The notes beneath the pieces were generated by a model. That model searched no databases. It was not told the origin of the DNA and worked only from the letters and a program-made list of their open reading frames with translations. Shown piece after piece: positions 1 to 64,000 of a stretch of 64,000 nucleotides of DNA. How positions within the stretch are numbered: the stretch's first letter is position 1; every line of letters starts with the position of its first letter. Source of the stretch: an uncultured Oscillospiraceae bacterium (lineage in GTDB: Bacteria; Bacillota; Clostridia; Oscillospirales; Oscillospiraceae); assembly GCA_949935795.1 (NCBI GenBank), contig CATLFX010000007.1, forward strand, positions 1 to 64,000, read 5' to 3'. The position numbers were made by a program, and so were the translations under genes.

Positions 1-25
1 CCGGCCCCCCGGCCCCCCGCCCCCG

Positions 26-111
<86 letters not shown>

Positions 112-120
112 GCCTGATAC

Positions 121-145
121 CTGCATTTTTTCGGAAAAAACGCAG
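121..145. terminator. hairpin upstream of the DGR template repeat
   Basis: CTGC (121-124) pairs with GCAG (142-145) and six T pair with six A (126-131 with 135-140) around a CGG loop, with one A-C mismatch. It could be a terminator of the gene lost to the left. It could also be the hairpin that often follows a DGR variable repeat. Both readings are inference. Confidence 0.45.
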
Positions 146-229
146 ATAAGACCCCAATAAAAAATCCTCGCCGCTGGCGGAGTCCGGCGGCGGGGCGGGG
201 CTACCTGTGCGGTGCCGAGCTTTTGCGTC

Positions 230-385
230 CTCTGGTGGCGTCCTGCGATAACTGGAACTTCAACGCCAGCAACCCGGTGGTCTACGTCGGCGGTAACTAC
301 AACCAGAACGGTAACCACGGCTTGTTCTATGTGAACTACACCAGTGTGTCGAACTCGAACGCGAACCTCGGCTCCCGCTTCCTTT
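230..385 (+). other. DGR template repeat (TR), approximate limits
   Basis: The stretch contains at least 12 AAC codons in about 45 codons when read in the frame ending at 459. That adenine-rich AAC pattern is the signature of DGR template repeats, in which A is mutagenised during cDNA synthesis. The translation resembles the C-terminal C-type-lectin part of DGR target proteins (GG-N-Y-N, FYVNY, NLGSR-like). The frame is closed by a TGA at 115-117 and has no good start, so this is a non-coding TR rather than the end of a target gene. The matching variable repeat is not in the window. Exact borders need an alignment to the variable repeat. Confidence 0.75.
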
Positions 386-553
386 TTTGTGTTGCTAACG
401 AGAATCCTCCATATTACGGCACAGGTAGTCGCGCACCCCTTGGTGAAGATAAGCTATAAGGGAGCGGGCTAGTACATCCCCACCTGCATGGTCTGGAGGC
501 CCGAACGGTGGGGACGATGGAACGTCCGTCTAGTTAAAAGGAGGAACATCCCT

Positions 554-1762
554 ATGCCAAAACGCACAGGTAGGGGAGACGAGCTATGGGAAGCTCTGCT
601 CTCCGACGACAACCTGATGCTGGCAATCGACGAAGTAAACAGTTCGCACCATTTCTCAGGGCGGCATAAGCCGAACAACTGCACCGCCTGGGTGGAGGAG
701 ACGAAGGAGGAGCGCGTCAAGGACCTGCGGCAAATCATCATCGACGGCTTTGTCCAGAAAAAGCCGAAGGTAAAAATGCGGTGGGACCCAAGCGCACAGA
801 AGTGGCGGAAGATAAGCGAGCCGGCTCAATGGCCGGACCAGTACGTCCACCACGCCCTCATTCAAGTCTTGCAGCCGACGCTCATGCGGGGCATGGACCC
901 GTACTGCTGCGGGAGCATCCGGGGCAGGGGGACCCAACTCGGCAAGAAGGCCGTGGAGCGGTGGATGGAGAAGGACCCGAAGGGGACGAAGTATGAGTTT
1001 TCCGGTGACATCCATCACTTCTATGACAGCATCAAACCTGAGATGGTCATGGCCCGGATGCGGCGGCTATTCAAAGACCGGCGGGTCCTGGACCTCATCT
1101 GGAGAGTTATCAAGGATGGGGTTATGATAGGGGCCTACCCTTCGCAGTGGTTCGCCAATACCGTCCTGCAACCCCTGGACCAGCTCATCCGGCAGAGCGG
1201 GCTGTGCGCCCATTATGTGCGGTATATGGACAACATGACCGCCACCGGGCCGAACAAACGGAAGCTGAAGAAGCTCCGCTTTCTCGTGGAGGGATGGCTG
1301 AATGACCACGGCCTGCGCCTCAAAGGGGACTGGCAGATTTTTCGGACCGTTGGAAAGATACCGAAGGAACCGCTGCCACCTCCTCGAAATGGGTACGCGA
1401 GGCCGAAGGCCCGGATGCCTGACGCCATGGGCTACCGATATGGCCGGGGCTACACCATACCCAGGAAGCACAACCTTCTCCGCCTGAAAAGGGTAATTGC
1501 GCGATATCGCAAACGGAGGGATGCAGGGAAGCGAATTGCTTTCCGTATGGCAAACAGTATCATATCCCGCTGCGGGCAAATCAAGCATTGCAACAATGTA
1601 AACCTATACCGGATTTTGTTCAAAGGCGAGCGCATCCTGCGCGAGCTGAAGAAAATAGTCCGAGAAAGACAGCGAAAGGAGAACCTGACATGGAGTACGT
1701 TTTTGGAGAGCAGGGCGAAATTGAGGTCCTCAAAACCAAGGGCAGTACCCACACCGAGCTGA
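554..1762 (+). CDS. DGR reverse transcriptase
   Basis: A 402-residue reverse transcriptase that would copy the upstream template repeat into mutagenised cDNA for replacement of a variable repeat. Visible motifs are FSGDIHHFYDSI (motif A), IGAYPSQWFAN (the IGxxxSQ form of motif B typical of DGR enzymes) and YVRYMDNM (motif C). A C-terminal thumb-like region carries MGYRYGRGYTIPRK. Motif C has YMDN instead of the usual YMDD, so the second catalytic Asp is replaced by Asn. The start at 554 is chosen because AAAAGGAGG ends 9 nt upstream; the longer reading from 488 would cover the TR-RT spacer. The spacer at 386-553 is probably part of the structured DGR RNA. No Avd accessory gene is visible. Confidence 0.93.
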   Translation: MPKRTGRGDELWEALLSDDNLMLAIDEVNSSHHFSGRHKPNNCTAWVEETKEERVKDLRQIIIDGFVQKKPKVKMRWDPSAQKWRKISEPAQWPDQYVHHALIQVLQPTLMRGMDPYCCGSIRGRGTQLGKKAVERWMEKDPKGTKYEFSGDIHHFYDSIKPEMVMARMRRLFKDRRVLDLIWRVIKDGVMIGAYPSQWFANTVLQPLDQLIRQSGLCAHYVRYMDNMTATGPNKRKLKKLRFLVEGWLNDHGLRLKGDWQIFRTVGKIPKEPLPPPRNGYARPKARMPDAMGYRYGRGYTIPRKHNLLRLKRVIARYRKRRDAGKRIAFRMANSIISRCGQIKHCNNVNLYRILFKGERILRELKKIVRERQRKENLTWSTFLESRAKLRSSKPRAVPTPS

Positions 1763-1977
1763 CCGGCTACCAGCAGACCATCCGGGAGTTCCCCGGTGAG
1801 AAAATCACCGATAACTTCCGGGTCGTTCGCAAGATGGATAGCGGCGAGGACGATGAGGGTAACTGCTATGACTGGTACGAGATTGACCGGCACTACCGAA
1901 CCATTGATAAGTCCGGCCCGGTGGCGGAGCGGCTTGGCGCTATTGAGGCAGCTATTGAAAGGGGGCTCACTCTGTAA
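1690..1977 (+). CDS. hypothetical phage protein after the RT
   Basis: A 95-residue acidic protein of unknown function. The start at 1690 follows AAAGGAG at a good distance and overlaps the end of the RT frame by 73 nt, so the two are translationally coupled. It contains a compact block around YDWYEIDRHYRT. No transmembrane segment or catalytic motif is visible. Its position between the DGR and the lysis module suggests a late-expressed virion or accessory protein, but this is inference. Confidence 0.75.
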   Translation: MEYVFGEQGEIEVLKTKGSTHTELTGYQQTIREFPGEKITDNFRVVRKMDSGEDDEGNCYDWYEIDRHYRTIDKSGPVAERLGAIEAAIERGLTL

Positions 1978-2438
1978 TGGACGACAAGACTTTGAACGCT
2001 CTTTCGAGCGCGATTTTCGTTTCCCGCTGTGCCCTGGCGGGTGAAGCAGTGGACACGGACGACAAACGCATCCGGGCCTCCGGTCTCTATCCTGAGTGGA
2101 AGGCCGGCAAGCATAGCAAGGGCGAGACCTACAATGCGGACGGGCAGACCTGGGAGTGCTTCCAGGAGTACGACAACGCCGTTTACCCCGATATTCGCCC
2201 CGGCGAGTCTGCATGGTATACCTTCAACCGGCCGCTGCATGGCGCTACCCCGGAGACTGCCCGCCCCTTCGTTCCCGTCCAGGGGGCGCACGATATGTAC
2301 CGTGCCGGGGAGTACATGATTTGGACCGACGGAAGCATCCAGCGGTGCAAGGAGGACACCAACCACTCCCCGGAGGACTACCCGGAGGCGTGGGAGGAGG
2401 CCACCGCAGCGCAGCAGGGGGAGAGTGGCGGTGAGTAA
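1977..2438 (+). CDS. phage protein with carbohydrate-binding-module-like domain
   Basis: A 153-residue protein whose start overlaps the previous stop (TAATG). The central part has the aromatic pattern of small chitin/carbohydrate-binding modules found in phage tails and lysins: YPEWKAGKHSKGETY, then WECFQEYDN, then YPDIRPGESAWY. This suggests a role in binding the host surface or assisting the tail fibre. The fold call rests on motif appearance only. The Gly- and Glu-rich C-terminus has no recognisable domain. Confidence 0.7.
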   Translation: MDDKTLNALSSAIFVSRCALAGEAVDTDDKRIRASGLYPEWKAGKHSKGETYNADGQTWECFQEYDNAVYPDIRPGESAWYTFNRPLHGATPETARPFVPVQGAHDMYRAGEYMIWTDGSIQRCKEDTNHSPEDYPEAWEEATAAQQGESGGE

Positions 2439-2637
2439 CCTCCAGATTATCGAGGAGCTGTGCCGCATCTGCGAGGCGCAGAACTTCATCATCAAGGCCC
2501 AGGCTGAGGCGCTGGCCCAGGTCGGCGCCGTGGTGATGGAGGAGGAACGTGCAGATGTCGGCAGGGCCCTCACCGCCCTGATAGGTCACGACGAGGCCCC
2601 GGACGAGGCGGAGGCCCAGGAACGGGCAGAGGAATAG
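2425..2637 (+). CDS. small hypothetical phage protein
   Basis: A 70-residue, Ala/Glu-rich, probably helical protein with a GTG start at 2425 (GTG 2431 is also possible), overlapping the preceding gene. It has one CRICEAQN segment. Small proteins of this kind commonly sit between tail genes and lysis genes in Firmicutes prophages. Function unknown. A GC-rich hairpin at 2650-2680 follows it. Confidence 0.6.
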   Translation: MAVSNLQIIEELCRICEAQNFIIKAQAEALAQVGAVVMEEERADVGRALTALIGHDEAPDEAEAQERAEE

Positions 2638-2708
2638 CACAGACACCAGAGAGCTGTCTCCCGTGATGGGAGGCGGCTCTGTCACTATCAACTGTTGGAG
2701 GAAAGAAG

Positions 2709-3143
2709 ATGACTATTCAAGAAATTGTGAGAGGCGGGGGCGGTCTGCTTCTGGTCCTTATGACCCTTGTGCAAATCGCCCCCGTCAAGGTGAACCCGTG
2801 GTCCTGGCTGGCGAGAACCATCGGCAGGGCCGTCAATGCGGAGGTCATCAAGAAGCTGGATGACCATATCACCATGGACGACCGGCGGTGCGCGGACGGG
2901 CACCGGACCCGCATCCTGCATTTCAACAATGAATTGCTCCGGGACATTGACCACACGAAAGAGGAGTTCACGGAGGTCCTAGCGGAGATTGACGCCTACG
3001 AGGGCTATTGTCGGGAACATCCTGAGTACCCGAACAACCGGGCGGTCCTTGCCATTGAGAATATTCAGGAGGTCTATAAGGAGCGGCTGAAACGCCACGA
3101 CTTCCTTCAGGAAAGCAGCGCCGCAAGGCATGAGGAGGAGTAA
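2709..3143 (+). CDS. small membrane-anchored phage protein, lysis module
   Basis: A 144-residue protein with one hydrophobic segment near residues 12-30 (LLLVLMTLVQIAPVKV) followed by a long hydrophilic, probably helical domain. Similar N-terminally anchored proteins precede holins and lysins in clostridial prophages, so a part in lysis or its timing is plausible. Strong ribosome site GGAGGAAAGAAG just upstream. Function not demonstrated by sequence. Confidence 0.7.
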   Translation: MTIQEIVRGGGGLLLVLMTLVQIAPVKVNPWSWLARTIGRAVNAEVIKKLDDHITMDDRRCADGHRTRILHFNNELLRDIDHTKEEFTEVLAEIDAYEGYCREHPEYPNNRAVLAIENIQEVYKERLKRHDFLQESSAARHEEE

Positions 3144-3146
3144 GGT

Positions 3147-3554
3147 ATGAGGATTGCTATTGTCATCGCCGCCTCCGTGATGCTCGGCATCGTCCTGAGC
3201 CTCGGTATGCTCTCTGCCAAGAGAGCATACCAGCGCAGGAAGAAGGCCACCGCCCGCCGTGCGGCCCCTCGTGGTCCATGGAGATGGCCCAAAATCGAGA
3301 CCACGAAGCTGGTTATCTGGGTCTGCCTCGCCAACGGCATCGCTTGGGTGTGGTTTTCGTACTATCTGGCCTTCACCGAGAAGGCCCAGATTGCAGAGAG
3401 CCTGTCCCAGGTGGCAGTCACGGAGATTATCGGCGTCGTTCTGGCCTACTGCATCAAATCCGTGGTCGAAAACCTGAGCAAAAACAATAACTGGCCCGAC
3501 AAATCGCCGTGGGCCGGCGGGGAACCGCCAGAGGATGAGGACGGAAGGGGATAA
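3147..3554 (+). CDS. holin-like membrane protein
   Basis: A 135-residue protein with a transmembrane stretch at the N-terminus (about residues 3-23), a basic RRKKATARR cluster, and two further hydrophobic segments around residues 52-70 and 86-104. The C-terminus is hydrophilic. This topology, and the position 2 nt before the endolysin start codon, fit a holin or holin partner. It does not match a named holin family that I recognise. Confidence 0.65.
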   Translation: MRIAIVIAASVMLGIVLSLGMLSAKRAYQRRKKATARRAAPRGPWRWPKIETTKLVIWVCLANGIAWVWFSYYLAFTEKAQIAESLSQVAVTEIIGVVLAYCIKSVVENLSKNNNWPDKSPWAGGEPPEDEDGRG

Positions 3555-3556
3555 AA

Positions 3557-5182
3557 ATGAATACTGAGGAGAAAATCTGGAGTTTTCTGAAGGCCCAGGG
3601 CCTCTCTGACGCCGGCACCGCCGGTGTCATGGGCAATATTTACGCCGAGAGTGGCCTCAAACCGGATAATCTCCAGAACAGCTACGAGGGAAAGCTGGGA
3701 TATAGGGACGCCGAGTACACGGAAATGGTGGACCACGGCACCTATCCCAACTTTGTCCACGATAAAGCGGGCTACGGCCTGTGCCAGTGGACGTACTGGA
3801 GCCGGAAACAGGCCCTCCTGGACTATGCGAAGGCGAAAGACACGTCCATCGGCGACTTGGAAATGCAGCTCGGCTTCTTGATGCAGGAGCTGAACCAGGG
3901 CTACAAGGCACTGGTGGCGAAGCTGAAGTCCGCCAGCACCGTCCGAGAGGCGTCTGACGCCTTTCTGCTCCAGTTTGAGCGTCCTGCGGACCAGAGCGAG
4001 GCCGCAAAGGTCCGGCGGGCCAACTATGGGCAGAAGTATTTTGAGAAATATGCCGCAAAGACGGCGGAGACAGGAGGGACCAAGATGAACAAGCAGCCCG
4101 TGTCCTATTTGCAGACCGACTCCAGGTGGAAGAACAAGCCCTACCGGGTGAAGGGCGAGAACGCCACCATCGGCGGCTCCGGCTGCGGCCCAACGGCGGC
4201 GTCCATGATTATCGAAACCATGACCGGGAAGAAGTTCACCCCGGAGGACGCCTGCAACTGGAGTATGGCCCACGGCTACAAGGCCCTGGGCAACGGCACC
4301 TACTACGGCTATTTCAAGCCTCAGTTCGCGGCCCACGGCATTGACTGCGATATGCTGAACTGGACGAAGACCTACGACAAGCCGGACCACGCCAACCACA
4401 AGAAGGTGGAGGAGATGCTGAAGCAGGGCTACTACTTCATCGCCCTCATGGGTCCTGGCCTGTGGACCTCCGGTGGGCATTTCGTGGTCCTGTGGTGGCA
4501 GGATGGCAAAATGCGTATCAATGACCCGGCCAGCACTCGGGAGGTCCGTCTGAACGGCGACATCCGCACGTTCCGCAGCCAGTGCTCTTACTACTGGTGG
4601 ATTGACGCCAGGAAGTTCAACGGGTATGGTGCCGCCGTGAAGCCCCCGGTCGCCTCCAGCGACACCCCCGCTACGGGCGCCGCCCCGTCTCTCGGCCTGG
4701 AGGTCGGCGACATCGTGAATTTCACGGGAACCGAGCACTATTTCAGCGCCAATACCTCGAAGCCCGCCATCTGCAAGCCCGGTCAGGCCAAGGTGACGCA
4801 GATTTACAACGGGAAGCACCCGTACCAGTTGATTCATGTCAAGGGCGGCGGCTCCACGGTCTACGGCTGGGTGAACGAGAAGGACATCGAGCACCCCGCG
4901 CTGACCGCCATCAATAAGCTGGCGAAGCTGGGCGTCACCAATTCCCCTGACTATTGGTGGAAGACCGTCTCCGGCAACAAGGTGAAGTACCTGGACATCC
5001 TGGTCAAGAAGGCGGCTGCGAAAATCAGCAAGGCCGGCACCCGCACCGCCACCCCGGAGGACGGCATCGCCGCCCTGGTGTCCGCTGGCGTCATCACCAC
5101 GCCGGACTACTGGAAGTCCAACTATAAAGGCTACCCGAGCCTGGGCGAGCTGCTGTGCGCCCTGGGCGGGTCCGTCAAATAA
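3557..5182 (+). CDS. two-domain endolysin: tail-lysozyme plus C39-like peptidase
   Basis: A 541-residue cell-wall hydrolase. Residues 1 to about 165 look like a phage tail lysozyme domain (VMGNIYAESGLKPDN and YGLCQWTYWSRK). Residues 180-355 look like a C39-type cysteine peptidase: GGSGCGPTAASMII contains the nucleophile Cys and GGHFVVLWW the catalytic His. An SH3-like segment (about 375-440) and a C-terminal repeat-like region, probably for wall binding, follow. The enzyme would cut both glycan and peptide bonds of peptidoglycan at the end of the lytic cycle. It starts 2 nt after the holin-like gene. Confidence 0.85.
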   Translation: MNTEEKIWSFLKAQGLSDAGTAGVMGNIYAESGLKPDNLQNSYEGKLGYRDAEYTEMVDHGTYPNFVHDKAGYGLCQWTYWSRKQALLDYAKAKDTSIGDLEMQLGFLMQELNQGYKALVAKLKSASTVREASDAFLLQFERPADQSEAAKVRRANYGQKYFEKYAAKTAETGGTKMNKQPVSYLQTDSRWKNKPYRVKGENATIGGSGCGPTAASMIIETMTGKKFTPEDACNWSMAHGYKALGNGTYYGYFKPQFAAHGIDCDMLNWTKTYDKPDHANHKKVEEMLKQGYYFIALMGPGLWTSGGHFVVLWWQDGKMRINDPASTREVRLNGDIRTFRSQCSYYWWIDARKFNGYGAAVKPPVASSDTPATGAAPSLGLEVGDIVNFTGTEHYFSANTSKPAICKPGQAKVTQIYNGKHPYQLIHVKGGGSTVYGWVNEKDIEHPALTAINKLAKLGVTNSPDYWWKTVSGNKVKYLDILVKKAAAKISKAGTRTATPEDGIAALVSAGVITTPDYWKSNYKGYPSLGELLCALGGSVK

Positions 5183-5201
5183 TTTTTAGGAGGAGAAGAC
5201 C

Positions 5202-5780
5202 ATGAAAGAATTTGTTTTTGAGTTGCTCCAGGCGGTTGCTACCGCCGCCGTCCCTGTCTGCGCTGCGTTCCTCGTGCAGTTCCTTCGCCGCAAGTCCCAG
5301 GAACTCGGAGCGCAGATGGATAGCCTGACCACGAAGGAACTTCTTGCGGAAGTGACTGAGGCCGTGACTACGGCTGTCACCTACACCAGTCAAACTTACG
5401 TTGATGCGCTGAAGAAGGGCGGCATCTTCGATAAGGAGGCCCAACTGGAAGCCCTCAAGAAGTCCAAGGACAAAACACTGTCCCTGCTCTCCGCCTCCGC
5501 AAAGAAGGTTTTGGCAGAGGTATATGGAGACCTCGACGCCTATCTGGAGACCAAAATCGAGGCCGAGGTCCGCCGGCAGAAGCAGGATGACCCGGCTATG
5601 TTCAGCGTCCCCCTGGAGGCCGTCGAAGGTGTCCGGGAGGTGCCTGACACCGCCGCCATCGCCACGGCCACCGCCGCAGCCACGGCTGCTGCTACGACTG
5701 CGGCCACCGCCGCCGTTGCGGAGAAGGTTAAGAACGAGACCTTCTCCCCGCACATCGAAGTCGGCCTTCAGGCCGAGTAA
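5202..5780 (+). CDS. LLH-family phage holin
   Basis: A 192-residue protein resembling the LLH holins: one hydrophobic N-terminal segment (LLQAVATAAVPVCAAFLVQFL), then a charged coiled region with KELLAEVTEAVTTAVTYTSQTYVDALKK. An Ala/Thr-rich stretch (about residues 146-172, nearly all Ala and Thr) is low complexity and may be a flexible or helical tail. It follows the endolysin and ends the lysis operon at a strong terminator. The family call is good; the role as main or auxiliary holin is not certain. Confidence 0.8.
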   Translation: MKEFVFELLQAVATAAVPVCAAFLVQFLRRKSQELGAQMDSLTTKELLAEVTEAVTTAVTYTSQTYVDALKKGGIFDKEAQLEALKKSKDKTLSLLSASAKKVLAEVYGDLDAYLETKIEAEVRRQKQDDPAMFSVPLEAVEGVREVPDTAAIATATAAATAAATTAATAAVAEKVKNETFSPHIEVGLQAE

Positions 5781-5787
5781 CCCACCA

Positions 5788-5832
5788 AGCCCCCTTGCAG
5801 ACTGAGCTCTGCGAGGGGGCTTTTTCTTTTTT
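5788..5832 (+). terminator. rho-independent terminator after the lysis module
   Basis: A stem AGCCCCCTTGCAGA / TCTGCGAGGGGGCT with a short loop is followed by TTTTTCTTTTTT. It closes the late (DGR-lysis) transcript. The rest of the gap up to 5960 shows no gene. Confidence 0.9.
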
Positions 5833-5960
5833 GCCCTGAGACACGGCCAGGAATCGCATAGAGACTGCCCGTGCCGTTGTTTGGGCCGCTGGGCGAGCAA
5901 TTATATTCAGAGTTATCGCGGCTGTTAGAGCGCAGATATGAGAGGAATAGACGGTGTTCT

Positions 5961-6039
5961 TACCGATTTGTAATTTTAATAGAAAAATTAAAAAAATCTC
6001 AAAAAAGTCCTTGCCAAACGGACGTGGTCGTACTATAAT
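5961..6039 (+). promoter_or_regulatory. promoter cassette 1 of 5
   Basis: TACCGA at 5961, an AT-rich spacer with a TAATTTT/AAAATTA inverted repeat, TTGCCA at 6011-6016, a 17-nt spacer and TATAAT at 6034-6039. The box AAAATTATAAAAA follows near 6055. The same layout occurs four more times, each ahead of an operon. This one drives the genes from 6088 to about 9148. Confidence 0.9.
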
Positions 6040-6087
6040 AATAATCAGAAAGAGAAAATTATAAAAAACTCAAGGAGGAACACGAAA

Positions 6088-6525
6088 ATGATGAAGCATG
6101 AATTTGAGGCGCTGGCTGGCTATGAGGTGTCCTTCGAGGACTACAACCAGATTATCGAGCCCATGTATATGGCGACCAACCTCTCCAAGCAGGACTTCGT
6201 GAAGGTCATCGACCGCAAGCGGTTCGCCCTCCCGACCAAGCAGGAGATGGTCAAGGAGATGAAGAAGGAGGCCAAGCACCTCTACGACATCTGCGGCCGG
6301 TACACCGATTATGAGAGCGAAAGCAGGCTGGAGGCCCTCGCCCATCAGTACCTGAGCCGGTTTTACGGCATCGAGTGGGCCAAGGACAACGAAGCCTTCG
6401 CCTACACCCTCAGAGGATATGAGTTCCCGACGCTTCAGCGCGGCTGCACCTACCCGAAAGAGTTGGTCCTGGGCCGGGGCGGGCGCGAGTACGAGCGCAT
6501 CAAGCTGGTGAAGGAGGCGGCGTGA
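6088..6525 (+). CDS. hypothetical protein, first gene of accessory operon 1
   Basis: A 145-residue, Lys/Glu-rich soluble protein, not recognised. A perfect AAGGAGG lies 9 nt before the ATG. The sequence contains KQEMVKEMKKEAKHLYD, likely a helix, and ends in a basic segment. As the first gene behind promoter cassette 1 it should be well expressed. No catalytic motif or membrane segment is visible. Confidence 0.75.
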   Translation: MMKHEFEALAGYEVSFEDYNQIIEPMYMATNLSKQDFVKVIDRKRFALPTKQEMVKEMKKEAKHLYDICGRYTDYESESRLEALAHQYLSRFYGIEWAKDNEAFAYTLRGYEFPTLQRGCTYPKELVLGRGGREYERIKLVKEAA

Positions 6526-6565
6526 GGGGGTGCCCCCCTCGCCGCAGAGAAAGGAGCAGGAGACA

Positions 6566-6781
6566 ATGAACTACGACCACGAGAAAGGCTATGCTGTCTG
6601 CCACACCGACGAAACAGTTGCCCGCATCAATGACCGGAGGCGGGGTCCTGGGCGCATCAAAATCCGCTACGACATCATCAAGCGGGATGGGAAGCAGACC
6701 ATCGTACACCACGACCTGACCGCAAAAGATGTAAAGCTCATCCGGGCGGAGATTGAGCGGCAGGGTAACGAGCTCTGGTGA
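6566..6781 (+). CDS. small hypothetical protein
   Basis: A 71-residue basic protein; AAAGGAG lies upstream of the chosen ATG. Its middle (RRRGPGRIKIRYDIIKRDG) suggests a small beta-rich nucleic-acid-binding fold, but that is only an impression. Its stop codon is 3 nt before the first paired bases of a hammerhead ribozyme candidate. Confidence 0.7.
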   Translation: MNYDHEKGYAVCHTDETVARINDRRRGPGRIKIRYDIIKRDGKQTIVHHDLTAKDVKLIRAEIERQGNELW

Positions 6782-6784
6782 GAA

Positions 6785-6846
6785 GCCGAAACGGGCCAAC
6801 GGCCCGTCCGCCGGGGATAGCCTCCCGGCGCTGATGATGGCAGGCT
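6785..6846 (+). ncRNA. type II hammerhead ribozyme candidate, copy 1
   Basis: Core in order: GCC (6785-6787), GAAA (6788-6791), stem III with 7 pairs (6791-6797 with 6801-6807), GTC with predicted cleavage after C6808, stem I CGCCGGG/CCCGGCG (6809-6815 with 6824-6830), CTGATGA (6831-6837), one unpaired T, then GGC (6839-6841) closing stem II with GCC. Loop I AGCCT (6819-6823) can pair with the tail AGGCT (6842-6846) as a pseudoknot. The element would cut the mRNA between the genes ending at 6781 and starting at 6862. Two other copies covary with it. Confidence 0.88.
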
Positions 6847-6861
6847 AGAAAGGGTAAAAAG

Positions 6862-7320
6862 ATGCTGGACAAAAATGGCGTGGAGATGAAAACCGGCTGC
6901 ATCGTGAGAATCACGGGGGCCTTCTTTAAGAACGACAACGGCCTGTATTTCGTGGAGCACTCCCCCGGCGACGTCAACTGGTGCGGCTCTGACCACTGCT
7001 TGAAGAAGATTTCAAAGGCCGGGAAAATCAGCGTGGCAAAGTACAGTACCTGCTTCTGGCCCATCTGTATCTTCATCAACGACCGCACCAAAGCGGCGGA
7101 GGCCCACGACTGGAACAAGGAGCACGCTGAGATTGAGGTGGTTTCCATCAAGAACATGGCTGAAGTCGCCGCCTATTTCCGTCAGAAGGCCACCGGCATG
7201 GACGAGTCCATCCGCCGCAATTCTTGGAATTTTGGAGAAGACAGTGAGGTCGTCAAAAAGGACCAGGCGATTCAAGCCCACTATGAGGCAGTCGCCGCCT
7301 CTCTGGAACACCCCGCCTGA
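6862..7320 (+). CDS. hypothetical protein
   Basis: A 152-residue soluble protein, not recognised. The N-terminal half (GCIVRITGAFFKNDNGLYFVEH) looks like a small SH3-like beta barrel. The C-terminal half is helical and charged. It begins shortly after hammerhead copy 1, and its last codons and TGA stop lie inside a second, type I hammerhead core (CTGATGA at 7317-7323), so coding and ribozyme sequence overlap. Confidence 0.75.
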   Translation: MLDKNGVEMKTGCIVRITGAFFKNDNGLYFVEHSPGDVNWCGSDHCLKKISKAGKISVAKYSTCFWPICIFINDRTKAAEAHDWNKEHAEIEVVSIKNMAEVAAYFRQKATGMDESIRRNSWNFGEDSEVVKKDQAIQAHYEAVAASLEHPA

Positions 7321-7399
7321 TGAGAGCCGGGAGGCATCCGGCCGAAACTGCGGAGCCCCTGGAGCACCGGGAGCAAGCTGAACAGCCCGCAGTCGTGGG
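7312..7399 (+). ncRNA. type I hammerhead ribozyme candidate
   Basis: CTGATGA (7317-7323) is followed by stem II GAGCCGG/CCGGCC (7324-7330 with 7338-7343, one bulged A next to the core), GAAA (7344-7347), stem III ACTGCGG/CCGCAGT (7347-7353 with 7387-7393) and C7394 of a GTC triplet, where cleavage is predicted. Stem I is open-ended: CCCGC (7312-7316) with GTGGG (7395-7399), including one G-U pair. The upstream stop codon (7318-7320) is part of the core. All conserved core bases are present. Confidence 0.83.
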
Positions 7400-7430
7400 T
7401 AGCCACAATACAAACCTGGAGGGATATGCC

Positions 7431-8018
7431 ATGAAGCGGCAGGACATCAGCAAGCGGTTCACTGAAATTGTGACCGAGTACATCGGGAAGGGGTACACCT
7501 TCAACACGACCACGATGAGCGGCTCCCAGGGGGAGGAGGCAAAGGTGGACCTGACCAACGGCGAGGAGGTCATCCGGGTCCTGCTGGACAGGTTCAGCGA
7601 GCCCCGGCACGAGGGCCTGCTGATTCTGGTCGGCAGGGCCCCGGCGGACATCGAGCCGAACAACGACCGGCACGACAAAATCTGGAGCAGCAAGCTGGAG
7701 GCCGTCTCTGAGGAGCGGTTCTATGAGATTGGCTCCGCCCGTGGCGGCTGGAAGTTCTACGGGACCAAAGAGGAGAGCACGGCCGCGCATGAGCTGCGCT
7801 TCAGGCGTTGGTCCCAGAAAAACCAGGACACGACCATCCCACTGCCGGAGGCGGCGAAGCAAGTGGCCCTCCGTTGGGTGAAGAAGCAGCCGAAGCATAA
7901 GAGCGTGAAGCTGTCCGACATCGAGGAGGTCTACATCAGCCTGAGCCGTGGATGGAACGGCAAGACCACGAAGCGTTACTACGTCAGGTACAGAGGGCGG
8001 ACCATGGAAATCCGCTGA
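7431..8018 (+). CDS. hypothetical protein
   Basis: A 195-residue protein, not recognised. GGAGGGA precedes the chosen ATG at 7431; a longer frame to 7320 would cover the ribozyme. A central segment (EEVIRVLLDRFSEPRHEGLLILVGRA) appears beta/alpha, and the C-terminus is basic (GWNGKTTKRYYVRYRGR). It is probably a soluble nucleic-acid or protein-binding factor, but there is no firm evidence. Confidence 0.75.
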   Translation: MKRQDISKRFTEIVTEYIGKGYTFNTTTMSGSQGEEAKVDLTNGEEVIRVLLDRFSEPRHEGLLILVGRAPADIEPNNDRHDKIWSSKLEAVSEERFYEIGSARGGWKFYGTKEESTAAHELRFRRWSQKNQDTTIPLPEAAKQVALRWVKKQPKHKSVKLSDIEEVYISLSRGWNGKTTKRYYVRYRGRTMEIR

Positions 8019-8033
8019 GAAAGGAGAAGCGGC

Positions 8034-8528
8034 ATGAGCAAATATGACAGCATCAAAACCGCCACCGCATTGGTGTCGGAGGTGAAGGCGAACGGCCTGA
8101 GCATGGAGACTGAGGACATCTGCCGAGCGCAGGACATCCTGGGCAGCGCCCCGGTCGAGGAGCTGGTGGGCCTCGCCAACCTCACCGGGCCGTCCGGCAC
8201 GAGGGACACGCAGAGCGTATTCTACATGATTGTCTCCCGCGCCTGGAACTGGTCGCAGGTGGTGGAGTTCTGGAACCGGTACACCAACCCGCAGACCGAG
8301 GAGCTGAAAAGAAACCGGGACGCCTACGATTTTGTCGTAGAGGGCAACAAGAAGCTCCGGGCCGAGAACGACGAGTTGAAGGACCGGTTAGCCGGTCTGC
8401 TGGAAGAACAGACGGACCTCCGCACCCGCGTCGGCGATGCCCAGCGAGCTGCTGAGGAGGCCGAGGCCGAGGTGGTACGGCTGAAGGCCAAGCTGTACGA
8501 CATCCTGATTGAAGGGAGGAGCGAGTGA
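8034..8528 (+). CDS. hypothetical coiled-coil protein
   Basis: A 164-residue protein with an alpha-helical N-terminal half and a clear coiled coil from about residue 88 to 160 (KLRAENDELKDRLAGLLEEQ). It may multimerise or act as a scaffold. The start follows AGAAAGGAGAAG closely. Function unknown. It overlaps the next gene by 4 nt. Confidence 0.75.
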   Translation: MSKYDSIKTATALVSEVKANGLSMETEDICRAQDILGSAPVEELVGLANLTGPSGTRDTQSVFYMIVSRAWNWSQVVEFWNRYTNPQTEELKRNRDAYDFVVEGNKKLRAENDELKDRLAGLLEEQTDLRTRVGDAQRAAEEAEAEVVRLKAKLYDILIEGRSE

Positions 8529-8764
8529 GCATGGAGAGGAAACTCTGGATGAGGCTCGGCGTGAGCCTTCGCATAACTCCGGCAGAGGAGGCCGTCATCT
8601 TCGGAGAGGACCGTCGCAGAGCCGATGACACACTTCGGCAGATTATCGCAGAGGGCAGGTTCTCTCCAGACGGAGACTCCTATATCCCCGGCGTGACCGT
8701 CGAGGAGTATAACCAGGAGCATGGCACCAGCTATGAGGTCTACGACACTGAGTTCGACCTGTGA
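8525..8764 (+). CDS. small hypothetical protein
   Basis: A 79-residue acidic protein with a GTG start at 8525 overlapping the previous stop (ATG 8531 is also possible). It includes RITPAEEAVIFGEDRRRADD and a second half typical of small modulators, but no family is recognised. Confidence 0.65.
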   Translation: MSMERKLWMRLGVSLRITPAEEAVIFGEDRRRADDTLRQIIAEGRFSPDGDSYIPGVTVEEYNQEHGTSYEVYDTEFDL

Positions 8765-8776
8765 GGGGGTGAGTGG

Positions 8777-9148
8777 ATGGAAGACCTTGTGCTTTTTCTG
8801 GCCTATATGACGGCGCTAAACCTCATTCTTCTGGTCGGATGCCTCATTGCGGACTATGTTTTCCCGCACATCCCGTTTATTGAGCGGTATCTGGAAAGCC
8901 TCCCGGCGTGGGAGGATGAGGAGGAAGAAGGCGAGCCGTTCTGCCAGCAAAACCTCATCAAAGTCCGAGCAAAACGCGAGCAAAAGTCCAGCAAAACCAT
9001 GAAAATGAAATTGAATATGAAATTGAAAATGAAAATGATGTTGAAATGGTGCATCGCATTGACATCGCAGGCAGGACGCCGGGAAGGGCGTAGTCGCGCC
9101 AAGAGATTACCGAACCGTAATTTCAAAAAGAAAATTACGAAAATTTGA
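8777..9148 (+). CDS. small membrane protein with low-complexity Met/Lys/Leu tract
   Basis: A 123-residue reading frame. Residues 4-28 form a transmembrane helix (LVLFLAYMTALNLILLVGCL). The middle is acidic (EDEEEEGE). Residues 75-91 are encoded by a simple-sequence tract of ATGAAA/ATGAAATTG-type units and read as alternating M, K and L. The last 13 codons run into promoter cassette 2, so the true C-terminus may have moved through recent expansion of the tract. Confidence 0.6.
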   Translation: MEDLVLFLAYMTALNLILLVGCLIADYVFPHIPFIERYLESLPAWEDEEEEGEPFCQQNLIKVRAKREQKSSKTMKMKLNMKLKMKMMLKWCIALTSQAGRREGRSRAKRLPNRNFKKKITKI

Positions 9149-9186
9149 AAAAACGTCTTGCCAAGCCCTCCGGTCTGCGCTATAAT
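9108..9186 (+). promoter_or_regulatory. promoter cassette 2 of 5
   Basis: TACCGA at 9108, a perfect inverted repeat CGTAATTT/AAATTACG in the upstream half, TTGCCA at 9158-9163, 17 nt, TATAAT at 9181-9186, then GAAAAATTATAAAAA. It drives the longest accessory operon (9237 to about 16411). Confidence 0.9.
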
Positions 9187-9236
9187 TATAATCAGAAAAG
9201 AAAAATTATAAAAAGCTCAATTCGGAGGGCAAGGCC

Positions 9237-10010
9237 ATGAAGAAGAACGAAGTGCGTTACATCGTCACCGATGTTGTGAGCATCCCGGTTTACAAGCTGG
9301 CGAGCAAGACCGAGGCGTACCGGCAGGCCACGGCCCCCGGCATGGGGACGGTGGAGTGGTACAGCGCGGCGAACGGATATACGTTCCCCGTGAACCGTGA
9401 CCGCAGCGACAAGACCCAGCAGCTTTCTTGCGATGAGGACAGCCACGCCGACCTGTATACGAAGAACGGCGGCTACTTCGGGATTTACCCCTACGACGAA
9501 ATCAACGTGAAGGAAATGCCGAAGCAGGCCGAGGTGGAGACCATCATCCACGCCGATTCCTGCGGCTATGACTTCTATGGCCCGGTCAAGATTTTTGTGA
9601 CCTACGATGAGAACGGCCTGATTGACACCTACCGCATCGAGGGCAAAGACGAGCAGCCTTGCGAGGGCGAGACGGAAATCCAGTTCGAGGACCTGTATGA
9701 GCGGGCTGAGGACGACTGGAACGACACCTATCGGGCGGACATCCCCGGCACGATGGAATATGACCGCAAGCACGAGGCCGAAGGTCACGCCTCCGGCACC
9801 GGAGAGATGGATGCCGAGGCAGAGCAGACGAGCGCCGTGGAGCAGGGCGTGGCGAGTACGGCGGCGGGGCAGAGCGCCCATCAGCCGGCCGGGTCCGCTG
9901 CGGAGCCCGTTGGCGGCACGACGGTCGTGCGGTGTCGTGGCCGTCCGAAGCACCTGCGACGCAGCACCCAGGCGGACCGGCAGACAGCAGAAAGGAGACT
10001 TGCACAATGA
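9237..10010 (+). CDS. hypothetical protein, first gene of accessory operon 2
   Basis: A 257-residue protein. The first 185 residues look globular (YIVTDVVSIPVYKL, YFGIYPYDEINVKE). The last 70 are low complexity, rich in Ala, Glu, Gly and Arg, and likely disordered, ending in a basic RCRGRPKHLRRS stretch. No family is recognised. GGAGGGCAAGGCC precedes the ATG. It overlaps the next gene as ATGA. Confidence 0.75.
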   Translation: MKKNEVRYIVTDVVSIPVYKLASKTEAYRQATAPGMGTVEWYSAANGYTFPVNRDRSDKTQQLSCDEDSHADLYTKNGGYFGIYPYDEINVKEMPKQAEVETIIHADSCGYDFYGPVKIFVTYDENGLIDTYRIEGKDEQPCEGETEIQFEDLYERAEDDWNDTYRADIPGTMEYDRKHEAEGHASGTGEMDAEAEQTSAVEQGVASTAAGQSAHQPAGSAAEPVGGTTVVRCRGRPKHLRRSTQADRQTAERRLAQ

Positions 10011-10426
10011 CAAGAGAACAGAAGTACCCGGACACCGGGACGTTTCACTTCCACAACGCGAACCCGAAAAGCAGGGTCACCGGCGACTGTGTGGTGCGGG
10101 CGGTCAGCGAGGCGACTGGCTCCAGTTGGGACGACACGTTCGACTCCCTGGTAGAGCTGGCGCGGAAGCTGAAGGTGATGCCGAACAATAAGGACTGCTA
10201 CGCCAAGTACCTCCAGAGCCTCGGCTGGGCGAAGCACGGCCAGCCGAAGAAGCCGAACGGAAAGAAGTACACCGGCGAGGAGTTCTGCAAGATGCTGGAG
10301 CAAGGGCACAAGCCCATCGTCGCCCACATCGGCGGGCACCACGTTGTCTGCATCAAGGACGGCAAGGTCTGGGACATCTGGGACAGCACGGACGGGTGCA
10401 TCGGGAATTACTGGCAGTTGCCGTGA
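10007..10426 (+). CDS. papain-fold-like cysteine peptidase-like phage protein
   Basis: A 139-residue protein. GDCVVRAVSEATG near residue 24 puts a Cys at the start of a helix, and AHIGGHHVVCIKDGKVWDIWDS near residue 105 has a His on a beta strand followed by Asp/Asn positions. This is the Cys...His layout of C39/papain-fold peptidases and resembles small proteins annotated as cysteine-peptidase-like in other phages. Substrate unknown. It could also be an inactive binding version of the fold. Confidence 0.65.
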   Translation: MTREQKYPDTGTFHFHNANPKSRVTGDCVVRAVSEATGSSWDDTFDSLVELARKLKVMPNNKDCYAKYLQSLGWAKHGQPKKPNGKKYTGEEFCKMLEQGHKPIVAHIGGHHVVCIKDGKVWDIWDSTDGCIGNYWQLP

Positions 10427-10440
10427 GGAGGTGAGCCAGA

Positions 10441-11001
10441 ATGGGCAGAGGTAACGTCTGCGTCAGCGGGAAGTACGAGGGGCTCTTTTACATCGACAAC
10501 GACCACATCCACGTCTTCCGGCACGACGAGCCAGGAGTGGAGGACCCTGAGACCCGGCTGAGGGGCGACCTGGACTACGGCGAGTTGACCGGCGGCGAGT
10601 GGCTCTACGACGAGGAGGGGACCATGAACGAGCAGGAGGACATCGAGGAGTGCTTCATGCAGGACTTCACCAAGATGTTCCCCAGCTTCAAGCGGGCGGG
10701 CCTGGACGAATGGATGCCGGACGGGTGCAGGAGAATCCTCCTCGAAAGCAAGCTGTTCTACATCTGCATCGAGGACAATCAGTGGTCTATGGCCCTGGAG
10801 TTGGTTCAGAAGGAGGAGCCATGGGGCCTCCCGTGGATGGAAAACCTTCAGCGCCGACTGCATGAGAAATACCTGGAGGGCATGAAGCGGTGCCTCCTGG
10901 AGCGTCTGCCGAGCATCGGCACATACAAAGACGCCTGGAGGAACGGCATCCTCACACGGGAGGAGGCCGGCATCTTTCCGGTTGCGGTGCTCCGAGAATA
11001 G
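10441..11001 (+). CDS. hypothetical protein
   Basis: A 186-residue acidic protein, not recognised. The N-terminal part reads FYIDNDHIHVFRHDEPG and the second half is helical (LQRRLHEKYLEGMKRCLLERL). AGGAGGTGAGCC precedes the ATG. It is followed by a structured spacer before the next gene. Confidence 0.75.
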   Translation: MGRGNVCVSGKYEGLFYIDNDHIHVFRHDEPGVEDPETRLRGDLDYGELTGGEWLYDEEGTMNEQEDIEECFMQDFTKMFPSFKRAGLDEWMPDGCRRILLESKLFYICIEDNQWSMALELVQKEEPWGLPWMENLQRRLHEKYLEGMKRCLLERLPSIGTYKDAWRNGILTREEAGIFPVAVLRE

Positions 11002-11123
11002 GGCGCAGTTAAATGGCCGTAGAGCGGCGGAGCGCCGTGGGCGGGTGATTATATTCCCGCCGCCGGGAACGCGCAGGAGTCGCGGGATATGGCCGAAATA
11101 GGCGGCGGACAGGAGGTGAGCGC
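11002..11123 (+). other. structured GC-rich spacer of unknown function
   Basis: 122 nt with no ORF but several nested inverted repeats: GGCGGG/CCCGCC around an AT-rich loop (11040-11061), CGGCGGAGCGCCG-type pairing, and GGCC at both ends (11017 and 11092). Spacers elsewhere in this operon are only a few nt long, so its size and pairing potential suggest an RNA element. It does not match hammerhead, twister or pistol signatures that I can recall. Confidence 0.4.
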
Positions 11124-11321
11124 ATGAAGGGGGAGACCAAAGACGGGGTCCGCTACTTTACCTGTAAGCTGTGCGGGCTTCGGAACGCAGAGCCGGTCAA
11201 GAGCTGGCGCAGGAAGCCCCAGAGGATGAAAAACATCTGCCAACTGTGCCTGGACAGGCAGGCAGGGGCGGCGCGGAACGCCAGAGAGAGGGCGTACCTC
11301 TACGGGCATCGCTATTTTTGA
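11124..11321 (+). CDS. small zinc-ribbon-like protein
   Basis: A 65-residue basic protein with two Cys pairs, CKLCGL and CQLCLD, 24 residues apart, which form a probable zinc-binding knuckle. The lysine/arginine-rich middle (SWRRKPQRMKN) suggests nucleic-acid binding. AGGAGGTGAGCGC precedes the ATG. Confidence 0.7.
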   Translation: MKGETKDGVRYFTCKLCGLRNAEPVKSWRRKPQRMKNICQLCLDRQAGAARNARERAYLYGHRYF

Positions 11322-11337
11322 GAGAGGAGGGCGCAGC

Positions 11338-11544
11338 ATGAAGACCCTGCAAAAATATCAGTGCGAGGTGTGCCACACGGAGTACGCCAGGAAAAAGGAT
11401 GCGGAGGACTGCGAGAAAAGCCACAAGATTCCTCTGAGCATCGCGGGTGCCCGTCATCTGGCTAGGGCCCAGAACGGCACCGGATATCCGGCCACCATCA
11501 CCGTCCACATGAGCGACGGTAAGGACATCATTTACAAACGCTGA
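11338..11544 (+). CDS. small C2H2-like zinc-finger protein
   Basis: A 68-residue protein with YQCEVCHTEYARKKDAED and then C and H residues (DCEKSHK), which resembles a single C2H2-type zinc finger. The remaining part (PATITVHMSDGKDIIYK) is a small beta hairpin. Such proteins occur in phage accessory regions. Target unknown. Confidence 0.7.
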   Translation: MKTLQKYQCEVCHTEYARKKDAEDCEKSHKIPLSIAGARHLARAQNGTGYPATITVHMSDGKDIIYKR

Positions 11545-11561
11545 GTAAGAGGAGAAGCAGA

Positions 11562-12218
11562 ATGAGCAACGAAACAGTCAAAGACCTGCGGGTAGAGACC
11601 CCGCTGGGTGTGCTGTTCGCCCGTGTTCAGGGCGACCCGGACCACCCCGGCATCCACGTTGGCCTGCGCAGCCAAGCCGCCAACCAAGATTTGCTGCTCA
11701 CCCTTGTGGAGTTCTGCGAGGACGAGGGCGACCTGCCGGACGGCAAGCACTGCATCATAACCCGTGTCTGGGATGAGGCCATGCAGGATGAGTATGCGTA
11801 CCGCCATGTCCACAAGGGTATTGAGGATTTCTTCAAGATTGAAGACGCCCCTGAGCCGGTCAAGGCAAAGGCATATACCGTCTACCTCAGCCAGCTCCAG
11901 TATGGCAACGTCACCGTCGAGGCCACCAGCAAGAAGGAGGCCGAGGAAAAGGCCAGGGCGCTCTATAAGCAGGGCGGTGTCGAGTGGCATGACGAGGAAC
12001 TGACCGACCTGGAGGCAAGCGTGGAGTCGGTGAAGAAACCGCTGGTGGAGGGCTACCACAAGGAGGCCGTGGTGGAGCCGCTCATCTTGGAGCCGGAGGA
12101 CTGGTCCCGGCAGGAGTGGTCCACCCTCTGTAAGCTGTGCAGCCTCCCGGCGGACCGGGCGGAGCGGATTGTGCTCCACGTCGGCGAGATGGAGAGCTAT
12201 ATCGGCAAGGGGGAGTGA
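11562..12218 (+). CDS. hypothetical protein with DpnD/PcfM-like repeat
   Basis: A 218-residue acidic protein. Residues 107-140 (YTVYLSQLQYGNVTVEA, then SKKEAEEKARALY) resemble the small DpnD/PcfM-like domain found in mobile elements; the gene at 23209 has a similar segment. The N-terminal half is of unknown type. AGAGGAGAAGCAG precedes the ATG. Confidence 0.7.
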   Translation: MSNETVKDLRVETPLGVLFARVQGDPDHPGIHVGLRSQAANQDLLLTLVEFCEDEGDLPDGKHCIITRVWDEAMQDEYAYRHVHKGIEDFFKIEDAPEPVKAKAYTVYLSQLQYGNVTVEATSKKEAEEKARALYKQGGVEWHDEELTDLEASVESVKKPLVEGYHKEAVVEPLILEPEDWSRQEWSTLCKLCSLPADRAERIVLHVGEMESYIGKGE

Positions 12219-12220
12219 CA

Positions 12221-12763
12221 GTGGTAGAGTTTGGCTCAGTCAAGGACCTCATGGAGTCTTTTGAGGAACGACGGATTGAGGCCCAAAAATCCTCTCACGA
12301 GATTCTCAAAGCAATAGAGACCCTGGAGAAAGAGGCTGAGGAAAAGCGTAACGAGGCAGAGCGGCTCAGGGGTGCCTTGAAAAAGATTCCTTCTGTAAAC
12401 TGGAAGGAGGACGTGATGGTCCCGCTGGCTGAGGAAATGGCAAAGCGCACCGGCCGCACCCCGGTTGTACTTGGCCCGCGCGGAATCGGCGCTAAGGTGA
12501 CAATCATCCTTACCGACGGCCCTGGGGACAACTGGTACAAACAGGACTGGCTCGAAATCGTAATAGAACCAACTTTTGAGGACGAACACATGGTCTTTAA
12601 TTACGAGACCGGGGAGACCTGCAACAGATATGAGGAAGGGACCATCGGTGAAGTAAACGGCCTGAACAATATAACGGCGAGGCTTCCGAACAACATAGAG
12701 GAGATTATGAAACTCCTGAAACACTATCCAGCCGAGCCGAGAAATGAGGGAGAAGATGAATAA
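12221..12763 (+). CDS. hypothetical protein with N-terminal coiled coil
   Basis: A 180-residue protein. The GTG start at 12221 is chosen because GGGGGAG precedes it; the alternative longer frame lies within the previous gene. Residues 10-50 are a coiled coil (EILKAIETLEKEAEEKRNEA). The C-terminal 110 residues are mixed alpha/beta (KVTIILTDGPGDNWYK). Function unknown. Confidence 0.7.
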   Translation: MVEFGSVKDLMESFEERRIEAQKSSHEILKAIETLEKEAEEKRNEAERLRGALKKIPSVNWKEDVMVPLAEEMAKRTGRTPVVLGPRGIGAKVTIILTDGPGDNWYKQDWLEIVIEPTFEDEHMVFNYETGETCNRYEEGTIGEVNGLNNITARLPNNIEEIMKLLKHYPAEPRNEGEDE

Positions 12764-13544
12764 AACCAAAATTGAGTGGTGCGACGAGACCTGGAATCCC
12801 GTCACGGGCTGTCTGCATACCTGTGAATACTGCTACGCCCGCCGGATTGCAGAGCGGTTTGGGACCTTGTATAAGGGGCCGCAGCCAGAGGACGAAGGGC
12901 TGTCGTTCGTGCCTGACGAGCCGGAGCGGTTCTATGAGCTGGACGAGCCGGTGAGGAGCGAGGCTGGGAGGATTGAGCCGTACCCTGCCAATTTCTACCC
13001 GACGCTGCACCGCTACCGCATGGATGAGCCAGCCAGGAAGACCAAGGCCCGCACCATCTTCGTGTGCTCCATGGCAGACCTGTTCGGCGCATGGGTGCCG
13101 GACGAGTGGATTGCAGAGGTCTTCGCGGCCTGCCGCAAGGCTCCGCAGCACCGCTACCTGTTTTTGACGAAGAACCCGTCCCGCTATATGGAGCTTGCCT
13201 CCGCTGGCCTGCTGCCGGAGGACAGCAATTTCTGGTATGGGTCCACCATCACCGGGCCGGACATTCCGTTCTGGTGGAGCGACCACCACAATACCTTCGT
13301 CAGCATCGAGCCGATGCTGGAGAAATTCCCGTTCGCAGGGGACGATGCCATCAAAAAAGTCGATTGGGTCATCATGGGGGCCATGACCGGGCCGGGGAGC
13401 AAGGACCACCAGCCGAGGCGGGAATGGGTGGAGGCTCTGGTGGCGGATGCCAAGAGCGCCGGCGTTCCTGTTCTGATGAAGGAAAGCCTGCGGCCAATCG
13501 TTGGCAACGCCGGGATGCTGAGTCAGTTCCCGTGGGAGGTGTAG
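12756..13544 (+). CDS. DUF5131 (phage Gp37/Gp68) radical-SAM-like protein
   Basis: A 262-residue protein of the DUF5131 family common in phages. GCLHTCEYCYARRIAERF carries a CxxxCxxC iron-sulfur motif of radical SAM type near residue 19. The C-terminal part has SIEPMLEKF and WVIMGAMTGPG, then KESL, all characteristic of this family. Radical SAM chemistry on a nucleic acid or nucleotide is the usual guess, but the substrate is not established. The start at 12756 is preferred over 12744 because AGGGAGAAG precedes it. It overlaps the previous gene by 8 nt. Confidence 0.88.
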   Translation: MNKTKIEWCDETWNPVTGCLHTCEYCYARRIAERFGTLYKGPQPEDEGLSFVPDEPERFYELDEPVRSEAGRIEPYPANFYPTLHRYRMDEPARKTKARTIFVCSMADLFGAWVPDEWIAEVFAACRKAPQHRYLFLTKNPSRYMELASAGLLPEDSNFWYGSTITGPDIPFWWSDHHNTFVSIEPMLEKFPFAGDDAIKKVDWVIMGAMTGPGSKDHQPRREWVEALVADAKSAGVPVLMKESLRPIVGNAGMLSQFPWEV

Positions 13545-13549
13545 GACGT

Positions 13550-13975
13550 ATGCCGCTGTTGAATTACACAACAAAAGTTGACGTTTACGCCACACTTGGT
13601 TCTATTCAGGCGCAACTTGTGAAGCACGGGGCTAAGAAAATCATGCAGGACTACGATGACAACGGCCATATTACGTCCCTGTCGTTCATGGTTGACACTC
13701 CGGTGGGGCCGCGAGGGGTCCGTCTCCCGGCAAACGTGGACGCCGTTCACGCTGTCCTCGCTCGCCAGAAGGTTAAATGCGACCGGGAGCAAGCAGAGCG
13801 GGTCGCGTGGCGTATCGTCAAGGACTGGATTGAGGCTCAGATGGCGATTCTGGAGAGCGAGATGGTCCAGATTGACGAAATATTCCTGCCTTATATGCTC
13901 AATAGCAGCGGCACAACGGTATTTGAAGCCTACCGCAACAACCAGCTCATGCTTGGAGATGGAGAGAAGGCGTAA
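13550..13975 (+). CDS. hypothetical phage protein
   Basis: A 141-residue protein with a recognisable middle segment (SFMVDTPVGPRGVRLPANVDAV, seen here only in part, then RVAWRIVKDWIEAQMAI). Similar short proteins appear beside phage replication or metabolism genes, but I cannot name the family. The start at 13550 is supported by GGAGGTGTAGG upstream and follows the DUF5131 gene directly. Confidence 0.7.
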   Translation: MPLLNYTTKVDVYATLGSIQAQLVKHGAKKIMQDYDDNGHITSLSFMVDTPVGPRGVRLPANVDAVHAVLARQKVKCDREQAERVAWRIVKDWIEAQMAILESEMVQIDEIFLPYMLNSSGTTVFEAYRNNQLMLGDGEKA

Positions 13976-13995
13976 ATAGGAAGGGGCACAGGAGC

Positions 13996-14382
13996 GTGGA
14001 AAGAACACGATTTTTCGCCCGCGACATACCAACAAAGGCATTCGGATTCAAGGACGGCGGAGTCATCCACTTCCTCTACATGGAAATTGGAGAGGAACTT
14101 GTGGAGGTCAGAAAAACGGCTGACTGCCCTCGGCACATCGTAACTAGGGACAAAAGACGGCACTTTTGCGTTGGAGATGATGAGCACGCATATCCGCTGC
14201 CTGAGTCAAATTGCAGCTTTATGTGTACGGAGGTATGCCAGGACAAGAAGCGGATGCTTCAGGAAGAAATTGAGGAGCACGGGGCATACCTTGACGCGAA
14301 AACCCTGGAATATATCAATGCGTACATCGCTAAAGATGACACATTCCAGAGGTCAGAAGAAAAGGGGGAAGCAATCCAATGA
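13996..14382 (+). CDS. hypothetical protein with Cys residues
   Basis: A 128-residue protein with a probable GTG start. Cys residues in ADCPRH, RHFCVGDD and NCSFMCTEVCQDKK could bind a metal or the iron-sulfur partner of a neighbour. The C-terminus is helical and charged. It overlaps the next gene as ATGA, so the pair is co-translated. Confidence 0.65.
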   Translation: MERTRFFARDIPTKAFGFKDGGVIHFLYMEIGEELVEVRKTADCPRHIVTRDKRRHFCVGDDEHAYPLPESNCSFMCTEVCQDKKRMLQEEIEEHGAYLDAKTLEYINAYIAKDDTFQRSEEKGEAIQ

Positions 14383-14993
14383 AGGCCATCACCATCTGGC
14401 AACCATGGGCCTCACTGATTGCCTGCGGCGCAAAGCAGTACGAAACCCGGTCCTGGGCGACATCTTACCGGGGACCTATAGCCATACACGCCGCTGCCGT
14501 CAAAGTGCCGCAGGTCCTGAAAAAGCTCTTTCCAACGGGAGAATGGCGCTATACCTCGGACTACACGGCCAAGTGGAGGTTCCTGGACATCGTTGCCAAG
14601 GGGCTGGGCGGCGTTTACACGACCGAGGAGCTAATGGACACCCTGAATGGCCTGCAGACGGGCAGCGTGATAGCCACGGCGGAGCTGGTCGATGTATGGC
14701 ACATAAAAAGTGTCCAGCGGTTTCCCGGCAGGATAAACGGAATCCCTACGGGGGCAGAATCCCAGGAAGGGACACGCCTGCTCACAGTGCTCGAAAGCAT
14801 GAACAGGAGGAAGCAGCAGGGCGATGGCGTCGCTTATTTTTACCACCTCGGCGTCCTGGAGAATGAAATCATCCTCGGCGACTGGACGCCGGGCCGGTAT
14901 GCTTGGGAGCTGGCGAACGTGAAGCCCATCACCCCGGTTCCGGTGAAGGGGAAGCAAGGGCTGTGGCAGTGGGAGGCACCCACCGACAATTAG
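14379..14993 (+). CDS. ASCH-domain protein
   Basis: A 204-residue protein with the ASCH signature at the N-terminus (MKAITIWQPWASLIACGAK, then YETRSW). ASCH domains belong to the PUA-like fold and are associated with RNA binding or processing; some act as nucleases or amidohydrolases on modified nucleosides. Its place two genes after a radical-SAM-like protein and two before an HD hydrolase suggests an RNA- or nucleotide-modifying set, which is inference. Confidence 0.85.
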   Translation: MKAITIWQPWASLIACGAKQYETRSWATSYRGPIAIHAAAVKVPQVLKKLFPTGEWRYTSDYTAKWRFLDIVAKGLGGVYTTEELMDTLNGLQTGSVIATAELVDVWHIKSVQRFPGRINGIPTGAESQEGTRLLTVLESMNRRKQQGDGVAYFYHLGVLENEIILGDWTPGRYAWELANVKPITPVPVKGKQGLWQWEAPTDN

Positions 14994-15038
14994 GACAAAA
15001 GCCGCGAGGTTTTTGAATAAACGAAAGGAAATGATACC

Positions 15039-15548
15039 ATGAAGCAGTATATCGGAACGAAAATCGTGGAGGCGGAGCCCGCCACCCTCTACGAGCTGAA
15101 GGATGGCGGTCACTATCTGAAGAAGCACAGCGAGGAATGGGCGGAGGAGAGCGCCAACATCCCGGAGCTGTCCAGTTCTGCGAGGGAGGGCTACGCTGTC
15201 CGCTACACCGACGGCTACGAGAGCTGGTCCCCGAAAGATGTCTTTGAGCGGGCCTACCTCCCCATCAGCATCAACGAGGACCTGAAAACCGACCAGCCGA
15301 GCATCAGCCAGCAGATGGTGGACGACTTTATCTCCGAGGTGGAGGTCCAGACCATGGGCCAGAAAACTACCGTCGTCCGGGCCGTCCTTCTCAACGGCTT
15401 TGAGATTGTGGAGTCGTCGTCCTGCGTCAGCCCTGAGAACTACGACGAGAAGCTGGGGGCCAACCTCTGCCTGGGCAAGATTAAGGACAAGGTGTGGATG
15501 TTGCTGGGCTTCCTGCTCCAGACCGGCGTTCAGGGGGTAAAGCCGTGA
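15039..15548 (+). CDS. hypothetical protein (Gp49-like small phage protein)
   Basis: A 169-residue protein. Residues 85-165 (MVDDFISEVEVQTMGQKTTV, then ETV-like SCVSPENYDEKLG) resemble the Gp49 family of phage proteins. The N-terminal 80 residues (MKQYIGTKIVEAEPATLYE) match a common small phage domain. Role unknown. AACGAAAGGAAATG-type spacing upstream supports the start. Confidence 0.7.
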   Translation: MKQYIGTKIVEAEPATLYELKDGGHYLKKHSEEWAEESANIPELSSSAREGYAVRYTDGYESWSPKDVFERAYLPISINEDLKTDQPSISQQMVDDFISEVEVQTMGQKTTVVRAVLLNGFEIVESSSCVSPENYDEKLGANLCLGKIKDKVWMLLGFLLQTGVQGVKP

Positions 15549-16201
15549 AAGACACATTCCTGGACATCTACAAACAATGGGTCACGCGACCCGGTGCGGA
15601 TGAGTTCTTGAAGTGGCTGGAGGGCACCGACTTCTTCAACGCCCCTGCCAGCACCCGCTTCCATCTGGCTCGCCCCGGCGGTCTGGTGGAGCACAGCGTC
15701 CATGTGTATGAGCGGCTCCTGCGGCTCTACCGGGCGGAGCACACTGACCCGGATGCTCCCGGCGAGTATTTCCTGACGCCGGAGGAGATGGAGACCGTCG
15801 CCATCATTGGCCTCCTGCACGACATCTGCAAGGTGAACGTGTACCGGCAGGAGCCGAAGAATCAGAAGACCTATGACCCGGAAAAGGTCGCCGCCGCTCA
15901 GAAGTGGCAAGTCAAGCACGATGCCCTTGGAGACTTCATCTGGGAGACGGTCATGGGCTATAGCTTCGACGACCAGCTTCCATACGGCCACGGCGAGAAG
16001 TCGGTCTATATCATCTCGGCCTTTATGAAGCTGTCCCGCGAGGAGGCCATGGCAATCCGCTGGCATATGGGCTTTTCCGATACCGAGTTCGAGGCCGGCG
16101 GGAACGGGGTCGGGAACGCCTTTGACAAGTTCCCGCTGGCGGTCCTGGCCCATATCGCGGACCTCCAGGCGTCGTACCTGGACGAGCCCCGGCAGGAGTA
16201 A
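15545..16201 (+). CDS. HD-domain hydrolase
   Basis: A 218-residue protein with the HD metal-binding pattern: FHLARPGGLVEHSVHV supplies a His, IGLLHDICKV the HD pair, and AIRWHMGF a further His. This layout matches the HD domain of YhaM-like 3'-5' exoribonucleases and other phosphohydrolases. A GTG start at 15545 overlaps the previous gene by 4 nt; a longer frame would run into it. The likely substrate is a nucleotide or RNA end, but this is not shown by sequence. Confidence 0.85.
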   Translation: MKDTFLDIYKQWVTRPGADEFLKWLEGTDFFNAPASTRFHLARPGGLVEHSVHVYERLLRLYRAEHTDPDAPGEYFLTPEEMETVAIIGLLHDICKVNVYRQEPKNQKTYDPEKVAAAQKWQVKHDALGDFIWETVMGYSFDDQLPYGHGEKSVYIISAFMKLSREEAMAIRWHMGFSDTEFEAGGNGVGNAFDKFPLAVLAHIADLQASYLDEPRQE

Positions 16202-16204
16202 GCG

Positions 16205-16411
16205 ATGCCGCTGCCAAAGCCTGAGATTGCCCCATATCTATGCAAGCACCACTACTGGACCTCCTGGCGGCACTATGGCTGCAAAATGTGGGACAGTGGA
16301 TGCAGACTCAAAGAGAAGGGCCAAGGGTGCGGCTACCTGGACGCCGCAAGGTGCCCAGGCTATGCCCCGAAAGACAGCACCGACGGTTCGGACGGCTCCA
16401 ACAGCCACTAA
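16205..16411 (+). CDS. small Cys-rich protein, last gene of operon 2
   Basis: A 68-residue protein with five Cys residues (CKHHYWTSW, YGCKMWDSGCRLK, GCGYLDAARCPGY), a probable zinc or iron-sulfur site. CAGGAG precedes the ATG. Its C-terminal coding sequence contains the first unit of the degenerate repeat array that follows. Confidence 0.65.
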   Translation: MPLPKPEIAPYLCKHHYWTSWRHYGCKMWDSGCRLKEKGQGCGYLDAARCPGYAPKDSTDGSDGSNSH

Positions 16412-16626
16412 CTGCCGGACCTGCCAGCGGTACAAATGGCCTGGAGCGTTCGGGCAGCTACGACCTCTCCTAACTGGCGGACCCGCCTCCGGCAAATTCC
16501 GATGCGGGAGCTACGGCATCACGGACCACTACAACGCGCCCTACCTGCTATACCTGCCTGGGTCTGGAATAGCAGAGACCACTACGGCGGTTCAGACAAC
16601 TACGACCGGCCTTACCCGCCGGACCT
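16385..16626 (+). repeat. degenerate repeat array A, four units
   Basis: Four related blocks of about 41 nt begin near 16385, 16447, 16517 and 16589. Each has the form GGTTCGGACGGCTACGACC, then a short variable part, then ACTGCCGGACCTGCC. Spacing is 62, 70 and 72 nt, so no single reading frame runs through. The array lies between the last gene of operon 2 and a terminator. A second array occurs at 20668-20882. Function unknown. Confidence 0.7.
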
Positions 16627-16634
16627 GAATCAAA

Positions 16635-16661
16635 AGAGGCGGGCGAAATGCGCCCGCCTCT
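16635..16661 (+). terminator. terminator-like hairpin before promoter cassette 3
   Basis: A perfect 11-bp stem, AGAGGCGGGCG / CGCCCGCCTCT, with a 5-nt loop; only a short T run follows before TACCGA. It insulates operon 2 from operon 3. Confidence 0.7.
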
Positions 16662-16740
16662 TACCGAAACGAAATTATTTTATAAAAATTACGAAAAATC
16701 GCAGAATTTCCTTGCCAACACCCCTACGATTTGATATAAT
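16662..16740 (+). promoter_or_regulatory. promoter cassette 3 of 5
   Basis: TACCGA at 16662, TTGCCA at 16712-16717, a 17-nt spacer, TATAAT at 16735-16740 and a downstream GGAAATTACGAAAC box. The TACCGA-to-TTGCCA distance is 50 nt, as in cassettes 1, 2 and 4. It drives the genes from 16819 to 20592. Confidence 0.9.
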
Positions 16741-16818
16741 TATAATATGGATAGGGAAATTACGAAACGGCAATCCCAATCCAAATAACAGCCTTGTGGC
16801 AGGAAAGGTGGTGACACG

Positions 16819-16995
16819 ATGGAGGAACACGACGAGATGAGCGCAATCCAAATCGCCCGCATGAGCGAGTGGCTGAGGATGCACGGCCACACCGCCGACG
16901 AGGTACTTCAGTGCATTGATTACATCGCAGGGAAGAAGAAGGAGGACAAAAAGGAGGAGTCAGACACCGCTAAGGTTGACCGCCCGAGCGCCTGA
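16819..16995 (+). CDS. small hypothetical protein (58 aa)
   Basis: A 58-residue charged protein starting MEEHDEMSAIQIARMSEWLR and ending in a lysine/glutamate-rich tail. AAAGGTGGTG precedes the ATG. It is the first gene behind promoter cassette 3. The N-terminal half could be a small helical domain. Function unknown. Confidence 0.7.
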   Translation: MEEHDEMSAIQIARMSEWLRMHGHTADEVLQCIDYIAGKKKEDKKEESDTAKVDRPSA

Positions 16996-17010
16996 CCCCC
17001 CGCAAAGGAA

Positions 17011-17070
17011 ACCGGGGCGGCGATTCCTGCCAGCCGCTCCCGGTTCCCATTGTAGCGAAAACGGCAGGAA
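17011..17070 (+). other. H-type pseudoknot candidate in a leader
   Basis: ACCGGGGCGGC (17011-17021) pairs with GCCGCTCCCGGT (17033-17044) with one bulged base. The hairpin loop TTCCTGCC (17024-17031) is an exact 8-bp complement of GGCAGGAA (17063-17070) downstream. A flanking CCCCC near 16996 can pair with the GGGGG at 17080, which is the ribosome site of the gene at 17092. This is strong structure in a 96-nt spacer; no known riboswitch or ribozyme is recognised. Confidence 0.6.
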
Positions 17071-17091
17071 AAATCAATAGGGGGTTGAAAA

Positions 17092-17583
17092 ATGACGGCA
17101 TTAAAGAAAAATGCAGTCGGAGCACTCGACGCGCTATACCACAACACGAACCTCCCAAGCGAAATGTATGAGCTCCTGCGGGATGCCATGACCGAGATTG
17201 AGCTGCTTCGGGACCGGGATGAGGAGCTGGAGGAGCTCTGGGACCAGTTCGAGGACATCCCGATGAATCAGGAGACGGAGTGCATCGAGGCCCCGTTCCT
17301 CGGCTGGGGAGTGGGCATCAGCCGGGAGGAAATCTGGCACTGGTTCGACCAGAGGCACAGCAAAGGCGTCGCTTATCTCCTGTACCATGGGCAGGAGGAC
17401 TATGTGCCGGAAACGAAGCGGCTTTACGGCCTGAGCAAGCTCTGCTTCGGCTGCGAGTCCACGGATTGCCAGTTCAACCACGGCGGACAGTGCCGGTTCG
17501 CCCTGGTGCATGAGGTGAAGCCCTCCATATCTGAACACAGCGGATGCCTGAGCTATGAGTATCGGGCAACAGACCTATGGTGA
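17092..17583 (+). CDS. hypothetical protein with C-terminal Cys motif
   Basis: A 163-residue acidic protein. The N-terminal part is helical (YELLRDAMTEIELLRDRDEE). The C-terminal part has CFGCESTDCQFNHGGQC, which looks like a metal-binding knuckle. It follows the pseudoknot candidate, which may control its translation. Function unknown. Confidence 0.75.
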   Translation: MTALKKNAVGALDALYHNTNLPSEMYELLRDAMTEIELLRDRDEELEELWDQFEDIPMNQETECIEAPFLGWGVGISREEIWHWFDQRHSKGVAYLLYHGQEDYVPETKRLYGLSKLCFGCESTDCQFNHGGQCRFALVHEVKPSISEHSGCLSYEYRATDLW

Positions 17584-17891
17584 CGGGGCAGAAGCCGCTG
17601 CTGGAGCCGGGTCGGTATCGGGCAGAGCAGGACGGCGATGTCTTCCACGCCTACCTCTATGTCATGGAGGTCAGGGAAACCGACAAATCCTACATCTTCA
17701 AGATGCTGGAGAGCAGGAACCGCTATGCGGACGACCAAATTGAGACAATGTTCGGGAGCAAGGACAGAGTGGTTATCCCCAAAAACAAGCGGACCCGCCA
17801 TGCTATGCGGGTGTGGAGCGAGCGAGACTTTACCATCTACCCGTTCCAGGCCGGGGTTCCATTCTATTTTCGGAAGGAGGAGACGGCATGA
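17577..17891 (+). CDS. hypothetical protein
   Basis: A 104-residue protein overlapping the previous gene by 7 nt. It is beta-rich in appearance (GRYRAEQDGDVFHAYLYVME). No family recognised. It overlaps the next gene by 4 nt, so three genes in a row are translationally coupled. Confidence 0.7.
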   Translation: MVTGQKPLLEPGRYRAEQDGDVFHAYLYVMEVRETDKSYIFKMLESRNRYADDQIETMFGSKDRVVIPKNKRTRHAMRVWSERDFTIYPFQAGVPFYFRKEETA

Positions 17892-18448
17892 CGGAGCGTG
17901 AGCGCCTCCTGGAGAGGCTGGCCGGGGTCAAAGCCCTTGCAGAGAGTGGGGAGGGTGGCGAGCGCGAAAACGCCGCCGCCCTCCTGGAACGGATGATGGC
18001 GAAACACGGCATCACGGACGAGGACCTGGAGGACGCCGGAGTCCGGCTCTACTGGATTCGGTATAAAACCGAGTATGAGCGCAGGCTGATTCGGCAGTTG
18101 GCCTACAAGTACCTCGGAAGCGGCCACTCGTTCGGCTGTGTCGGCACCTATTCCAATCGTCCGAGGAAGAACGTCGGTGTAGAATGTACGCCGGCGCAGT
18201 ACATTGAGATTGAGGCGGACTTCGAGTTCTACCGGGCGGCGCTGGCTGAGGAAATGGACATCTTCTATTCGGCCTTCTTGCAGAAAAATGACCTGTTTCC
18301 GCCTCCTGAGCTGGAAGACCAGCGGCCGAGTGACGACGATGAGGTGGACATGGAGAGGATTGAGAAAATGCTGGCGATGATGGGCGGCATCGAGCACCGC
18401 ACCAGACACAAGGCGTTGCCGGAATCGGGAGAGGGGGACCAGCGGTGA
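17888..18448 (+). CDS. DUF2786-domain protein
   Basis: A 186-residue protein. The first 45 residues (RLLERLAGVKALAESGEGGE, then AAALLERMMAKHGI) match the DUF2786 pattern found in phage and mobile-element proteins. The middle includes YKTEYERRLIRQLAYKYLGS and a Cys-containing segment. GGAGGAGACGGC precedes the ATG. Role unknown. Confidence 0.8.
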   Translation: MTERERLLERLAGVKALAESGEGGERENAAALLERMMAKHGITDEDLEDAGVRLYWIRYKTEYERRLIRQLAYKYLGSGHSFGCVGTYSNRPRKNVGVECTPAQYIEIEADFEFYRAALAEEMDIFYSAFLQKNDLFPPPELEDQRPSDDDEVDMERIEKMLAMMGGIEHRTRHKALPESGEGDQR

Positions 18449-19290
18449 GAGAGAACGTGAGGACCCTGCATATGTCAATCCGTGGCGAGTTTATCAACGA
18501 CCTCGCCCTGGAGAAGTGCCATCTGGACTATGACATCTGCTATGCGGTGGACCTCTTGATGAGCAGCCTCCAGACCGACCAGCTCTCCGAGGGCGAGCGG
18601 CTTATGCTTGCCCTCCGGGTGCTGAATGGCGAGGTCGAAATCAGGGGGACCTATCCCGGCGATGACTATGGCCCGGTCGAGCTGGAGACCAGGAATGAGA
18701 AGTACGACCTGCGGGCGACGCTTACCTCCATGAAGCAACAGCTCCAAGAGAAGAAGTGGGAGCAGGAAAACCAGCGGCTCCTCAAAATGCTGGCCTGCTG
18801 CGGCGAAAGGCTTGGCGAGGTAGGCATGAGGGCAGTCAACCGCGCATGGAGGGACGAGGGCGAGGACGGCTTCATATTCGAGGGCGTGGAGAGGGACCGT
18901 AGGCCAGCCGTCGGCATGGTAGACGAGCTCCTGGAGCGCATGAGGCGCAGGGACGCGGACGATGACTATGGCTGGTTGGAGCCGTCAGGTGTGTTTCACC
19001 CTGTCAAATGGGGAGAGCATGAGGAATGGGCCTGCAAACAGGTGAAGCTCAAAGGCTGGTTCAAGGAATGGACCATCCACGGGAACGGCTCTATCTATTC
19101 GTTTGGCGACTTTCTGGTATATCGGAAAGGCTGGGTCCTCCTGCATAACCCGGCACAGGGTCTGGCCCGTCCGACCACGAGCGACACAAGACCGATGACG
19201 AAGGCTCAGAGGGAGTTCCTGTTCGACTACTACACCAATCGGGACCATCCAGAGCTTGCAAAAAAATATCTGGAGGATGGCGATATATGA
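18445..19290 (+). CDS. hypothetical protein
   Basis: A 281-residue protein with a probable GTG start overlapping the DUF2786 gene. The N-terminal half is helical; the C-terminal half has an aromatic beta segment (GWFKEWTIHGNGSIYSFGDF) and ends in a helix (MTKAQREFLFDYYTNRDHPE). No family recognised. Confidence 0.75.
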   Translation: MRENVRTLHMSIRGEFINDLALEKCHLDYDICYAVDLLMSSLQTDQLSEGERLMLALRVLNGEVEIRGTYPGDDYGPVELETRNEKYDLRATLTSMKQQLQEKKWEQENQRLLKMLACCGERLGEVGMRAVNRAWRDEGEDGFIFEGVERDRRPAVGMVDELLERMRRRDADDDYGWLEPSGVFHPVKWGEHEEWACKQVKLKGWFKEWTIHGNGSIYSFGDFLVYRKGWVLLHNPAQGLARPTTSDTRPMTKAQREFLFDYYTNRDHPELAKKYLEDGDI

Positions 19291-19607
19291 AAAACCGAGT
19301 CACCGTCCTGCATGGTATGCTCCCGGACCTGGCCTCTTACCTGGAGGCAAGCGGCTGGAAGCTGGAGCAGCCGGTCGGCAGGTACGAGGTCCTCCGGGCG
19401 AGGCGACCGGGATATCCGAGGCCGCTGCTTATCCACGACCGGACCTCCGGCGGGTGTGGGTACAGCATCGACGAGAGGGACATCAAAGTTTACCGAGGCT
19501 GGCAGAGAAACCGGCGGCGGCGCGGCCTCGACCCGTATTCTTACACCAAGGAAGAATGGGATGCGTACTGGAACCGCACACCATCAGATAAGGAGGAAGG
19601 CACATGA
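19287..19607 (+). CDS. hypothetical protein
   Basis: A 106-residue basic protein with an ATGA overlap to the previous gene. RGWQRNRRRRGLDPYSYTKE is a strongly basic patch. It directly precedes and overlaps the PemK-like gene; an antitoxin role is conceivable from position but not supported by any motif. Confidence 0.65.
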   Translation: MKNRVTVLHGMLPDLASYLEASGWKLEQPVGRYEVLRARRPGYPRPLLIHDRTSGGCGYSIDERDIKVYRGWQRNRRRRGLDPYSYTKEEWDAYWNRTPSDKEEGT

Positions 19608-20131
19608 AGGGTTTTAACCGGGGCGACGTTTACTATGTGGAGGCCACATATGCCGTCGGCTCCGAGCAACGGGCGGGCCGTCCTGCGGTCATTGTCTCGA
19701 ATGACCGGAATAATAAGCACAGCAATACGGTGGAGGTCGTGTATTTCACCACCAAGGACAAGCCGGATATGCCCACCCACGTCACGGTCAATGCCACCGG
19801 CACTCCCAGCACGGCGCTCTGCGAGCAGGTCCATACCGTGGACAAGCAGCGGCTTGGCAATTTCTGCGGGACCTGCACGAAGCAGGAGCTCCAGGCTGTT
19901 GACATCGCGCTGCTGATTTCTCTCGGCCTGGACTACGGCTCCAGCTATGAGCGCACAGAGGAGGAAACGACCACCGAGGAGGTGACAGAGGTGTCCGAGG
20001 AGGTCGAGGTGGATGCAGAGCAGGATGCCAGCGCCGTGGAGCTGATTGAGGCAAAGGCAAACCTCAGTATGATGCAAAAGCTATATGCGGACCTTTTGGA
20101 CAGGATTGTCGCGCGGGGGGGGGGTAACTGA
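19604..20131 (+). CDS. PemK/MazF-like toxin-family protein
   Basis: A 175-residue protein. Residues 1-113 match the MazF/PemK fold: NRGDVYYVEATYAVGSEQRA, then RPAVIVSND, then CEQVHTVDKQRLG. Family members are ribosome-independent mRNA endonucleases. An acidic 35-residue linker and a short helical tail (ELIEAKANLSMMQKLYADLL) follow, which is longer than a typical MazF. The gene ends in a run of ten G (20115-20124), prone to slippage, and overlaps the next ATG. Toxin activity and the identity of an antitoxin are not shown. Confidence 0.85.
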   Translation: MKGFNRGDVYYVEATYAVGSEQRAGRPAVIVSNDRNNKHSNTVEVVYFTTKDKPDMPTHVTVNATGTPSTALCEQVHTVDKQRLGNFCGTCTKQELQAVDIALLISLGLDYGSSYERTEEETTTEEVTEVSEEVEVDAEQDASAVELIEAKANLSMMQKLYADLLDRIVARGGGN

Positions 20132-20592
20132 TGGCAGACAATCGAATTGTGGCGGCACACCTCATTTCTGGCGCTATGAGGCGGCGTAATGTGATGCAGA
20201 AGGAGGTGGCGACCGCCCTGCATCGCAACCCGGCCACCTTCAGCCGACACCTCAGCGAGAATACGCTCCGGGCACAGGAGTTCATCGAAGCTGCTGGCTA
20301 CCTCGGATATAAGGTCACGCTCGTGGATGCTGAGACGGACGAGGAGCTGGCCGCGCCGCCTGCGGATGAGTGGCCCAGGGTGAAGAAGCAGATTGACGGA
20401 GTTCTCTATGATACGGCCCAGGCGATGCCGGTATGCAGGACCCCAGAGCTCGACGGCTGGTGGATGGGTCTGCATCAGACCAACGAGGGCCAGTTCTTCG
20501 TGGCCCATTATACCAGATGGGAAGGAGCGGAGAACTTCATCACGCTCTGCCCTGAGAGTGAGGCCAGGAAGCTAATTGAGAATTGCCGATAA
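20131..20592 (+). CDS. helix-turn-helix protein next to PemK
   Basis: A 153-residue protein. Residues 5-60 form a lambda-repressor-like HTH (MQKEVATALHRNPATFSRHL). The C-terminal part (WWMGLHQTNEGQFFVAHYTR) is of unknown type. Its start overlaps the PemK stop (TGATG). It could be the antitoxin, in reverse of the usual gene order, or a phage regulator; binding to the TACCGA cassettes is an untested idea. Confidence 0.7.
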   Translation: MADNRIVAAHLISGAMRRRNVMQKEVATALHRNPATFSRHLSENTLRAQEFIEAAGYLGYKVTLVDAETDEELAAPPADEWPRVKKQIDGVLYDTAQAMPVCRTPELDGWWMGLHQTNEGQFFVAHYTRWEGAENFITLCPESEARKLIENCR

Positions 20593-20593
20593 A

Positions 20594-20626
20594 GGGACGG
20601 CCCTCTGAGCGGGGGCCGTCCTTTTG
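20594..20626 (+). terminator. rho-independent terminator of operon 3
   Basis: GGACGGCCC (20595-20603) pairs with GGGCCGTCC (20613-20621), followed by TTTT. It ends the transcript of the PemK/HTH operon. Confidence 0.85.
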
Positions 20627-20667
20627 CTGCCGTGGAATGAGTGGAGGAGTATGCGGTGAGCACGGAC

Positions 20668-20882
20668 ATCTCCTGCCGCTACGACTGGTTTTACATGGCA
20701 GACGTGCCACGCCATTGATGGCGGGAGGCAACACCGGCGGCTCGGGCGGCTACGACCCGCCTGACCTGCCCTACCTGCCGGCGGTCGGTGCAAGCTAAGA
20801 TTATAGTGGGCATGGGGCGAAGGGCTACGGACTACTACGGCGGCTCCTGCAACGCGAACCTCCATTAACCGCCAGACGTGCC
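20668..20882 (+). repeat. degenerate repeat array B, three units
   Basis: Units begin near 20668, 20739 and 20842 and share the plan of array A: CGGCTCGGGCGGCTACGACC, variable part, then ACCTGCC-type end. Like array A it sits after an operon end and before a promoter cassette. Short ORFs occur in it but none is convincing. The 429-nt gap between genes (20593-21021) is otherwise only the terminator and promoter cassette 4. Confidence 0.65.
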
Positions 20883-20895
20883 GATGCCCAGGAGA

Positions 20896-20974
20896 TACCG
20901 AAACGCAATTCCAGAAAGAAAATTATAAAAATTGCAAAATAATCCTTGCCAAATAAGAACGGACGTACTATAAT
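20896..20974 (+). promoter_or_regulatory. promoter cassette 4 of 5
   Basis: TACCGA at 20896, an upstream GCAATT/AATTGC pair, TTGCCA at 20946-20951, 17 nt, TATAAT at 20969-20974, then GGAAATTATAAAAA. It drives the genes from 21022 to 22778 and two hammerhead candidates. Confidence 0.9.
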
Positions 20975-21021
20975 AATAATTGAGCAGAGGAAATTATAAA
21001 AATATCAAGGAGGACATGAAA

Positions 21022-21237
21022 ATGTTGGAGCGTTTGAATGATATGGTCGGTAACTGGTACGGTCGCCTGGAGGACATCACCGAAGAACTCAGCGAGATGG
21101 GCGTGGACGTGGAGAGCGCCTATATCAGCCGCGAGTGCATTGGGCTGACGGTCGAGGACGACGGTGACGACGTGGATGTCCTCATTCGCCTGGGCGGGAC
21201 CGAGAACACCATCACCGTGGACAGAGTGGAGTTCTGA
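21022..21237 (+). CDS. small acidic hypothetical protein
   Basis: A 71-residue, strongly acidic protein (TVEDDGDDVDVLIRLGGTEN). The start at 21022 is preferred because AAGGAGG ends 8 nt upstream; ATG 21016 is too close. First gene of operon 4. An acidic small protein could mimic DNA or bind a basic partner, but this is speculation. Confidence 0.7.
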   Translation: MLERLNDMVGNWYGRLEDITEELSEMGVDVESAYISRECIGLTVEDDGDDVDVLIRLGGTENTITVDRVEF

Positions 21238-21248
21238 TATAGGAATGA

Positions 21249-21309
21249 GCCGAAACGCCCTCCGGGGCGTCCGCAGGAACCGCCCCACCTGCGCTGAAGA
21301 TGGCAGGGC
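21249..21309 (+). ncRNA. type II hammerhead ribozyme candidate, copy 2
   Basis: GCC (21249-21251), GAAA (21252-21255), stem III ACGCCC/GGGCGT closed by a TCCG loop (21255-21270), C21271 of a GTC triplet as the predicted cut site, stem I CGCAGG/CCTGCG (21272-21277 with 21288-21293), CTGAAGA (21294-21300), one T, GGC (21302-21304). Loop I GCCC (21282-21285) can pair with tail GGGC (21306-21309). Stems I and III differ from copy 1 in sequence but keep pairing. Confidence 0.88.
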
Positions 21310-21323
21310 AGAAAGGAAATAAA

Positions 21324-21509
21324 ATGAATATCAACATCACCATGGACGACATCCGAAACTTCATCTCCAGCGTGGAGTATCTGAAGGAGGACCTGGAGGG
21401 GATAGATGTCTCCGGCGACTTCGCCCCGGACCCGCAGACCAGCGTTTCCGCCTGGGAGCTCCTGACGGACAGCACTGTGTATAAGGCGCTCACCGAGGCC
21501 GTCGAGTAG
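21324..21509 (+). CDS. small acidic hypothetical protein
   Basis: A 61-residue protein (MNINITMDDIRNFISSVEYL). AAAGGAAATAAA precedes the ATG. It is flanked on both sides by hammerhead candidates, so its mRNA could be released as a separate piece of about 276 nt. Function unknown. Confidence 0.7.
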   Translation: MNINITMDDIRNFISSVEYLKEDLEGIDVSGDFAPDPQTSVSAWELLTDSTVYKALTEAVE

Positions 21510-21523
21510 TCCAGAAAACAACA

Positions 21524-21585
21524 GCCGAAACGGGCCGCTGGCCCGTCGCCGGTGGGCGCCCTCCCCGGCCTGACGATGGCAGGGC
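21524..21585 (+). ncRNA. type II hammerhead ribozyme candidate, copy 3
   Basis: GCC (21524-21526), GAAA (21527-21530), stem III ACGGGCC/GGCCCGT (21530-21546), C21547 of a GTC triplet as predicted cut site, stem I GCCGG/CCGGC (21548-21552 with 21565-21569), CTGACGA (21570-21576), one T, GGC (21578-21580). Loop I GCCCT (21558-21562) pairs with tail AGGGC (21581-21585). It lies just before the gene at 21603. Confidence 0.88.
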
Positions 21586-21602
21586 ATGAAAGGAGCAGCG
21601 AC

Positions 21603-22778
21603 ATGAGGTACGCTATTTATGAGGGTAACATGGAGCGTTTGGGCAAGAAGATGGCCCGCATCCAGAGCAAATGCCGCAAGTACGGCTGTGACTTCCACTA
21701 CGAGGAGGTCGGCGAGGAGTTCCGGGAGCTGACGGACGACAACGGCTGCACCTACACGGCCCGCTTCGTCATCATCGAGGCTGAGGGCGTTGCGGTCGTG
21801 AACGGCTGGAGGTTCATCGCAAAGGTGGAGCACACGGAGAAGGGCAACCTCATCAACCGGGCCTGCGACATCGAGGTCCCTGAGCGGTACTACACCGGCC
21901 TCCCGGTATGCGAGCACTGCAACAGCAAGCGGCTCCGCAAAGATACCTACATCGTAATGGATGAGGAAACCGGGGAGTTTAAGCAGGTCGGAAAGAGCTG
22001 CCTCAAAGACTTCACGCACGGCATGAGCGCAGAGGTGGCCGCTCAGTACGTGGCGGCGTTCGATGACCTCATCGAAGGTGAGGCTCCCTACGAGGGATGC
22101 AAAATCCGGTGCTACATCGAAACCGAGGAGTGGCTGCGGTATGTCTCCGAGACCATCCGGCACTTCGGTTATGTGAAGTACAATGACGACGGCGAGGACA
22201 GCACCAGGATGAGGGCTGGCAAATACTACTGGATGGACCACGGCGGGGACTTCGGCAAGAAGGAGCGCGAGAGGTACAGAGCAGAGATGGATGCTTGCGG
22301 CTTCAACCCTGAATCCGACGAGGCAAAGTCCGAAACGGCTGCGGCCATGGAGTGGCTGGTGGCCCAGGACGAAAGCAATAACTATATGCACAACCTCAAA
22401 ACCGCCTGTGCCTTGACCTATATCGAGAGTCGGCACCTCGGCATCACCGCCAGCCTGTTCCCGGCCTACAACCGCGAGCTGGCCAGCGAGGATGAGCGGC
22501 GCCGCCGGGAAAAGGCGGCAAAGTCCTCTGAGTGGTTCGGCGAGGTCGGCCAGCGCATCGAGGTGGAGGTGGCCGAGATGAGCTGCCTGACCGGATGGGA
22601 GACGCAATGGGGCTATACGAAGATTTACAAAATCGTTGACGCCGCCGGCCATGTCTTCACCTGGAAGACCTCCAACTGGGTCGAGGATGGAGTGAAGACC
22701 ATCAAAGGGACCATCAAGGCCCACAATGAGTATAAGGGCATGAAGCAGACGGAGTTGACCCGCTGCAAATGCGCCTGA
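21603..22778 (+). CDS. large hypothetical phage/plasmid protein with Cys pairs
   Basis: A 391-residue protein of a type found in gut Firmicutes mobile elements; I cannot name its family. Residues 95-145 contain PVCEHCNSKRLRKDTYIV and GKSCLKDFTH, a probable zinc site of form CxxC...C. Later parts are helical with a cluster DDGEDSTRMRAGKYYW. It is the last and largest gene of operon 4. The start at 21603 follows GAAAGGAGCAGCG; a longer frame would cover hammerhead copy 3. Confidence 0.75.
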   Translation: MRYAIYEGNMERLGKKMARIQSKCRKYGCDFHYEEVGEEFRELTDDNGCTYTARFVIIEAEGVAVVNGWRFIAKVEHTEKGNLINRACDIEVPERYYTGLPVCEHCNSKRLRKDTYIVMDEETGEFKQVGKSCLKDFTHGMSAEVAAQYVAAFDDLIEGEAPYEGCKIRCYIETEEWLRYVSETIRHFGYVKYNDDGEDSTRMRAGKYYWMDHGGDFGKKERERYRAEMDACGFNPESDEAKSETAAAMEWLVAQDESNNYMHNLKTACALTYIESRHLGITASLFPAYNRELASEDERRRREKAAKSSEWFGEVGQRIEVEVAEMSCLTGWETQWGYTKIYKIVDAAGHVFTWKTSNWVEDGVKTIKGTIKAHNEYKGMKQTELTRCKCA

Positions 22779-22786
22779 GTACCCGC

Positions 22787-22824
22787 CTGGGCGGGCAGGC
22801 ACTTCGCCGGCCAGCTCGCCCAGG
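22787..22824 (+). terminator. hairpin before promoter cassette 5
   Basis: CCTGGGCG pairs with CGCCCAGG across a GC-rich loop that can itself fold (GGC/GCC). No clear T run follows, so termination strength is uncertain. Confidence 0.5.
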
Positions 22825-22827
22825 ACT

Positions 22828-22907
22828 TACCGATTCGCAAGAATCAAAAAATAATTATAGGAACTTGCGAAAAACCTCTTGCCATCCGGCCTCGTTCGTA
22901 CTATAAT
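22828..22907 (+). promoter_or_regulatory. promoter cassette 5 of 5
   Basis: TACCGA at 22828, a TCGCAAG/CTTGCGA inverted repeat, TTGCCA at 22879-22884 (51 nt after TACCGA, one more than in the others), 17 nt, TATAAT at 22902-22907, then GGAGTTATAAAAA. It drives the last accessory operon (22964-30469). Confidence 0.9.
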
Positions 22908-22963
22908 TATAATATCAGTTACGGAGTTATAAAAATAGCAACCAGAGCAAGGAGGACAAAGCA

Positions 22964-23194
22964 ATGGAGAAGTTCATCACCAACCATTCCAAGTACATCA
23001 AGGAGTGGAGGCTGGGCAACAGCGTCCGCATCTTGAAGGATGTGGTAGACAGCTCGTTCCTGACCTACAGAGTGCAGCGGTTCGACGGAAAGTCCTGGCC
23101 CACGTACAGCATCTTCCACACGCTGGCCGAGGCAAAGAAAGCGGCCCGCTGGATGGCCGAAGACGCGGCGATGGAAGCCGCCTGCATGAGCTGA
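22964..23194 (+). CDS. small hypothetical protein, first gene of operon 5
   Basis: A 76-residue basic protein. The segment SWPTYSIFHTLAEAKKAARW resembles small mobile-element proteins with an alpha/beta fold. AAGGAGGACAAAGC precedes the ATG. Function unknown. Confidence 0.7.
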   Translation: MEKFITNHSKYIKEWRLGNSVRILKDVVDSSFLTYRVQRFDGKSWPTYSIFHTLAEAKKAARWMAEDAAMEAACMS

Positions 23195-23208
23195 GAGGAG
23201 GTGCGAGG

Positions 23209-23562
23209 ATGCCGTATAAGTATTTTTCAACGCAGCGCCCGGTCGGGCCGGGAACCTTCCCGAAGCCGGCCGGCAACAAGGTCCTGGACATCTGGAACTT
23301 CAACGGGCCGGTTTTCTGCGAGCAGATTGGCCGGGAGGCATGGGGCTATGTGGTCTACGAGAAGCAGGTCCCGGACGAGATGCTTCAGAGCTACGAGATG
23401 AGGGCGGGCAAGCGCCAGTACACCGTAAAGGTAACGGCCATTACAACGCTGACAGTAGAGGCGGAGAGCGAGGACGAGGCCACCGACAAGGCTTGCGGAG
23501 AAGCCTGGAAGTACGATGCCGATGAGATGAACGCGGAGGTCGTGGAGGTGCTGAATGGATAG
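23209..23562 (+). CDS. hypothetical protein with DpnD/PcfM-like C-terminus
   Basis: A 117-residue protein. The N-terminal half (TQRPVGPGTFPKPAGNKVLD) matches a type of small phage protein I have seen but cannot name. The C-terminal half (YTVKVTAITTLTVEAESEDE) resembles the DpnD/PcfM-like segment also seen in the gene at 11562. GGAGGTGCGAGG precedes the ATG. Confidence 0.7.
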   Translation: MPYKYFSTQRPVGPGTFPKPAGNKVLDIWNFNGPVFCEQIGREAWGYVVYEKQVPDEMLQSYEMRAGKRQYTVKVTAITTLTVEAESEDEATDKACGEAWKYDADEMNAEVVEVLNG

Positions 23563-23890
23563 CATGTATATCGAGGTCTGCGAGCGCCTGGACTGGTCGG
23601 TCCACGAGTGCGAAGACGGGACCGTGGAGCTTGAAAGCACTTCCCCGGCCGGGGAGGACCTCATCGTGACCGTCGATGCCGACGGCTTCGTGGAGAACGT
23701 CAAAGCGTATGCGGCCGGCTTTGACATTGACGAGCACATCGAAATGTGGATTTCGGCCCGCAGCAGCGGAACGGCTGGAGTCCCGTCCACCCGCGAGCTG
23801 GTGAAGGACGCAGAGGCCATCGACAAGATGTTGCAGGAGCTGGCAGCGGCCTTGTGGAAGGCAGAAATGGAGGAGAGCGTAAATGCCTGA
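23555..23890 (+). CDS. hypothetical protein
   Basis: A 111-residue acidic protein overlapping its neighbours on both sides by 8 nt. The sequence MYIEVCERLDWSVHECEDGT and a helical tail (ELVKDAEAIDKMLQELAAAL) are visible. A related N-terminal plan is common in small gut-phage proteins. Function unknown. Confidence 0.7.
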   Translation: MDSMYIEVCERLDWSVHECEDGTVELESTSPAGEDLIVTVDADGFVENVKAYAAGFDIDEHIEMWISARSSGTAGVPSTRELVKDAEAIDKMLQELAAALWKAEMEESVNA

Positions 23891-24638
23891 GAAAAAGCAA
23901 ATGCAGGAGAAGGTCCTGTACTTCGAGGGGGCTGGCTGGAGCGGCGCCGACATCAGCAAGGCCACCATCGGTAACTGCCGCATCCGTACCGCCTTCCATC
24001 TGGATGATGGGAGGCGGGTGTACCTGGAAATCATCGGGAACGAGAGGGCAAAGAACAGCCCTCCGTGCTACCAGTGGCAGTACACCGGCTTCGCCACCGA
24101 TTGCTTCTATATCACGGATGATGAGCCGAACGATGACTGCAACAAGCACAGCATCCGGCTAACCGACCGGCGGAGGATTTTCGAGTATACCGAGAAGGCC
24201 ATCCTGAAACTGGTCAACAGCCTGGGTGCCAGCTTCACCGCTGTCAAGGTAGTCCCGGACCTGGGCGGCTACCGGGTGTTCGCATCGGATAGGGGTTGCC
24301 GGGGGCCGGACGGCTACTACTACGGAGATGAGTTCCAATTCGACCCTGAGACGACCGCCAAGCGAGAGGCTGTCTACAAATGGGTCTATGACCTGGAGAT
24401 GCAGGAGTTGAAGGAGGACCGGGCGGCAGGAGAAAAGCGGTTTTGCCACTCACCGTCCGGGTCAGACTTTCCGAACTTCTCCTTGTGGGTGGACGAGCAT
24501 GACAACGCCATGCTGCACCTGCTCCGGCATTTCAGGGGCTACAATAAACACTGGTCCATCCGAACGGATGTCGGGGACACGCTGGAGGCTTGTCTGGCGA
24601 CGATGCAAGAGACCGGCCTCGGAAAATACGGATGTTAG
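23883..24638 (+). CDS. hypothetical protein
   Basis: A 251-residue protein, not recognised. The N-terminal half is beta-rich (IRTAFHLDDGRRVYLEIIGN). It continues with FASDRGCRGPDGYYYGDEFQ and KHWSIRTDVGDTLEACLATM. Probably a soluble cytoplasmic protein. It overlaps the previous gene by 8 nt. Confidence 0.75.
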   Translation: MPEKKQMQEKVLYFEGAGWSGADISKATIGNCRIRTAFHLDDGRRVYLEIIGNERAKNSPPCYQWQYTGFATDCFYITDDEPNDDCNKHSIRLTDRRRIFEYTEKAILKLVNSLGASFTAVKVVPDLGGYRVFASDRGCRGPDGYYYGDEFQFDPETTAKREAVYKWVYDLEMQELKEDRAAGEKRFCHSPSGSDFPNFSLWVDEHDNAMLHLLRHFRGYNKHWSIRTDVGDTLEACLATMQETGLGKYGC

Positions 24639-24653
24639 AAAGGAGCGAGTGAA

Positions 24654-25208
24654 ATGCCTGAGAGCATCAAAAGAGATGAACATATCCGGCTGAAGAACGG
24701 GAAGCAGATGCTTCTGGACGCCTCCAAGCTGGAGAATGGGAAATACGAGGTCATGCTGCTGAATCCGAGGACCGGCGCAGAGGTGGACAGCGCCACGGTC
24801 AAGACCGAGGAGGAAGCCCTGGCTGAGTTTGAGCGGCTACGGAAGAAGTACCACGCCCCGGATGCGGTGCCGGTGGAGCTGACGGGCCGCTACAAGAAGC
24901 TGGCGGAGGACCTCAAAGCGGCCCTTGTCTATGGTCTGGAGCGGAAGGGGGACGACGATGGGGGAACGAGCAATTTCGACGCCCCGTCCCTGCACCTCCC
25001 TGGATGGACGAGGAAGAAGGTCGAGGCCGCTGCCGAGTACGCCGGCCTCGGGTGCTTTACCTGGAACCTCTGGGGCAGCAAGTCCTATGTGTTTTCGATT
25101 CGGCAGGGGGTGGGCCAGGGCTACACCCGGTCGAGGGCGGCGGAGGCCATGCGTGAGTACCTGAGCGGCCTGGGCTATGATGCCTCGACCTACTGTCAAG
25201 CGGACTGA
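24654..25208 (+). CDS. hypothetical protein
   Basis: A 184-residue protein. Two parts are visible: a small N-terminal beta domain (KRDEHIRLKNGKQMLLDASK) and a C-terminal part with WTRKKVEAAAEYAGLGCFTW. AAAGGAGCGAGTG precedes the ATG. No family recognised. Confidence 0.7.
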   Translation: MPESIKRDEHIRLKNGKQMLLDASKLENGKYEVMLLNPRTGAEVDSATVKTEEEALAEFERLRKKYHAPDAVPVELTGRYKKLAEDLKAALVYGLERKGDDDGGTSNFDAPSLHLPGWTRKKVEAAAEYAGLGCFTWNLWGSKSYVFSIRQGVGQGYTRSRAAEAMREYLSGLGYDASTYCQAD

Positions 25209-25221
25209 GGAGGGTGGCGAC

Positions 25222-25488
25222 ATGATGCACTGGATTCGCCTGGACATGAGGAGGAAGGACTCCATGCCTCCTATCGGCGCCCTAGTCGCCCTCCGCCTCA
25301 CTCCGAACAATGGGCGGGCCACCTTCTACAGAGAGGAGCGGTATGACATCGGGCGGTTCAAAACGGAGACTGGAGGCCGCAAGGCTTGGTGGCATGGGAG
25401 CCGGGGCGTTGATAACCCAACCCGGCTCCGGCAGCACTACGACATCTGGTGGTGCCGCGTCAACGAGTTTGACGGGCTCCTGATATGA
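25222..25488 (+). CDS. small hypothetical protein
   Basis: An 88-residue basic protein with several Trp residues (KAWWHGSRGVDN, YDIWWCRVNEFD). It may belong to the DUF551-like group of short phage proteins, judged by the WW...W pattern near the C-terminus. GGAGGGTGGCGAC supports the start at 25222. Confidence 0.6.
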   Translation: MMHWIRLDMRRKDSMPPIGALVALRLTPNNGRATFYREERYDIGRFKTETGGRKAWWHGSRGVDNPTRLRQHYDIWWCRVNEFDGLLI

Positions 25489-25508
25489 GCGGAGGTGCAA
25501 GGAACGCT

Positions 25509-25946
25509 ATGAGTGAGGTTGAGGAACTGCGTATGCAGCTCGCAGAGGCGCAGGAGGAGAACAAGGCGCTCCGGGCTGTGATAGGCCGGAGAAAGCGCAG
25601 GGAAGCCTACCCTGACGCCTTATTAGAGCGGTTTCCGCTGGTCGTGGAGGCGGTCGGAGCAAAGCCGGTGCTGAAGTCCCAGCACGAATACTTCCTCCAC
25701 GACTGGTTCACCCAGAAATTGTCCGTCATCATCCGCAGCGCCGTGTTCTCGGACACCGCCCGCCTCGGGCGTGGGAAGGGCCGGAGCTACATCGCCGTTC
25801 AGGAGATGGACGACGAGGAGCACAAGCTCTGGCTGGATATGGTGGAGCGGATGCTCGCTGACCTGGAGGACGGCGCGGCGTCTCGCCGTGAAATGTTAGA
25901 GAGGAGAAAGGACGATGGAAGCGAACCCGAGACTGCGGCTGTCTGA
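25509..25946 (+). CDS. hypothetical protein
   Basis: A 145-residue protein with a short coiled coil at the N-terminus (EVEELRMQLAEAQEENKALR) and a helical C-terminus. The start at 25509 follows GGAGGTGCAAGGAACGCT. It overlaps the next gene by 32 nt. Function unknown. Confidence 0.7.
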   Translation: MSEVEELRMQLAEAQEENKALRAVIGRRKRREAYPDALLERFPLVVEAVGAKPVLKSQHEYFLHDWFTQKLSVIIRSAVFSDTARLGRGKGRSYIAVQEMDDEEHKLWLDMVERMLADLEDGAASRREMLERRKDDGSEPETAAV

Positions 25947-26556
25947 GACAGCCAAAACCCTGCGGAGTTGCACCGGCGAGGACCACTTCGACTACCTCTG
26001 CCAGCACGGGTGCTCTCCGGCGGAGGTGGCCGACGAAATCGAGGAGTACCTGAGATGTAGCACCTTGACGGACCATCTGGTCACGGAAGTGTGCCCGTAC
26101 TGCGAGAGCGAGATTGAGATGCGCTGGAGCGTGAAGGACCTGGGCTACAAGGCCACCTGCCCGGTCTGCGGCAACCGGCTGATGCTCTGCGACGAGTGCA
26201 GGCACCGGGGGCCTGACGGGGAGCTTGTCCCTGGCGGCTGCGACTACGACAGTGAGAGCGACACCTGCAAGTTCAATGATGTGGGGGACACCCCCGGCCT
26301 GAAAGCGGAGCTCCGCTTCATCCTGGAGTTTGCGAGAGAGCGAGACTTCTTGGAGGAGGTCGAGCGCAGGCAGCTCCGGGCCCTCTGGAGCGCCTACTGC
26401 CTTCGGCATGACCGCTGCTGCGACACCCGGCCGTATGATGAGGAGCTGCTGGAACTGTGGAATGAAATCAACAAGAACGCAGATGCCGTGGCCGGGGACG
26501 CTGACTGGTCCTGCTATGAGAGGTTCGACCTCTATATGGGCCAGGACATTTCGTGA
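25915..26556 (+). CDS. zinc-ribbon protein
   Basis: A 213-residue acidic protein. Residues 60-100 have CPYCESEIEMRW, CPVCGNRL and CDECRH, that is, three CxxC pairs forming one or two zinc ribbons. The C-terminal half is helical. Such ribbons often bind nucleic acid. GAGAGGAGAAAGG precedes the ATG. Confidence 0.75.
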   Translation: MEANPRLRLSETAKTLRSCTGEDHFDYLCQHGCSPAEVADEIEEYLRCSTLTDHLVTEVCPYCESEIEMRWSVKDLGYKATCPVCGNRLMLCDECRHRGPDGELVPGGCDYDSESDTCKFNDVGDTPGLKAELRFILEFARERDFLEEVERRQLRALWSAYCLRHDRCCDTRPYDEELLELWNEINKNADAVAGDADWSCYERFDLYMGQDIS

Positions 26557-26572
26557 GGGGAGGTGCCGGGAC

Positions 26573-26992
26573 ATGGTAAATCAGAACGCCGTGCTGAAGA
26601 CCGTCCTGGAGTGCGGAATGGACGACCTCCGTATGCTGGACGACATCGGCTACGACCTGGGCGAAATTGTTGAAGACATGATTGCCCGCGACATCAAGCC
26701 GACCCTGAACGCCATCATGGGCGAGGTGTTCCGCAAGGGCGTGGAGGAGCTGGAGCAGCTCATCAATGACCGTATCTGCGAGCTGGAGGCGGCTTGCAAC
26801 GAGAGGGACCTGGATGAAGATGAGGAGACCGCCCTGGAAGTTCTCCGGGACCTGACTCCGAGGAGGGACATCTCGTGGTTCTGCAACTGCCTGGACACTA
26901 GAATCCGCTTTGATGAGAACGAGGAGATTTACCGGGAATATCTGTCCGAAGAAATCTCCAAGGTCGAGGACTACATGGGGTTCTCGTTTTAG
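26573..26992 (+). CDS. hypothetical helical protein
   Basis: A 139-residue acidic helical protein, not recognised. GAGGGGAGGTGCCGGG precedes the ATG at 26573. The segment LEQLINDRICELEAACNERD suggests a coiled interaction surface. Confidence 0.7.
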   Translation: MVNQNAVLKTVLECGMDDLRMLDDIGYDLGEIVEDMIARDIKPTLNAIMGEVFRKGVEELEQLINDRICELEAACNERDLDEDEETALEVLRDLTPRRDISWFCNCLDTRIRFDENEEIYREYLSEEISKVEDYMGFSF

Positions 26993-27002
26993 GGGTGGCA
27001 CC

Positions 27003-27305
27003 ATGAAAGTAACGTGCGGAGACATTATCTTCAACGGATGGGCCGGCGAGGAGAACCCAATCCGATACTCCGTATTTGTGGAGTATAGCGGGAAATATGC
27101 CAAGTGCGTCGCCCTGAGCGGCAGAGGGCGGGCCCTTGGATGGGTTCGCTACTATGCCTCTGACTTCAGGAACAACCCGGATAGTAAATTCGAGGTCGTT
27201 GGTCACTTGCCGATAAAGGAAACCATCACCGAGGCCCTTCTGGGCCTTACTGGAGGAACGAAACACCATGAAGAAAGAAGGGAAAATGATGGCGGAGAAA
27301 ACTGA
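27003..27305 (+). CDS. hypothetical protein
   Basis: A 100-residue protein with a beta-rich middle (NPIRYSVFVEYSGKYAKCVA) and a basic, polar tail encoded in the overlap with the HNH gene. Start at 27003 follows AGGGGTGGCACC. Function unknown. Confidence 0.65.
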   Translation: MKVTCGDIIFNGWAGEENPIRYSVFVEYSGKYAKCVALSGRGRALGWVRYYASDFRNNPDSKFEVVGHLPIKETITEALLGLTGGTKHHEERRENDGGEN

Positions 27306-27675
27306 GCGCCGGAGGCTGACGAAAGAGCAGCGGCAGCTTGTTTTTGACAAGATGGGAGGCCACTGTGCCTACTGCGGCTGTGAATTCAGCCTCCAGACGA
27401 TGCAGGTGGACCACATCGTTCCGCTGAGGAAGGGCGGGGCGGACACGCTGGGGAATATGTGGCCGGCCTGTCGGAGCTGCAACCACTACAAGCACACCCT
27501 GACGGTGCAGCAGTTCCGGCAGGAGGTGGAGAAGGCACCAAACAGGCTGATGCGGTATGACACGACCTACCGTCTTGCTGTCCGGTTCGGGCTGCTGGAG
27601 CTGAACCGCAAGCCTGTCACATTCTACTTTGAGCGCACGGGGGCGCATGGGAGAGGTGGCGCTGACAATGAGTGA
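27268..27675 (+). CDS. HNH endonuclease
   Basis: A 135-residue protein with a classical HNH domain: CAYCGCEFSLQTMQVDHIVP gives the first Cys pair and the catalytic His region, and NMWPACRSCNHYK gives the second Cys pair and the Asn/His. It would nick or cut DNA. HNH proteins in phages act in packaging, mobility or host DNA attack; here it lies among accessory genes, so the role is open. The start could be 27268 or 27286. Confidence 0.88.
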   Translation: MKKEGKMMAEKTERRRLTKEQRQLVFDKMGGHCAYCGCEFSLQTMQVDHIVPLRKGGADTLGNMWPACRSCNHYKHTLTVQQFRQEVEKAPNRLMRYDTTYRLAVRFGLLELNRKPVTFYFERTGAHGRGGADNE

Positions 27676-28066
27676 ATGGGTCAGCGTAAGGCATCCGCCT
27701 GATTTGGGCAGCGGGTTCTATCTGGTCTGGACCGACAACGCCGGCGTGGAAAAGTGCAGATGGAGCGAAATCCGTAAAAGGTGGATGGGCGGGGCCTGGA
27801 CGCAGCATATCACGCACTGGAGGCCGATGCTGGCTCCGCCGGAGAAGGCCAAGACCGACGCCGACGGAATCCAGGACACGGACACCGAGAAAAAGCTGAT
27901 GGAGGACCAGCACAATCAGCTCCGCAGTTTGAAGGTGAAGCTGGCGGACGTGTTAGAGCATGAACCGGCGGATGCAGGGGACGAGGAAGAAAACGAGGTC
28001 TGGAAGCAGGCAAACCTCCTCTTTGAACTCCTGGACAGCTTTTCGGAGGTGCAGCATGACAATTAA
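27668..28066 (+). CDS. DUF551-like phage protein
   Basis: A 132-residue protein. The first 60 residues (MSEWVSVRHPPDLGSGFYLV, then THWRPMLAPPEK) match the DUF551 pattern common in phages, WxSVxxxxP...HWxP..PP. The rest is an acidic coiled region (HNQLRSLKVKLADVLEHEPA). Function of DUF551 is unknown. Confidence 0.8.
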   Translation: MSEWVSVRHPPDLGSGFYLVWTDNAGVEKCRWSEIRKRWMGGAWTQHITHWRPMLAPPEKAKTDADGIQDTDTEKKLMEDQHNQLRSLKVKLADVLEHEPADAGDEEENEVWKQANLLFELLDSFSEVQHDN

Positions 28067-28664
28067 ATGCTTTAAGGTCGGGCAGGCCGTCGTCATCGCC
28101 GGTGACGGCGGCGCCGCCAGAGCCTCCCGCAAGGGGAGGACGGAGGCAGTGGTCACGAAGGTTGGCCGCAAGTACGTCACCGTTATGCCGGTCGGCGGCG
28201 GCTGCGAAACGAAGTATCGGGAGGGAGACAGCGAGAGGCTCGTCTATCTCATCGAGGAGACCGATATCGGGTCACCAAGGCTGCTCCTCCCGTCTGTCCG
28301 TGCTGCTGACGCCTACTATGAAGCTGAGGAGCTGAGGCTCTGGCTGGTAAGGGCGGCGGGATGGGATGGCGTTCATCGGTACTCCCTGGAGCAGCTCCGA
28401 GAGGTCAAGCGGATTCTGGAGCGTGTGCGGCCAGAGAACGGGCCCCTGACGCTGTTTGAGCTGGAGTGCATGATAGGGGAAAGGGTCTGGGTCGAAGGCC
28501 CTGAAGCGCGGGAGAATGGCCGTTACGCGGTGGTCGAGGGCGTGAACCACGAAGGGCAGGTCCTGATTGTGGAGAGCGGCTTCCCGTACTACAACTACGG
28601 AGAGCTTGGCGCGTGTCAGGCTTACCGTGAAAAACCGGAGGATGAGCGACATGAGACTGATTGA
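28056..28664 (+). CDS. hypothetical protein
   Basis: A 202-residue protein. Residues 1-65 look like a small SH3/KOW-like barrel (VGQAVVIAGDGGAARASRKG, VTKVGRKYVTVMPVGG). The C-terminal part has MIGERVWVEGPEARENGRYA, another barrel-like segment. Possibly a nucleic-acid-binding protein. Starts 11 nt before the end of the previous gene. Confidence 0.7.
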   Translation: MTIKCFKVGQAVVIAGDGGAARASRKGRTEAVVTKVGRKYVTVMPVGGGCETKYREGDSERLVYLIEETDIGSPRLLLPSVRAADAYYEAEELRLWLVRAAGWDGVHRYSLEQLREVKRILERVRPENGPLTLFELECMIGERVWVEGPEARENGRYAVVEGVNHEGQVLIVESGFPYYNYGELGACQAYREKPEDERHETD

Positions 28665-28995
28665 TGCGGAGCCAATCATCGAGATGCTGAAGCGGGTGAG
28701 AAGAAGCGTGAAGGACCATCGACGGGACCTGGACCTCCTGAACTTACAGCAGCTCCTTGAATGTGCGCCGGTGCTCAATCCTATGGATTTGACCGGCAAA
28801 CAGCCTATAAGCGGGCCCACGAGAGAAAAGCTGGCGGAGGAGTACCTCGATATCTGCGACCATGACTGTCGTGGGGACCAGACTGTCGGCATACCGGCTT
28901 GCCAGTTCTACGAATGGCCGGATATGGACGGCTCTGGCAACCCGCTTCCCGCCGGGTGCAAACTGAAAACCATGCTGGAGGGGGTGCAAAAATGA
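28651..28995 (+). CDS. small phage protein (MRLIDAE type)
   Basis: A 114-residue protein whose N-terminus MRLIDAEPIIEMLKRV matches a very common opening of small clostridial phage proteins of unknown function. The C-terminal half has Cys residues (DICDHDCRGDQTVGIPACQF). GGAGG lies 10 nt upstream of ATG 28651. Confidence 0.75.
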   Translation: MRLIDAEPIIEMLKRVRRSVKDHRRDLDLLNLQQLLECAPVLNPMDLTGKQPISGPTREKLAEEYLDICDHDCRGDQTVGIPACQFYEWPDMDGSGNPLPAGCKLKTMLEGVQK

Positions 28996-29195
28996 TTGAA
29001 AAGCAGAAGATAGATGAGCTTATCGTCACACTCTACTCAGAAATTGTCAGCTACAATAAAGAGGCAGAGCGGTACAGCTATGATGAGCAGGACAGACGGG
29101 CCAACCGGGAGGAACTTCGTGTTCTGGGTGCCAAAATCGAGGCTCGCCGGTCCATCATCAAACGCCTGGAGGCGTTGGGCGAGGAGGCAGAATGA
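28992..29195 (+). CDS. small coiled-coil protein
   Basis: A 67-residue helical protein (KIDELIVTLYSEIVSYNKEA, ELRVLGAKIEARRSIIKRLE), overlapping its neighbours as ATGA on both sides. Function unknown. Confidence 0.7.
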   Translation: MIEKQKIDELIVTLYSEIVSYNKEAERYSYDEQDRRANREELRVLGAKIEARRSIIKRLEALGEEAE

Positions 29196-29416
29196 TGGGC
29201 GAAGACTTTGAGAAGATGGTTGAAGTCGTTGCCGACCACGAGAGGCTGTGCGAGGCTTGCAAATACCAGCACGACGGATGTGGCGGCGGTGTGACCGGCG
29301 GGCCGAGCGGCCCTGTCTATCCTCCGTGCTGTGACAGTGACCCGGAGAGATACGTCGATGAGGACTACCTCCGGGAAGTCTACGACGAGATAATGGAGGA
29401 CGAGCACAATGATTAA
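29192..29416 (+). CDS. small Cys-rich protein
   Basis: A 74-residue acidic protein with CEACKYQHDGCGGG and PPCCDSD, a likely metal site. It overlaps the previous and next genes. Function unknown. Confidence 0.65.
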   Translation: MMGEDFEKMVEVVADHERLCEACKYQHDGCGGGVTGGPSGPVYPPCCDSDPERYVDEDYLREVYDEIMEDEHND

Positions 29417-29618
29417 ATTGTTGGCCGAGTGGTTTGAGCTCTTAGCAAAACAAAATTGGCTCAAACACATCAACCGTTCCGCGGATAAATATAACCGGCT
29501 GAACGAGAAAGCCAGAACGCAAGCCTACGTCACACGGAAGCTGGTGGAGCGGTACAATGAACTCTACCCTAACGATAAAATCAAGATGAGACCGGCGGGA
29601 GGCGTGTCGAATGATTGA
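29409..29618 (+). CDS. small hypothetical protein
   Basis: A 69-residue basic protein (WFELLAKQNWLKHINRSADK), probably helical and perhaps membrane-surface associated. Overlaps both neighbours by 8 nt. Function unknown. Confidence 0.65.
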   Translation: MIKLLAEWFELLAKQNWLKHINRSADKYNRLNEKARTQAYVTRKLVERYNELYPNDKIKMRPAGGVSND

Positions 29619-29931
29619 GCTGCCAAAAGAGGAATACGTCCAGGTGGAGGAGAACGGCCGGGTCGTAACCTATACCACCCTCCGGCAAAAGGTGATGCAC
29701 GTCGTCGGCCTGGACTATAAGAAGCCATATACCCGACACGGCAAGAAGTTCTACCGCCCCTGGCGCAACACCTGGGGCGGAAAGGACAAGCAGCTCGACG
29801 AGCTCGTCGAGGCAGGGCTGATGGAAGTCATGCCGGACACCGAGGGAGAGCGGTGCTGGTACACATTCAACCGGGCCGGCCTGGATTGGCTCGGAGAGCA
29901 ACTCGGAATGAAAATCTACGATGAGGAGTGA
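29611..29931 (+). CDS. hypothetical protein
   Basis: A 106-residue protein with the segment GLDYKKPYTRHGKKFYRPWR. The pattern of an aromatic and basic N-terminal half plus acidic tail is seen in small phage proteins; no family name can be given. Confidence 0.65.
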   Translation: MIELPKEEYVQVEENGRVVTYTTLRQKVMHVVGLDYKKPYTRHGKKFYRPWRNTWGGKDKQLDELVEAGLMEVMPDTEGERCWYTFNRAGLDWLGEQLGMKIYDEE

Positions 29932-29938
29932 ATGAACT

Positions 29939-30112
29939 ATGACCTTTTTCAAAATCATGCTGGTGGTCGTCTGTGTCCTGGCGGTGCTGGGTGCCGGCCT
30001 GGAGGCCGGTGGAGACGACGGCGGAAAGCTGAAGGGCTACGTCGCCCTTTTCATTGGCTCCGGCACCCTGTTCCTGGTGGCGTGGGCGTTGACCAACCTG
30101 CCGGGGGCGTGA
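29939..30112 (+). CDS. small two-helix membrane protein (57 aa)
   Basis: A 57-residue protein with two hydrophobic helices, FFKIMLVVVCVLAVLGAGL and YVALFIGSGTLFLVAWAL, joined by a short charged loop. GAGGAG precedes the ATG. It could be a holin-like, superinfection or membrane-regulating peptide. It is the only clear membrane protein of operon 5. Confidence 0.7.
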   Translation: MTFFKIMLVVVCVLAVLGAGLEAGGDDGGKLKGYVALFIGSGTLFLVAWALTNLPGA

Positions 30113-30115
30113 CCG

Positions 30116-30469
30116 ATGGGCAGAAGAAAATGGCGCAAGGGGCCGCACATCACCTCGCTGGATGAGCTGGCGCGGCAGGAGGTCGTCTTCTGGTGGGACA
30201 AGCCTCAGTCGAAGGGCTGGTTCCTCTCTTGGCAGTTCAGGATGGCGTCGCAGGCAATCCAGAACGGGCGGGTTATTCGCTACGCTATGCCGGAGGGCTC
30301 TAGCTGCCGGTTCTCTGATGAGGACATCCTGCGGGCGGAGCGCCGCCTCCGTACTGAGCCGACACTGGAGGGCAGGCAAGAACTCATTAAGCTGCTGAAC
30401 AGGATAGACCCAGGCGGGGGAGACGTTCACGATGTTATCGACCGCTATGAAGGCAAAGGGCTTTACTGA
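30116..30469 (+). CDS. hypothetical protein, last phage gene
   Basis: A 117-residue basic protein (MGRRKWRKGPHITSLDELAR, WWDKPQSKGWFLSWQFRMAS). No family recognised. It ends 1 nt before the promoter of the small RNA candidate, so the phage-host border must lie close to 30470. Confidence 0.7.
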   Translation: MGRRKWRKGPHITSLDELARQEVVFWWDKPQSKGWFLSWQFRMASQAIQNGRVIRYAMPEGSSCRFSDEDILRAERRLRTEPTLEGRQELIKLLNRIDPGGGDVHDVIDRYEGKGLY

Positions 30470-30498
30470 TTGACAAGTCTTTGTGAGGACAGTATAAT
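30470..30498 (+). promoter_or_regulatory. consensus promoter of the small RNA candidate
   Basis: TTGACA (30470-30475), 17 nt, TATAAT (30493-30498): a perfect sigma-A match. The expected start is near 30505. The -35 box begins 1 nt after the last phage stop codon. Confidence 0.9.
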
Positions 30499-30504
30499 AT
30501 CCCA

Positions 30505-30641
30505 AGAATTACGCAGATTTTAAGCCGACCCAGGCCGGCCTTGATGATGATATCCCGTAGACAACGGGGACGCCATGTTCATTGGATAGCGGCGGCGGAT
30601 AGAACAGACGGAGGACGGAATAAAAACCCGTCCTCCGTTTT
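30505..30641 (+). ncRNA. small non-coding RNA candidate at the phage-host junction
   Basis: About 137 nt lie between a perfect promoter and a perfect terminator (ACGGAGGACGG / CCGTCCTCCGT, 30608-30638, then TTTT). No convincing ORF or ribosome site is present. Internal pairing includes CCCGT/ACGGG and a GCCG/CGGC stem. I do not recognise it as 6S, SRP or tmRNA. Prophages often integrate at small RNA genes, so it may mark the attachment site; that is inference. Confidence 0.65.
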
Positions 30642-30662
30642 GAAATATCCGATGCGGCGCGT

Positions 30663-31484
30663 TTATTTGCCCAGCTGTGTGTTTTTATGGCAGGCGGCCA
30701 GCACCGCGTTGATGGCGGCGGCCCGCAGACCTCCCCGCTCCAGCTCCGCCACCCCGGCGATGGTGGACCCGCCGGGGGAGCACACCTCGTCCTTGAGCTG
30801 TCCGGGGTGCTTCCCGCTCTCCAGCACCATGGCCGCCGCCCCCAGCACCGTCTGGGCGGCGTACTCCAGTGCCTGCCTCCGGGGCAGGCCGGCGGCCACT
30901 CCGCCGTCCGCCAGCGCCTCAATATAGGGGTAGACGAAGGCGGGGCCGCACCCGGCCACGGCGGAGAACTGGTCCATCAGCTCCTCGGGGATGCGTTCCA
31001 CCCGGCCCGTGGCGGACAAAATCTCCTCCACGCCCTGGATGTAGGCCTCCGCCGCCTCTCCCGCGCACAGGGCGGTCATGCCCTTTCCGACGGTTACGCA
31101 GGTGTTGGGCATGATCCGGACCACCGGCACATAGTACCCCGCCCCGGCCAGATGGGGCCGCATGTCCTTGATGACCAGCCCCGCCGCCATGGACACCACC
31201 ACCTTCTCCTCGCCCACCCGGTGGCGGTCCAGAATCTGGGGCGCCAGCTCCTCCAGCAGGGGCCGCATTCCGTTGGGCTTTACCCCAAGGAAGAGGTACT
31301 CCGCCGCCCAGACCGCGTCGGCGGCGCTGTCCACCACCGTACAGCCCAGCTCCGCCGCCAGGGCCTCCGCCTTGGCGGGCGTGCGGTTGGCCAGCACCAC
31401 CTGGTCCGGCCCGATGGCCCGGCAGGCCGCCCGGGCCAGAGCTCCGCCCATATTTCCAACACCGATGAACGCCGCTTTTTTCAT
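30663..31484 (-). CDS. proC: pyrroline-5-carboxylate reductase
   Basis: A 273-residue enzyme for the last step of proline synthesis, NAD(P)H-dependent reduction of pyrroline-5-carboxylate, in the cytoplasm. The N-terminal Rossmann motif AFIGVGNMGGALARA and the C-terminal ProC signature (VCSPGGSTIAGVAELE) are clear, and the length is normal. A promoter on the minus strand is visible at 31515-31543 (TTGCAG, 17 nt, TATAAT). It is the first clear host gene. Confidence 0.95.
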   Translation of the reverse strand: MKKAAFIGVGNMGGALARAACRAIGPDQVVLANRTPAKAEALAAELGCTVVDSAADAVWAAEYLFLGVKPNGMRPLLEELAPQILDRHRVGEEKVVVSMAAGLVIKDMRPHLAGAGYYVPVVRIMPNTCVTVGKGMTALCAGEAAEAYIQGVEEILSATGRVERIPEELMDQFSAVAGCGPAFVYPYIEALADGGVAAGLPRRQALEYAAQTVLGAAAMVLESGKHPGQLKDEVCSPGGSTIAGVAELERGGLRAAAINAVLAACHKNTQLGK

Positions 31485-31514
31485 AAGATCCCTGCTTTCC
31501 AGAAAGTTGTCCTA

Positions 31515-31543
31515 ATTATACCGCTTCCTCGATAAAGCTGCAA
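31515..31543 (-). promoter_or_regulatory. proC promoter
   Basis: On the minus strand TTGCAG (31538-31543) and TATAAT (31515-31520) are 17 nt apart. A divergent + strand TTGACA at 31551-31556 with a weaker CAAAAT probably serves the next gene. Confidence 0.8.
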
Positions 31544-31609
31544 GTTGAAATTGACAAGTGGAGAAAATTTCGGCAAAATAAGGCGTTATTACTACGAGGA
31601 GGGATATCC

Positions 31610-31834
31610 ATGGACATCAAAAAGACCATTGATGACATCGTGGAGAAGATCAAGGGCGACGAGGTTCTGCAAAAGCAATTCCTCAGCGACCCCGCCGGGG
31701 CGTTGGAGAAGCTCACCGGCATCGACTTGCCCACCGAGCAGCTGGATGCGGTGGTGAAGGGCGTCAAGGCGAAGCTCACCGCCGACAACATCGGCGATGC
31801 GGTGAAGGGGCTGGGCAGTCTGTTCAAAAAGTGA
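31610..31834 (+). CDS. small conserved hypothetical protein
   Basis: A 74-residue helical protein (KKTIDDIVEKIKGDEVLQKQ, LEKLTGIDLPTEQLDAVVKG). The layout of two helical halves resembles short conserved proteins of Clostridia, but no function is known to me. A good GAGGAGGG lies before the ATG and a terminator follows. Confidence 0.75.
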   Translation: MDIKKTIDDIVEKIKGDEVLQKQFLSDPAGALEKLTGIDLPTEQLDAVVKGVKAKLTADNIGDAVKGLGSLFKK

Positions 31835-31837
31835 GAA

Positions 31838-31869
31838 AATTCCCCGCTGGATTCCAGCGGGGAATTTTT
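31838..31869. terminator. terminator between the small ORF and leuA
   Basis: AATTCCCCGCTGG pairs with CCAGCGGGGAATT, followed by T residues on the + strand. It can serve both convergent transcripts. Confidence 0.85.
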
Positions 31870-31891
31870 GTTTGCCCCTATGCGCCTGTCC

Positions 31892-33586
31892 TCACGCCAG
31901 GGACCGGTTGATGGCGCACAAAATCGCCCGCAGGGACGCCCGGTTGATGTTGTGGCTCTTGCCCACGCCGAACACGTCCTTGCCCTGGGGATTTTTCAGG
32001 TGGATGTAGCACACCGCCTGGGTGTCCGACCCGGTGGAGATGGCGTGCTCCTTGTAGTCCACGAACTGATATCCCTCAATGTGCCCCTCGGGCAGGTCGT
32101 GGAGGGCGTTGAAGAAAGCGTCGATGGGGCCGTTGCCCTGGCCGTAGGCCTCCATCGTGTGCCCCTTGTAGCCCACCTCGCCCACAAAGGCCACCCGGCT
32201 CACGTCCCCGTGGCGGGAATCCTCCCGGAAGGAGTGGCGCTCCAGCTGGTAGGTCTTGGGAACGGACAGGTACTCCTGGTCGAACAGGGCGAAAATCTGG
32301 TCGGGCTTCAGCTCCTTGCCCACCCGGTCCGACTCCTTCTGCACCACCGCGCCGAACTCGGCGTGCATGGCCTTGGGCAGGTCGTAGCCGAAGCTCTGCA
32401 TCATGACGAAGGCGGCCCCGCCCTTGCCCGACTGGGAGTTGATGCGGATGATGGGCTCGTACTGCCGCCCCACGTCGGCGGGGTCGATGGGCAGGTAGGG
32501 CACCTCCCACATGTCTGTGCCGCTGTCGTTCATATAGTGTACGCCTTTGTTGATGGCGTCCTGGTGGCTCCCCGAGAAGGCGGTGAACACCAGCTGGCCC
32601 GCGTAGGGCTGCCGCTCCCCCACCTTCATCTTGGTGCACCGCTCGTACATGTCCCGGATCTTGTTGATGTCGTGGAAGTCCAGTTTGGGGTCCACCCCCT
32701 GGGTGTACATGTTCATGGCCAGAGTCACCATGTCCACGTTGCCGGTGCGCTCGCCGTTGCCGAAGAGGGTGGCCTCCACCCGCTCGGCCCCGGCCAGCAG
32801 GCCCATCTCGGTGGTGGCTACGCCGGTGCCCCGGTCGTTGTGGGGGTGGAGGGAGATGATGGCCCGCTCCCGTCCGGGGAGTTTTCTGATAAAATACTCC
32901 ATCATGTCGGCGAACTGGTTGGGCATACAGTTCTCCACGGTGGTGGGCAGGTTGAGGATGACCTTGTTCTGTTCCGTAGCATGGAGATGGTCCAGCACCG
33001 CTGCGCAGATGTCCACGGCGTTGTCCATCTCGGTGCCCATAAACGACTCCGGGGAGTACTCATAGCGGAGGTTCATGCCGCCCGCGATCACCGGCTGGGC
33101 CATCTCATAGATGAGGTCCGCCGCATCGGTGGCGATTTTGGTGACGCCCTCCATATCCATGTGGAACACCACCTTGCGCTGGAGGGTGGAGGTGGAGTTG
33201 TAGAAGTGCAGGATCACGTTCTTAGCGCCCTGGATGGCCTCGAAGGTTTTTTTAATCAGGTGCTCCCGGGCCTGGACCAGCACCTGGATGGTCACATCGT
33301 CGGGGATATGTCCTCCCTCGATGAGCTCCCGGCAGATCTCGTACTCTGTTTCCGAGGCGGAGGGGAAGCCGATTTCGATCTCCTTCACGCCGATGTCCAC
33401 CAGGGTGTGGAAATACTCCAGCTTTTCCGCCAAATTCATGGGGTCGATGAGGGCCTGATTGCCGTCCCGCAGGTCCACCGAGCACCACACCGGGGCCTGG
33501 GTGATAGTTTTGTCCGGCCAGGTCCGGTTTTGGATGGGCTGGGGAGTGAAGGGGATGTACTTCTCAAATCCGGGCTTCAAATTCAT
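31892..33586 (-). CDS. leuA: 2-isopropylmalate synthase
   Basis: A 564-residue enzyme condensing acetyl-CoA with 2-oxoisovalerate, the first committed step of leucine synthesis. The start of the catalytic barrel (CSVDLRDGNQALIDPMN), the HPHNDRGT metal-binding motif and GNGERTGNVDMV are all present. The N-terminal extension (KYIPFTPQPIQNRTWPD) and the length mark the long LeuA type 2. The C-terminal allosteric domain is complete. A T-box leader upstream indicates control by uncharged tRNA. Confidence 0.96.
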   Translation of the reverse strand: MNLKPGFEKYIPFTPQPIQNRTWPDKTITQAPVWCSVDLRDGNQALIDPMNLAEKLEYFHTLVDIGVKEIEIGFPSASETEYEICRELIEGGHIPDDVTIQVLVQAREHLIKKTFEAIQGAKNVILHFYNSTSTLQRKVVFHMDMEGVTKIATDAADLIYEMAQPVIAGGMNLRYEYSPESFMGTEMDNAVDICAAVLDHLHATEQNKVILNLPTTVENCMPNQFADMMEYFIRKLPGRERAIISLHPHNDRGTGVATTEMGLLAGAERVEATLFGNGERTGNVDMVTLAMNMYTQGVDPKLDFHDINKIRDMYERCTKMKVGERQPYAGQLVFTAFSGSHQDAINKGVHYMNDSGTDMWEVPYLPIDPADVGRQYEPIIRINSQSGKGGAAFVMMQSFGYDLPKAMHAEFGAVVQKESDRVGKELKPDQIFALFDQEYLSVPKTYQLERHSFREDSRHGDVSRVAFVGEVGYKGHTMEAYGQGNGPIDAFFNALHDLPEGHIEGYQFVDYKEHAISTGSDTQAVCYIHLKNPQGKDVFGVGKSHNINRASLRAILCAINRSLA

Positions 33587-33605
33587 GGTTTTTCCTCCTT
33601 TTGGA

Positions 33606-33883
33606 ATTCGGGGACAAAAAACGCCCCCGACGTTTCGTCAGGGGCGCAATAAATCATATCACGCGGTACCACCCTAATTCCGCGCACGGTCACCCGATGC
33701 GCGCTCTTGGCCTCCAACAAGGCCGCGGCCTGTAACGGGACCTCCCGTCCGATCCTACTGAAAAGTTCAGACCGGCGGCTCCGGGGCCAGTATCCACGCG
33801 GGGTCCCGCGCCGGTTCGCACCAACCACCGGCTCTCTGAGCGGGGAAAAACCGCGTCTTCTTCCCATCAACGCCTTTTGCTTG
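33606..33883 (-). promoter_or_regulatory. T-box riboswitch of leuA
   Basis: The conserved antiterminator sequence GGGTGGTACCGCG is at 33662-33674 (minus strand). The competing terminator (GCGCCCCTGACG...CGTCGGGGGCG, then T run) is at 33616-33648. Upstream AGAGAG and GGTGCGAACCGG of stem I are present. A CTG in the expected specifier region would fit tRNA-Leu, but I place it only tentatively. The leader senses charging of the tRNA. Confidence 0.92.
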
Positions 33884-33889
33884 TGAAGT

Positions 33890-33918
33890 ATTATACCCAA
33901 GCGCCTCTCCCTTGTCAA
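33890..33918 (-). promoter_or_regulatory. leuA promoter
   Basis: Minus strand TTGACA (33913-33918), 17 nt, TATAAT (33890-33895): perfect sigma-A promoter, start near 33883. Confidence 0.9.
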
Positions 33919-33963
33919 GCCCCTTTTTGTGTGGTTTGCCGGAGGGCGCTTTTTCCTCCCCTC

Positions 33964-33992
33964 TTGACAATGTCCATCCTCTGTGGTATGAT
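33964..33992 (+). promoter_or_regulatory. promoter of the marR-tauE operon
   Basis: TTGACA at 33964, 17 nt, TATGAT. A small palindrome GTTC/GAAC lies just downstream and may be an operator of the MarR protein. Confidence 0.8.
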
Positions 33993-34031
33993 TCAGTTAT
34001 AGTTCAAAATAGAACAAAAGGAGGTCCCGCC

Positions 34032-34463
34032 ATGACTGAGCCGTTTTTGGAGCACGTGCTGCTTTTGAAAGAGGCATACGACCGGACCCTGGACCCGGTG
34101 GCCCAGCGCTGGAGGCTGACCCGGATGGAGCTGGACCTGCTCCTGTTTTTGGCCAACAACCCCGCCCACAATACGGCGGCGGAAGCCGTCCGCCTGCGGC
34201 AATGGACCAAGTCCCACGTATCGGCGGCGGTCCACGCCCTCCAGGATAAAGGCCTGCTGTCCGCCGTCCACCCGGAGGGCAACCGCAAAACCCTCCTGCT
34301 CACCCCGCTCCCCGCCGCCGGGGAGCCCATCCGGGACGGGCAGGAGGCCCAGCGGGCCTTTTTCCAGGCCATGCGCCGGGGCTTCACCCCTGAAGAGGCG
34401 CAAGCCATGGACGCCATCTCCGAAAAAGTGTCCCGAAACCTGCGGGACATCCTGAGAAAGTGA
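34032..34463 (+). CDS. MarR-family transcriptional regulator
   Basis: A 143-residue winged-helix regulator. LTRMELDLLLFLANNPAHNT and RLRQWTKSHVSAAVHALQDK are the helix-turn-helix, and AVHPEGNRKTLLLTP is the wing. The start at 34032 follows AAAAGGAGG; a longer frame begins before the promoter. It overlaps no gene but lies 13 nt before the exporter, so it probably controls that operon. Confidence 0.9.
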   Translation: MTEPFLEHVLLLKEAYDRTLDPVAQRWRLTRMELDLLLFLANNPAHNTAAEAVRLRQWTKSHVSAAVHALQDKGLLSAVHPEGNRKTLLLTPLPAAGEPIRDGQEAQRAFFQAMRRGFTPEEAQAMDAISEKVSRNLRDILRK

Positions 34464-34476
34464 GGTCTCTTCTACT

Positions 34477-35247
34477 ATGCTGTTCACCTTTATCATCTGC
34501 TTCGCCGCAGGCATCGGTGCGGGGCTGGGTACCGGCTTTGCGGGTATGAGCGCCGCCGCCGTCATCAGCCCTATGCTCATCACTTTCCTGCACATGGAGC
34601 CATATGAGGCGGTGGGCATCGCTTTGGCCAGCGATGTGCTGGCCAGCGCGGTCTCCGCCTACACCTACGGCAAAAATAAGAACCTGGACGTGAAAAACGG
34701 CCTGGTGATGATGTTCACCGTGCTGGCCTTCACCCTGGTGGGAAGCTGGGTGTCCAGTCTGGTGCCCGCCACCGCCATGGGCGGATTCTCCACCTTTATG
34801 ACCCTGCTGCTGGGCATCAAGTTTATTGTCAAGCCCGTCATGACCACCAAGGAGAACATGGAAGCGGTAGACCCCAAAAAGCGGGTGGTCCAGTCCATCC
34901 TGTGCGGTACGCTCATCGGCTTCATCTGCGGATTTGTGGGGGCCGGGGGCGGCATGATGATGCTGCTTATTCTCACCTCCGTGCTGGGGTACGAGCTGAA
35001 GACCGCCGTGGGCACCAGTGTGTTCATCATGACATTCACCGCCTTTACCGGGGCTGTCAGTCACTTTGCCATCGGCGGCATGCCCGACCTGACGGTGCTG
35101 GCCCTATGCGTGCTGTCCACCCTGCTGTGGGCCCGGATTGCCGCCCGGTTTGCCAACAAGGCCAGTCCCGTCGTTCTCAACCGGGCCACCGGCGTAGTGT
35201 TGGCGGTGCTGGGGGCGGCCATCCTCCTGGTGAACCGCTTTCAATGA
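34477..35247 (+). CDS. TauE/SafE-family sulfite/anion exporter
   Basis: A 256-residue membrane protein with seven or eight hydrophobic helices. GIGAGLGTGFAGMSAAAVISP and GFVGAGGGMMMLLILTSVLGY are the two repeated signature halves of this family. Members export sulfite, sulfoacetate or related organic anions. The substrate is not clear from sequence. Followed by a terminator at 35251-35289. Confidence 0.9.
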   Translation: MLFTFIICFAAGIGAGLGTGFAGMSAAAVISPMLITFLHMEPYEAVGIALASDVLASAVSAYTYGKNKNLDVKNGLVMMFTVLAFTLVGSWVSSLVPATAMGGFSTFMTLLLGIKFIVKPVMTTKENMEAVDPKKRVVQSILCGTLIGFICGFVGAGGGMMMLLILTSVLGYELKTAVGTSVFIMTFTAFTGAVSHFAIGGMPDLTVLALCVLSTLLWARIAARFANKASPVVLNRATGVVLAVLGAAILLVNRFQ

Positions 35248-35250
35248 CGA

Positions 35251-35289
35251 AAACTCCCCTCCGCCCAAAAAGCGGAGGGGAGTTTTTTT
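35251..35289. terminator. bidirectional terminator
   Basis: AACTCCCCTCCGC pairs with GCGGAGGGGAGTT, followed by T residues, between convergent tauE and hpf. Confidence 0.88.
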
Positions 35290-35321
35290 ATTTCTGCGCA
35301 CGGCAGGGGCTGTTTTCACCG

Positions 35322-35861
35322 TCAGCCCTCGTCCTCAATGAGGCCGTAGCCGCCGTCGTTGCGCTTATACACCACGGCAAAGGCGTCGCTGTCCTCGATC
35401 TTGAAGGCGAAGAAGTTGTGGCCCAGCAGGTCCATCTGCAAAATGGCCTCGTCCACCGTCATGGGCTTGATGGGGAACTTTTTGGTGCGCACGATGCGGA
35501 AGTCGTCCTCCTCCGCGTCAGGCACAAAGGAGGTCTCCTCGGCGGGCTCGGGAGGGGTGAACGCCCCGGTGCGCAGCCGCTTCTCCAGACGGGTCTTGTG
35601 CTTGCGCAGCTGGCGCTCCATGGAGGTGACCGCCGCGTCCACCGACGCGAACATGTCCGACGTGCTCTCCGCCACCCGCAGGATGGTGGGGCCGGAACGG
35701 ATGGTGAGCTCCACCTTGTTCCGGTCCTTCTCCACAGAGAAGACCAGGCTGGCCTCCGCCTCGTTCTTGAAGTAACGGTCCAGCTTGCCTACCTTTTTCT
35801 CGGCGTAGTTGTGGAGCGATTTGGGCAGGTTGACCTTCTTGTCTGTAAACGTGAACTTCAT
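35322..35861 (-). CDS. hpf: long-form ribosome hibernation promoting factor
   Basis: A 179-residue HPF/RaiA. The N-terminal domain (MKFTFTDKKVNLPKSLHNYA) binds the 30S decoding region; the C-terminal domain (IVRTKKFPIKPMTVDEAILQ, then HNFFAFKIEDSDAFAVVYKR) mediates 100S dimer formation. The start at 35861 follows AAAGGAG. Promoter TTGCCT-18-TATAAT (minus strand) at 35907-35936. Confidence 0.95.
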   Translation of the reverse strand: MKFTFTDKKVNLPKSLHNYAEKKVGKLDRYFKNEAEASLVFSVEKDRNKVELTIRSGPTILRVAESTSDMFASVDAAVTSMERQLRKHKTRLEKRLRTGAFTPPEPAEETSFVPDAEEDDFRIVRTKKFPIKPMTVDEAILQMDLLGHNFFAFKIEDSDAFAVVYKRNDGGYGLIEDEG

Positions 35862-36088
35862 GTGCTCAGCTCCTTTCGCTTGGGAACCTTTGTCCCCGGT
35901 AATTGTATTATAGCACAATTGCACGGGAATAGGCAATTCTTTTTTTGTCTCTTTTCACTCTGCGGGGCGGGAATTTTGACACCTCCGGCAGATTGGACAG
36001 GCACGGCGGCGGCGGGGGGCGCATAGCTGTGGTTGGGGGCCTCTGCCCTGGGGACCGCCCTCAATGTCAGACAAGAGAGGGGAATCGA

Positions 36089-36298
36089 ATGGACATGAAG
36101 GAAGCGTTGGTTAACCGGCTGGCCCGGCTGCTGTGCGTCAAGTCCCTGGTGACGCTGGCCCTGACGGTGGTGTTCGCCGTCCAGGCCCTGCGGGGAGAGG
36201 TGGGCCAGGATTTCATGACGGTGTATACCGTCATCATCGCCTTCTATTTCGGCACCCAGATAGAGCGGGCGGCGCAGAAGGAGAGTGGCGCGGGATGA
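36089..36298 (+). CDS. small holin-like membrane protein
   Basis: A 69-residue protein with two hydrophobic segments, CVKSLVTLALTVVFAVQAL and FMTVYTVIIAFYFGTQI. It overlaps the amidase by ATGA and looks like the holin half of a phage lysis pair. GAGGGGAATCG precedes the ATG. Confidence 0.75.
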   Translation: MDMKEALVNRLARLLCVKSLVTLALTVVFAVQALRGEVGQDFMTVYTVIIAFYFGTQIERAAQKESGAG

Positions 36299-37080
36299 AG
36301 CTGTTGAAGTGTATCCTCACCGAGAACGATTGTTACAAGACGAAGCGGACCATCCGGCCCAAGGGGGTGATGGTCCACTCCACCGGGGCCGACAACCCCA
36401 ATCTCCGGCGGTATGTGCAGCCCGTCTCCTCCACCCCCGACCGGGAGGAGCTGCTGGCCGCCCTGGGGTCCAACGCCAACGGCAACCACTGGAACCGCCC
36501 TGGCCTGGACGTATGCGTCCATGGCTTCGTCGGGCGGCTGGCGGACGGTACGGTGGCGGCGGTGCAGACCCTGCCCTGGGCCCACCGGGGCTGGCACGCC
36601 GGCACCGGGACCAGCGGAAAAAGCGCCAACAACACCCACATCTCCTTCGAGATGTGCGAGGACGGCCTGACCGACCCGGTTTATTTCCGGCAGGCGTACC
36701 AGACCGCCGTGGAGCTGACCGCCATGCTGTGCCGGGACTACGGGCTGGACCCCATGGGGGACGGCGTGATCATCTGCCACCAGGACGGCTTCCGCCGGGG
36801 GGTTGCCAGCAACCACGGCGACGTGTACAACTGGTTCCCCCGGTTCGGGATGGACATGAACGATTTCCGGGCCGATGTGGTCCGGGCCATGGGCAGAGAG
36901 GAGGAGGACGAGATGGTGTATTACAGGACCCTGGCCGACGTGCCGGACTACTATCAGGATGCGGTGAAAAAGGCGGTGGACAGGGGCGCCCTGCGGGGTG
37001 AGAGCGCGGGAGTGCTCAACGTGTCTGAGGACCTTTGCCGCACGCTGACGGTGCTGGACCGGCTGGGACAGCTGGACTGA
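36295..37080 (+). CDS. N-acetylmuramoyl-L-alanine amidase
   Basis: A 261-residue phage-type lysin. KGVMVHSTGADNPNLRRYVQ and HTSFE-like HISFEMCEDG, with CHQDGFRRGVASNH near residue 160, fit the amidase_2 zinc site. The C-terminal tail (YYRTLADVPDYYQDAVKKAV) resembles a wall-binding or spore-associated repeat. The neighbouring holin-like gene makes this a complete holin/amidase cassette outside any recognisable prophage. Confidence 0.88.
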   Translation: MKLLKCILTENDCYKTKRTIRPKGVMVHSTGADNPNLRRYVQPVSSTPDREELLAALGSNANGNHWNRPGLDVCVHGFVGRLADGTVAAVQTLPWAHRGWHAGTGTSGKSANNTHISFEMCEDGLTDPVYFRQAYQTAVELTAMLCRDYGLDPMGDGVIICHQDGFRRGVASNHGDVYNWFPRFGMDMNDFRADVVRAMGREEEDEMVYYRTLADVPDYYQDAVKKAVDRGALRGESAGVLNVSEDLCRTLTVLDRLGQLD

Positions 37081-37097
37081 AGCTCTGCAATTGACAA

Positions 37098-37134
37098 AAC
37101 GGCCTGTCCGGGTAAACCGGGCAGGCCGTTTTTT
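37098..37134. terminator. terminator between the amidase and thrS
   Basis: AACGGCCTGTCCGG pairs with CCGGGCAGGCCGTT (one G-T pair), followed by T. Convergent transcripts share it. Confidence 0.88.
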
Positions 37135-37161
37135 GTGGCCGCGGGAATTTCCCCGCGTTTT

Positions 37162-38919
37162 TTATTTGATGGCCTTGGACTTGACCTCGTCCTCCAGCAG
37201 GGCGGCAAAGGTGTCCAACGTCATAGCGCCCAGGTCCTCCCCGGAGCGGTGGCGCGGGGAGACGGTACCGTTCTCCATATCCCGGTCGCCCACCACCAGC
37301 ATATAGGGCACCTTTTCCAGGGTGGCCTCCCGGATCTTCTTGCCGATCTTCTCGTTGCGCTCGTCCACCTCGCAGCGGAAGCCCAGCTCGTCCAGCTTGG
37401 CGGCCACCTCCTTGGCATAGTCCGCCGCCCGGTCGGTGACGGGCAGTACTTTCACCTGTACCGGGGCCAGCCAGGCCGGGAACGCCCCGGCGAAGTGCTC
37501 GGTGATGACGCCGATGAACCGCTCGATGGAGCCCAGCACCACCCGGTGGATCATGACGGGGCGGTGCTTCTGGCCGTCCTCTCCGGTGTACTCCAGCTCG
37601 AACCGCTCGGGGAGCTGGCTGTCCAGCTGGATGGTGCCGCACTGCCAGGTCCGGCCCAGGGAGTCGGCCAGGTGGAAGTCCAGCTTGGGGCCGTAGAAAG
37701 CCCCGTCCCCTTCGTTGATGACGAACTCCTTGCCCATGCCGGTGATGGCCTCTTTCAGAATGTCCTGGTTGCGCTCCCACTCATCCACGGTGCCGATGTG
37801 GTCCTCCGGCATGGTGGACAGCTCGATGGTGTAGCTCAGGCCGAAGGTGGAATACACCTCGTCGAACAGGCGAACCGTCTCCTGAATCACGTCCTGCATC
37901 TGGTCCCGGGTCATAAAGACGTGGGCGTCGTCCTGGTTGAAGCAGCGCACCCGGAACAGCCCGTGGAGTGCGCCGGACAGCTCGTGGCGGTGGACCAGGC
38001 CGATCTCACCCACCCGCAGAGGCAGGTCCCGGTAGCTGTGGGGCTCGCTGGCGTAGACCAGCATCCCGCCGGGGCAGTTCATGGGCTTGATGGCGAAGTC
38101 CACGTCGTCAATGACGGTGGTGTACATATTGTCCTTGTAGTGGTCCCAGTGGCCGGAGCGCTCCCACAGCTGGCGGTTGAGCATGATGGGGGTGGAGATC
38201 TCCACATAGCCGTACTTCTTGTGGACCTGACGCCAGTAGTCCAGCAGGGTGTTTTTCAGCGTCATGCCCTTGGGCAGGAAGAAGGGGAAGCCGGGGCCCT
38301 CGTCCCGGAGCATGAACAGGCCCAGCTCCTTGCCCAGACGGCGGTGGTCCCGCTTCTTGGCCTCCTCGATGCGGGCCAGGTACTCGTCCAGCTCATCCTT
38401 CTTGGGGAAGGCGATGCCGTAGATGCGCTGGAGGGTTTCCCGGCTGGAGTCGCCCCGCCAGTAGGCGGCGTTGCAGGCGGTGAGCTTCATGGCGTTGCCC
38501 TTGATGCGCCCGGTGGAGTCCAGGTGGGGCCCGGCGCACAGGTCGGTGAACTCCCCCTGCTTGTAGAAGGAGATGGCCGCGTCCTCGGGCAGGTCGTTGA
38601 TGAGCTCCACCTTGAAGGGCTCGCCCTTTTCCTCCATGAAAGCCAGCGCCTCGGCCCGGGGAAGCTCGAAGCGCTCCAGCTTCAGCTTCTCCTTGCAGAT
38701 TTTGCGCATCTCCGCCTCGATCTGCTCCAGGTGCTCGGGGGTGAAGGCGAAGGGCGCGTCCATGTCGTAGTACCAGCCCTCGTCGATGGAGGGGCCGATG
38801 GCCAGCTTCACCTCCGGCCACAGGCGCTTGACGGCTTGAGCCATCACGTGGGAGCAGGTGTGCCAATAGGTCTTGCGGTACTGTTCGTTTTCAAAGGTGT
38901 ACAGGTTTTCTTCGCTCAT
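37162..38919 (-). CDS. thrS: threonyl-tRNA synthetase
   Basis: A 585-residue class II synthetase. HTCSHVMAQAVKRLWPEVKL begins the editing domain, CNAAYWRGD is the zinc-type editing end, and GPGFPFFLPKGM, VGEIGLVHRHELSGALHGLF and MIHRVVLGSIERF mark the catalytic motifs 1-3. The C-terminal anticodon-binding domain is complete. There is no N-terminal TGS domain, making it shorter than the 640-residue norm. The start at 38919 follows AGGAGG; the longer frame runs into the T-box. Confidence 0.96.
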   Translation of the reverse strand: MSEENLYTFENEQYRKTYWHTCSHVMAQAVKRLWPEVKLAIGPSIDEGWYYDMDAPFAFTPEHLEQIEAEMRKICKEKLKLERFELPRAEALAFMEEKGEPFKVELINDLPEDAAISFYKQGEFTDLCAGPHLDSTGRIKGNAMKLTACNAAYWRGDSSRETLQRIYGIAFPKKDELDEYLARIEEAKKRDHRRLGKELGLFMLRDEGPGFPFFLPKGMTLKNTLLDYWRQVHKKYGYVEISTPIMLNRQLWERSGHWDHYKDNMYTTVIDDVDFAIKPMNCPGGMLVYASEPHSYRDLPLRVGEIGLVHRHELSGALHGLFRVRCFNQDDAHVFMTRDQMQDVIQETVRLFDEVYSTFGLSYTIELSTMPEDHIGTVDEWERNQDILKEAITGMGKEFVINEGDGAFYGPKLDFHLADSLGRTWQCGTIQLDSQLPERFELEYTGEDGQKHRPVMIHRVVLGSIERFIGVITEHFAGAFPAWLAPVQVKVLPVTDRAADYAKEVAAKLDELGFRCEVDERNEKIGKKIREATLEKVPYMLVVGDRDMENGTVSPRHRSGEDLGAMTLDTFAALLEDEVKSKAIK

Positions 38920-38949
38920 ATTAAATTCCTCCTTGTAATTGAGGGGTGA

Positions 38950-39244
38950 AAAATAAAATCTCACCCCTGACAGAATCAGGGGTGAGATCAAATAATCCCA
39001 CGGTTCCACCCTGCTTACGGGAAGTGCGGAGCCGCCGCGAGCGGAGAATTTAGGTCCGCGTCGCGAGCAGGCGCGGCATGACAGCCCGTCGCTCGTGTCT
39101 TTCGGTAACGGGAAAGCCCCGGCCCGGTCGTCCCGGGCGGCTCAGGAGTGGTACGGCCGCCGCCCTGCGCGGGACGCTCGCACCATATGCGTCCCTCTCT
39201 GAGCGCCGCTTCGCGGTTTCTTCTCCGTCAATGCCATTTTGACA
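38950..39244 (-). promoter_or_regulatory. T-box riboswitch of thrS
   Basis: The antiterminator GGGTGGAACCGTGGG is at 38997-39011 and the terminator ATCTCACCCCTGA/TCAGGGGTGAGAT at 38958-38988 (minus strand). An ACC triplet in GTACCACTCC at the expected specifier position fits tRNA-Thr. Promoter TTGACA (39274-39279), 17 nt, TAAACT (39251-39256) on the minus strand. Confidence 0.92.
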
Positions 39245-39338
39245 GAAGACAGTTTATCACCGGGGCGGAAAAATGTCAAGGCTGAGTTTGCCGGAGGCGG
39301 GGCGTCCAACAAAAAGTGATTTATTTGTAACTTTCTTC

Positions 39339-39403
39339 TTGACAGCGAATATGGAAAGTGATATATTCATCTCATCAAGAGAGAAATAAGTCTCGTGATG
39401 AAT
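39339..39403 (+). promoter_or_regulatory. promoter and palindromic operator of the DUF3796-XRE operon
   Basis: TTGACA (39339-39344), 17 nt, TATATT (39362-39367). ATTCATC (39365-39371) is an exact inverted match of GATGAAT (39397-39403), and the inner bases continue the pairing with one mismatch. The palindrome covers the start of transcription and may be the operator of the XRE protein at 40111. Confidence 0.75.
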
Positions 39404-39430
39404 ACATCTTATCTGCTGGAGGGACCTGTC

Positions 39431-40108
39431 ATGAAAAAATTCAAAGGAAAGATTACCGTAATTCTGGGGGTGGTGGTGGTCCTGCTGCTGGCGGCGGCAT
39501 CCTGGTACTCCATCGTGTTCAACGACTGGCGGCTGGTGGCGCCGACGGATTTCTCCACCTGTACATTTACGTCCAGGGACCTGCCTATGCTGATTTCCGG
39601 CGCGCTGTTTGTCCTGTATGTGCTCTATTTAGGCATCCTGCTTTGCCGGGCCATTATCGCCAACAAGCTGCGGCAGGCGGAGGCCAAAACCACCCGGAAG
39701 CTCAACCCCAAGCTGGGCCTGCTGGGCTTCGCCGGATTTTTCGGTTTCCTGGGCTTCTGGACCTACAGTGCGTTTCATGCGGTTTCCCCCTTTGTTTTCT
39801 TTGCTTTTTTTGGCTTTTTCGGCTTCTTTTATGAAGGAAAAATGTCCAACACCCTGATAGACGAGCGATACAAGGAAAACCGTATCCGCGCCGAACTGAC
39901 CGCCCACCGCGCGGCGGTGGCCATTGTTTTCCTGTCCCTGATTTTGCTCAACCTGAACGCCGGCGCGCTGCTGGGCAGCCTGGAATTTACCCTCATCGCC
40001 CTGACTATCCTGATTTCTCTGGCAATTGCGCTGGACTTGTTCCTCACTGAATACCTGCTCTACCGCTACGACTGCGCCGACCAGCCGGACGGCGGCGGGG
40101 AGGACTGA
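39431..40108 (+). CDS. DUF3796-like membrane protein
   Basis: A 225-residue membrane protein with about five hydrophobic helices (VILGVVVVLLLAAASWYSIV, GALFVLYVLYLGILLCRAII, others). GFAGFFGFLGFWTY followed by FFAFFGFFGFFYEGKMSNTL is the typical DUF3796 stretch. The partner XRE regulator follows 2 nt downstream, as in other Firmicutes. The start at 39431 is chosen for MKKFKG after GGAGGGACCTGTC. Function unknown. Confidence 0.85.
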   Translation: MKKFKGKITVILGVVVVLLLAAASWYSIVFNDWRLVAPTDFSTCTFTSRDLPMLISGALFVLYVLYLGILLCRAIIANKLRQAEAKTTRKLNPKLGLLGFAGFFGFLGFWTYSAFHAVSPFVFFAFFGFFGFFYEGKMSNTLIDERYKENRIRAELTAHRAAVAIVFLSLILLNLNAGALLGSLEFTLIALTILISLAIALDLFLTEYLLYRYDCADQPDGGGED

Positions 40109-40110
40109 CC

Positions 40111-40311
40111 ATGCCGGATTTTGAGTGCAGGCTGAAAAAATACCGCCAGCTCAAGGAGCTGACCCAGGAGCAGCTGGCCCAGCAGGTGGGGGTGCGCCGG
40201 GAGACCATCATGCGGCTGGAGAAGGCCCAGTACAACCCGTCCTTAAAGCTTGCGGTCGATATTTCCAGGGCGGTAGACGCCCCCATTGAGGAAATTTTCA
40301 TCTTTCCGTAA
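40111..40311 (+). CDS. XRE-family HTH regulator
   Basis: A 66-residue Cro/C1-type regulator consisting of the HTH only: YRQLKELTQEQLAQQVGVRR, then TIMRLEKAQYNPSLKLAVDI and PIEEIFIF. It is the usual partner of DUF3796 and likely represses its own operon. Confidence 0.93.
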   Translation: MPDFECRLKKYRQLKELTQEQLAQQVGVRRETIMRLEKAQYNPSLKLAVDISRAVDAPIEEIFIFP

Positions 40312-40344
40312 TTTTTTAGGGAATTTTCTCGGTTTATCTTTTCA

Positions 40345-40391
40345 AATCCCCTCCTTCATGATATGATGAACATATTATGAAGGAGGGGATT
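40345..40391 (+). promoter_or_regulatory. perfect 15-bp inverted repeat over a ribosome binding site
   Basis: AATCCCCTCCTTCAT (40345-40359) is the exact reverse complement of ATGAAGGAGGGGATT (40377-40391). The second arm holds the AAGGAGGGG ribosome site for the GTG at 40395. A TATGAT lies in the loop (40362-40367). It can act as RNA hairpin on read-through transcripts or as DNA operator. Confidence 0.75.
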
Positions 40392-40394
40392 GCC

Positions 40395-40793
40395 GTGAAC
40401 CTGCCTGAGCACTACGAAAACGACGTCCTGTTCTTTTTTGACGGAAAGCCGGAGGCGCTGGCCCTGTACCAGGGACTGTGCCAAAAGCTGGACGCCGCCT
40501 TTCCCGAGGTGTCGGTAAAGGTGCAGAAGAGCCAGATCAGCTTTTACGGGACCCATCTGTTCGCCATGGCCTCCCTGCCCAAGCGGAAAAAGGACCCCGG
40601 CATCGTGGTCACCTTTGGGCTGGGGCGGCGGGAGCCCTCGCCCCGGATAGGGGTGGCGGCGGAGCCCTATCCGGGCCGGTGGACCCACCATGTGACCGTG
40701 ACCAGGGACGAGGAGCTGGACGGAGAACTGCTGGGCTGGCTGAGAGAGGCGTGGGACTTCAACCAGGCCAAGGGGAGGAGGGGAGGCCCGTGA
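40395..40793 (+). CDS. DUF5655-like protein
   Basis: A 132-residue protein matching the DUF5655 type (YQGLCQKLDAAFPEVSVKVQ, then HLFAMASLPKRKKDPGIVVT, then YPGRWTHHVTV). The GTG at 40395 is used because the AAGGAGGGG overlaps the ATG at 40377. It precedes and overlaps a LytTR response regulator. Function unknown. Confidence 0.8.
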   Translation: MNLPEHYENDVLFFFDGKPEALALYQGLCQKLDAAFPEVSVKVQKSQISFYGTHLFAMASLPKRKKDPGIVVTFGLGRREPSPRIGVAAEPYPGRWTHHVTVTRDEELDGELLGWLREAWDFNQAKGRRGGP

Positions 40794-41500
40794 TCCGCAT
40801 TGCCATCGCCGAGGACGACCCCCAGTGCTACGCCCAGCTGGAGCAGTACGTCAACGACTACGGGAAGGAGACGGGGAGAGCTTTCCACATCACACACTAC
40901 GACAACGGGGAGGATCTGGTGGAGCGCTACAAGCCGGAGTTCGACCTGATCCTGATGGATGTGGAGATGCCCTTTATGGACGGCATGACGGCGGCGGGCT
41001 ACGTCCGGGAGAAGGACCCGGAGGTGGTCATTGTCTTCGTCACCAACCTGGCCCAGTACGCCATCCAGGGCTACTCGGTGAACGCGCTGGACTACATCTT
41101 GAAGCCGGTGAGTTATTTCTCCTTCTCCCAGCGGCTGGGCAGGGCCCTGCAATATGTGAAGAAAAAGGAGGACGCCTGTATCACCGTGGCGGTGAAGGGG
41201 GGCGCGGTGAAGTTGGAGGTGGACGGCATCTACTACATCGAGCGGTTGGGCCGCCAGCTGATGTTCCACACCCGGTCGGGGATACACGCCTCCACCGCCA
41301 CCCTCCAGCAGGTGGAGGAGGCCCTGGAGGGCAGGGGCTTTGCCCGGTGCAACAAGGGCTACCTGGTGAACCTGGAGCACGTGGACGGCATACAGGACGG
41401 CTGCGCAGTGGTCCGGGGGGATAAGCTGCTCATCAGCCGGGGCCGGCGGGGGCCGTTTTTGGAGGCCCTGACCGACTGGGTGGGGGGTGCAGCGCCGTGA
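40790..41500 (+). CDS. LytTR-family response regulator
   Basis: A 236-residue regulator. The receiver domain (IAIAEDDPQCYAQLEQYVND, LILMDVEMPFMDGMTAA with the phosphoacceptor Asp, FVTNLAQYAIQGYSVNALDY, KPV) fills the first half. The C-terminal LytTR DNA-binding domain has GIYYIERLGRQLMFHTRSG and RCNKGYLVNLEHVDGI. A GTG start overlaps the previous stop. Its kinase follows with a 4-nt overlap. Confidence 0.93.
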   Translation: MIRIAIAEDDPQCYAQLEQYVNDYGKETGRAFHITHYDNGEDLVERYKPEFDLILMDVEMPFMDGMTAAGYVREKDPEVVIVFVTNLAQYAIQGYSVNALDYILKPVSYFSFSQRLGRALQYVKKKEDACITVAVKGGAVKLEVDGIYYIERLGRQLMFHTRSGIHASTATLQQVEEALEGRGFARCNKGYLVNLEHVDGIQDGCAVVRGDKLLISRGRRGPFLEALTDWVGGAAP

Positions 41501-42828
41501 ACACCATCTACCAGTCCGACATTCCCCGGATCGTCACCGCCATCGCCGAGTGGTGCGCCTGCCTCACCGTCGTCGCCAAATACCCCCGGCGGTACAGCGG
41601 CTCCCGGCTGTGGGGGCTGTTGGGGGCGGGGCTGGCGGTCCAGTGCCTGTTTCTCGTCTTTACCGACGGACTGCCCATCCTGCTCTGGGCGCCCTGCATG
41701 GCGGCGGCGGTGGGGTTGATGTTTGTCTTGACCGCCGCCTGCTGCGATATGCCCCTGGTCACGGCGGGCTACTGTACCATCCGGGCCTTCGTGCTGGCGG
41801 AGTTTGCCGCCTCCCTGGAGTGGCAGCTGTACTCCTACGCCCGGTTTACCCTGGGCTGGCGGGAGGTGGGGCCGAGGAGCGGGCTGCTGGCCGCCGGGGT
41901 GCTGGCGGGGGTGTACGTCCTGGTGTTCTGCGGGATGAGCTGGCTGGAGGGGCGGCGGGACGACCCCCGCACCGCCATGGCCTTTCAGCTCAAGGAGCTG
42001 TGGAGCCCCGCGCTCATCGCTCTTGCCTGCTTATTCCTCAGCAACCTCAGCTTTGTTTACAGCGACACCCCTTTTACCGGCTCGGAGCTGACGGACATTT
42101 ATAACATTCGGACGCTGGTGGACCTGGCGGGGGTGGCCATGCTGTACGCCTACCATGTCCAGCGGTGCGAGCTGTACATGCAGCGGGAGCTGGACTCCAT
42201 CCAGAACATCCTGCAAAATCAATACGTACAGTACCGGCAGTCCCGGGAGAGTATCGAGGTCATCAACCACAAGTACCACGACCTGAAGCACCAGATCGCC
42301 GTTCTCCGGGCGGAGCCGGACGCCGCCCGGCGCTCCGCCTACCTGGACGGGATGGAGGAGGAGATCCGGGACTACGAGGCCCAGAACAAGACAGGCAACT
42401 CGGTGCTGGACACGGTGCTCACCGGCAAGAGCCTGTACTGCGCCCGCCACGGCATTGAGCTGACCTGCGTGGCCGACGGGGCGCGGCTGGCCTTCATGGA
42501 CGTGATGGACATCTGCACCATCTTCGGCAACATCCTGGACAACGCCATTGAGTGTGAGCTGGGCATCAAGGACAAATCCAAGCGGCTGGTTCACATGGCG
42601 GTGTACGCCAAAAAGGATTTTCTGGTCATCCGGTGTGAGAACTACTGCCCCACCCGGTTGGAGTTCCTGGACGGTCTGCCCGTGTCCACCAAGCAGGACA
42701 AGGCGTACCACGGCTACGGCATCAAGTCCATCCGCCACGCCGCCGAGAAGTACGGCGGGGCTGTCACCATCCACGAGCGGGACGACTGGTTTGAGATCAG
42801 CGCCATGATACCCTTGGCGGTGGAGTGA
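41497..42828 (+). CDS. GHKL sensor histidine kinase, AgrC-like
   Basis: A 443-residue kinase. The N-terminal 210 residues have six or so transmembrane helices, as in AgrC. INHKYHDLKHQIAVLRAEPD holds the phospho-His; CTIFGNILDNAIECELGIKD is the N box and KAYHGYGIKSIRHAAEKYGG the G box. It should sense a peptide or membrane signal and phosphorylate the upstream LytTR regulator. Confidence 0.92.
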   Translation: MNTIYQSDIPRIVTAIAEWCACLTVVAKYPRRYSGSRLWGLLGAGLAVQCLFLVFTDGLPILLWAPCMAAAVGLMFVLTAACCDMPLVTAGYCTIRAFVLAEFAASLEWQLYSYARFTLGWREVGPRSGLLAAGVLAGVYVLVFCGMSWLEGRRDDPRTAMAFQLKELWSPALIALACLFLSNLSFVYSDTPFTGSELTDIYNIRTLVDLAGVAMLYAYHVQRCELYMQRELDSIQNILQNQYVQYRQSRESIEVINHKYHDLKHQIAVLRAEPDAARRSAYLDGMEEEIRDYEAQNKTGNSVLDTVLTGKSLYCARHGIELTCVADGARLAFMDVMDICTIFGNILDNAIECELGIKDKSKRLVHMAVYAKKDFLVIRCENYCPTRLEFLDGLPVSTKQDKAYHGYGIKSIRHAAEKYGGAVTIHERDDWFEISAMIPLAVE

Positions 42829-42928
42829 AAAAACGACAAAAGTTTTTGTGTCATTGGGCCGCGGCCTGCATATACTGGTTTGTATGGGCCGATTCAAGGC
42901 CGGAGATCCAGATAAAGGAGCGATATCA

Positions 42929-43033
42929 ATGACAGAAAAACGCGGGAGGGCGTGGAGCGCCGATCCTCAGACCCAGGATGTGGACGACCTGATTTTTTGG
43001 GGCCAGACCGGGCCCCAGGTCAGCCAGCGGTGA
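42929..43033 (+). CDS. 34-aa peptide after the LytTR-GHKL pair
   Basis: A 34-residue peptide (MTEKRGRAWSADPQTQDVDD, then LIFWGQTGPQVSQR) with AAAGGAG upstream and a strong terminator right after the stop. It is neither secreted nor Cys-containing, so it does not look like an AgrD precursor. It might be a regulated effector or a signal precursor of the kinase; that is inference. Confidence 0.55.
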   Translation: MTEKRGRAWSADPQTQDVDDLIFWGQTGPQVSQR

Positions 43034-43071
43034 ACCGCCCGGACCCCGCGCTTGCGGGGCGGGCGGTTTTT
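43034..43071 (+). terminator. rho-independent terminator
   Basis: AACCGCCCGG and CCGGGCGGTT-type arms with an inner CCCCGC/GCGGGG stem, followed by TTTT. Confidence 0.88.
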
Positions 43072-43188
43072 CGCTTATAGGTCTCTTAACCTTTTCTATC
43101 CGGTTTGTTTATAAAAAGGGCGTATGATGACTGTCACAGGCGGCACAGCGGGGCCGCCGTGACATCCAACGGATAGGAGCGGGAAACC

Positions 43189-43581
43189 ATGAAGAGAAAA
43201 ATACTTGCCGCCGCCGCCCTAGGGGCGGTCATTGTGGCGGGTCTGTGCCTGGCCAGCCAGCTTTTTTCGTCCGGGACCTATTATTACACCCAGGTGGACA
43301 ACAGCAGGATCGAGCGGGTCCACTCCAGCGGGGGCGTGATTGACCTGACCGGAGGGCTGGAGTACTCCTACACCCTGGTGGCCTACAAGGAGAACGGCGC
43401 GGCGGAGGACGTCTCCTTCGGCATGTCCCGGGAGCTGCGGGAGGGCGCGTTCCTGTGCCTGGAGGTGGCGCCGGTCCGGGGCGTGGTGGACTGGTGCGAG
43501 GTGCGGTACGACGAGCTGCCGGAGGCCGTCCGGCGCAATTATGAGCCGCCGGAGGCCGGACCCAGCCTGGCCGTGGAATAA
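43189..43581 (+). CDS. YxeA-like (DUF1093) secreted protein
   Basis: A 130-residue protein with an N-terminal signal or anchor helix (ILAAAALGAVIVAGLCLASQ) and a beta-barrel-like domain beginning YYYTQVDNSRIERV, typical of YxeA. The mature part is extracytoplasmic. Function unknown. AGGAGCGGG precedes the ATG. Confidence 0.8.
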   Translation: MKRKILAAAALGAVIVAGLCLASQLFSSGTYYYTQVDNSRIERVHSSGGVIDLTGGLEYSYTLVAYKENGAAEDVSFGMSRELREGAFLCLEVAPVRGVVDWCEVRYDELPEAVRRNYEPPEAGPSLAVE

Positions 43582-43596
43582 ATGCTGTTTACACCC

Positions 43597-43625
43597 TTTA
43601 CATTTGCCCCGGTATTTTATATAAT
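43597..43625 (+). promoter_or_regulatory. prfB promoter
   Basis: TTTACA (43597-43602), 17 nt, TATAAT (43620-43625); start near 43632. Confidence 0.82.
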
Positions 43626-43669
43626 GGAGCGGAAAATAACGGCAAGCGCCGCGGAAGGATGAAAACACA

Positions 43670-44791
43670 ATGCTTCAATTTGACGAGTACCGGGTGAAGC
43701 TGAACAACCTAAAGCCCGACCTGGATAAGCTGGGGGAGGCGCTGGACCTGGACAGCGCCCGGCGGGAGCTGGACGAGCTCCACGCCCAGTCCGCCGCCGA
43801 CGGCTTCTGGGACAATGTGGAAAAGGCCAAGAAGGTGCAGAAGCGCATCAGCAACTTAGAGGACAAGGTGAACGCCCAGGCCAAGCGCGAGGGGGCCTGG
43901 GACGATCTGATGACCCTGTGCGAGATGGGCAACGAGGAGGAGGACGAGTCTCTCATCCCCGAGGTGGAGACGGGCTTTGAGACCCTGGTGAAGGAGATGG
44001 AGACCGCCCGGCTGTCCACCCTGCTGTCCGGGGAGTATGACGGCTCCACCGCCATCGTCTCCCTCCAGGCGGGGGCGGGGGGCACCGAGGCCCAGGACTG
44101 GGCCCAGATGCTCTACCGCATGTACACCCGCTGGGCGGAGCGCCACGGCTACTCCTACTCCGTGCTGGACTACCAGGACGGGGACGAGGCGGGCATCAAG
44201 TCCGCCGCCATCCGCATTGAGGGGGACAACGCCTACGGTTATTTGAAGAGCGAGCACGGCGTCCACCGGCTGGTGCGCATCTCCCCCTTCGACGCCAACG
44301 CCCGGCGGCAGACCTCTTTTGCCGCCGTGGAGGTCATGCCCGAGCTGGACGACAGCGTGGAGGTGGATATCCGGGACGAGGACATCGAGCGCCAGGTGTA
44401 CCGCTCCTCCGGCGCGGGCGGCCAGCACATCAACAAGACCTCCTCCGCCGTCCGGCTGATCCACAAGCCCACCGGCATTGTGGTGTCCTGCCAGACCGAG
44501 CGCTCCCAGTTCCAGAACGAGGAGACCTGTATGAAGATGCTGCGCTCCAAGCTGATGCAGATCAAGGAGCAGGAGCACCTGGACAAGATCTCCGACATCA
44601 AGGGCGTACAGCTCAAGATTGAGTGGGGCAGCCAGATCCGCTCCTATGTGTTCATGCCCTACCAGCTGGTGAAGGACAACCGCACCGCTTTTGAGACCTC
44701 CAACGTCAACGGGGTGATGGACGGCGACCTGGACGGCTTCATCAACGCCTACCTCACCGCCGCCGCCACGGGGAGCTGGGCTGCAAAATAA
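43670..44791 (+). CDS. prfB: peptide chain release factor 2
   Basis: A 373-residue release factor for UGA and UAA. The SPF anticodon-like tripeptide occurs in VRISPFDANARRQTSFAAVE and the catalytic GGQ in YRSSGAGGQHINKTSSAVRL. The reading frame is continuous, with no in-frame UGA and no programmed +1 frameshift near codon 26, unlike the E. coli and Bacillus genes. Autoregulation by frameshift is therefore absent here. Confidence 0.96.
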   Translation: MLQFDEYRVKLNNLKPDLDKLGEALDLDSARRELDELHAQSAADGFWDNVEKAKKVQKRISNLEDKVNAQAKREGAWDDLMTLCEMGNEEEDESLIPEVETGFETLVKEMETARLSTLLSGEYDGSTAIVSLQAGAGGTEAQDWAQMLYRMYTRWAERHGYSYSVLDYQDGDEAGIKSAAIRIEGDNAYGYLKSEHGVHRLVRISPFDANARRQTSFAAVEVMPELDDSVEVDIRDEDIERQVYRSSGAGGQHINKTSSAVRLIHKPTGIVVSCQTERSQFQNEETCMKMLRSKLMQIKEQEHLDKISDIKGVQLKIEWGSQIRSYVFMPYQLVKDNRTAFETSNVNGVMDGDLDGFINAYLTAAATGSWAAK

Positions 44792-44837
44792 AGGCAGACG
44801 CGTTTTCGGCCCTTCGGGGCCGCCGCGCGGGGAAGAT

Positions 44838-44874
44838 GACGCCCGCTGAAAAGCAGCCGCTTTTCAGCGGGCGT
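44838..44874 (+). terminator. prfB terminator
   Basis: ACGCCCGCTGAAAAGC pairs with GCTTTTCAGCGGGCGT around AGCC; weak T run after. Confidence 0.8.
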
Positions 44875-44963
44875 TTGTATATCTGTATGTATAATCTCAA
44901 ATGCCTGTTCGCCGAACCGCCCCGCGCAGCGAGGAGAAATTTACGCAAACTGCGTAATTATGG

Positions 44964-44992
44964 TTGAAAAAGCCGGAAAAGATTTGTATAAT
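44964..44992 (+). promoter_or_regulatory. promoter of the 5'-nucleotidase gene
   Basis: TTGAAA (44964-44969), 17 nt, TATAAT (44987-44992). The region 44875-44963 shows nothing else. Confidence 0.85.
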
Positions 44993-45065
44993 AACAGGCA
45001 AGGCCGGCCTGTTCAGAGATGGAAGCTGAGCGGGACGGACCAAAGTAGAAGGGAAAGGTGAGCAA

Positions 45066-47063
45066 ATGAAAGCAACGAGCAAGATCTTGGCGCTGCTGCT
45101 GTCGCTGGTCATGGTGTTCAGCCTGATGATCCCCGCGTTCGCGGCGGACGATGGCAAAAACGATGACAAGAACGACGATCCGGCGGTAAGCGAGAGCGCC
45201 AAGCCCGAGGAGAGCGGGCCTGTGGAGTCCGCTGAGCCGGAGGCCCAGAAGATCGTCATCCTCCACACCAACGATGTCCACTGCGGCATCGACCAGGCGA
45301 AGAAGGACGACGCGGTCACCAACATCGGCTATGCGGGCGTGGCGGCCTACAAGACCGAGATGGAGGCCCAGTACGGCGAGGACAACGTCACCTTGATCGA
45401 CGCGGGCGACGCCATCCAGGGCGGCCCCATCGGCACCCTGACCAAGGGTTCCGCCATCGTGGAGATCATGAACAAGGTGGGCTACGACCTGGCCATCCCC
45501 GGCAACCATGAGTTCGACTACGGCATGGACAACTTCCTGTCCCTGGCCAACGACAAGGCGGAGTACGATTATATCTGCTCCAACTTCACCGACCTGAAGG
45601 GCAAGGCCGTGTTCGACGCCTACAAGGTGCTGACCTACGGCGAGGTGAAGGTGGCCTATGTGGGCATCGACACCCCCGAGACCTTCACCAAGTCCACCCC
45701 CACCTATTTCCAGAACGACAAGGGGGAGTATATCTACAGCTTCCAGCAGGGCAATGAGGGCAAGGACCTGTACGCCGCCGTGCAGACGGCTGTGGACGCC
45801 GCCAAGAAGGACGGCGCGGATTACGTGGTGGCCGTCGGCCATCTGGGCGACAATGGCTCCACCGAGGTGTGGAAGGCCCAGGCCGTGATCGCCAACACCA
45901 CCGGCATCGACCTGTTCATCGACGGCCACTCCCACGAGCAGATCGAGAAGACCGTGGCCAACAAGGACGGCGAAGACGTGGTGTGGGCCCAGACCGGCAC
46001 CAAGCTGGCCGCCATCGGCAAGGTGGTCATCGACGTCGAGTCCGGTGAGATTGACGCCGAGCTGGTCACCGGCTATGACAAGCAGGACGAGACCGTGGCC
46101 GCTTTCGTGAAGGAGAAGAACGACGCTTTTGAGGCGGAGCTGAAGAAGGTTGTGGCCAAGTCCGAGGCGGAGCTGACCATCAACGACGCCGACGGCAAGC
46201 GGCTGGTCCGCAGCGGCGAGACCAACCTGGGCGACCTGTGCGCCGACGCTTACCGGACGATGCTGGGCGCCGATGTGGCCTTTGTCAACGGCGGCGGCGT
46301 CCGCGCCAACATTGCCGCGGGCGACGTGACCTATGAGGACATCATCAACGTCCACCCCTTCGGCAACGAGGCCTGCATGGTGGAGACCACCGGCCAGAAG
46401 ATTCTGGACGCCCTGGAGTTCGGTTCCCGCAACTATCCCGAGGAGAACGGCGGCTTCCTCCAGGTGTCCGGCGTGACCTACGTCATCGACGCGGGCATTC
46501 CCTCCTCCGTGGTGCTGAACGATGAGAAGGAGTTCGTGAAGGTGGACGGCGCGTACCGTGTCAACGACGTGATGATTAACGGCGAGCCGCTGGATGTGGA
46601 GAAGACCTACACCCTGGCCTCCCACAACTATATGCTCAAGGACGGCGGCGACGGCTTCGTGATGTTCAAGACGGACAAGCTGCTCAAGGACAGCGTGATG
46701 ATCGACAACGCCGTGCTCATCAACTACATCGTGGACGAGCTGGGCGGCACCGTCACTGCCGAGCAGTACGGCGAGCCCGCTGGCCGCATCACCATCAAGG
46801 CGGCGGCGGAGCCTGAGCCCGAGCCCGAACCCACTCCCGAGCCTGAGCCCGAGCCCACTCCGGAGCCCGAGCCTGAGCCCACGCCCGAGCCCCAGCCCGA
46901 GGGCACCTATACCGTGGTCCGCGGCGACTGCCTGTCCAAGATCGCCAAGGCCCAGTACGGGGACAGCTCCAAGTGGATCGTGATCTATGAGGCCAACAAG
47001 GGCATCATCCAGAATCCCAACCAGATCTGGCCCGGCCAGATTCTGGTGATCCCCGCGGCGTAA
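45066..47063 (+). CDS. secreted UshA-type 5'-nucleotidase with LysM domain
   Basis: A 665-residue extracellular enzyme. A signal peptide (ILALLLSLVMVFSLMIPAFA) is followed by an acidic linker, then the metallophosphatase domain: VILHTNDVHCG, LIDAGDAIQGG, IPGNHEFDYG and FIDGHSHEQI supply metal ligands. The C-terminal nucleotidase domain (GETNLGDLCADAYRTMLGAD) follows. After a Glu-Pro-rich linker comes one LysM (YTVVRGDCLSKIAKAQYGDS) for wall attachment. It should dephosphorylate nucleotides outside the cell. The repeat after the gene contains copies of its last codons. Confidence 0.94.
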   Translation: MKATSKILALLLSLVMVFSLMIPAFAADDGKNDDKNDDPAVSESAKPEESGPVESAEPEAQKIVILHTNDVHCGIDQAKKDDAVTNIGYAGVAAYKTEMEAQYGEDNVTLIDAGDAIQGGPIGTLTKGSAIVEIMNKVGYDLAIPGNHEFDYGMDNFLSLANDKAEYDYICSNFTDLKGKAVFDAYKVLTYGEVKVAYVGIDTPETFTKSTPTYFQNDKGEYIYSFQQGNEGKDLYAAVQTAVDAAKKDGADYVVAVGHLGDNGSTEVWKAQAVIANTTGIDLFIDGHSHEQIEKTVANKDGEDVVWAQTGTKLAAIGKVVIDVESGEIDAELVTGYDKQDETVAAFVKEKNDAFEAELKKVVAKSEAELTINDADGKRLVRSGETNLGDLCADAYRTMLGADVAFVNGGGVRANIAAGDVTYEDIINVHPFGNEACMVETTGQKILDALEFGSRNYPEENGGFLQVSGVTYVIDAGIPSSVVLNDEKEFVKVDGAYRVNDVMINGEPLDVEKTYTLASHNYMLKDGGDGFVMFKTDKLLKDSVMIDNAVLINYIVDELGGTVTAEQYGEPAGRITIKAAAEPEPEPEPTPEPEPEPTPEPEPEPTPEPQPEGTYTVVRGDCLSKIAKAQYGDSSKWIVIYEANKGIIQNPNQIWPGQILVIPAA

Positions 47064-47350
47064 GCAAATTTATGAGGCCCACCCGCCTTCCGGCGGGTGG
47101 GCCTTTCCATATTCGTCCCGGCCAGATTTTGGCGATCCCCGCAGTATAAGCAAGTTTATGAGGTCCACCCGCCTTCCGGCGGGTGGGCCTTTTCATATTT
47201 GTTCCCGCCAGATTTTGGTGATTCCCGCGGCATAAGCAGGTTTATGAGGTCTAACCGCCTCCCGGCGGGCGGGCCTTTCTATATCCGCTCGTACCGGCTG
47301 GTGTGTCGGCGTCATAAGCCGGTTCGCAGGGCCCGGCCGCCTTTCAGAGG
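47031..47350 (+). repeat. repeated gene end plus terminator, about 86-nt unit
   Basis: Unit 1 (47031-47116) holds the last LysM codons, the TAA stop and a terminator hairpin (CCCACCCGCC TTCC GGCGGGTGGG, T run). Units 2 (47117) and 3 (47203) repeat the same order with few changes; unit 4 (47290) is much decayed. Three or four terminators in tandem follow a secreted enzyme gene. The gap 47064-47513 holds nothing else. Confidence 0.85.
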
Positions 47351-47513
47351 GGCTTTTTGCGGTCCCGTTCTGTGCGGTATCTGTGAAAATGCGCCATAAC
47401 GGCGGGGCGGAGGCGGGGAAGATAGGAACATCCGTGGATTGATTTTTTTACAGCACTGTGCTAAACTAATAGATCATAATCTGTCGCTGTGAAGCGGGAA
47501 AGGACCCTGGACC

Positions 47514-48284
47514 ATGATTGACAGCTGGAATATCACCATACCTGAGCTCACCGGGGACGAACCCCGCCGGGCCTATATCTATCTCCCCGACTCCTGGGAG
47601 ATGGACCCGGACCTGCGCTATCCGGTGCTCTACATGTTTGACGGGCACAACGTGTTTTTTGACGAGGACGCCACCTACGGCAAGAGCTGGGGGATGGGGG
47701 AGTACCTGGACGCCACCCAGACCCAGATTATTGTGGCCGCCGTGGAGTGCAACCACCACCCGGACAACGGGCGGCTGAGCGAATACTCCCCCTGGTCCTT
47801 CTACAACGGCGGCATTGGCCGGGTGGTGGGACGGGGAAGGACCACCATGGAGTGGCTGGTCCATAACTTCAAGCCCGAAATCGACCGGGAATTCCCCACC
47901 CTCCCGGGCCGGGAGCACACCTTTATCGCCGGGAGCTCCATGGGGGGGCTCATGACCCTGTACGCCGTGATGGAGTACAACCGCTATTTTTCCCGGGGAG
48001 CGGCGCTGTCCCCCTCTCTGTGGGTTGCGCCGGGGAAGGTGGAGACCCTGATCCGCACCGCCCGTATCTCGCCGGGCACGGTTTTGTACATGGACTACGG
48101 TTCCAGGGAGATCGGCAACCATGTCCAGACCTTCAAGCTGCTGGGCCGGGCGGCGGCGGGGCTGTTGGACCGGCGGGTGCTGCTGGACTTCCGCATTGTC
48201 CCCGGCGGAGACCACAGCGAGGCCAGCTGGGAGCGGCAGATTCCATTTTTCATGAATACCCTGCTCTACGGCAGAGAACAATAA
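47514..48284 (+). CDS. putative esterase (esterase D/Fes type)
   Basis: A 256-residue alpha/beta hydrolase of the PF00756 group. RYPVLYMFDGHNVFFDEDAT is the early strand region and TFIAGSSMGGLMTLYAVMEY contains the catalytic Ser in GSSMGG. GGDHSEASWERQ holds the catalytic His. No signal peptide. Substrate unknown. Confidence 0.9.
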   Translation: MIDSWNITIPELTGDEPRRAYIYLPDSWEMDPDLRYPVLYMFDGHNVFFDEDATYGKSWGMGEYLDATQTQIIVAAVECNHHPDNGRLSEYSPWSFYNGGIGRVVGRGRTTMEWLVHNFKPEIDREFPTLPGREHTFIAGSSMGGLMTLYAVMEYNRYFSRGAALSPSLWVAPGKVETLIRTARISPGTVLYMDYGSREIGNHVQTFKLLGRAAAGLLDRRVLLDFRIVPGGDHSEASWERQIPFFMNTLLYGREQ

Positions 48285-48329
48285 GCGTTTCCCGCCCGGT
48301 GGGGCGGGGAAATTGACGGAGGGATTTTT

Positions 48330-49088
48330 ATGGAGACGCAGTATTTTAAGGACTACAGCCCTGCCCTGGGCCGGGACATGGAGTGCAAGGTCTATGGACA
48401 CGCGGGGCGGCCGGTGCTGTTCATCCCCTGCCAGGACGGCCGGTTTTTTGACTTTGAGAACTTCAAAATGACCGACGCCTGGGCCCCTTGGATTGAGTCG
48501 GGACAGGTGATGGTGTTCTCCATCGACACCATGGACGCTGAGAGCTGGTCCAACAAGTGGGACGACCCCTACTGGCGCATCCGGCGCTACGAGCAGTGGA
48601 TTGCCTATATCACCGATGAATTCGTGCCCTTCATGCGGTCCATGGTGAACCAGCGCAACGGCTGGGACGGAGAGCCCGGGGTGCTGGTGTTCGGGTGCTC
48701 CCTGGGGGCCACCCACGCCGCCAACCTGTTTTTCCGCCGCCCGGACCTGTTTGACCGGGTGCTGGCCCTCAGCGGCATCTACGGCGCGGAGTACGGCTTT
48801 GACGGTTATATGGACGAGGTGGTGTACCGCAATTCCCCGGTCAACTACTTGTCCAACATGCCCAAGGACCACCCCTATATTCAGCTCTACAACCAGAAAA
48901 AGGGAGTCATCTGCGTGGGCCGGGGCCCCTGGGAGATTCCCGGCACCACCCTGTGGCTGGCGGAGATCTTCCGGGAGAAGGACATTCACCTGTGGGTGGA
49001 CGTGTGGGGCTGGGACGTGGCCCACGACTGGGACTGGTGGTACAAGCAGGTGGCCTACTTCGTACCCTATCTGCTGGACCAGGCCTGA
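48330..49088 (+). CDS. putative esterase, second copy type
   Basis: A 252-residue alpha/beta hydrolase. VLVFGCSLGATHAANLFFRR has the nucleophile Ser in GCSLGA, and DVWGWDVAHDWDWWYKQ carries the His. It lies 45 nt after the other esterase and probably shares its transcript. The substrate is unknown. Confidence 0.88.
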   Translation: METQYFKDYSPALGRDMECKVYGHAGRPVLFIPCQDGRFFDFENFKMTDAWAPWIESGQVMVFSIDTMDAESWSNKWDDPYWRIRRYEQWIAYITDEFVPFMRSMVNQRNGWDGEPGVLVFGCSLGATHAANLFFRRPDLFDRVLALSGIYGAEYGFDGYMDEVVYRNSPVNYLSNMPKDHPYIQLYNQKKGVICVGRGPWEIPGTTLWLAEIFREKDIHLWVDVWGWDVAHDWDWWYKQVAYFVPYLLDQA

Positions 49089-49089
49089 C

Positions 49090-49266
49090 CTACTTTTTCT
49101 TGTAAGAAAAAGTAGGCAAAAAGAACTTTTGGTTCGCTGACGGACAGAGTGGTATGCTGATTGATTTCTGCCCGGCGACGGACTGCGTTAAGGAATCGAA
49201 AAAGAATTTTTAGTTCGCTGACGGGCAGGGTGGTAATACTGATTGATTTCCGCCCGGCGACGGGCT
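49090..49266 (+). repeat. intergenic repeat: hairpin plus two 65-nt direct copies
   Basis: CTACTTTTTCTT GT AAGAAAAAGTAG is a perfect 12-bp hairpin (49090-49115). Then a 65-nt block, AAGAACTTTT...CGACGGACTG (49121-49185), is repeated at 49202-49266 with a few changes. The hairpin with the following AAGAACTTT and CGCTGACG occurs in inverse orientation at 51184-51231. Confidence 0.8.
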
Positions 49267-49306
49267 GAGGAAGTCTGTATTTTAGGAAAGAGAAGAGGAG
49301 ACCCTT

Positions 49307-50503
49307 ATGAAAAACGTGATCTTCATTTCCCCCAATTTCCCCACAAACTATTGGCAGTTCTGCCGGGAGCTGAAGAACAACGGTATGAATGTGCTGGGCA
49401 TCGGCGACGCGCCCTACGACGAGCTGACCTATGAGCTGCGGGACAGCCTCAACGAGTATTACAAAGTGGGCAGTCTGGAGAACTACGACGAGGTGTACCG
49501 CGCGGTGGCCTACTTCATTTTCAAGCATGGCCGGATCGACTGGCTGGAGTCCAACAATGAGTACTGGCTGGAGCGGGACGCCCGGCTGCGCACCGATTTC
49601 CACATCACCTCCGGCTTCCAGAACGATGACATTCCCCGGATCAAGTTTAAATCCGGGATGAAGGCCTTTTACCAGCAGGCGGGCATTCCCACCGCCCGCT
49701 ACCACCTGGTGGACGACGAGAAGGGCTGTCTCGCGTTCATCAAGAAGGTGGGCTGGCCTGTGGTGGTGAAGCCGGACAACGGCGTGGGGGCCTCCGACAC
49801 CCACAAATTGTCCAGCGAGGAGGATCTGAAGAGGTTCCTGGAAACCAAGCAGGACGTCACGTACATCATGGAGGAGTTTATCCACGCCGAGGTCAATTCC
49901 TACGACGCCATCATCGACTCCAACGGGGACCCCATCTTTGAGACGGGCAACGTCACCCCCATGTCCATCATGGATATTGTCAACGAGGAGGACAATTCCA
50001 TCTATTACATTGTCAAGGACCTTCCCGCCGACACCCGGAAGGCGGGCCGGGCCACGGTCAAGAGCTTCGGCGTCAAGAGCCGGTTTGTCCATTTCGAGTT
50101 CTTCCGCCTCACCCAGGACCAGGAGGGGATGGGAAAGAAGGGGGACGTGGTGGCGCTGGAGGTGAATATGCGCCCCTGCGGCGGGTTCAGCCCGGACATG
50201 ATGAACTTCGCCAACTCCACCAATGTCTATAAGATCTGGGCGGACATGATCGCCTTTGACCGCTCCACCCTGGAGTCCGGGGAGCACTTCTTCTGTGCCT
50301 ACGCGGGCCGCCGGGACGGCAAGCCCTTCGCCATGAGTCATGTGGATATCCTGGCCAAGTACAGCAAAAACTTGAAAATGGTGGACCGTATTCCCGATGT
50401 GCTGGCCGACGCCATGGGCAATCAGATGTACATGGCCACCTTCAAGACCAAGAGGGAGCTGGACGCTTTCTACAAAGATGTGCTGAAGCTGAAAAAGAAG
50501 TGA
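49307..50503 (+). CDS. ATP-grasp domain protein
   Basis: A 398-residue ATP-grasp ligase-like protein. KKVGWPVVVKPDNGVGASDT is the phosphate-binding strand and loop; YIMEEFIHAEVNSYDAIID and VVALEVNMRPCGGFSPDMMN supply nucleotide- and metal-binding residues. It probably joins a carboxylate to an amine or thiol. The substrate is not evident. It lies between two copies of the intergenic repeat, and a terminator follows at 50511. Confidence 0.9.
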   Translation: MKNVIFISPNFPTNYWQFCRELKNNGMNVLGIGDAPYDELTYELRDSLNEYYKVGSLENYDEVYRAVAYFIFKHGRIDWLESNNEYWLERDARLRTDFHITSGFQNDDIPRIKFKSGMKAFYQQAGIPTARYHLVDDEKGCLAFIKKVGWPVVVKPDNGVGASDTHKLSSEEDLKRFLETKQDVTYIMEEFIHAEVNSYDAIIDSNGDPIFETGNVTPMSIMDIVNEEDNSIYYIVKDLPADTRKAGRATVKSFGVKSRFVHFEFFRLTQDQEGMGKKGDVVALEVNMRPCGGFSPDMMNFANSTNVYKIWADMIAFDRSTLESGEHFFCAYAGRRDGKPFAMSHVDILAKYSKNLKMVDRIPDVLADAMGNQMYMATFKTKRELDAFYKDVLKLKKK

Positions 50504-50510
50504 ATTGCGA

Positions 50511-50545
50511 AATCCCGCGCCTGAAAATCGGGCGCGGGATTTTTG
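50511..50545 (+). terminator. rho-independent terminator
   Basis: AATCCCGCGCC and GGCGCGGGATT arms, followed by TTTT. Confidence 0.88.
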
Positions 50546-50602
50546 CATATTTTCCCTTCCGGCGGCCACACTAACGGCATCAATGTAAAGGAGGGACTCG
50601 CC

Positions 50603-50788
50603 ATGCCGAATCTGAGCACCAAAGAACTGTCCGCGCTGGAGGACCAGCTGGGTTTCGAGCGGATGCTGTGCTGCAAGTATCAGGACGCCGCCCAGGCCAC
50701 CCAGGAGACCGAGTTGAAAAGCACTTACAACCAGTACGCCGCCCAGCACAAGCAGAACTACGACACGCTGCTGGGCTTTTTGAAGTAA
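50603..50788 (+). CDS. small CotF-operon-type protein
   Basis: A 61-residue helical protein (ELSALEDQLGFERMLCCKYQ). GGAGGGACTCGCC precedes the ATG. It resembles the first half of ferritin-like/CotF proteins and lies 12 nt before the CotF-like gene, so both are probably spore-coat related. Confidence 0.75.
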   Translation: MPNLSTKELSALEDQLGFERMLCCKYQDAAQATQETELKSTYNQYAAQHKQNYDTLLGFLK

Positions 50789-50800
50789 GGAGGACGCGCC

Positions 50801-51064
50801 ATGAAGGAAAACGAGATCATCACCGACCTGCTGCTCACTGAAAAGAAGATGAGCACCAATTACAACCTGTTCGCCTCCGAGTGCACCAATGTGCAGCTGC
50901 GGGACGCCTTTGTCAACCTGCTCACCCAGGGCCACAAGACCCAGACCCAGCTCTTTGAGACGGGCAAGCAGAAGGGCTGGTACAAGGTGGAACAGGCCCA
51001 GCCCCAGCAGATCGCTCAGGCGGAGCAGAAGTTCACCAACCAGGCTCCCGCGATTACGGGCTAA
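50801..51064 (+). CDS. CotF-like spore coat protein
   Basis: An 87-residue protein with ENEIITDLLLTEKKMSTNYN and VNLLTQGHKTQTQLFETGKQ, matching the coat protein F family. These are helical coat proteins of endospores. Terminator at 51087-51118. Confidence 0.88.
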   Translation: MKENEIITDLLLTEKKMSTNYNLFASECTNVQLRDAFVNLLTQGHKTQTQLFETGKQKGWYKVEQAQPQQIAQAEQKFTNQAPAITG

Positions 51065-51086
51065 TCCTTAAAAATTCCTAAAGTCT

Positions 51087-51118
51087 GCCCCCGGCGTCTG
51101 GAAACGCCGGGGGCTTTT
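51087..51118 (+). terminator. rho-independent terminator
   Basis: GCCCCCGGCGT pairs with ACGCCGGGGGC around a short loop, T run after. Confidence 0.88.
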
Positions 51119-51183
51119 GTGATATACTGTGTCATCGCCTATGTTTCGTGGCCGGGCGGGAATGGGCCTGAAAGCACCTGGAA

Positions 51184-51231
51184 CGTCAGCGAGCTAAAGT
51201 TCTTTTTGGTTCTTTTTCTTTCAAGAAAAAG
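51184..51231 (-). repeat. inverse copy of the intergenic repeat at 49090
   Basis: Read on the minus strand it gives CTTTTTCTTGAAAGAAAAAG, then AAGAACTTTAG and CGCTGACG, matching the + strand copy at 49090-49142 apart from a few changes. The two copies flank the ATP-grasp and CotF genes in opposite directions. Confidence 0.75.
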
Positions 51232-51259
51232 AATGAACAACGATAGAGGGGGTATGGCC

Positions 51260-51949
51260 ATGGACGCCGCCAACATCCTGGTCGTGGAGGACGACGCCGA
51301 TATCAACCGCCTGCTGTGCACCATTTTGGAGGGGGCGGGCTACAGCTGCCGGGCCGCCTTTTCCGGCAGCGAGGCCCTGCTGTGGGCGGAGAAATATGAT
51401 TACGACTTGATCGTGCTGGATCTGATGCTCCCCGGCGTGACGGGGGAGGAGCTCATCGCCCGCATCCGCCGGGGCAAGACCATGCCCATCATCGTGGCCT
51501 CGGCCAAGGTGGGGGTGTCGGACCGGGTGAACGTGCTCAAGCTGGGGGCGGACGACTTCATCCCCAAGCCCTTTGACAACGCCGAGGTGCTGGCCCGGGT
51601 GGAGGCCCAGCTGCGCCGCAGCCGCCAGTTTGCCGCGGCGCAGGCGGACGTGCTGTCCGTGGGCCCCCTGACCCTGGACCGGGACAGCCACACCGCCAGC
51701 CTGAACGGGGAGGAGCTGTCCCTCACCGGTCGGGAGTTCGACATCCTGGCCCTGCTGATGGCCAACCCCCGCCGTGCCTTTTCCCGGGCCCAGATCTACG
51801 AGGCGGTGTGGGGGGAGGACTTTTTGGGGGACGAGAACACGGTGAACGTCCACGTGAGCAACCTGCGCTCCAAGCTGGCCAAGGCGGACCCGGATCGAGG
51901 CTATATAAAGACCGTCTGGGGAATTGGGTTCAAGCTGGCGGAAGCGTGA
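51260..51949 (+). CDS. OmpR-family response regulator
   Basis: A 229-residue regulator. NILVVEDDADINRLLCTILE starts the receiver, LIVLDLMLPGVTG holds the phosphoacceptor Asp, and IVASAKVGVSDRVNVLKLGA ends it with KPF. The C-terminal winged helix has LSLTGREFDILALLMANPRR and VHVSNLRSKLAKADPDRGYI. The start at 51260 follows GAGGGGG; a longer frame lies in the repeat. Its kinase is probably the gene at 54142. Confidence 0.93.
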   Translation: MDAANILVVEDDADINRLLCTILEGAGYSCRAAFSGSEALLWAEKYDYDLIVLDLMLPGVTGEELIARIRRGKTMPIIVASAKVGVSDRVNVLKLGADDFIPKPFDNAEVLARVEAQLRRSRQFAAAQADVLSVGPLTLDRDSHTASLNGEELSLTGREFDILALLMANPRRAFSRAQIYEAVWGEDFLGDENTVNVHVSNLRSKLAKADPDRGYIKTVWGIGFKLAEA

Positions 51950-52278
51950 GCTTAGGCGCGCCGCCCCGGATGGACTGGAGCGAAGGCAAAAGCCCAGCCG
52001 CCGTAAAGCGGAGGCGGGTTTTGCCTGAGTCGGAAGGAAGCCGGGGCGACAAGCGCGCCCAAAGTGAGCGTGACAGCGTCGGGGCAAACTTCATATCCCT
52101 CGCTTTCACCACAGGTGAAAGCTCGCTCATTGTGTTGCCCCTCCTTTCCCCACAAAGCCTGTAGGACGGCTTTATGGGGCCCCAAACTGATATTTAGAAT
52201 TTCTTTAGACTTCCTTTGAGGAGTTTTGGCCTTTCCGCGTTATGATACAGGCAATCCAAACAGAAAGGCGGAAACGCT
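51950..52278 (+). other. 329-nt intergenic region with palindromes
   Basis: No gene. GCTTTCACC ACA GGTGAAAGC is a perfect 9-bp hairpin at 52102-52122. GGCAAAA...TTTTGCC encloses a GC-rich stem near 51981-52024, and CCCACAAAGCC/GGCTTTATGGG is a terminator-like stem near 52150-52177. A TATGAT at 52241-52246 is a possible -10 for the ABC genes, without a good -35. Confidence 0.6.
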
Positions 52279-53205
52279 ATGAGTGACAATTCAGCTGTCA
52301 TAGCCACATATGGGTTGAAAAAAGCCTATGGCGCGTGCATGGCACTGGATGGGGTGAACATGCAGGTGCGCCGGGGGGATGTCTACGGCCTGGTGGGCCG
52401 CAACGGGGCGGGGAAGACCACCCTCATGCGGATGATCACCGGCCAGTCTGAGCCCACCGGGGGCGAGATGGAGCTGTTCGGCGCGTCGGGGAAGAACATG
52501 CGGGACCAGCGGTCCCGCACCGGGGCTATGATCGAAATCCCCTCCTTTTCCCCCTTCCTGACGGCCTGGGAGAATCTGGAGTACTACCGTCTCCAGCGGG
52601 GAATCCCCGGCAAGCAGGTGGTGGACGAGGTGCTGGAGCAGGTGGACCTGGCGGACACGGGCAAAAAGAAGTTCAAGTCCTTTTCTCTGGGCATGAAGCA
52701 GCGGCTGGGGCTGGGGCTGGCCCTGATGAACCACCCGGACCTGCTCATTCTGGACGAGCCCATCAACGGCCTGGACCCGGAGGGGGTGGCGGAGTTCCGG
52801 CAGATTCTCCGCCAGCTCAACCAGGAGCGGCAGACCACCATTTTGATCTCCAGCCACATCCTGTCCGAGCTGTCCAACGCGGCCACCCGGTACGGCTTTA
52901 TGGAGCAGGGCAGGCTGCTGGAGGAGATCTCGGCGGAGGCCCTCCACGACAAATGCCGCACCTGCCTGCGGCTGGAGGTGGACGATGCCGCCAAAGCCGC
53001 CGCCGTGCTTCAATCCCAGCTGGGTACGGACAAATTTGAGGTCCTGCCCAACAACGTGGTCCAGCTCTACGACTGCCTGGACGACCCCAAGCGGGCGTCC
53101 TACGCCCTGGCCCAGAACGGGGTGGCCCTGCTGGCTATGGAGCAGAAGGGCGCGGACCTGGAGGCCTATTTCCTCGACCTGATCGGAGGTGGCCGTCATG
53201 CTTAA
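52279..53205 (+). CDS. ABC transporter ATP-binding protein
   Basis: A 308-residue ABC subunit. GLVGRNGAGKTTLMRMITGQ is Walker A, FSLGMKQRLGLGLALMNHPD is the signature motif and LLILDEPINGLDPEG is Walker B. It is of the type in antimicrobial-peptide resistance or lantibiotic immunity exporters. The permease starts at its last codons, with an 8-nt overlap. Confidence 0.93.
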   Translation: MSDNSAVIATYGLKKAYGACMALDGVNMQVRRGDVYGLVGRNGAGKTTLMRMITGQSEPTGGEMELFGASGKNMRDQRSRTGAMIEIPSFSPFLTAWENLEYYRLQRGIPGKQVVDEVLEQVDLADTGKKKFKSFSLGMKQRLGLGLALMNHPDLLILDEPINGLDPEGVAEFRQILRQLNQERQTTILISSHILSELSNAATRYGFMEQGRLLEEISAEALHDKCRTCLRLEVDDAAKAAAVLQSQLGTDKFEVLPNNVVQLYDCLDDPKRASYALAQNGVALLAMEQKGADLEAYFLDLIGGGRHA

Positions 53206-54010
53206 CTACATCCGCGCTGAGATCTACAAGCTGCTTCACCGCAAGTACACCTATATCGCCTTGGGGATCTTCTTGGCGCTGGAAGGGCTTCTGATCGCGG
53301 GCTTTGTCTTCCACAACTCCCACTCGTATCCCACGTACTTTGCCCAGGCCATTACGTTTATTGTGAGCATGGGCACCATTGGCTTCTGCACCTGCCTGCT
53401 CACCGGGGACATGGTATTCGCGGGACAGTATAAGAACTCCACCCTGAAAAACGAGGTGTCCTTCGGCCTGAGCCGCACCCGCATCTACCTGGGCAAGCTC
53501 ATCGCGCAGACCCTGCTGTCCATCGCATATCTGGTGGTTATGATGGGTTTCTTCATCGGCTTGTGCGCCATCCTCCTGCCCCACGACCCCAACGTGGCTA
53601 TCACCAGCCCGGATATCGTCATACCGGCGGGATATACGGGGGACTCGGGTGCGCTGCGGATCGTGGGATATTACCTGGCGGTGGGCTTCCCGCTGTGGGT
53701 GGGCGGGCAGGCGGCCACCTGCGCGTGCCTGTTCCTCCTGGCCAGCGACATCGGCGCGTCCTTCGCCGCCGTGTTCCTCACGATGATGTTCCACACCGTC
53801 GTGGAACTGGCGGGCATCCTCACTCCAGGCCCTGCGGGGGATGTGTTGATTCAGATTTCTAAGCATATGCCTGCCTCCATGCTCTCCACCGCCCCCAGTG
53901 TGGTGGGCAATCCGGTGTTTCTGGGCAAGGCGTGGCTGGTGGGGGCCTTTTGGGTGGTCGTGTGTACCGCCGTGGGCCTGTACGGGTTCCATAAAAAAGA
54001 GATCAAATAA
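53198..54010 (+). CDS. ABC transporter permease
   Basis: A 270-residue membrane protein with six hydrophobic helices (ALGIFLALEGLLIAGFVF, YLVVMMGFFIGLCAILL and others), typical of ABC-2 permeases. The start at 53198 follows GGAGGTGGCC. It works with the preceding ATPase, probably to remove peptides or lipid-linked compounds from the membrane. Confidence 0.9.
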   Translation: MLNYIRAEIYKLLHRKYTYIALGIFLALEGLLIAGFVFHNSHSYPTYFAQAITFIVSMGTIGFCTCLLTGDMVFAGQYKNSTLKNEVSFGLSRTRIYLGKLIAQTLLSIAYLVVMMGFFIGLCAILLPHDPNVAITSPDIVIPAGYTGDSGALRIVGYYLAVGFPLWVGGQAATCACLFLLASDIGASFAAVFLTMMFHTVVELAGILTPGPAGDVLIQISKHMPASMLSTAPSVVGNPVFLGKAWLVGAFWVVVCTAVGLYGFHKKEIK

Positions 54011-54018
54011 ACCAGTTC

Positions 54019-54040
54019 AGCCGGGCCGCGGGGCCCGGCT
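54019..54040 (+). terminator. hairpin after the permease
   Basis: AGCCGGGCC pairs with GGCCCGGCT around a 4-nt loop. No T run, so it may attenuate rather than stop transcription into the kinase gene. Confidence 0.55.
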
Positions 54041-54065
54041 GAAGGTGTTGCCATGAGGTGCGTTT

Positions 54066-54128
54066 ATGAGGGTTCCTGTTATCGTAGTTTTTTTGCTGCT
54101 CTATCTGCTGATTTTTGGCTGGAATTGA
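54066..54128 (+). CDS. 20-aa single-helix membrane peptide
   Basis: ATG at 54066 follows GAGGTG by 5 nt and encodes MRVPVIVVFLLLYLLIFGWN, almost entirely hydrophobic, ending 13 nt before the kinase ATG at 54142. Its place between the transporter and the kinase suggests a membrane regulator of either. Short ORFs can arise by chance, so this remains a candidate. Confidence 0.5.
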   Translation: MRVPVIVVFLLLYLLIFGWN

Positions 54129-54141
54129 ATCTGGAGGGAAC

Positions 54142-55044
54142 ATGATGAAAACCGTCCTGATTGTCATTCTGCTCCTGCTGTGCGCCGTCCTCGTCGGGCG
54201 GCAGGTCACCATGGAGCGGGGGCTGCGCCGGGCCGCCCACCGGATGCGGGAGCAGATGGCCGACGAGACCACCGCCCGGCTGGCGCTGCCCTGTCCCAGC
54301 GCCGGGGCGGAGGAGCTGCTGGCCTGCCTCAACCAGCTGCTGGAGCTGCGGCAGGAGGAGCGGGCCCTCTACCGCCGGAAGGAGCAGGCCCTGCGCCAGC
54401 AGATCGCCAACGTGTCCCACGACCTGCGCACGCCGCTGACCTCCATCCTGGGCTATTTGCAGCTGCTGGAGGGGGAGGGGCTGTCTCCGGAGAAAAAGGC
54501 GGAGTACCTGGCGGTGATCGAGGGCCGGGCAAGGACGCTCCAGGTGTTTATTGCCACGTTTTACGACCTGTCCCGCATCGAGGGGGGCGAGCTGCCCCTG
54601 GAGCGGGAGAAGGTGGACCTGGGCCGGGCGCTGTCCGACCAGCTGGCGGCGGCCTACGAGCAGATCGAGGAGGCGGGGCTGGCTATGGAGGTGGACATCG
54701 CCCCCGGCCTGCCCCCGGTGTGGGCGGACAGCGGGGCGGTGACCCGGATTTTCTCCAACCTGCTCACCAACGCCCTGCGCCACGGGGAGGACGCCCTTGC
54801 CGTCCGCCTGTACCGGGAGGGGAACGTCATTGTGTCCGCCTTCTCCAACCGGGCGGCGGACCTCACCGCCGAGGACGCCGCCCACGTGTTCGAGCGGTTC
54901 TACACCGCCGACAAGATGCGCACGGGGCAGTCCACCGGCCTGGGGCTGGCCATCGTCAAGGCCCTGGCGGAGCGGATGGGCCACAGGGTCCGCGCCCGGT
55001 GGGAGAACGGTGTGTTCACCATCGAGGTACAGTGGAGCGCCTAG
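54142..55044 (+). CDS. sensor histidine kinase
   Basis: A 300-residue kinase with one N-terminal transmembrane helix (TVLIVILLLLCAVLV) and no extracytoplasmic domain. QIANVSHDLRTPLTSILGYL holds the phospho-His, IFSNLLTNALRHGED is the N box and GQSTGLGLAIVKALAERMGH the G box. The lack of a sensor domain fits kinases that sense through their ABC transporter. Partner regulator at 51260. Confidence 0.92.
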   Translation: MMKTVLIVILLLLCAVLVGRQVTMERGLRRAAHRMREQMADETTARLALPCPSAGAEELLACLNQLLELRQEERALYRRKEQALRQQIANVSHDLRTPLTSILGYLQLLEGEGLSPEKKAEYLAVIEGRARTLQVFIATFYDLSRIEGGELPLEREKVDLGRALSDQLAAAYEQIEEAGLAMEVDIAPGLPPVWADSGAVTRIFSNLLTNALRHGEDALAVRLYREGNVIVSAFSNRAADLTAEDAAHVFERFYTADKMRTGQSTGLGLAIVKALAERMGHRVRARWENGVFTIEVQWSA

Positions 55045-55126
55045 TGGGCGGCTTTGCGGGGCCCCGGAAGGATGGCTCTGCGGGGGCCCTCTGTATACGG
55101 GGATTTGTCTAATTTAACACATTGTT

Positions 55127-55168
55127 AAAGGGTTGGCGCTTTACGCCAACCCTTTCTCGTGGTATGAT
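55127..55168 (+). promoter_or_regulatory. terminator hairpin and -10 before the P-type ATPase
   Basis: AAAGGGTTGGCG pairs with CGCCAACCCTTT (55127-55155), then TATGAT at 55163-55168. The hairpin ends the kinase transcript and overlaps the spacer of the next promoter. Confidence 0.65.
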
Positions 55169-55210
55169 AGCCCAAGATTCTCCAAATTATGACGCAAAGG
55201 AGCTTGCATA

Positions 55211-57721
55211 ATGGCGCAGCAGTCGGCTCAATTTCAACAGGCCCCGCCCCCGAAGCGTGGGCGGGAGGAAAAGCAGCGCGCCCGCCGCCGGGAGGAGCGG
55301 GCCGCCCGCTCGCCCAGAGAACCGGAGCGCATTTTCCCGGACCCCAAGCTGGGCCTCACCGCCGCCCAGGCGTCCGAGCTGATGGAGCAGGGCCTGGGCA
55401 ACGAGGCGGTGGAATCCAACGCCAAAACCACCGGGCAGATCATCCGGGAGAATACCCTGACCTTTTTCAACCTGGTGTTTGTGGTGCTGGCCGCCCTGCT
55501 GGTGCTGGCCGGAGACTTCAAGGACATGATGTTTTTGGGCATCGCCGCTGTCAATTCGATCATCGGCATCATCCAGCAGCTGCGCTCCCGGGCCACCCTG
55601 GAAAAGCTGTCCCTCATCAGCGAGGCCAGGGTAAAGGTGGTGCGGGACGGCCAGCTGGGCACCGTCCCCGTCCACAAGCTGGTGCGGGAGGACATTGTGG
55701 AGCTGGGGGCGGGGGACCAGATCCCCGCCGACGGCCCGGTGATGTCGGGGCAGGTGACGGTGAACGAGGCCCTCATCACCGGCGAGGCCGACCCCATCAC
55801 CAAAAATCCCGGCGACGAGCTTTTGAGCGGCAGCTTTGTGGTGTCCGGCAAGTGCCGGGCCCGGCTGGACCGGGTGGGCAAGTCCAGCTACGCCGCCCGG
55901 CTGTCCCTGGAGGCCAAGGCCGACCAGGGGGTGGGCCGGTCGGAGATGATGAAGTCGCTGGACAAGCTGATCCGGTTCATCGGCTTCGCCCTGATCCCCA
56001 TCGGCGCGGCGCTGTTTTACAATGAACTGATCGTCCAGGAGAACACCTTCGCCCAGGCCGTCCCCGCCGTGGTGGCCGCCCTCATCGGCATGATCCCCGA
56101 GGGGCTGTACCTGCTCACCAGCGTGGCGCTGGCGGTGTCGGTGATGCGGCTGGCCCAGCGCAAGACCCTGGTCCACGAGCTGTCCGCCGTGGAGACCCTG
56201 GCCCATGTGGACGTTTTGTGCGTGGACAAGACGGGCACCATCACCCAGCCGGAGATGTCGGTGCGGGAGGTGGTCCCCCTGGACGAGGAGCGCTGCCCCG
56301 CCGGGAAGGTGGAGGAGATTTTCAACGCCTATTACCGGGCCATCGACGCGGACAACGACACCGCCCGGGCCATGGCGGAGCGGTTCAGCAAGTCCTCCCT
56401 CTGGCAGGTGGAGCGCACGGTGCCTTTCACGTCGGCCAACAAGTGGTCGGCGGTGGTGTTCCGCTCCTACGGGGCCTATGTGGTGGGCGCGCCGGAGTTC
56501 ATCATGAAGGCCCGGTACGCCGATTTGCAGCACATGGTCGCCCCCTACCAGGAGCAGGGGTGCCGGGTGCTGCTGCTGGCCAAGTGCGCCAGCGCCCCCA
56601 CCATGGAGGGGGGCATTGTGGGCGGGGTGGAGCCTCTGGCCCTGGCGGTGATCGCCAACCCCATCCGGGAGGAGGCCCCGGAGACCTTCCGCTACTTTGC
56701 CCAGCAGGGGGTGACGGTGAAGGTGATCTCCGGGGACAACCCTTCCACCGTGTCCAGTGTGGCGGTGCAGGCGGGCATCAAGGGGGCGGACCGCTTCGTG
56801 GACGCCGCCGTCCTCAAGGAGCCCGCCGACTACGCCCGGGCGGTGCGGGAGTACAACGTGTTCGGCCGGGTAACCCCGGACCAGAAGCGCAAGCTGGTGA
56901 AGGCCCTGCAGAAGGCGGGCCATACCGTGGCCATGACGGGGGACGGCGTCAACGACGTGCTGGCGCTGAAGGACGCGGACTGCGGCATCGCCATGGCCTC
57001 CGGCTCGGAGGCGGCCTGCCAGGTGGCCCAGGTGGTGCTGCTGGACTCCAACTTCGCCTCCATGCCCCAGGTGGTGCAGGAGGGGCGGCGGGTTATCAAC
57101 AACATCCAGCGCTCGGCGGCCTTGTACCTGGTGAAGAACATTATGTCCCTGTTCCTGTCCCTGGTCACCCTGCTGGCCGGGTTCCCCTATCCCTTCGTGC
57201 CCATTCAGCTCACCCTCATCAGCGCCCTCACCATCGGCGCGCCCTCCTTTGTGCTGGCCCTGGAGCCCAACCATGAGCTGGTGAAGGGCCGGTTTATGAC
57301 CAACGTGCTCCGCCGGGCCCTGCCGGGAGGGCTGGCCAACATCGTGCTGATGATCTTCATCGAGCTGTTCACCGTGGCCTTTGACTTTGAGCGGGTCACC
57401 CTGTCCACCCTGGCCACCGTCATTATGGGCGAGGTGGGCCTGCTGGTGCTGTACTACATCTCCAGGCCGCTGGACTGGAAGCGGGGGACCCTTCTGGGCG
57501 CCATGTCGGCGGCCTTTGTGGCGGCGGTGCTGGGCTTTGGTTCCATGTTTGAGCTGACGCCCCTGGACTTCCAGGCGGGGCTGGTGATCGTGGTGTTCCT
57601 CATGCTCACCCCGTCGGTGATCTTTGTCTTTGAGCGGGGGCTGGAGCTCATCGAGCTGCTGGTCTCGCTGGGCAGGCAGAAGCTGGGCAAATCCCGGCGG
57701 TCCGCCGCCCGGGAGCGGTAA
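55211..57721 (+). CDS. P-type cation-transporting ATPase
   Basis: An 836-residue HAD-type P-ATPase. A basic N-terminal tail (KRGREEKQRARRREERAARS) precedes the pump. EALITGEADPITKNPGDELL is the actuator TGE loop, VDVLCVDKTGTITQPEMSV the phosphorylation site (Asp about residue 339), and MTGDGVNDVLALKDADCGIA the hinge. AAALIGMIPEGLYLLTSVAL shows the PEG motif of the ion path, as in CtpE-like Ca2+ pumps. About ten membrane helices. The ion is not certain. Confidence 0.92.
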   Translation: MAQQSAQFQQAPPPKRGREEKQRARRREERAARSPREPERIFPDPKLGLTAAQASELMEQGLGNEAVESNAKTTGQIIRENTLTFFNLVFVVLAALLVLAGDFKDMMFLGIAAVNSIIGIIQQLRSRATLEKLSLISEARVKVVRDGQLGTVPVHKLVREDIVELGAGDQIPADGPVMSGQVTVNEALITGEADPITKNPGDELLSGSFVVSGKCRARLDRVGKSSYAARLSLEAKADQGVGRSEMMKSLDKLIRFIGFALIPIGAALFYNELIVQENTFAQAVPAVVAALIGMIPEGLYLLTSVALAVSVMRLAQRKTLVHELSAVETLAHVDVLCVDKTGTITQPEMSVREVVPLDEERCPAGKVEEIFNAYYRAIDADNDTARAMAERFSKSSLWQVERTVPFTSANKWSAVVFRSYGAYVVGAPEFIMKARYADLQHMVAPYQEQGCRVLLLAKCASAPTMEGGIVGGVEPLALAVIANPIREEAPETFRYFAQQGVTVKVISGDNPSTVSSVAVQAGIKGADRFVDAAVLKEPADYARAVREYNVFGRVTPDQKRKLVKALQKAGHTVAMTGDGVNDVLALKDADCGIAMASGSEAACQVAQVVLLDSNFASMPQVVQEGRRVINNIQRSAALYLVKNIMSLFLSLVTLLAGFPYPFVPIQLTLISALTIGAPSFVLALEPNHELVKGRFMTNVLRRALPGGLANIVLMIFIELFTVAFDFERVTLSTLATVIMGEVGLLVLYYISRPLDWKRGTLLGAMSAAFVAAVLGFGSMFELTPLDFQAGLVIVVFLMLTPSVIFVFERGLELIELLVSLGRQKLGKSRRSAARER

Positions 57722-57731
57722 AAGGCGGAAA

Positions 57732-57772
57732 ACGCGTCCCGTCCGGGGGAAAAACGGGCGGGACGCGTCTTT
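57732..57772 (+). terminator. rho-independent terminator
   Basis: ACGCGTCCCGTCCG pairs with CGGGCGGGACGCGT, with a purine-rich loop; weak T run. Confidence 0.8.
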
Positions 57773-57886
57773 GTGTACCAGGGCGGCGGGGGCGGGCGGG
57801 GCGTGAAAATGACCCGCGCAGGCGGGCCCGCCGGAAATTTATTCCGCTTCGTCCCGTGAATTTTCTCTTAATTCTCCCCGATTCTC

Positions 57887-57915
57887 TTGCCAACCACCGC
57901 CAGATAAGCTATAAT
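57887..57915 (+). promoter_or_regulatory. cdaA promoter
   Basis: TTGCCA (57887-57892), 17 nt, TATAAT (57910-57915), the same core as the five phage cassettes but without TACCGA. Confidence 0.85.
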
Positions 57916-57985
57916 ATCCCCAAATGCCGCGATGCGGCGTGGATTCGTCGTGCACATTTTTCGGTGGGGGAAGGAGCGGGCGCGC

Positions 57986-58876
57986 ATGGAAACGATTGTA
58001 CAGACGCTGCAGCAGGCGCCAAAATACCTCAGGCTCATCGAACTGAAGGATATCCTGGACATGGCCATCATCGCCTTCGGGATCTACCACCTGTTCCGTT
58101 TTGTCCGCCGGAGCCGCTCCGGCCAGGTGGTGAAGGCTATCGTAATTATTGTTGCGGCCATGGCCCTGGCAAACGTGTACAACCTCCGGGTCATCCGCAC
58201 GGTGCTGAACAACGCGGTGGAGCTGGGGGTTATCGCCCTGGTGGTCATCTTCCAGCCGGAGGTCCGCCGGTTCCTGGAGCAGATGGGAAGCGGCAAGATC
58301 AAGGAGCTGTTCGTGGCGGAGAGCTACAGCAACGACCTGGAGAACGCCATCAGGGAGACGGTGGAGGCCTATGCCTCCCTGTCCAAGGACAAAGTGGGGG
58401 CGCTGATGGTGTTCGAGCGGCGCACCCTGCTGGACGACGTGCTGAAGACCGGCACCACCCTGGACTGCGAGGTGTCCGCCCAGCTGCTGAAAAACCTGTT
58501 CTGGAACAAGGCCCCCCTCCACGACGGGGCGGTGATCGTCCGGGGCGGGCGCATTGTGGGGGCGGGGTGCATGCTCCCCCTGTCGGGCAACGTGAATCTG
58601 AGCCGGGACCTGGGCATGCGCCACCGGGCGGGCATCGGCATCAGCGAGAACTCCGACGCGGTGGTGGCCATCGTGTCCGAGGAGACGGGGTCCATCTCGG
58701 TGGCCATCAACGGGATGCTCAAACGGCACCTGTCGCCGGAGACCCTGGAGCGGATGCTGCGCCTGGAGCTCATGCCCGGGGCGGAGGAGGAGGGCAGACC
58801 CACCGCCGCCGCCCGGCTGTCCAGCGTATTCAAGGGCATCAAGGGAGATAATTCCAATGGGAAAGAAGATTCTTGA
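57986..58876 (+). CDS. cdaA: diadenylate cyclase CdaA
   Basis: A 296-residue enzyme making cyclic di-AMP from two ATP. Three N-terminal transmembrane helices (DILDMAIIAFGIYHLF and two more) precede the DAC domain with LHDGAVIVRGGRIVGAGC (DGA, about residue 180) and LGMRHRAGIGISE (RHR). The second messenger controls potassium and osmotic balance and wall homeostasis. The start at 57986 follows AAGGAGC. CdaR follows with a 20-nt overlap. Confidence 0.95.
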   Translation: METIVQTLQQAPKYLRLIELKDILDMAIIAFGIYHLFRFVRRSRSGQVVKAIVIIVAAMALANVYNLRVIRTVLNNAVELGVIALVVIFQPEVRRFLEQMGSGKIKELFVAESYSNDLENAIRETVEAYASLSKDKVGALMVFERRTLLDDVLKTGTTLDCEVSAQLLKNLFWNKAPLHDGAVIVRGGRIVGAGCMLPLSGNVNLSRDLGMRHRAGIGISENSDAVVAIVSEETGSISVAINGMLKRHLSPETLERMLRLELMPGAEEEGRPTAAARLSSVFKGIKGDNSNGKEDS

Positions 58877-60149
58877 CAGCAAAATACTCTACGTAGTCCT
58901 CTCCATTCTGCTCTCCCTGGCCGCGTGGCTGTTTGTCACATCCCGGGACGAGAACCGGGAAAACAGGCCCTTTACCAACCTGCCCGTCAACTTTTCCGGG
59001 GTGGAGATGCTGGAGGACCGGGAGCTGATGATCGTCAACCCGAACGTCACCGCCAGCATCCGGGTGCGGGCCACGCCCCTGATCCTGGCCACCCTGAACG
59101 AGACGCCGCCCAAGCTCAACGCCAGCGTGTCCAACATCAACATGGAGGGCAGGCACACGGTGAACTACACCGTGGAGCTGCCCAGCGGGGTGAGTCAGAG
59201 CGACGTGGAGATCACCTACGGCACAGGCGGCAGCGCGGTGGTCGTGGAGGTGGCCCGGGCCCTGAGCCGGAGGGTGCGCATCGAGGGCGAGTTCAAAGGC
59301 TCGGTGGCGGAGGGCTATCTGGCCGGGGACAAGGACGATTTCCGCTTTGACCCGGCGGAGGTCACGATCAGCGGCCGGGCGGACCTGGTCAATCAGGTGT
59401 CCTACGCCAAGGTGACCATCACCAGGGAGGACCTGACGGAGACGGTGAGCGAGAGCCTGCCCTTCCAGCTCATCGGGGCCAGCGGCGATCCGCTGGAGGG
59501 CCTGGACGTGACCTGCGACGTGGACGCCATATACACCGTATTCCCCATCAAGGCCACGGCGGAGATCCCGCTGACCATCAAGGTGATCGAGGGCGGCGGC
59601 CTGAAGGAACGGGACGTGTCCATCAACAAGAGCGTGGACTCCATCGTGGTGGCGGGCAGCCGGGAGGCGGTGGACGCCCTGGTGGGCCAGGGGGACATCA
59701 TCCTGACCACCATTGACCTGGCGGAGCTGGACGACGAGACGGTGGAGAACGGCAGTGAGCGGACCATTCCCATCCCCCTGGACGACCGGCTGGAGAACGT
59801 CAGCGGCATCACCGAGGTGAAGGTGACGCTGAAGGTGAACAAGCGGGTGGAGACCCGGACGTTTGAGGTGACCAGCCGCATCAGCACCATCAACGCCCCG
59901 GAGGGCTGGACGCCCGCCGTGGTGACCAAAATGCTGCCCGTCCGGGTGCGGGGGACCCGCGCCCTGCTGGACGAGCTCACCGAGGAGAGCATCCGCGTGG
60001 TGGCCGACCTGCGGGACGTGAGCCAGACGGCGGGGCAGTACACCGTGGAGGCCAGCATCTATCTGGACGGGCCCGGCACCGTGACCGACGTGGGGGTGGT
60101 GAATCCCAATTCCTACTCCATCGTGGTCTCGCTGAGCCGGGACGGCTGA
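58857..60149 (+). CDS. cdaR: CdaR-type YbbR-domain protein
   Basis: A 430-residue extracytoplasmic protein with one N-terminal helix (VVLSILLSLAAWLFVTS) and a series of YbbR domains (PVNFSGVEMLEDRELMIVNP and later repeats), the usual regulator of CdaA in Firmicutes. The gene pair is conserved. Regulation through the membrane by turgor or wall state is established for other CdaR proteins. Confidence 0.93.
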   Translation: MGKKILDSKILYVVLSILLSLAAWLFVTSRDENRENRPFTNLPVNFSGVEMLEDRELMIVNPNVTASIRVRATPLILATLNETPPKLNASVSNINMEGRHTVNYTVELPSGVSQSDVEITYGTGGSAVVVEVARALSRRVRIEGEFKGSVAEGYLAGDKDDFRFDPAEVTISGRADLVNQVSYAKVTITREDLTETVSESLPFQLIGASGDPLEGLDVTCDVDAIYTVFPIKATAEIPLTIKVIEGGGLKERDVSINKSVDSIVVAGSREAVDALVGQGDIILTTIDLAELDDETVENGSERTIPIPLDDRLENVSGITEVKVTLKVNKRVETRTFEVTSRISTINAPEGWTPAVVTKMLPVRVRGTRALLDELTEESIRVVADLRDVSQTAGQYTVEASIYLDGPGTVTDVGVVNPNSYSIVVSLSRDG

Positions 60150-60150
60150 G

Positions 60151-61056
60151 GTGTTCGGCTACGTTCGCCCCGCCCTGGAGCGGCTGAGCCAGGAGGGGCG
60201 GGACGGCTACCAGAGCGCCTACTGCGGGCTGTGCCACGCCCTGGGCAGGCGCCACGGGTTTCTGGCCCGGCTCACCCTGCAATATGACTTCACCTTTCTG
60301 GCCATCCTGCTGACGGCGGGGGCGGGAGGGGGCGGACGGATCTGCAAACGGTGTCCCGCCCACCCCCTGCGGGGGCCCAGAAGCTGTCTGGCGGGGGGCC
60401 AGCTGGACGCCGCCGCCGACCAGAGCGTCATCCTCACCTGGCACAAGCTGTCCGACGACGTGGCGGACCACGGCTTTTTCGCCGGCCTGCCTTACCGCTT
60501 CCTGCGCCTGCTGTTTGGCCGGGCCTACCGCCGGGCGGCCAGGGCCCAGCCCGCCTTTGACGCTCAGGTGCGGGAGGGGCTGACCCGGCTTGGGGCGCTG
60601 GAGGAGGCCCGGTCCCCCCAGCTGGACCGGGCGGCGGACGCCTTTGCCCGGATTCTGGCCTGTTCCGCCCAGGCCGTCCCCCGGGAGGGGGAGCGGCGGG
60701 CCATGGGCCAGCTGCTCTACCATCTGGGACGGTGGATCTACCTGATGGACGGCTGGGACGACTGGGAGGAGGACAAAAAGCGGGGGCGCTACAACCCGCT
60801 GGACGCCCGGTTCCAGGGGCAGGTCCGGGAAAACCGGGACTACCTGGACACCACCGCCACCCACTCCCTGCGGCTGGCGGGGTCGGCGGCGGGGCTGCTG
60901 GAGCTGGGGGAGTGGACCCCCGTGGTGGAAAACGTACTCTACACCGGCCTGCCCGCGGTACAGTCCGCTGTGCTGGACGGGCGGTGGCACGATATGAGAG
61001 ATATAAGGAGAAGACCACATGAGAGATCCCTACGAGGTGCTGGGCGTGAGCCCTGA
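60151..61056 (+). CDS. DUF5685-family protein
   Basis: A 301-residue protein with GTG start 1 nt after cda[41 protein letters not shown] and [20 protein letters not shown] match the DUF5685 family of Clostridia, which is found with DnaJ proteins. The D-rich helix suggests metal binding. It overlaps the DnaJ gene by 38 nt. Confidence 0.85.
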
Positions 61057-61639
61057 GGCCAGCGACGACGAGATCAAGCGGGCTTACCGGGAGCTGGCCC
61101 GGAAATACCATCCGGACAACTACCAGAACAACCCCTTGGCCGACCTGGCTGAGGAGAAGATGAAGGAGATCAACGAGGCCTACGACGCCATCACCCGCAC
61201 CCGGTCCGGGGGCGGCTCCTCCTATGGGGGAAGCGCGGCCCAGAGCCAGAGCGGATACGGCTATGGGTACGGAAATTCCGGCTACCAGCAGCAGAGCCAG
61301 GGGTCGGCCAGCCAGGTGTTTTACCGGGTCCGGCAGGCCATCAGCAGCAACGACCTGGACGGGGCGGAGCAGCTCCTCCAGGGGGCCGGCCGGAACGGGG
61401 AGTGGTACTTCCTCATGGGCTCCATCGCCTACCGGCGGGGCTGGCTGGACGAGGCCCGTCAGAACTACCAGATCGCCGTCCAGATGGACCCGGGCAACAT
61501 GGAGTACCGGCAGGCCTTCAACATGATGCAGCGGGGGGGCTACGGCTACCAGCCGGACGTGTCTGGGGCCCAGTGCGACGGCATGGACTGCTGTACCGCC
61601 ATGATGTGCATGAACTGCCTGTGCGGAGGCTGCCGCTGA
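61019..61639 (+). CDS. J-domain (DnaJ-like) protein
   Basis: A 206-residue protein. The J domain with HPD ([20 protein letters not shown]) fills the first 65 residues. A Gly/Ser/Tyr/Gln-rich stretch follows, then a helical TPR-like part ([20 protein letters not shown]) and a Cys-rich end ([20 protein letters not shown]). It would stimulate DnaK for a specific client; that client may be DUF5685. RBS AAGGAGAAG before ATG. Confidence 0.92.
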
Positions 61640-61640
61640 G

Positions 61641-62162
61641 ATGAGACGAAAAAACGCGGCGGTCAAGGTGGCCTATCCGGCCATTCTGGGGGCCCTGGCG
61701 GTGATCTTGGTGTACCTGGCCTCCGTGGCCCCCACGGGCCGCTGGGGGATCGTGGCGCTGGCCGGGCTGCTGCCCGCGGCGGCGGTGATCTCGGTGGGGC
61801 TGAGGGCGGGGTTCCTGTGCTGGGCGGGGGCGTCCATTCTGTCCCTGCTGCTGGCGCCGGACAAGTTCTGCGCCCTGCTGTTCACGGCGTTGTTCGGGCT
61901 GTACCCTATGGTGAAATCCGCGGCGGAGAAGCCCCGGAAACGGCTGCTGGAGTATGCGGTGAAGCTGGTTTTCTTCAACGCGGTGTTCACCGGGCTGTAC
62001 CTGACCATGATGGGGTCCATGCTGGATTCCCTGCCCCCGGCGTTGGGGGATTCCCTGTGGGCGCTGTACCCGGCGGCCAATATCGTGTTTGTGCTGTATG
62101 ACTATGGATTCAGCCAGCTGATCGCGGTGTATGTCAGCCGTGTGCAGCGGGCGGTCCACTGA
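61641..62162 (+). CDS. integral membrane protein
   Basis: A 173-residue protein with five hydrophobic helices (ILGALAVILVYLASV, IVALAGLLPAAAVISVGL, GASILSLLLA and others), not assigned to a family. It may be a small S-component-like or regulatory membrane protein. Overlaps no gene; it is 1 nt after the DnaJ stop. Confidence 0.8.
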   Translation: MRRKNAAVKVAYPAILGALAVILVYLASVAPTGRWGIVALAGLLPAAAVISVGLRAGFLCWAGASILSLLLAPDKFCALLFTALFGLYPMVKSAAEKPRKRLLEYAVKLVFFNAVFTGLYLTMMGSMLDSLPPALGDSLWALYPAANIVFVLYDYGFSQLIAVYVSRVQRAVH

Positions 62163-62178
62163 AAGGCTGGGAGTTGAC

Positions 62179-63066
62179 TTGGTAAAAAGTATGACCGGCT
62201 ACGGCCGGGGGGAGCGGTCCTTTGACGACGGCGTGCAGGTCACCGTGGAGCTGCGGTCGGTGAACAACCGCTACCTGGACTGCACGGTGAAGCTGCCCCG
62301 GACCTACATCTTCGCGGAGGACGCCTTGAAGGGCCGGGTGCAGAAGGCCGTGGGCCGGGGCAAGGTGGACATGTTCGTCACCATCACCCGGTCCGGCGGG
62401 GAGGCCATGGCCGTCACGGTGAACGAGGAGCTGGCGAAGGGCTATATTGAGGCCCTGGCCCGGCTCCAGAAGCTGGGGGGCGGGAGCGCCAAAAAGAGGT
62501 GGTCCGCCGCCGAGCTGGCCCGGTTCCCCGATGTGCTGACGGTGGAGAAGCGGGCGGAGGACCTGGATGAGATGAAGGCGCGCCTGCTGGAGGTGCTGGA
62601 GCTGGCCATCGGCGACTTCAACGCCATGCGGGAGACCGAGGGCGGGCGGCTGGCCCAGGACATCCTGAGCCGGGCGGAGGCCATTGAACGGCTGCTGGCC
62701 GAGGTGGAGGAGCGCTCCCCCCAGACGGTGAACGACTACCGGGCCCGGCTGGAGGCCAAAATGAGAGAGGTGCTCCAGAACACCCAGATCGACGAGGCCC
62801 GGCTGCTCACCGAGGCGGCCATCTTCGCGGACAAGGTGGCGGTGGACGAGGAGACCGTCCGCCTCCACAGCCATCTGGGCCAGCTGCGGGAGCTGCTGGG
62901 GACCGGGGGCGCGGTGGGGCGCAAGCTGGACTTCCTGATCCAGGAGTTCAACCGGGAGGCCAACACCATCGGCTCCAAGTGCAGCGACATGGAGATCACC
63001 CGGCGGGTGGTGGACATGAAGGCGGAGATTGAGAAGATCCGCGAGCAGGTCCAGAATCTGGAGTGA
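62179..63066 (+). CDS. yicC: YicC-family endoribonuclease
   Basis: A 295-residue protein of the YicC/YloC family. VKSMTGYGRGERSFDDGVQV is the universal N-terminus, so the TTG at 62179 is the best start (GGGAG upstream). RVDEARLLTEAAIFADKVAV-like residues and DFLIQEFNREANTIGSKCSD form the conserved C-terminal DUF1732 part. Members are RNA endonucleases. Gene order with remA, gmk and rpoZ is conserved in Firmicutes. Confidence 0.93.
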   Translation: MVKSMTGYGRGERSFDDGVQVTVELRSVNNRYLDCTVKLPRTYIFAEDALKGRVQKAVGRGKVDMFVTITRSGGEAMAVTVNEELAKGYIEALARLQKLGGGSAKKRWSAAELARFPDVLTVEKRAEDLDEMKARLLEVLELAIGDFNAMRETEGGRLAQDILSRAEAIERLLAEVEERSPQTVNDYRARLEAKMREVLQNTQIDEARLLTEAAIFADKVAVDEETVRLHSHLGQLRELLGTGGAVGRKLDFLIQEFNREANTIGSKCSDMEITRRVVDMKAEIEKIREQVQNLE

Positions 63067-63072
63067 CGGACG

Positions 63073-63333
63073 ATGAAGCTGGTCAATATTGGATTTGGCA
63101 ATATGGTGTCCGCCCGGCGGGTGGTGGCCATCGTCAGCCCGGACTCGGCCCCGGTGAAGCGCCTGGGCCAGGAGGCCCGGGAGCGGGGCGTGCTCATCGA
63201 CGCCAGCTTTGGGCGCAGGACCCAGTCGGTGCTGGTGACGGACAGCGGCCACGTGATCTGGTCGTCCCTGCCGCCGGAGCAGATATCCGCCCGGTTTCGG
63301 GAGGACCCAGAGACAGAGGAGGAGACGCCATGA
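63073..63333 (+). CDS. remA: RemA-type regulator (DUF370)
   Basis: An 86-residue DNA-binding protein of the RemA/YlzA family ([20 protein letters not shown], then [20 protein letters not shown]). In Bacillus it activates matrix genes. It overlaps gmk by ATGA. Confidence 0.93.
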
Positions 63334-63962
63334 GCGTATCGCAGAAGAGAACACGGGGGGAGCTGATCGTGCTGTCCGGGCCCTCCGGGGTGGGGAAGAG
63401 CACCGTCATCGCCGAGCTGCTGAGCTCCCGGCGGGACATCCACTTTTCCGTGTCTTTCACCACCCGCCAGCCCCGCACCGGCGAGGAGGACGGGGTGAAC
63501 TACAACTTCGTCTCCCGGGAGGAGTTTGAGCGGATGATCGCCGCGGACGAGCTGCTGGAGTACGCCGAGTACGTGGGCAACTACTACGGCACGTCCCTGA
63601 AGGTCATCCGGGAGAAGCTGGACCAGGGGGTGGACGTGCTGCTGGACATCGAGGTCCAGGGGGCGGCCAAGGTGAAGGAGCGCTGCCCCGAGGCGGTGCT
63701 GATTTTCCTCATCCCCCCCTCCATCGAGGAGCTGTCCCGCCGCCTCCACCGGCGCAACACCGACGAGGAGGAGACCATCCAGCGCAGGCTGGAGAAAGCC
63801 CGGCAGGAGTGCCGGGAGTGCGTCCACTACGACTATCTGGTGGTGAACGACACGGTGATGAACGCCGCCCAGGAGATCCAGTCCATCCTCCGGGCGGAGC
63901 AGTGCCGCGCCCAGAAGCGGCTGGGCCTGCTCCAGGGCATCACCGGCCAGGACGAGCTGTGA
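63330..63962 (+). CDS. gmk: guanylate kinase
   Basis: A 210-residue enzyme phosphorylating GMP to [23 protein letters not shown] is the P-loop; [20 protein letters not shown] and [16 protein letters not shown] are the GMP-binding parts; [20 protein letters not shown] and [20 protein letters not shown] complete the family pattern. Confidence 0.96.
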
Positions 63963-63985
63963 ATATAAGGAAAGGAAGGATATCT

Positions 63986-64000
63986 ATGCTGCTCTATCCC
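63986..64000 (+). CDS. rpoZ: start of RNA polymerase omega subunit (partial)
   Basis: Only MLLYP is in the window, after AAGGAAAGGAAGG. RpoZ in Firmicutes often starts M-L-x-P and follows gmk, so this identity is likely from context. Confidence 0.6.

Follow-up and report, generated by a model that had tools for sequence, protein, structure and literature searches.

What do self-cleaving ribozymes do when they stand between the genes of a phage? This question is raised by a small gene of 61 amino acids (aa) lying between two type II hammerheads in the window, i.e., the whole stretch of 64,000 nucleotides analyzed here, which represents contig C7 of a genome (2.2 Mb, 70 contigs) of an uncultured Oscillospiraceae bacterium. 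The left 32 kb of the window look like a prophage end and include genes for an endolysin, a holin, and a reverse transcriptase, as well as a gene with weak repressor/CII-like matches. An RT-18 RNA (61.9 bits) precedes the reverse transcriptase gene (phrog_1423, RVT_1; 434-1762), and a DUF5131 protein is encoded at 12756-13544 in the prophage part. Host genes begin at 31.9 kb. The leuA gene at 31.9 kb and a gene for a threonyl-type tRNA synthetase at 37.2 kb are both located on the minus strand and have T-box leaders:

33637-33879, minus strand: T-box leader of leuA, above the Rfam gathering score
38975-39240, minus strand: T-box leader of the threonyl-type tRNA synthetase gene, below the gathering score

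The hammerheads of the window belong to two units of the prophage part, with the following features:

6011..6039, plus strand: promoter-like site heading the unit that contains hammerhead copy 1
6566..6781, plus strand: 71-aa open reading frame (ORF call) before hammerhead copy 1
6784..6849, plus strand: type II hammerhead copy 1 (Rfam RF02276), predicted cut 6808/6809
6862..7320, plus strand: 152-aa open reading frame (ORF call) after hammerhead copy 1, with a homologue in viral contig L050
20946..20974, plus strand: promoter-like site TTGCCA-17-TATAAT (11/12) at the start of the two-hammerhead unit
21022..21237, plus strand: 71-aa ORF, first gene of this unit, without a Pfam or PHROG match
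21248..21312, plus strand: type II hammerhead copy 2 (sub-gathering match to Rfam RF02276), predicted cut 21271/21272
21324..21509, plus strand: 61-aa ORF with a Shine-Dalgarno sequence (SD), without a family match in Pfam or PHROG
21523..21588, plus strand: type II hammerhead copy 3 (Rfam RF02276), predicted cut 21547/21548
21603..22778, plus strand: 391-aa ORF, third gene of the unit, phrog_2319, unknown function

In the Rfam scan of the window, copies 1 and 3 scored 56.5 and 42.6 bits against RF02276 (gathering score 37), and copy 2 scored 35.1 bits (E 0.0022), which is 1.9 bits below that threshold. A loose core pattern occurred three times in the window versus 0.09 expected from shuffles, and a structural descriptor, which required the core, two closed hairpins with 4 or more bp each, and a stem II with 2 or more bp, had no match on the opposite strand of the window. 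The conserved hammerhead core, listed as CUGANGA, GAA, A15.1-U16.1, and H17 at the cut (PMC3088659, cited here and below from part of its text), is complete in all three copies, with the variants CTGAAGA in copy 2 and CTGACGA in copy 3. Loops close stems I and III and stem II is open, as in the type II topology. These results bear out the preliminary description, which had placed type II hammerheads around the 61-aa gene and had named core bases that are indeed present. Stem II is GCC/GGC both in copy 2 (21249-21251 with 21302-21304) and in copy 3 (21524-21526 with 21578-21580). An extra U stands between A9 and this 3-bp stem II in all three window copies, which the Rfam alignment renders as a 2-bp stem II with a two-base insert after A9; the extra U was also found in 294 of 376 distinct cores, a figure biased by the search pattern, which required that U. 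The source genome has a fourth hammerhead on contig C12 (L270:8236-8299). Folding energy was uninformative for the three window ribozyme pieces (z -1.08 to 0.52). On the bare ribozyme, RNAfold largely kept stems I and III and lost stem II, and on longer pieces it predicted other folds for copies 2 and 3.

The stems differ among the copies by paired changes. Stem III reads ACGCCC/GGGCGT in copy 2 versus ACGGGCC/GGCCCGT in copy 3, and stem I CGCAGG/CCTGCG versus GCCGG/CCGGC; a base-by-base reading of stems III and I among the copies thus agrees with what had been claimed for them. For the pseudoknot between loop I and the 3' tail (AGCCT/AGGCT in copy 1, GCCC/GGGC in copy 2, GCCCT/AGGGC in copy 3; 5, 4, and 5 bp), the claimed change is paired in comparison with copy 1, but there is hardly any change between copies 2 and 3. 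The homologue of the 152-aa gene in viral contig L050 is 67% identical and has a hammerhead in the same position, with stems that are different yet paired, which provides independent support for the observation in the window.

To extend this comparison, the 397 proteins encoded downstream of hammerheads were grouped into 218 clusters, indicating that the genes served by hammerheads are diverse, as in the 2011 paper discussed below. Among ribozymes preceding homologous genes, 190 of 1232 stem cells held paired changes, 60 held one-sided changes, and 34 were broken, the last being a lower bound because pairing of the first four positions in every stem is imposed by the descriptor. This count is restricted to clusters containing three or more distinct ribozymes (15 of 218); a few duplicate loci are left in the set of 397 proteins, and in a few clusters two ribozymes in succession precede a single gene. 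The stem changes are compensatory in the window copies, in the L050 homologue, and at the homologous junctions.

The pseudoknot was not a selection criterion in the hammerhead set. Its alignment comprised 274 of 349 matches (74 without the one-base insert and one with a short stem III were dropped), reduced to 102 non-redundant rows. By MI-APC, four of the five pseudoknot pairs ranked 12-15 of 1431 column pairs and the fifth ranked 209. Pairing at three of the five pairs lay above every one of 300 permutations, and at the remaining two it did not. When the register was slid by one base, two positions paired better (84 and 87 of 102 rows versus 71 and 63), suggesting that the pseudoknot register differs between lineages. 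Loop III had 4 nt in 204 of the 376 distinct cores, and 137 of these loops were UNCG or GNRA.

Such data bear on the idea that the ribozymes are decaying or neutral copies of a selfish element with no present role. The score of copy 2 below the Rfam threshold and the gain and loss of ribozymes among homologues (see below) would be in line with it. However, the window cores are intact, the stem changes are paired, and both the orientation and the placement are fixed, so that this idea is hardly credible.

The placement was analyzed in a larger collection. Core-pattern scans yielded at least 120 viral-contig stretches and at least 119 genome-contig stretches, and Rfam hammerheads were found in 11 of 199 genomes, the source genome included. 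The descriptor gave 381 matches in 266 loci, and scanning a single Markov-1 random copy of every locus gave no match; among the matches listed, 239 of the 266 loci had been picked because they contain the core pattern. An SD of 4 nt or more, together with an ATG, lay 10-40 nt behind stem II in 226 of 347 pattern-selected hammerheads among the matches listed (the 347 of 354 deduplicated matches with at least 150 nt downstream), versus 6.6% of random positions drawn from these loci (456 of 6940), and this SD start was often 7-15 nt 3' of stem II. On the other side, an ORF with 40 or more codons had its stop codon overlapping stem II or at most one base from it in 160 of 343 cases among the matches listed (343 of 349 matches were counted; random approximately 1.2%): the stop overlapped the first base of stem II in 42, abutted it in 72, and left one base between in 46. 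A stop in the 1-20 range of stem II was present in 281 of the 343 among the matches listed (random approximately 8%). Pattern-selected type II hammerheads thus take up the space that separates the stop codon of one gene from the SD of the next. No locus had matches on both strands (459 matches, with redundant loci and related phages included). In the window, 3, 11, and 14 bases separate the upstream stop codon from stem II in copies 1, 2, and 3, respectively, indicating an arrangement looser than the commonest one; in copy 2, an SD and ATG follow directly 3'. The fold, the covariation, the placement, the single orientation, and the arrays described below can all be read from the sequences themselves.

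The close contact with stop codons might suggest that the ribozymes are gene switches, in which a terminating or initiating ribosome blocks folding and translation thereby decides whether the RNA is cut. The 160 of 343 stops at or within one base of stem II (among the matches listed), the SD start often only 7-15 nt behind stem II, and the competing folds predicted for copies 2 and 3 are consistent with such a switch. On the contrary, the 3' tail pairs with loop I rather than with the SD, the region from the core to the gene showed no aptamer-like domain, the short stable loops (4-nt loop III in 204 of 376) look made for fast folding, and none of the three window stops lies on stem II. We consider translation-controlled cutting unlikely.

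The unit at 21 kb contains, in order, a promoter-like site, the 71-aa gene, a hammerhead, the 61-aa gene, a hammerhead, and the 391-aa gene. The unusual promoter-like motif TTGCCA...TACTATAATWATAAT has three copies in the prophage, at 6011, 20946, and 22879, two of which head hammerhead-bearing units. A terminator-like hairpin at 20602-20615 may end the preceding unit, although such sites are hardly commoner than in shuffles (3 versus 2.2 expected). The 61-aa ORF with its SD was located as previously described, and the ORF list gives 69 aa from an earlier ATG. By their coordinates, cuts after 21271 and 21547 would bound a piece of 276 nt (21272-21547), also in agreement with the preliminary description. 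The locus thereby presents the pattern of a prophage cluster: two same-strand copies, predicted cuts 276 nt apart, one gene between them, and phage-like genes nearby.

Taken together, we think it probable that co-transcriptional self-cleavage separates neighbouring phage cistrons into mRNAs with hairpin ends. Each hammerhead would fold during synthesis of the polycistronic mRNA and cut once, and because the cut lies between two closed hairpins (stems III and I), each fragment would receive a hairpin end. The upstream mRNA would end with its stop codon, the stem-III hairpin, one C, and a 2',3'-cyclic phosphate, and the downstream mRNA would begin with a 5'-hydroxyl on the first base of the stem-I hairpin, held by the pseudoknot and followed by the SD and start codon. 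The transcript at 21 kb would thus yield three single-gene RNAs, and the 61-aa gene would be carried by the middle one, of 276 nt. Such cutting probably serves to uncouple neighbours, i.e., to allow separate translation and decay of mRNAs with hairpin-shielded ends and no triphosphate, and every cistron would gain ends of its own without a second promoter. In other bacterial RNAs, 5'-hydroxyl and hairpin ends are known to alter decay. We infer that the window copies are cleaved in the host and that this affects stability or translation; processing of the phage mRNA by these ribozymes, as had been proposed for this locus, is the most likely reading of the sequence. Evidence against this reading comes from copy 2, a sub-gathering match with a 4-bp pseudoknot, and from the competing RNAfold folds of copies 2 and 3. 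In one hammerhead of the 2011 paper, shortening the pseudoknot from 6 to 4 bp slowed cleavage approximately 20-fold, and 4 of the 18 consensus hammerheads assayed in 2011 gave no cleavage (PMC3088659).

The cut pieces could also be joined again by two neighbouring hammerheads, which would either circularize a single-gene mRNA or take a gene out. As the window copies share the stem II GCC/GGC, the half-ribozymes at the ends of the 276-nt piece could pair, and 5'-hydroxyl and 2',3'-cyclic phosphate ends can be ligated. Nevertheless, stem II was cross-compatible in 118 of 178 neighbouring pairs (related phages included) versus 115 expected from shuffled order, and arrays of the type found in Streptomyces phage R4 mix GGC/GCC, GCC/GGC, and TGC/GCA. 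In addition, spliced or circular products were looked for in 2011 and none were detected, according to the cited part of that paper (PMC3088659). Re-joining is thus highly improbable; splicing or circularization via shared stem II strands was rejected for lack of an excess of compatible neighbours, and ligation into circles as a rule is unlikely.

The homologues of the window genes vary in whether they carry a ribozyme. The homologue of the 391-aa gene in L006 (72% identical) has no hammerhead and is preceded by a 12/12 promoter-like site, and another homologue, in L008, likewise has no ribozyme in front. Conversely, homologues of the genes at 24654 and 8034 of the window are accompanied by a hammerhead in L069 and L239, which the window genes lack. 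The presence of homologous genes without a ribozyme in other phages indicates that the ribozyme is not essential to the gene, a point against the proposed processing. A tblastn search against the collected loci found relatives of the 71-aa (21022) and 152-aa proteins, those of the 71-aa protein lying near hammerheads in L219 and L227, and a peptide-pattern search of viral contigs found no relatives of the 61-aa, 152-aa, or 71-aa (21022) proteins. The 61-aa gene was found in its own genome only and was absent from the 41 other genomes of the genus (42 searched), and the 391-aa gene was found only in its own genome among 200 genomes sampled from the family. In the cluster of L226:1622-3628, related genes stand behind hammerheads in eight loci, and the representative scanned is a Mu-type transposase.

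Gain and loss of the ribozyme in front of homologous genes could also mean that the hammerheads serve as portable boundaries for gene shuffling, providing homology for recombination with cleavage being incidental. A hammerhead stretch of 71 bp (84.5%) is common to the window and Faecalibacterium phage Mushu, and their flanking genes were unrelated in the four comparisons made, as would be expected from such exchange. However, the stems drift yet stay paired, which recombination would not need, and unrelated folds (Twister-sister and one pistol) occupy the same slot. A role in shuffling alone is therefore very unlikely, and we return to cleavage between cistrons as the favoured explanation.

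Arrays of hammerheads extend the pattern seen at the 61-aa gene. Using our own ORF caller and with related phages kept in, we counted 132 intervals between neighbouring hammerheads: 73 contained one gene, 29 two, 26 three to seven, and 4 none. Long arrays occur in cultured Streptomyces phages, among which R4 has nine hammerheads, all above the Rfam gathering score, in the following stretch:

NC_019414.1 36001-51071: hammerhead stretch of phage R4 (L268)

The annotation of this stretch contains coding genes only and lacks the nine hammerheads. For five of them, the annotated gene start falls on or before the ribozyme while an in-frame start with an SD follows 3' of it; three others coincide with a very small annotated ORF, and the ninth is free of such overlap. 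Streptomyces phage Hank144 has nine by the descriptor, seven of them above threshold. Three viral records, presumed to be phages Janus, Alvy, and Diane, contain 11, 11, and 9, respectively, with E-values not above 0.001. The largest array was found in a 112-kb viral contig (L271) with 20 hammerheads by Rfam E-value, only 4-5 of them above the gathering score. By the descriptor, 23 lie within 13 kb of this contig (L271:877-13935) on one strand, nearly all between consecutive ORFs, with an ORF stop within 20 nt in 20 of 23 and an SD start in 22 of 23. Matches were also present in genomes titled Planctomycetota and Alphaproteobacteria.

The same slot can be occupied by other ribozymes. Twister-sister (RF02681) has an unrelated fold, yet in related genomes it resembles the hammerheads in its position between stop codon and SD and in its tandem occurrence. 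Of 14 matches in 7 of 296 related genomes, 10 had an ORF stop within 4 nt of the ribozyme start and 12 had an SD and ATG within 120 nt, both being raw counts that include some near-identical copies and have no random baseline. In two related genomes, Twister-sisters stand in tandem, three within 2 kb in each (L278-L291; one of the six below the cut-off), and the stop codon often overlaps the start of the tandem ribozymes. In L069, whose genes are homologous to those of the window, two hammerhead junctions are followed by a Twister-sister junction. A pistol ribozyme (RF02679) in L009 likewise sits between stop and SD, in contrast to three matches in relatives that show no clear fit to this slot; as a general slot filler, the pistol was rejected on the basis of these three matches in 296 genomes.

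Three features point to cutting between cistrons: the fit of the ribozyme between stop and SD, the frequency of intervals with a single gene, and the replacement of one ribozyme class by another. Operons punctuated by ribozymes may even be general in phages of at least two bacterial phyla, a tentative proposal to which we give slightly less than even chances. It would cover the Streptomyces and Faecalibacterium phages and probably more. If true, early transcripts would dissolve, by up to approximately 23 cuts, into mRNAs of gene size whose 5' ends lack phosphate and are shielded by hairpins, and the interchange of hammerheads, Twister-sisters, and at least one pistol in a single slot would mean that the cut, and not one RNA family, is selected. 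Nine predicted cuts are offered by phage R4, which was isolated on S. coelicolor, and the placement and the arrays make the idea directly testable.

Both this kind of element and the processing scheme are already known. Perreault et al. (2011) described prophage hammerheads flanking single genes and proposed processing into single-gene or operon-length mRNAs, and three tandem arrays cleaved in vitro, one of them also in E. coli, while the role of bacterial and phage hammerheads was left open (PMC3088659). For phage hammerhead arrays beyond that paper, we found no report among the papers listed from the open PMC literature, a search that leaves most subscription papers outside, so that earlier reports are possible. 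A crystal structure of a pseudoknot hammerhead is available (PMC11300833, likewise cited from part of its text). The hammerhead of haloviruses HF1/HF2 (HHphage) is similar in lying 13 nt before a start codon in a polycistronic early transcript, and a mapped 5' end of the transcript lies within 3 nt of the cut; it differs from those of the window by a core insertion, a high-salt host, and the salt-controlled regulation offered for it (PMC3088659). The closest likeness is to the prophage hammerheads of the same paper, which share with the window copies the core, the type II topology, the pseudoknot between loop I and 3' tail, the clusters around single genes, and the proposed role in cutting the transcript, although the genes and the phage are different (PMC3088659). 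Figures for the fit between stop and SD and arrays of 9 to 23 were not met in the cited part of that text (PMC3088659). What this analysis adds to the 2011 work is how precisely the ribozymes are placed, how large the arrays become, that one class of ribozyme can stand in for another in a given slot, and that phage R4 lends itself to a test.
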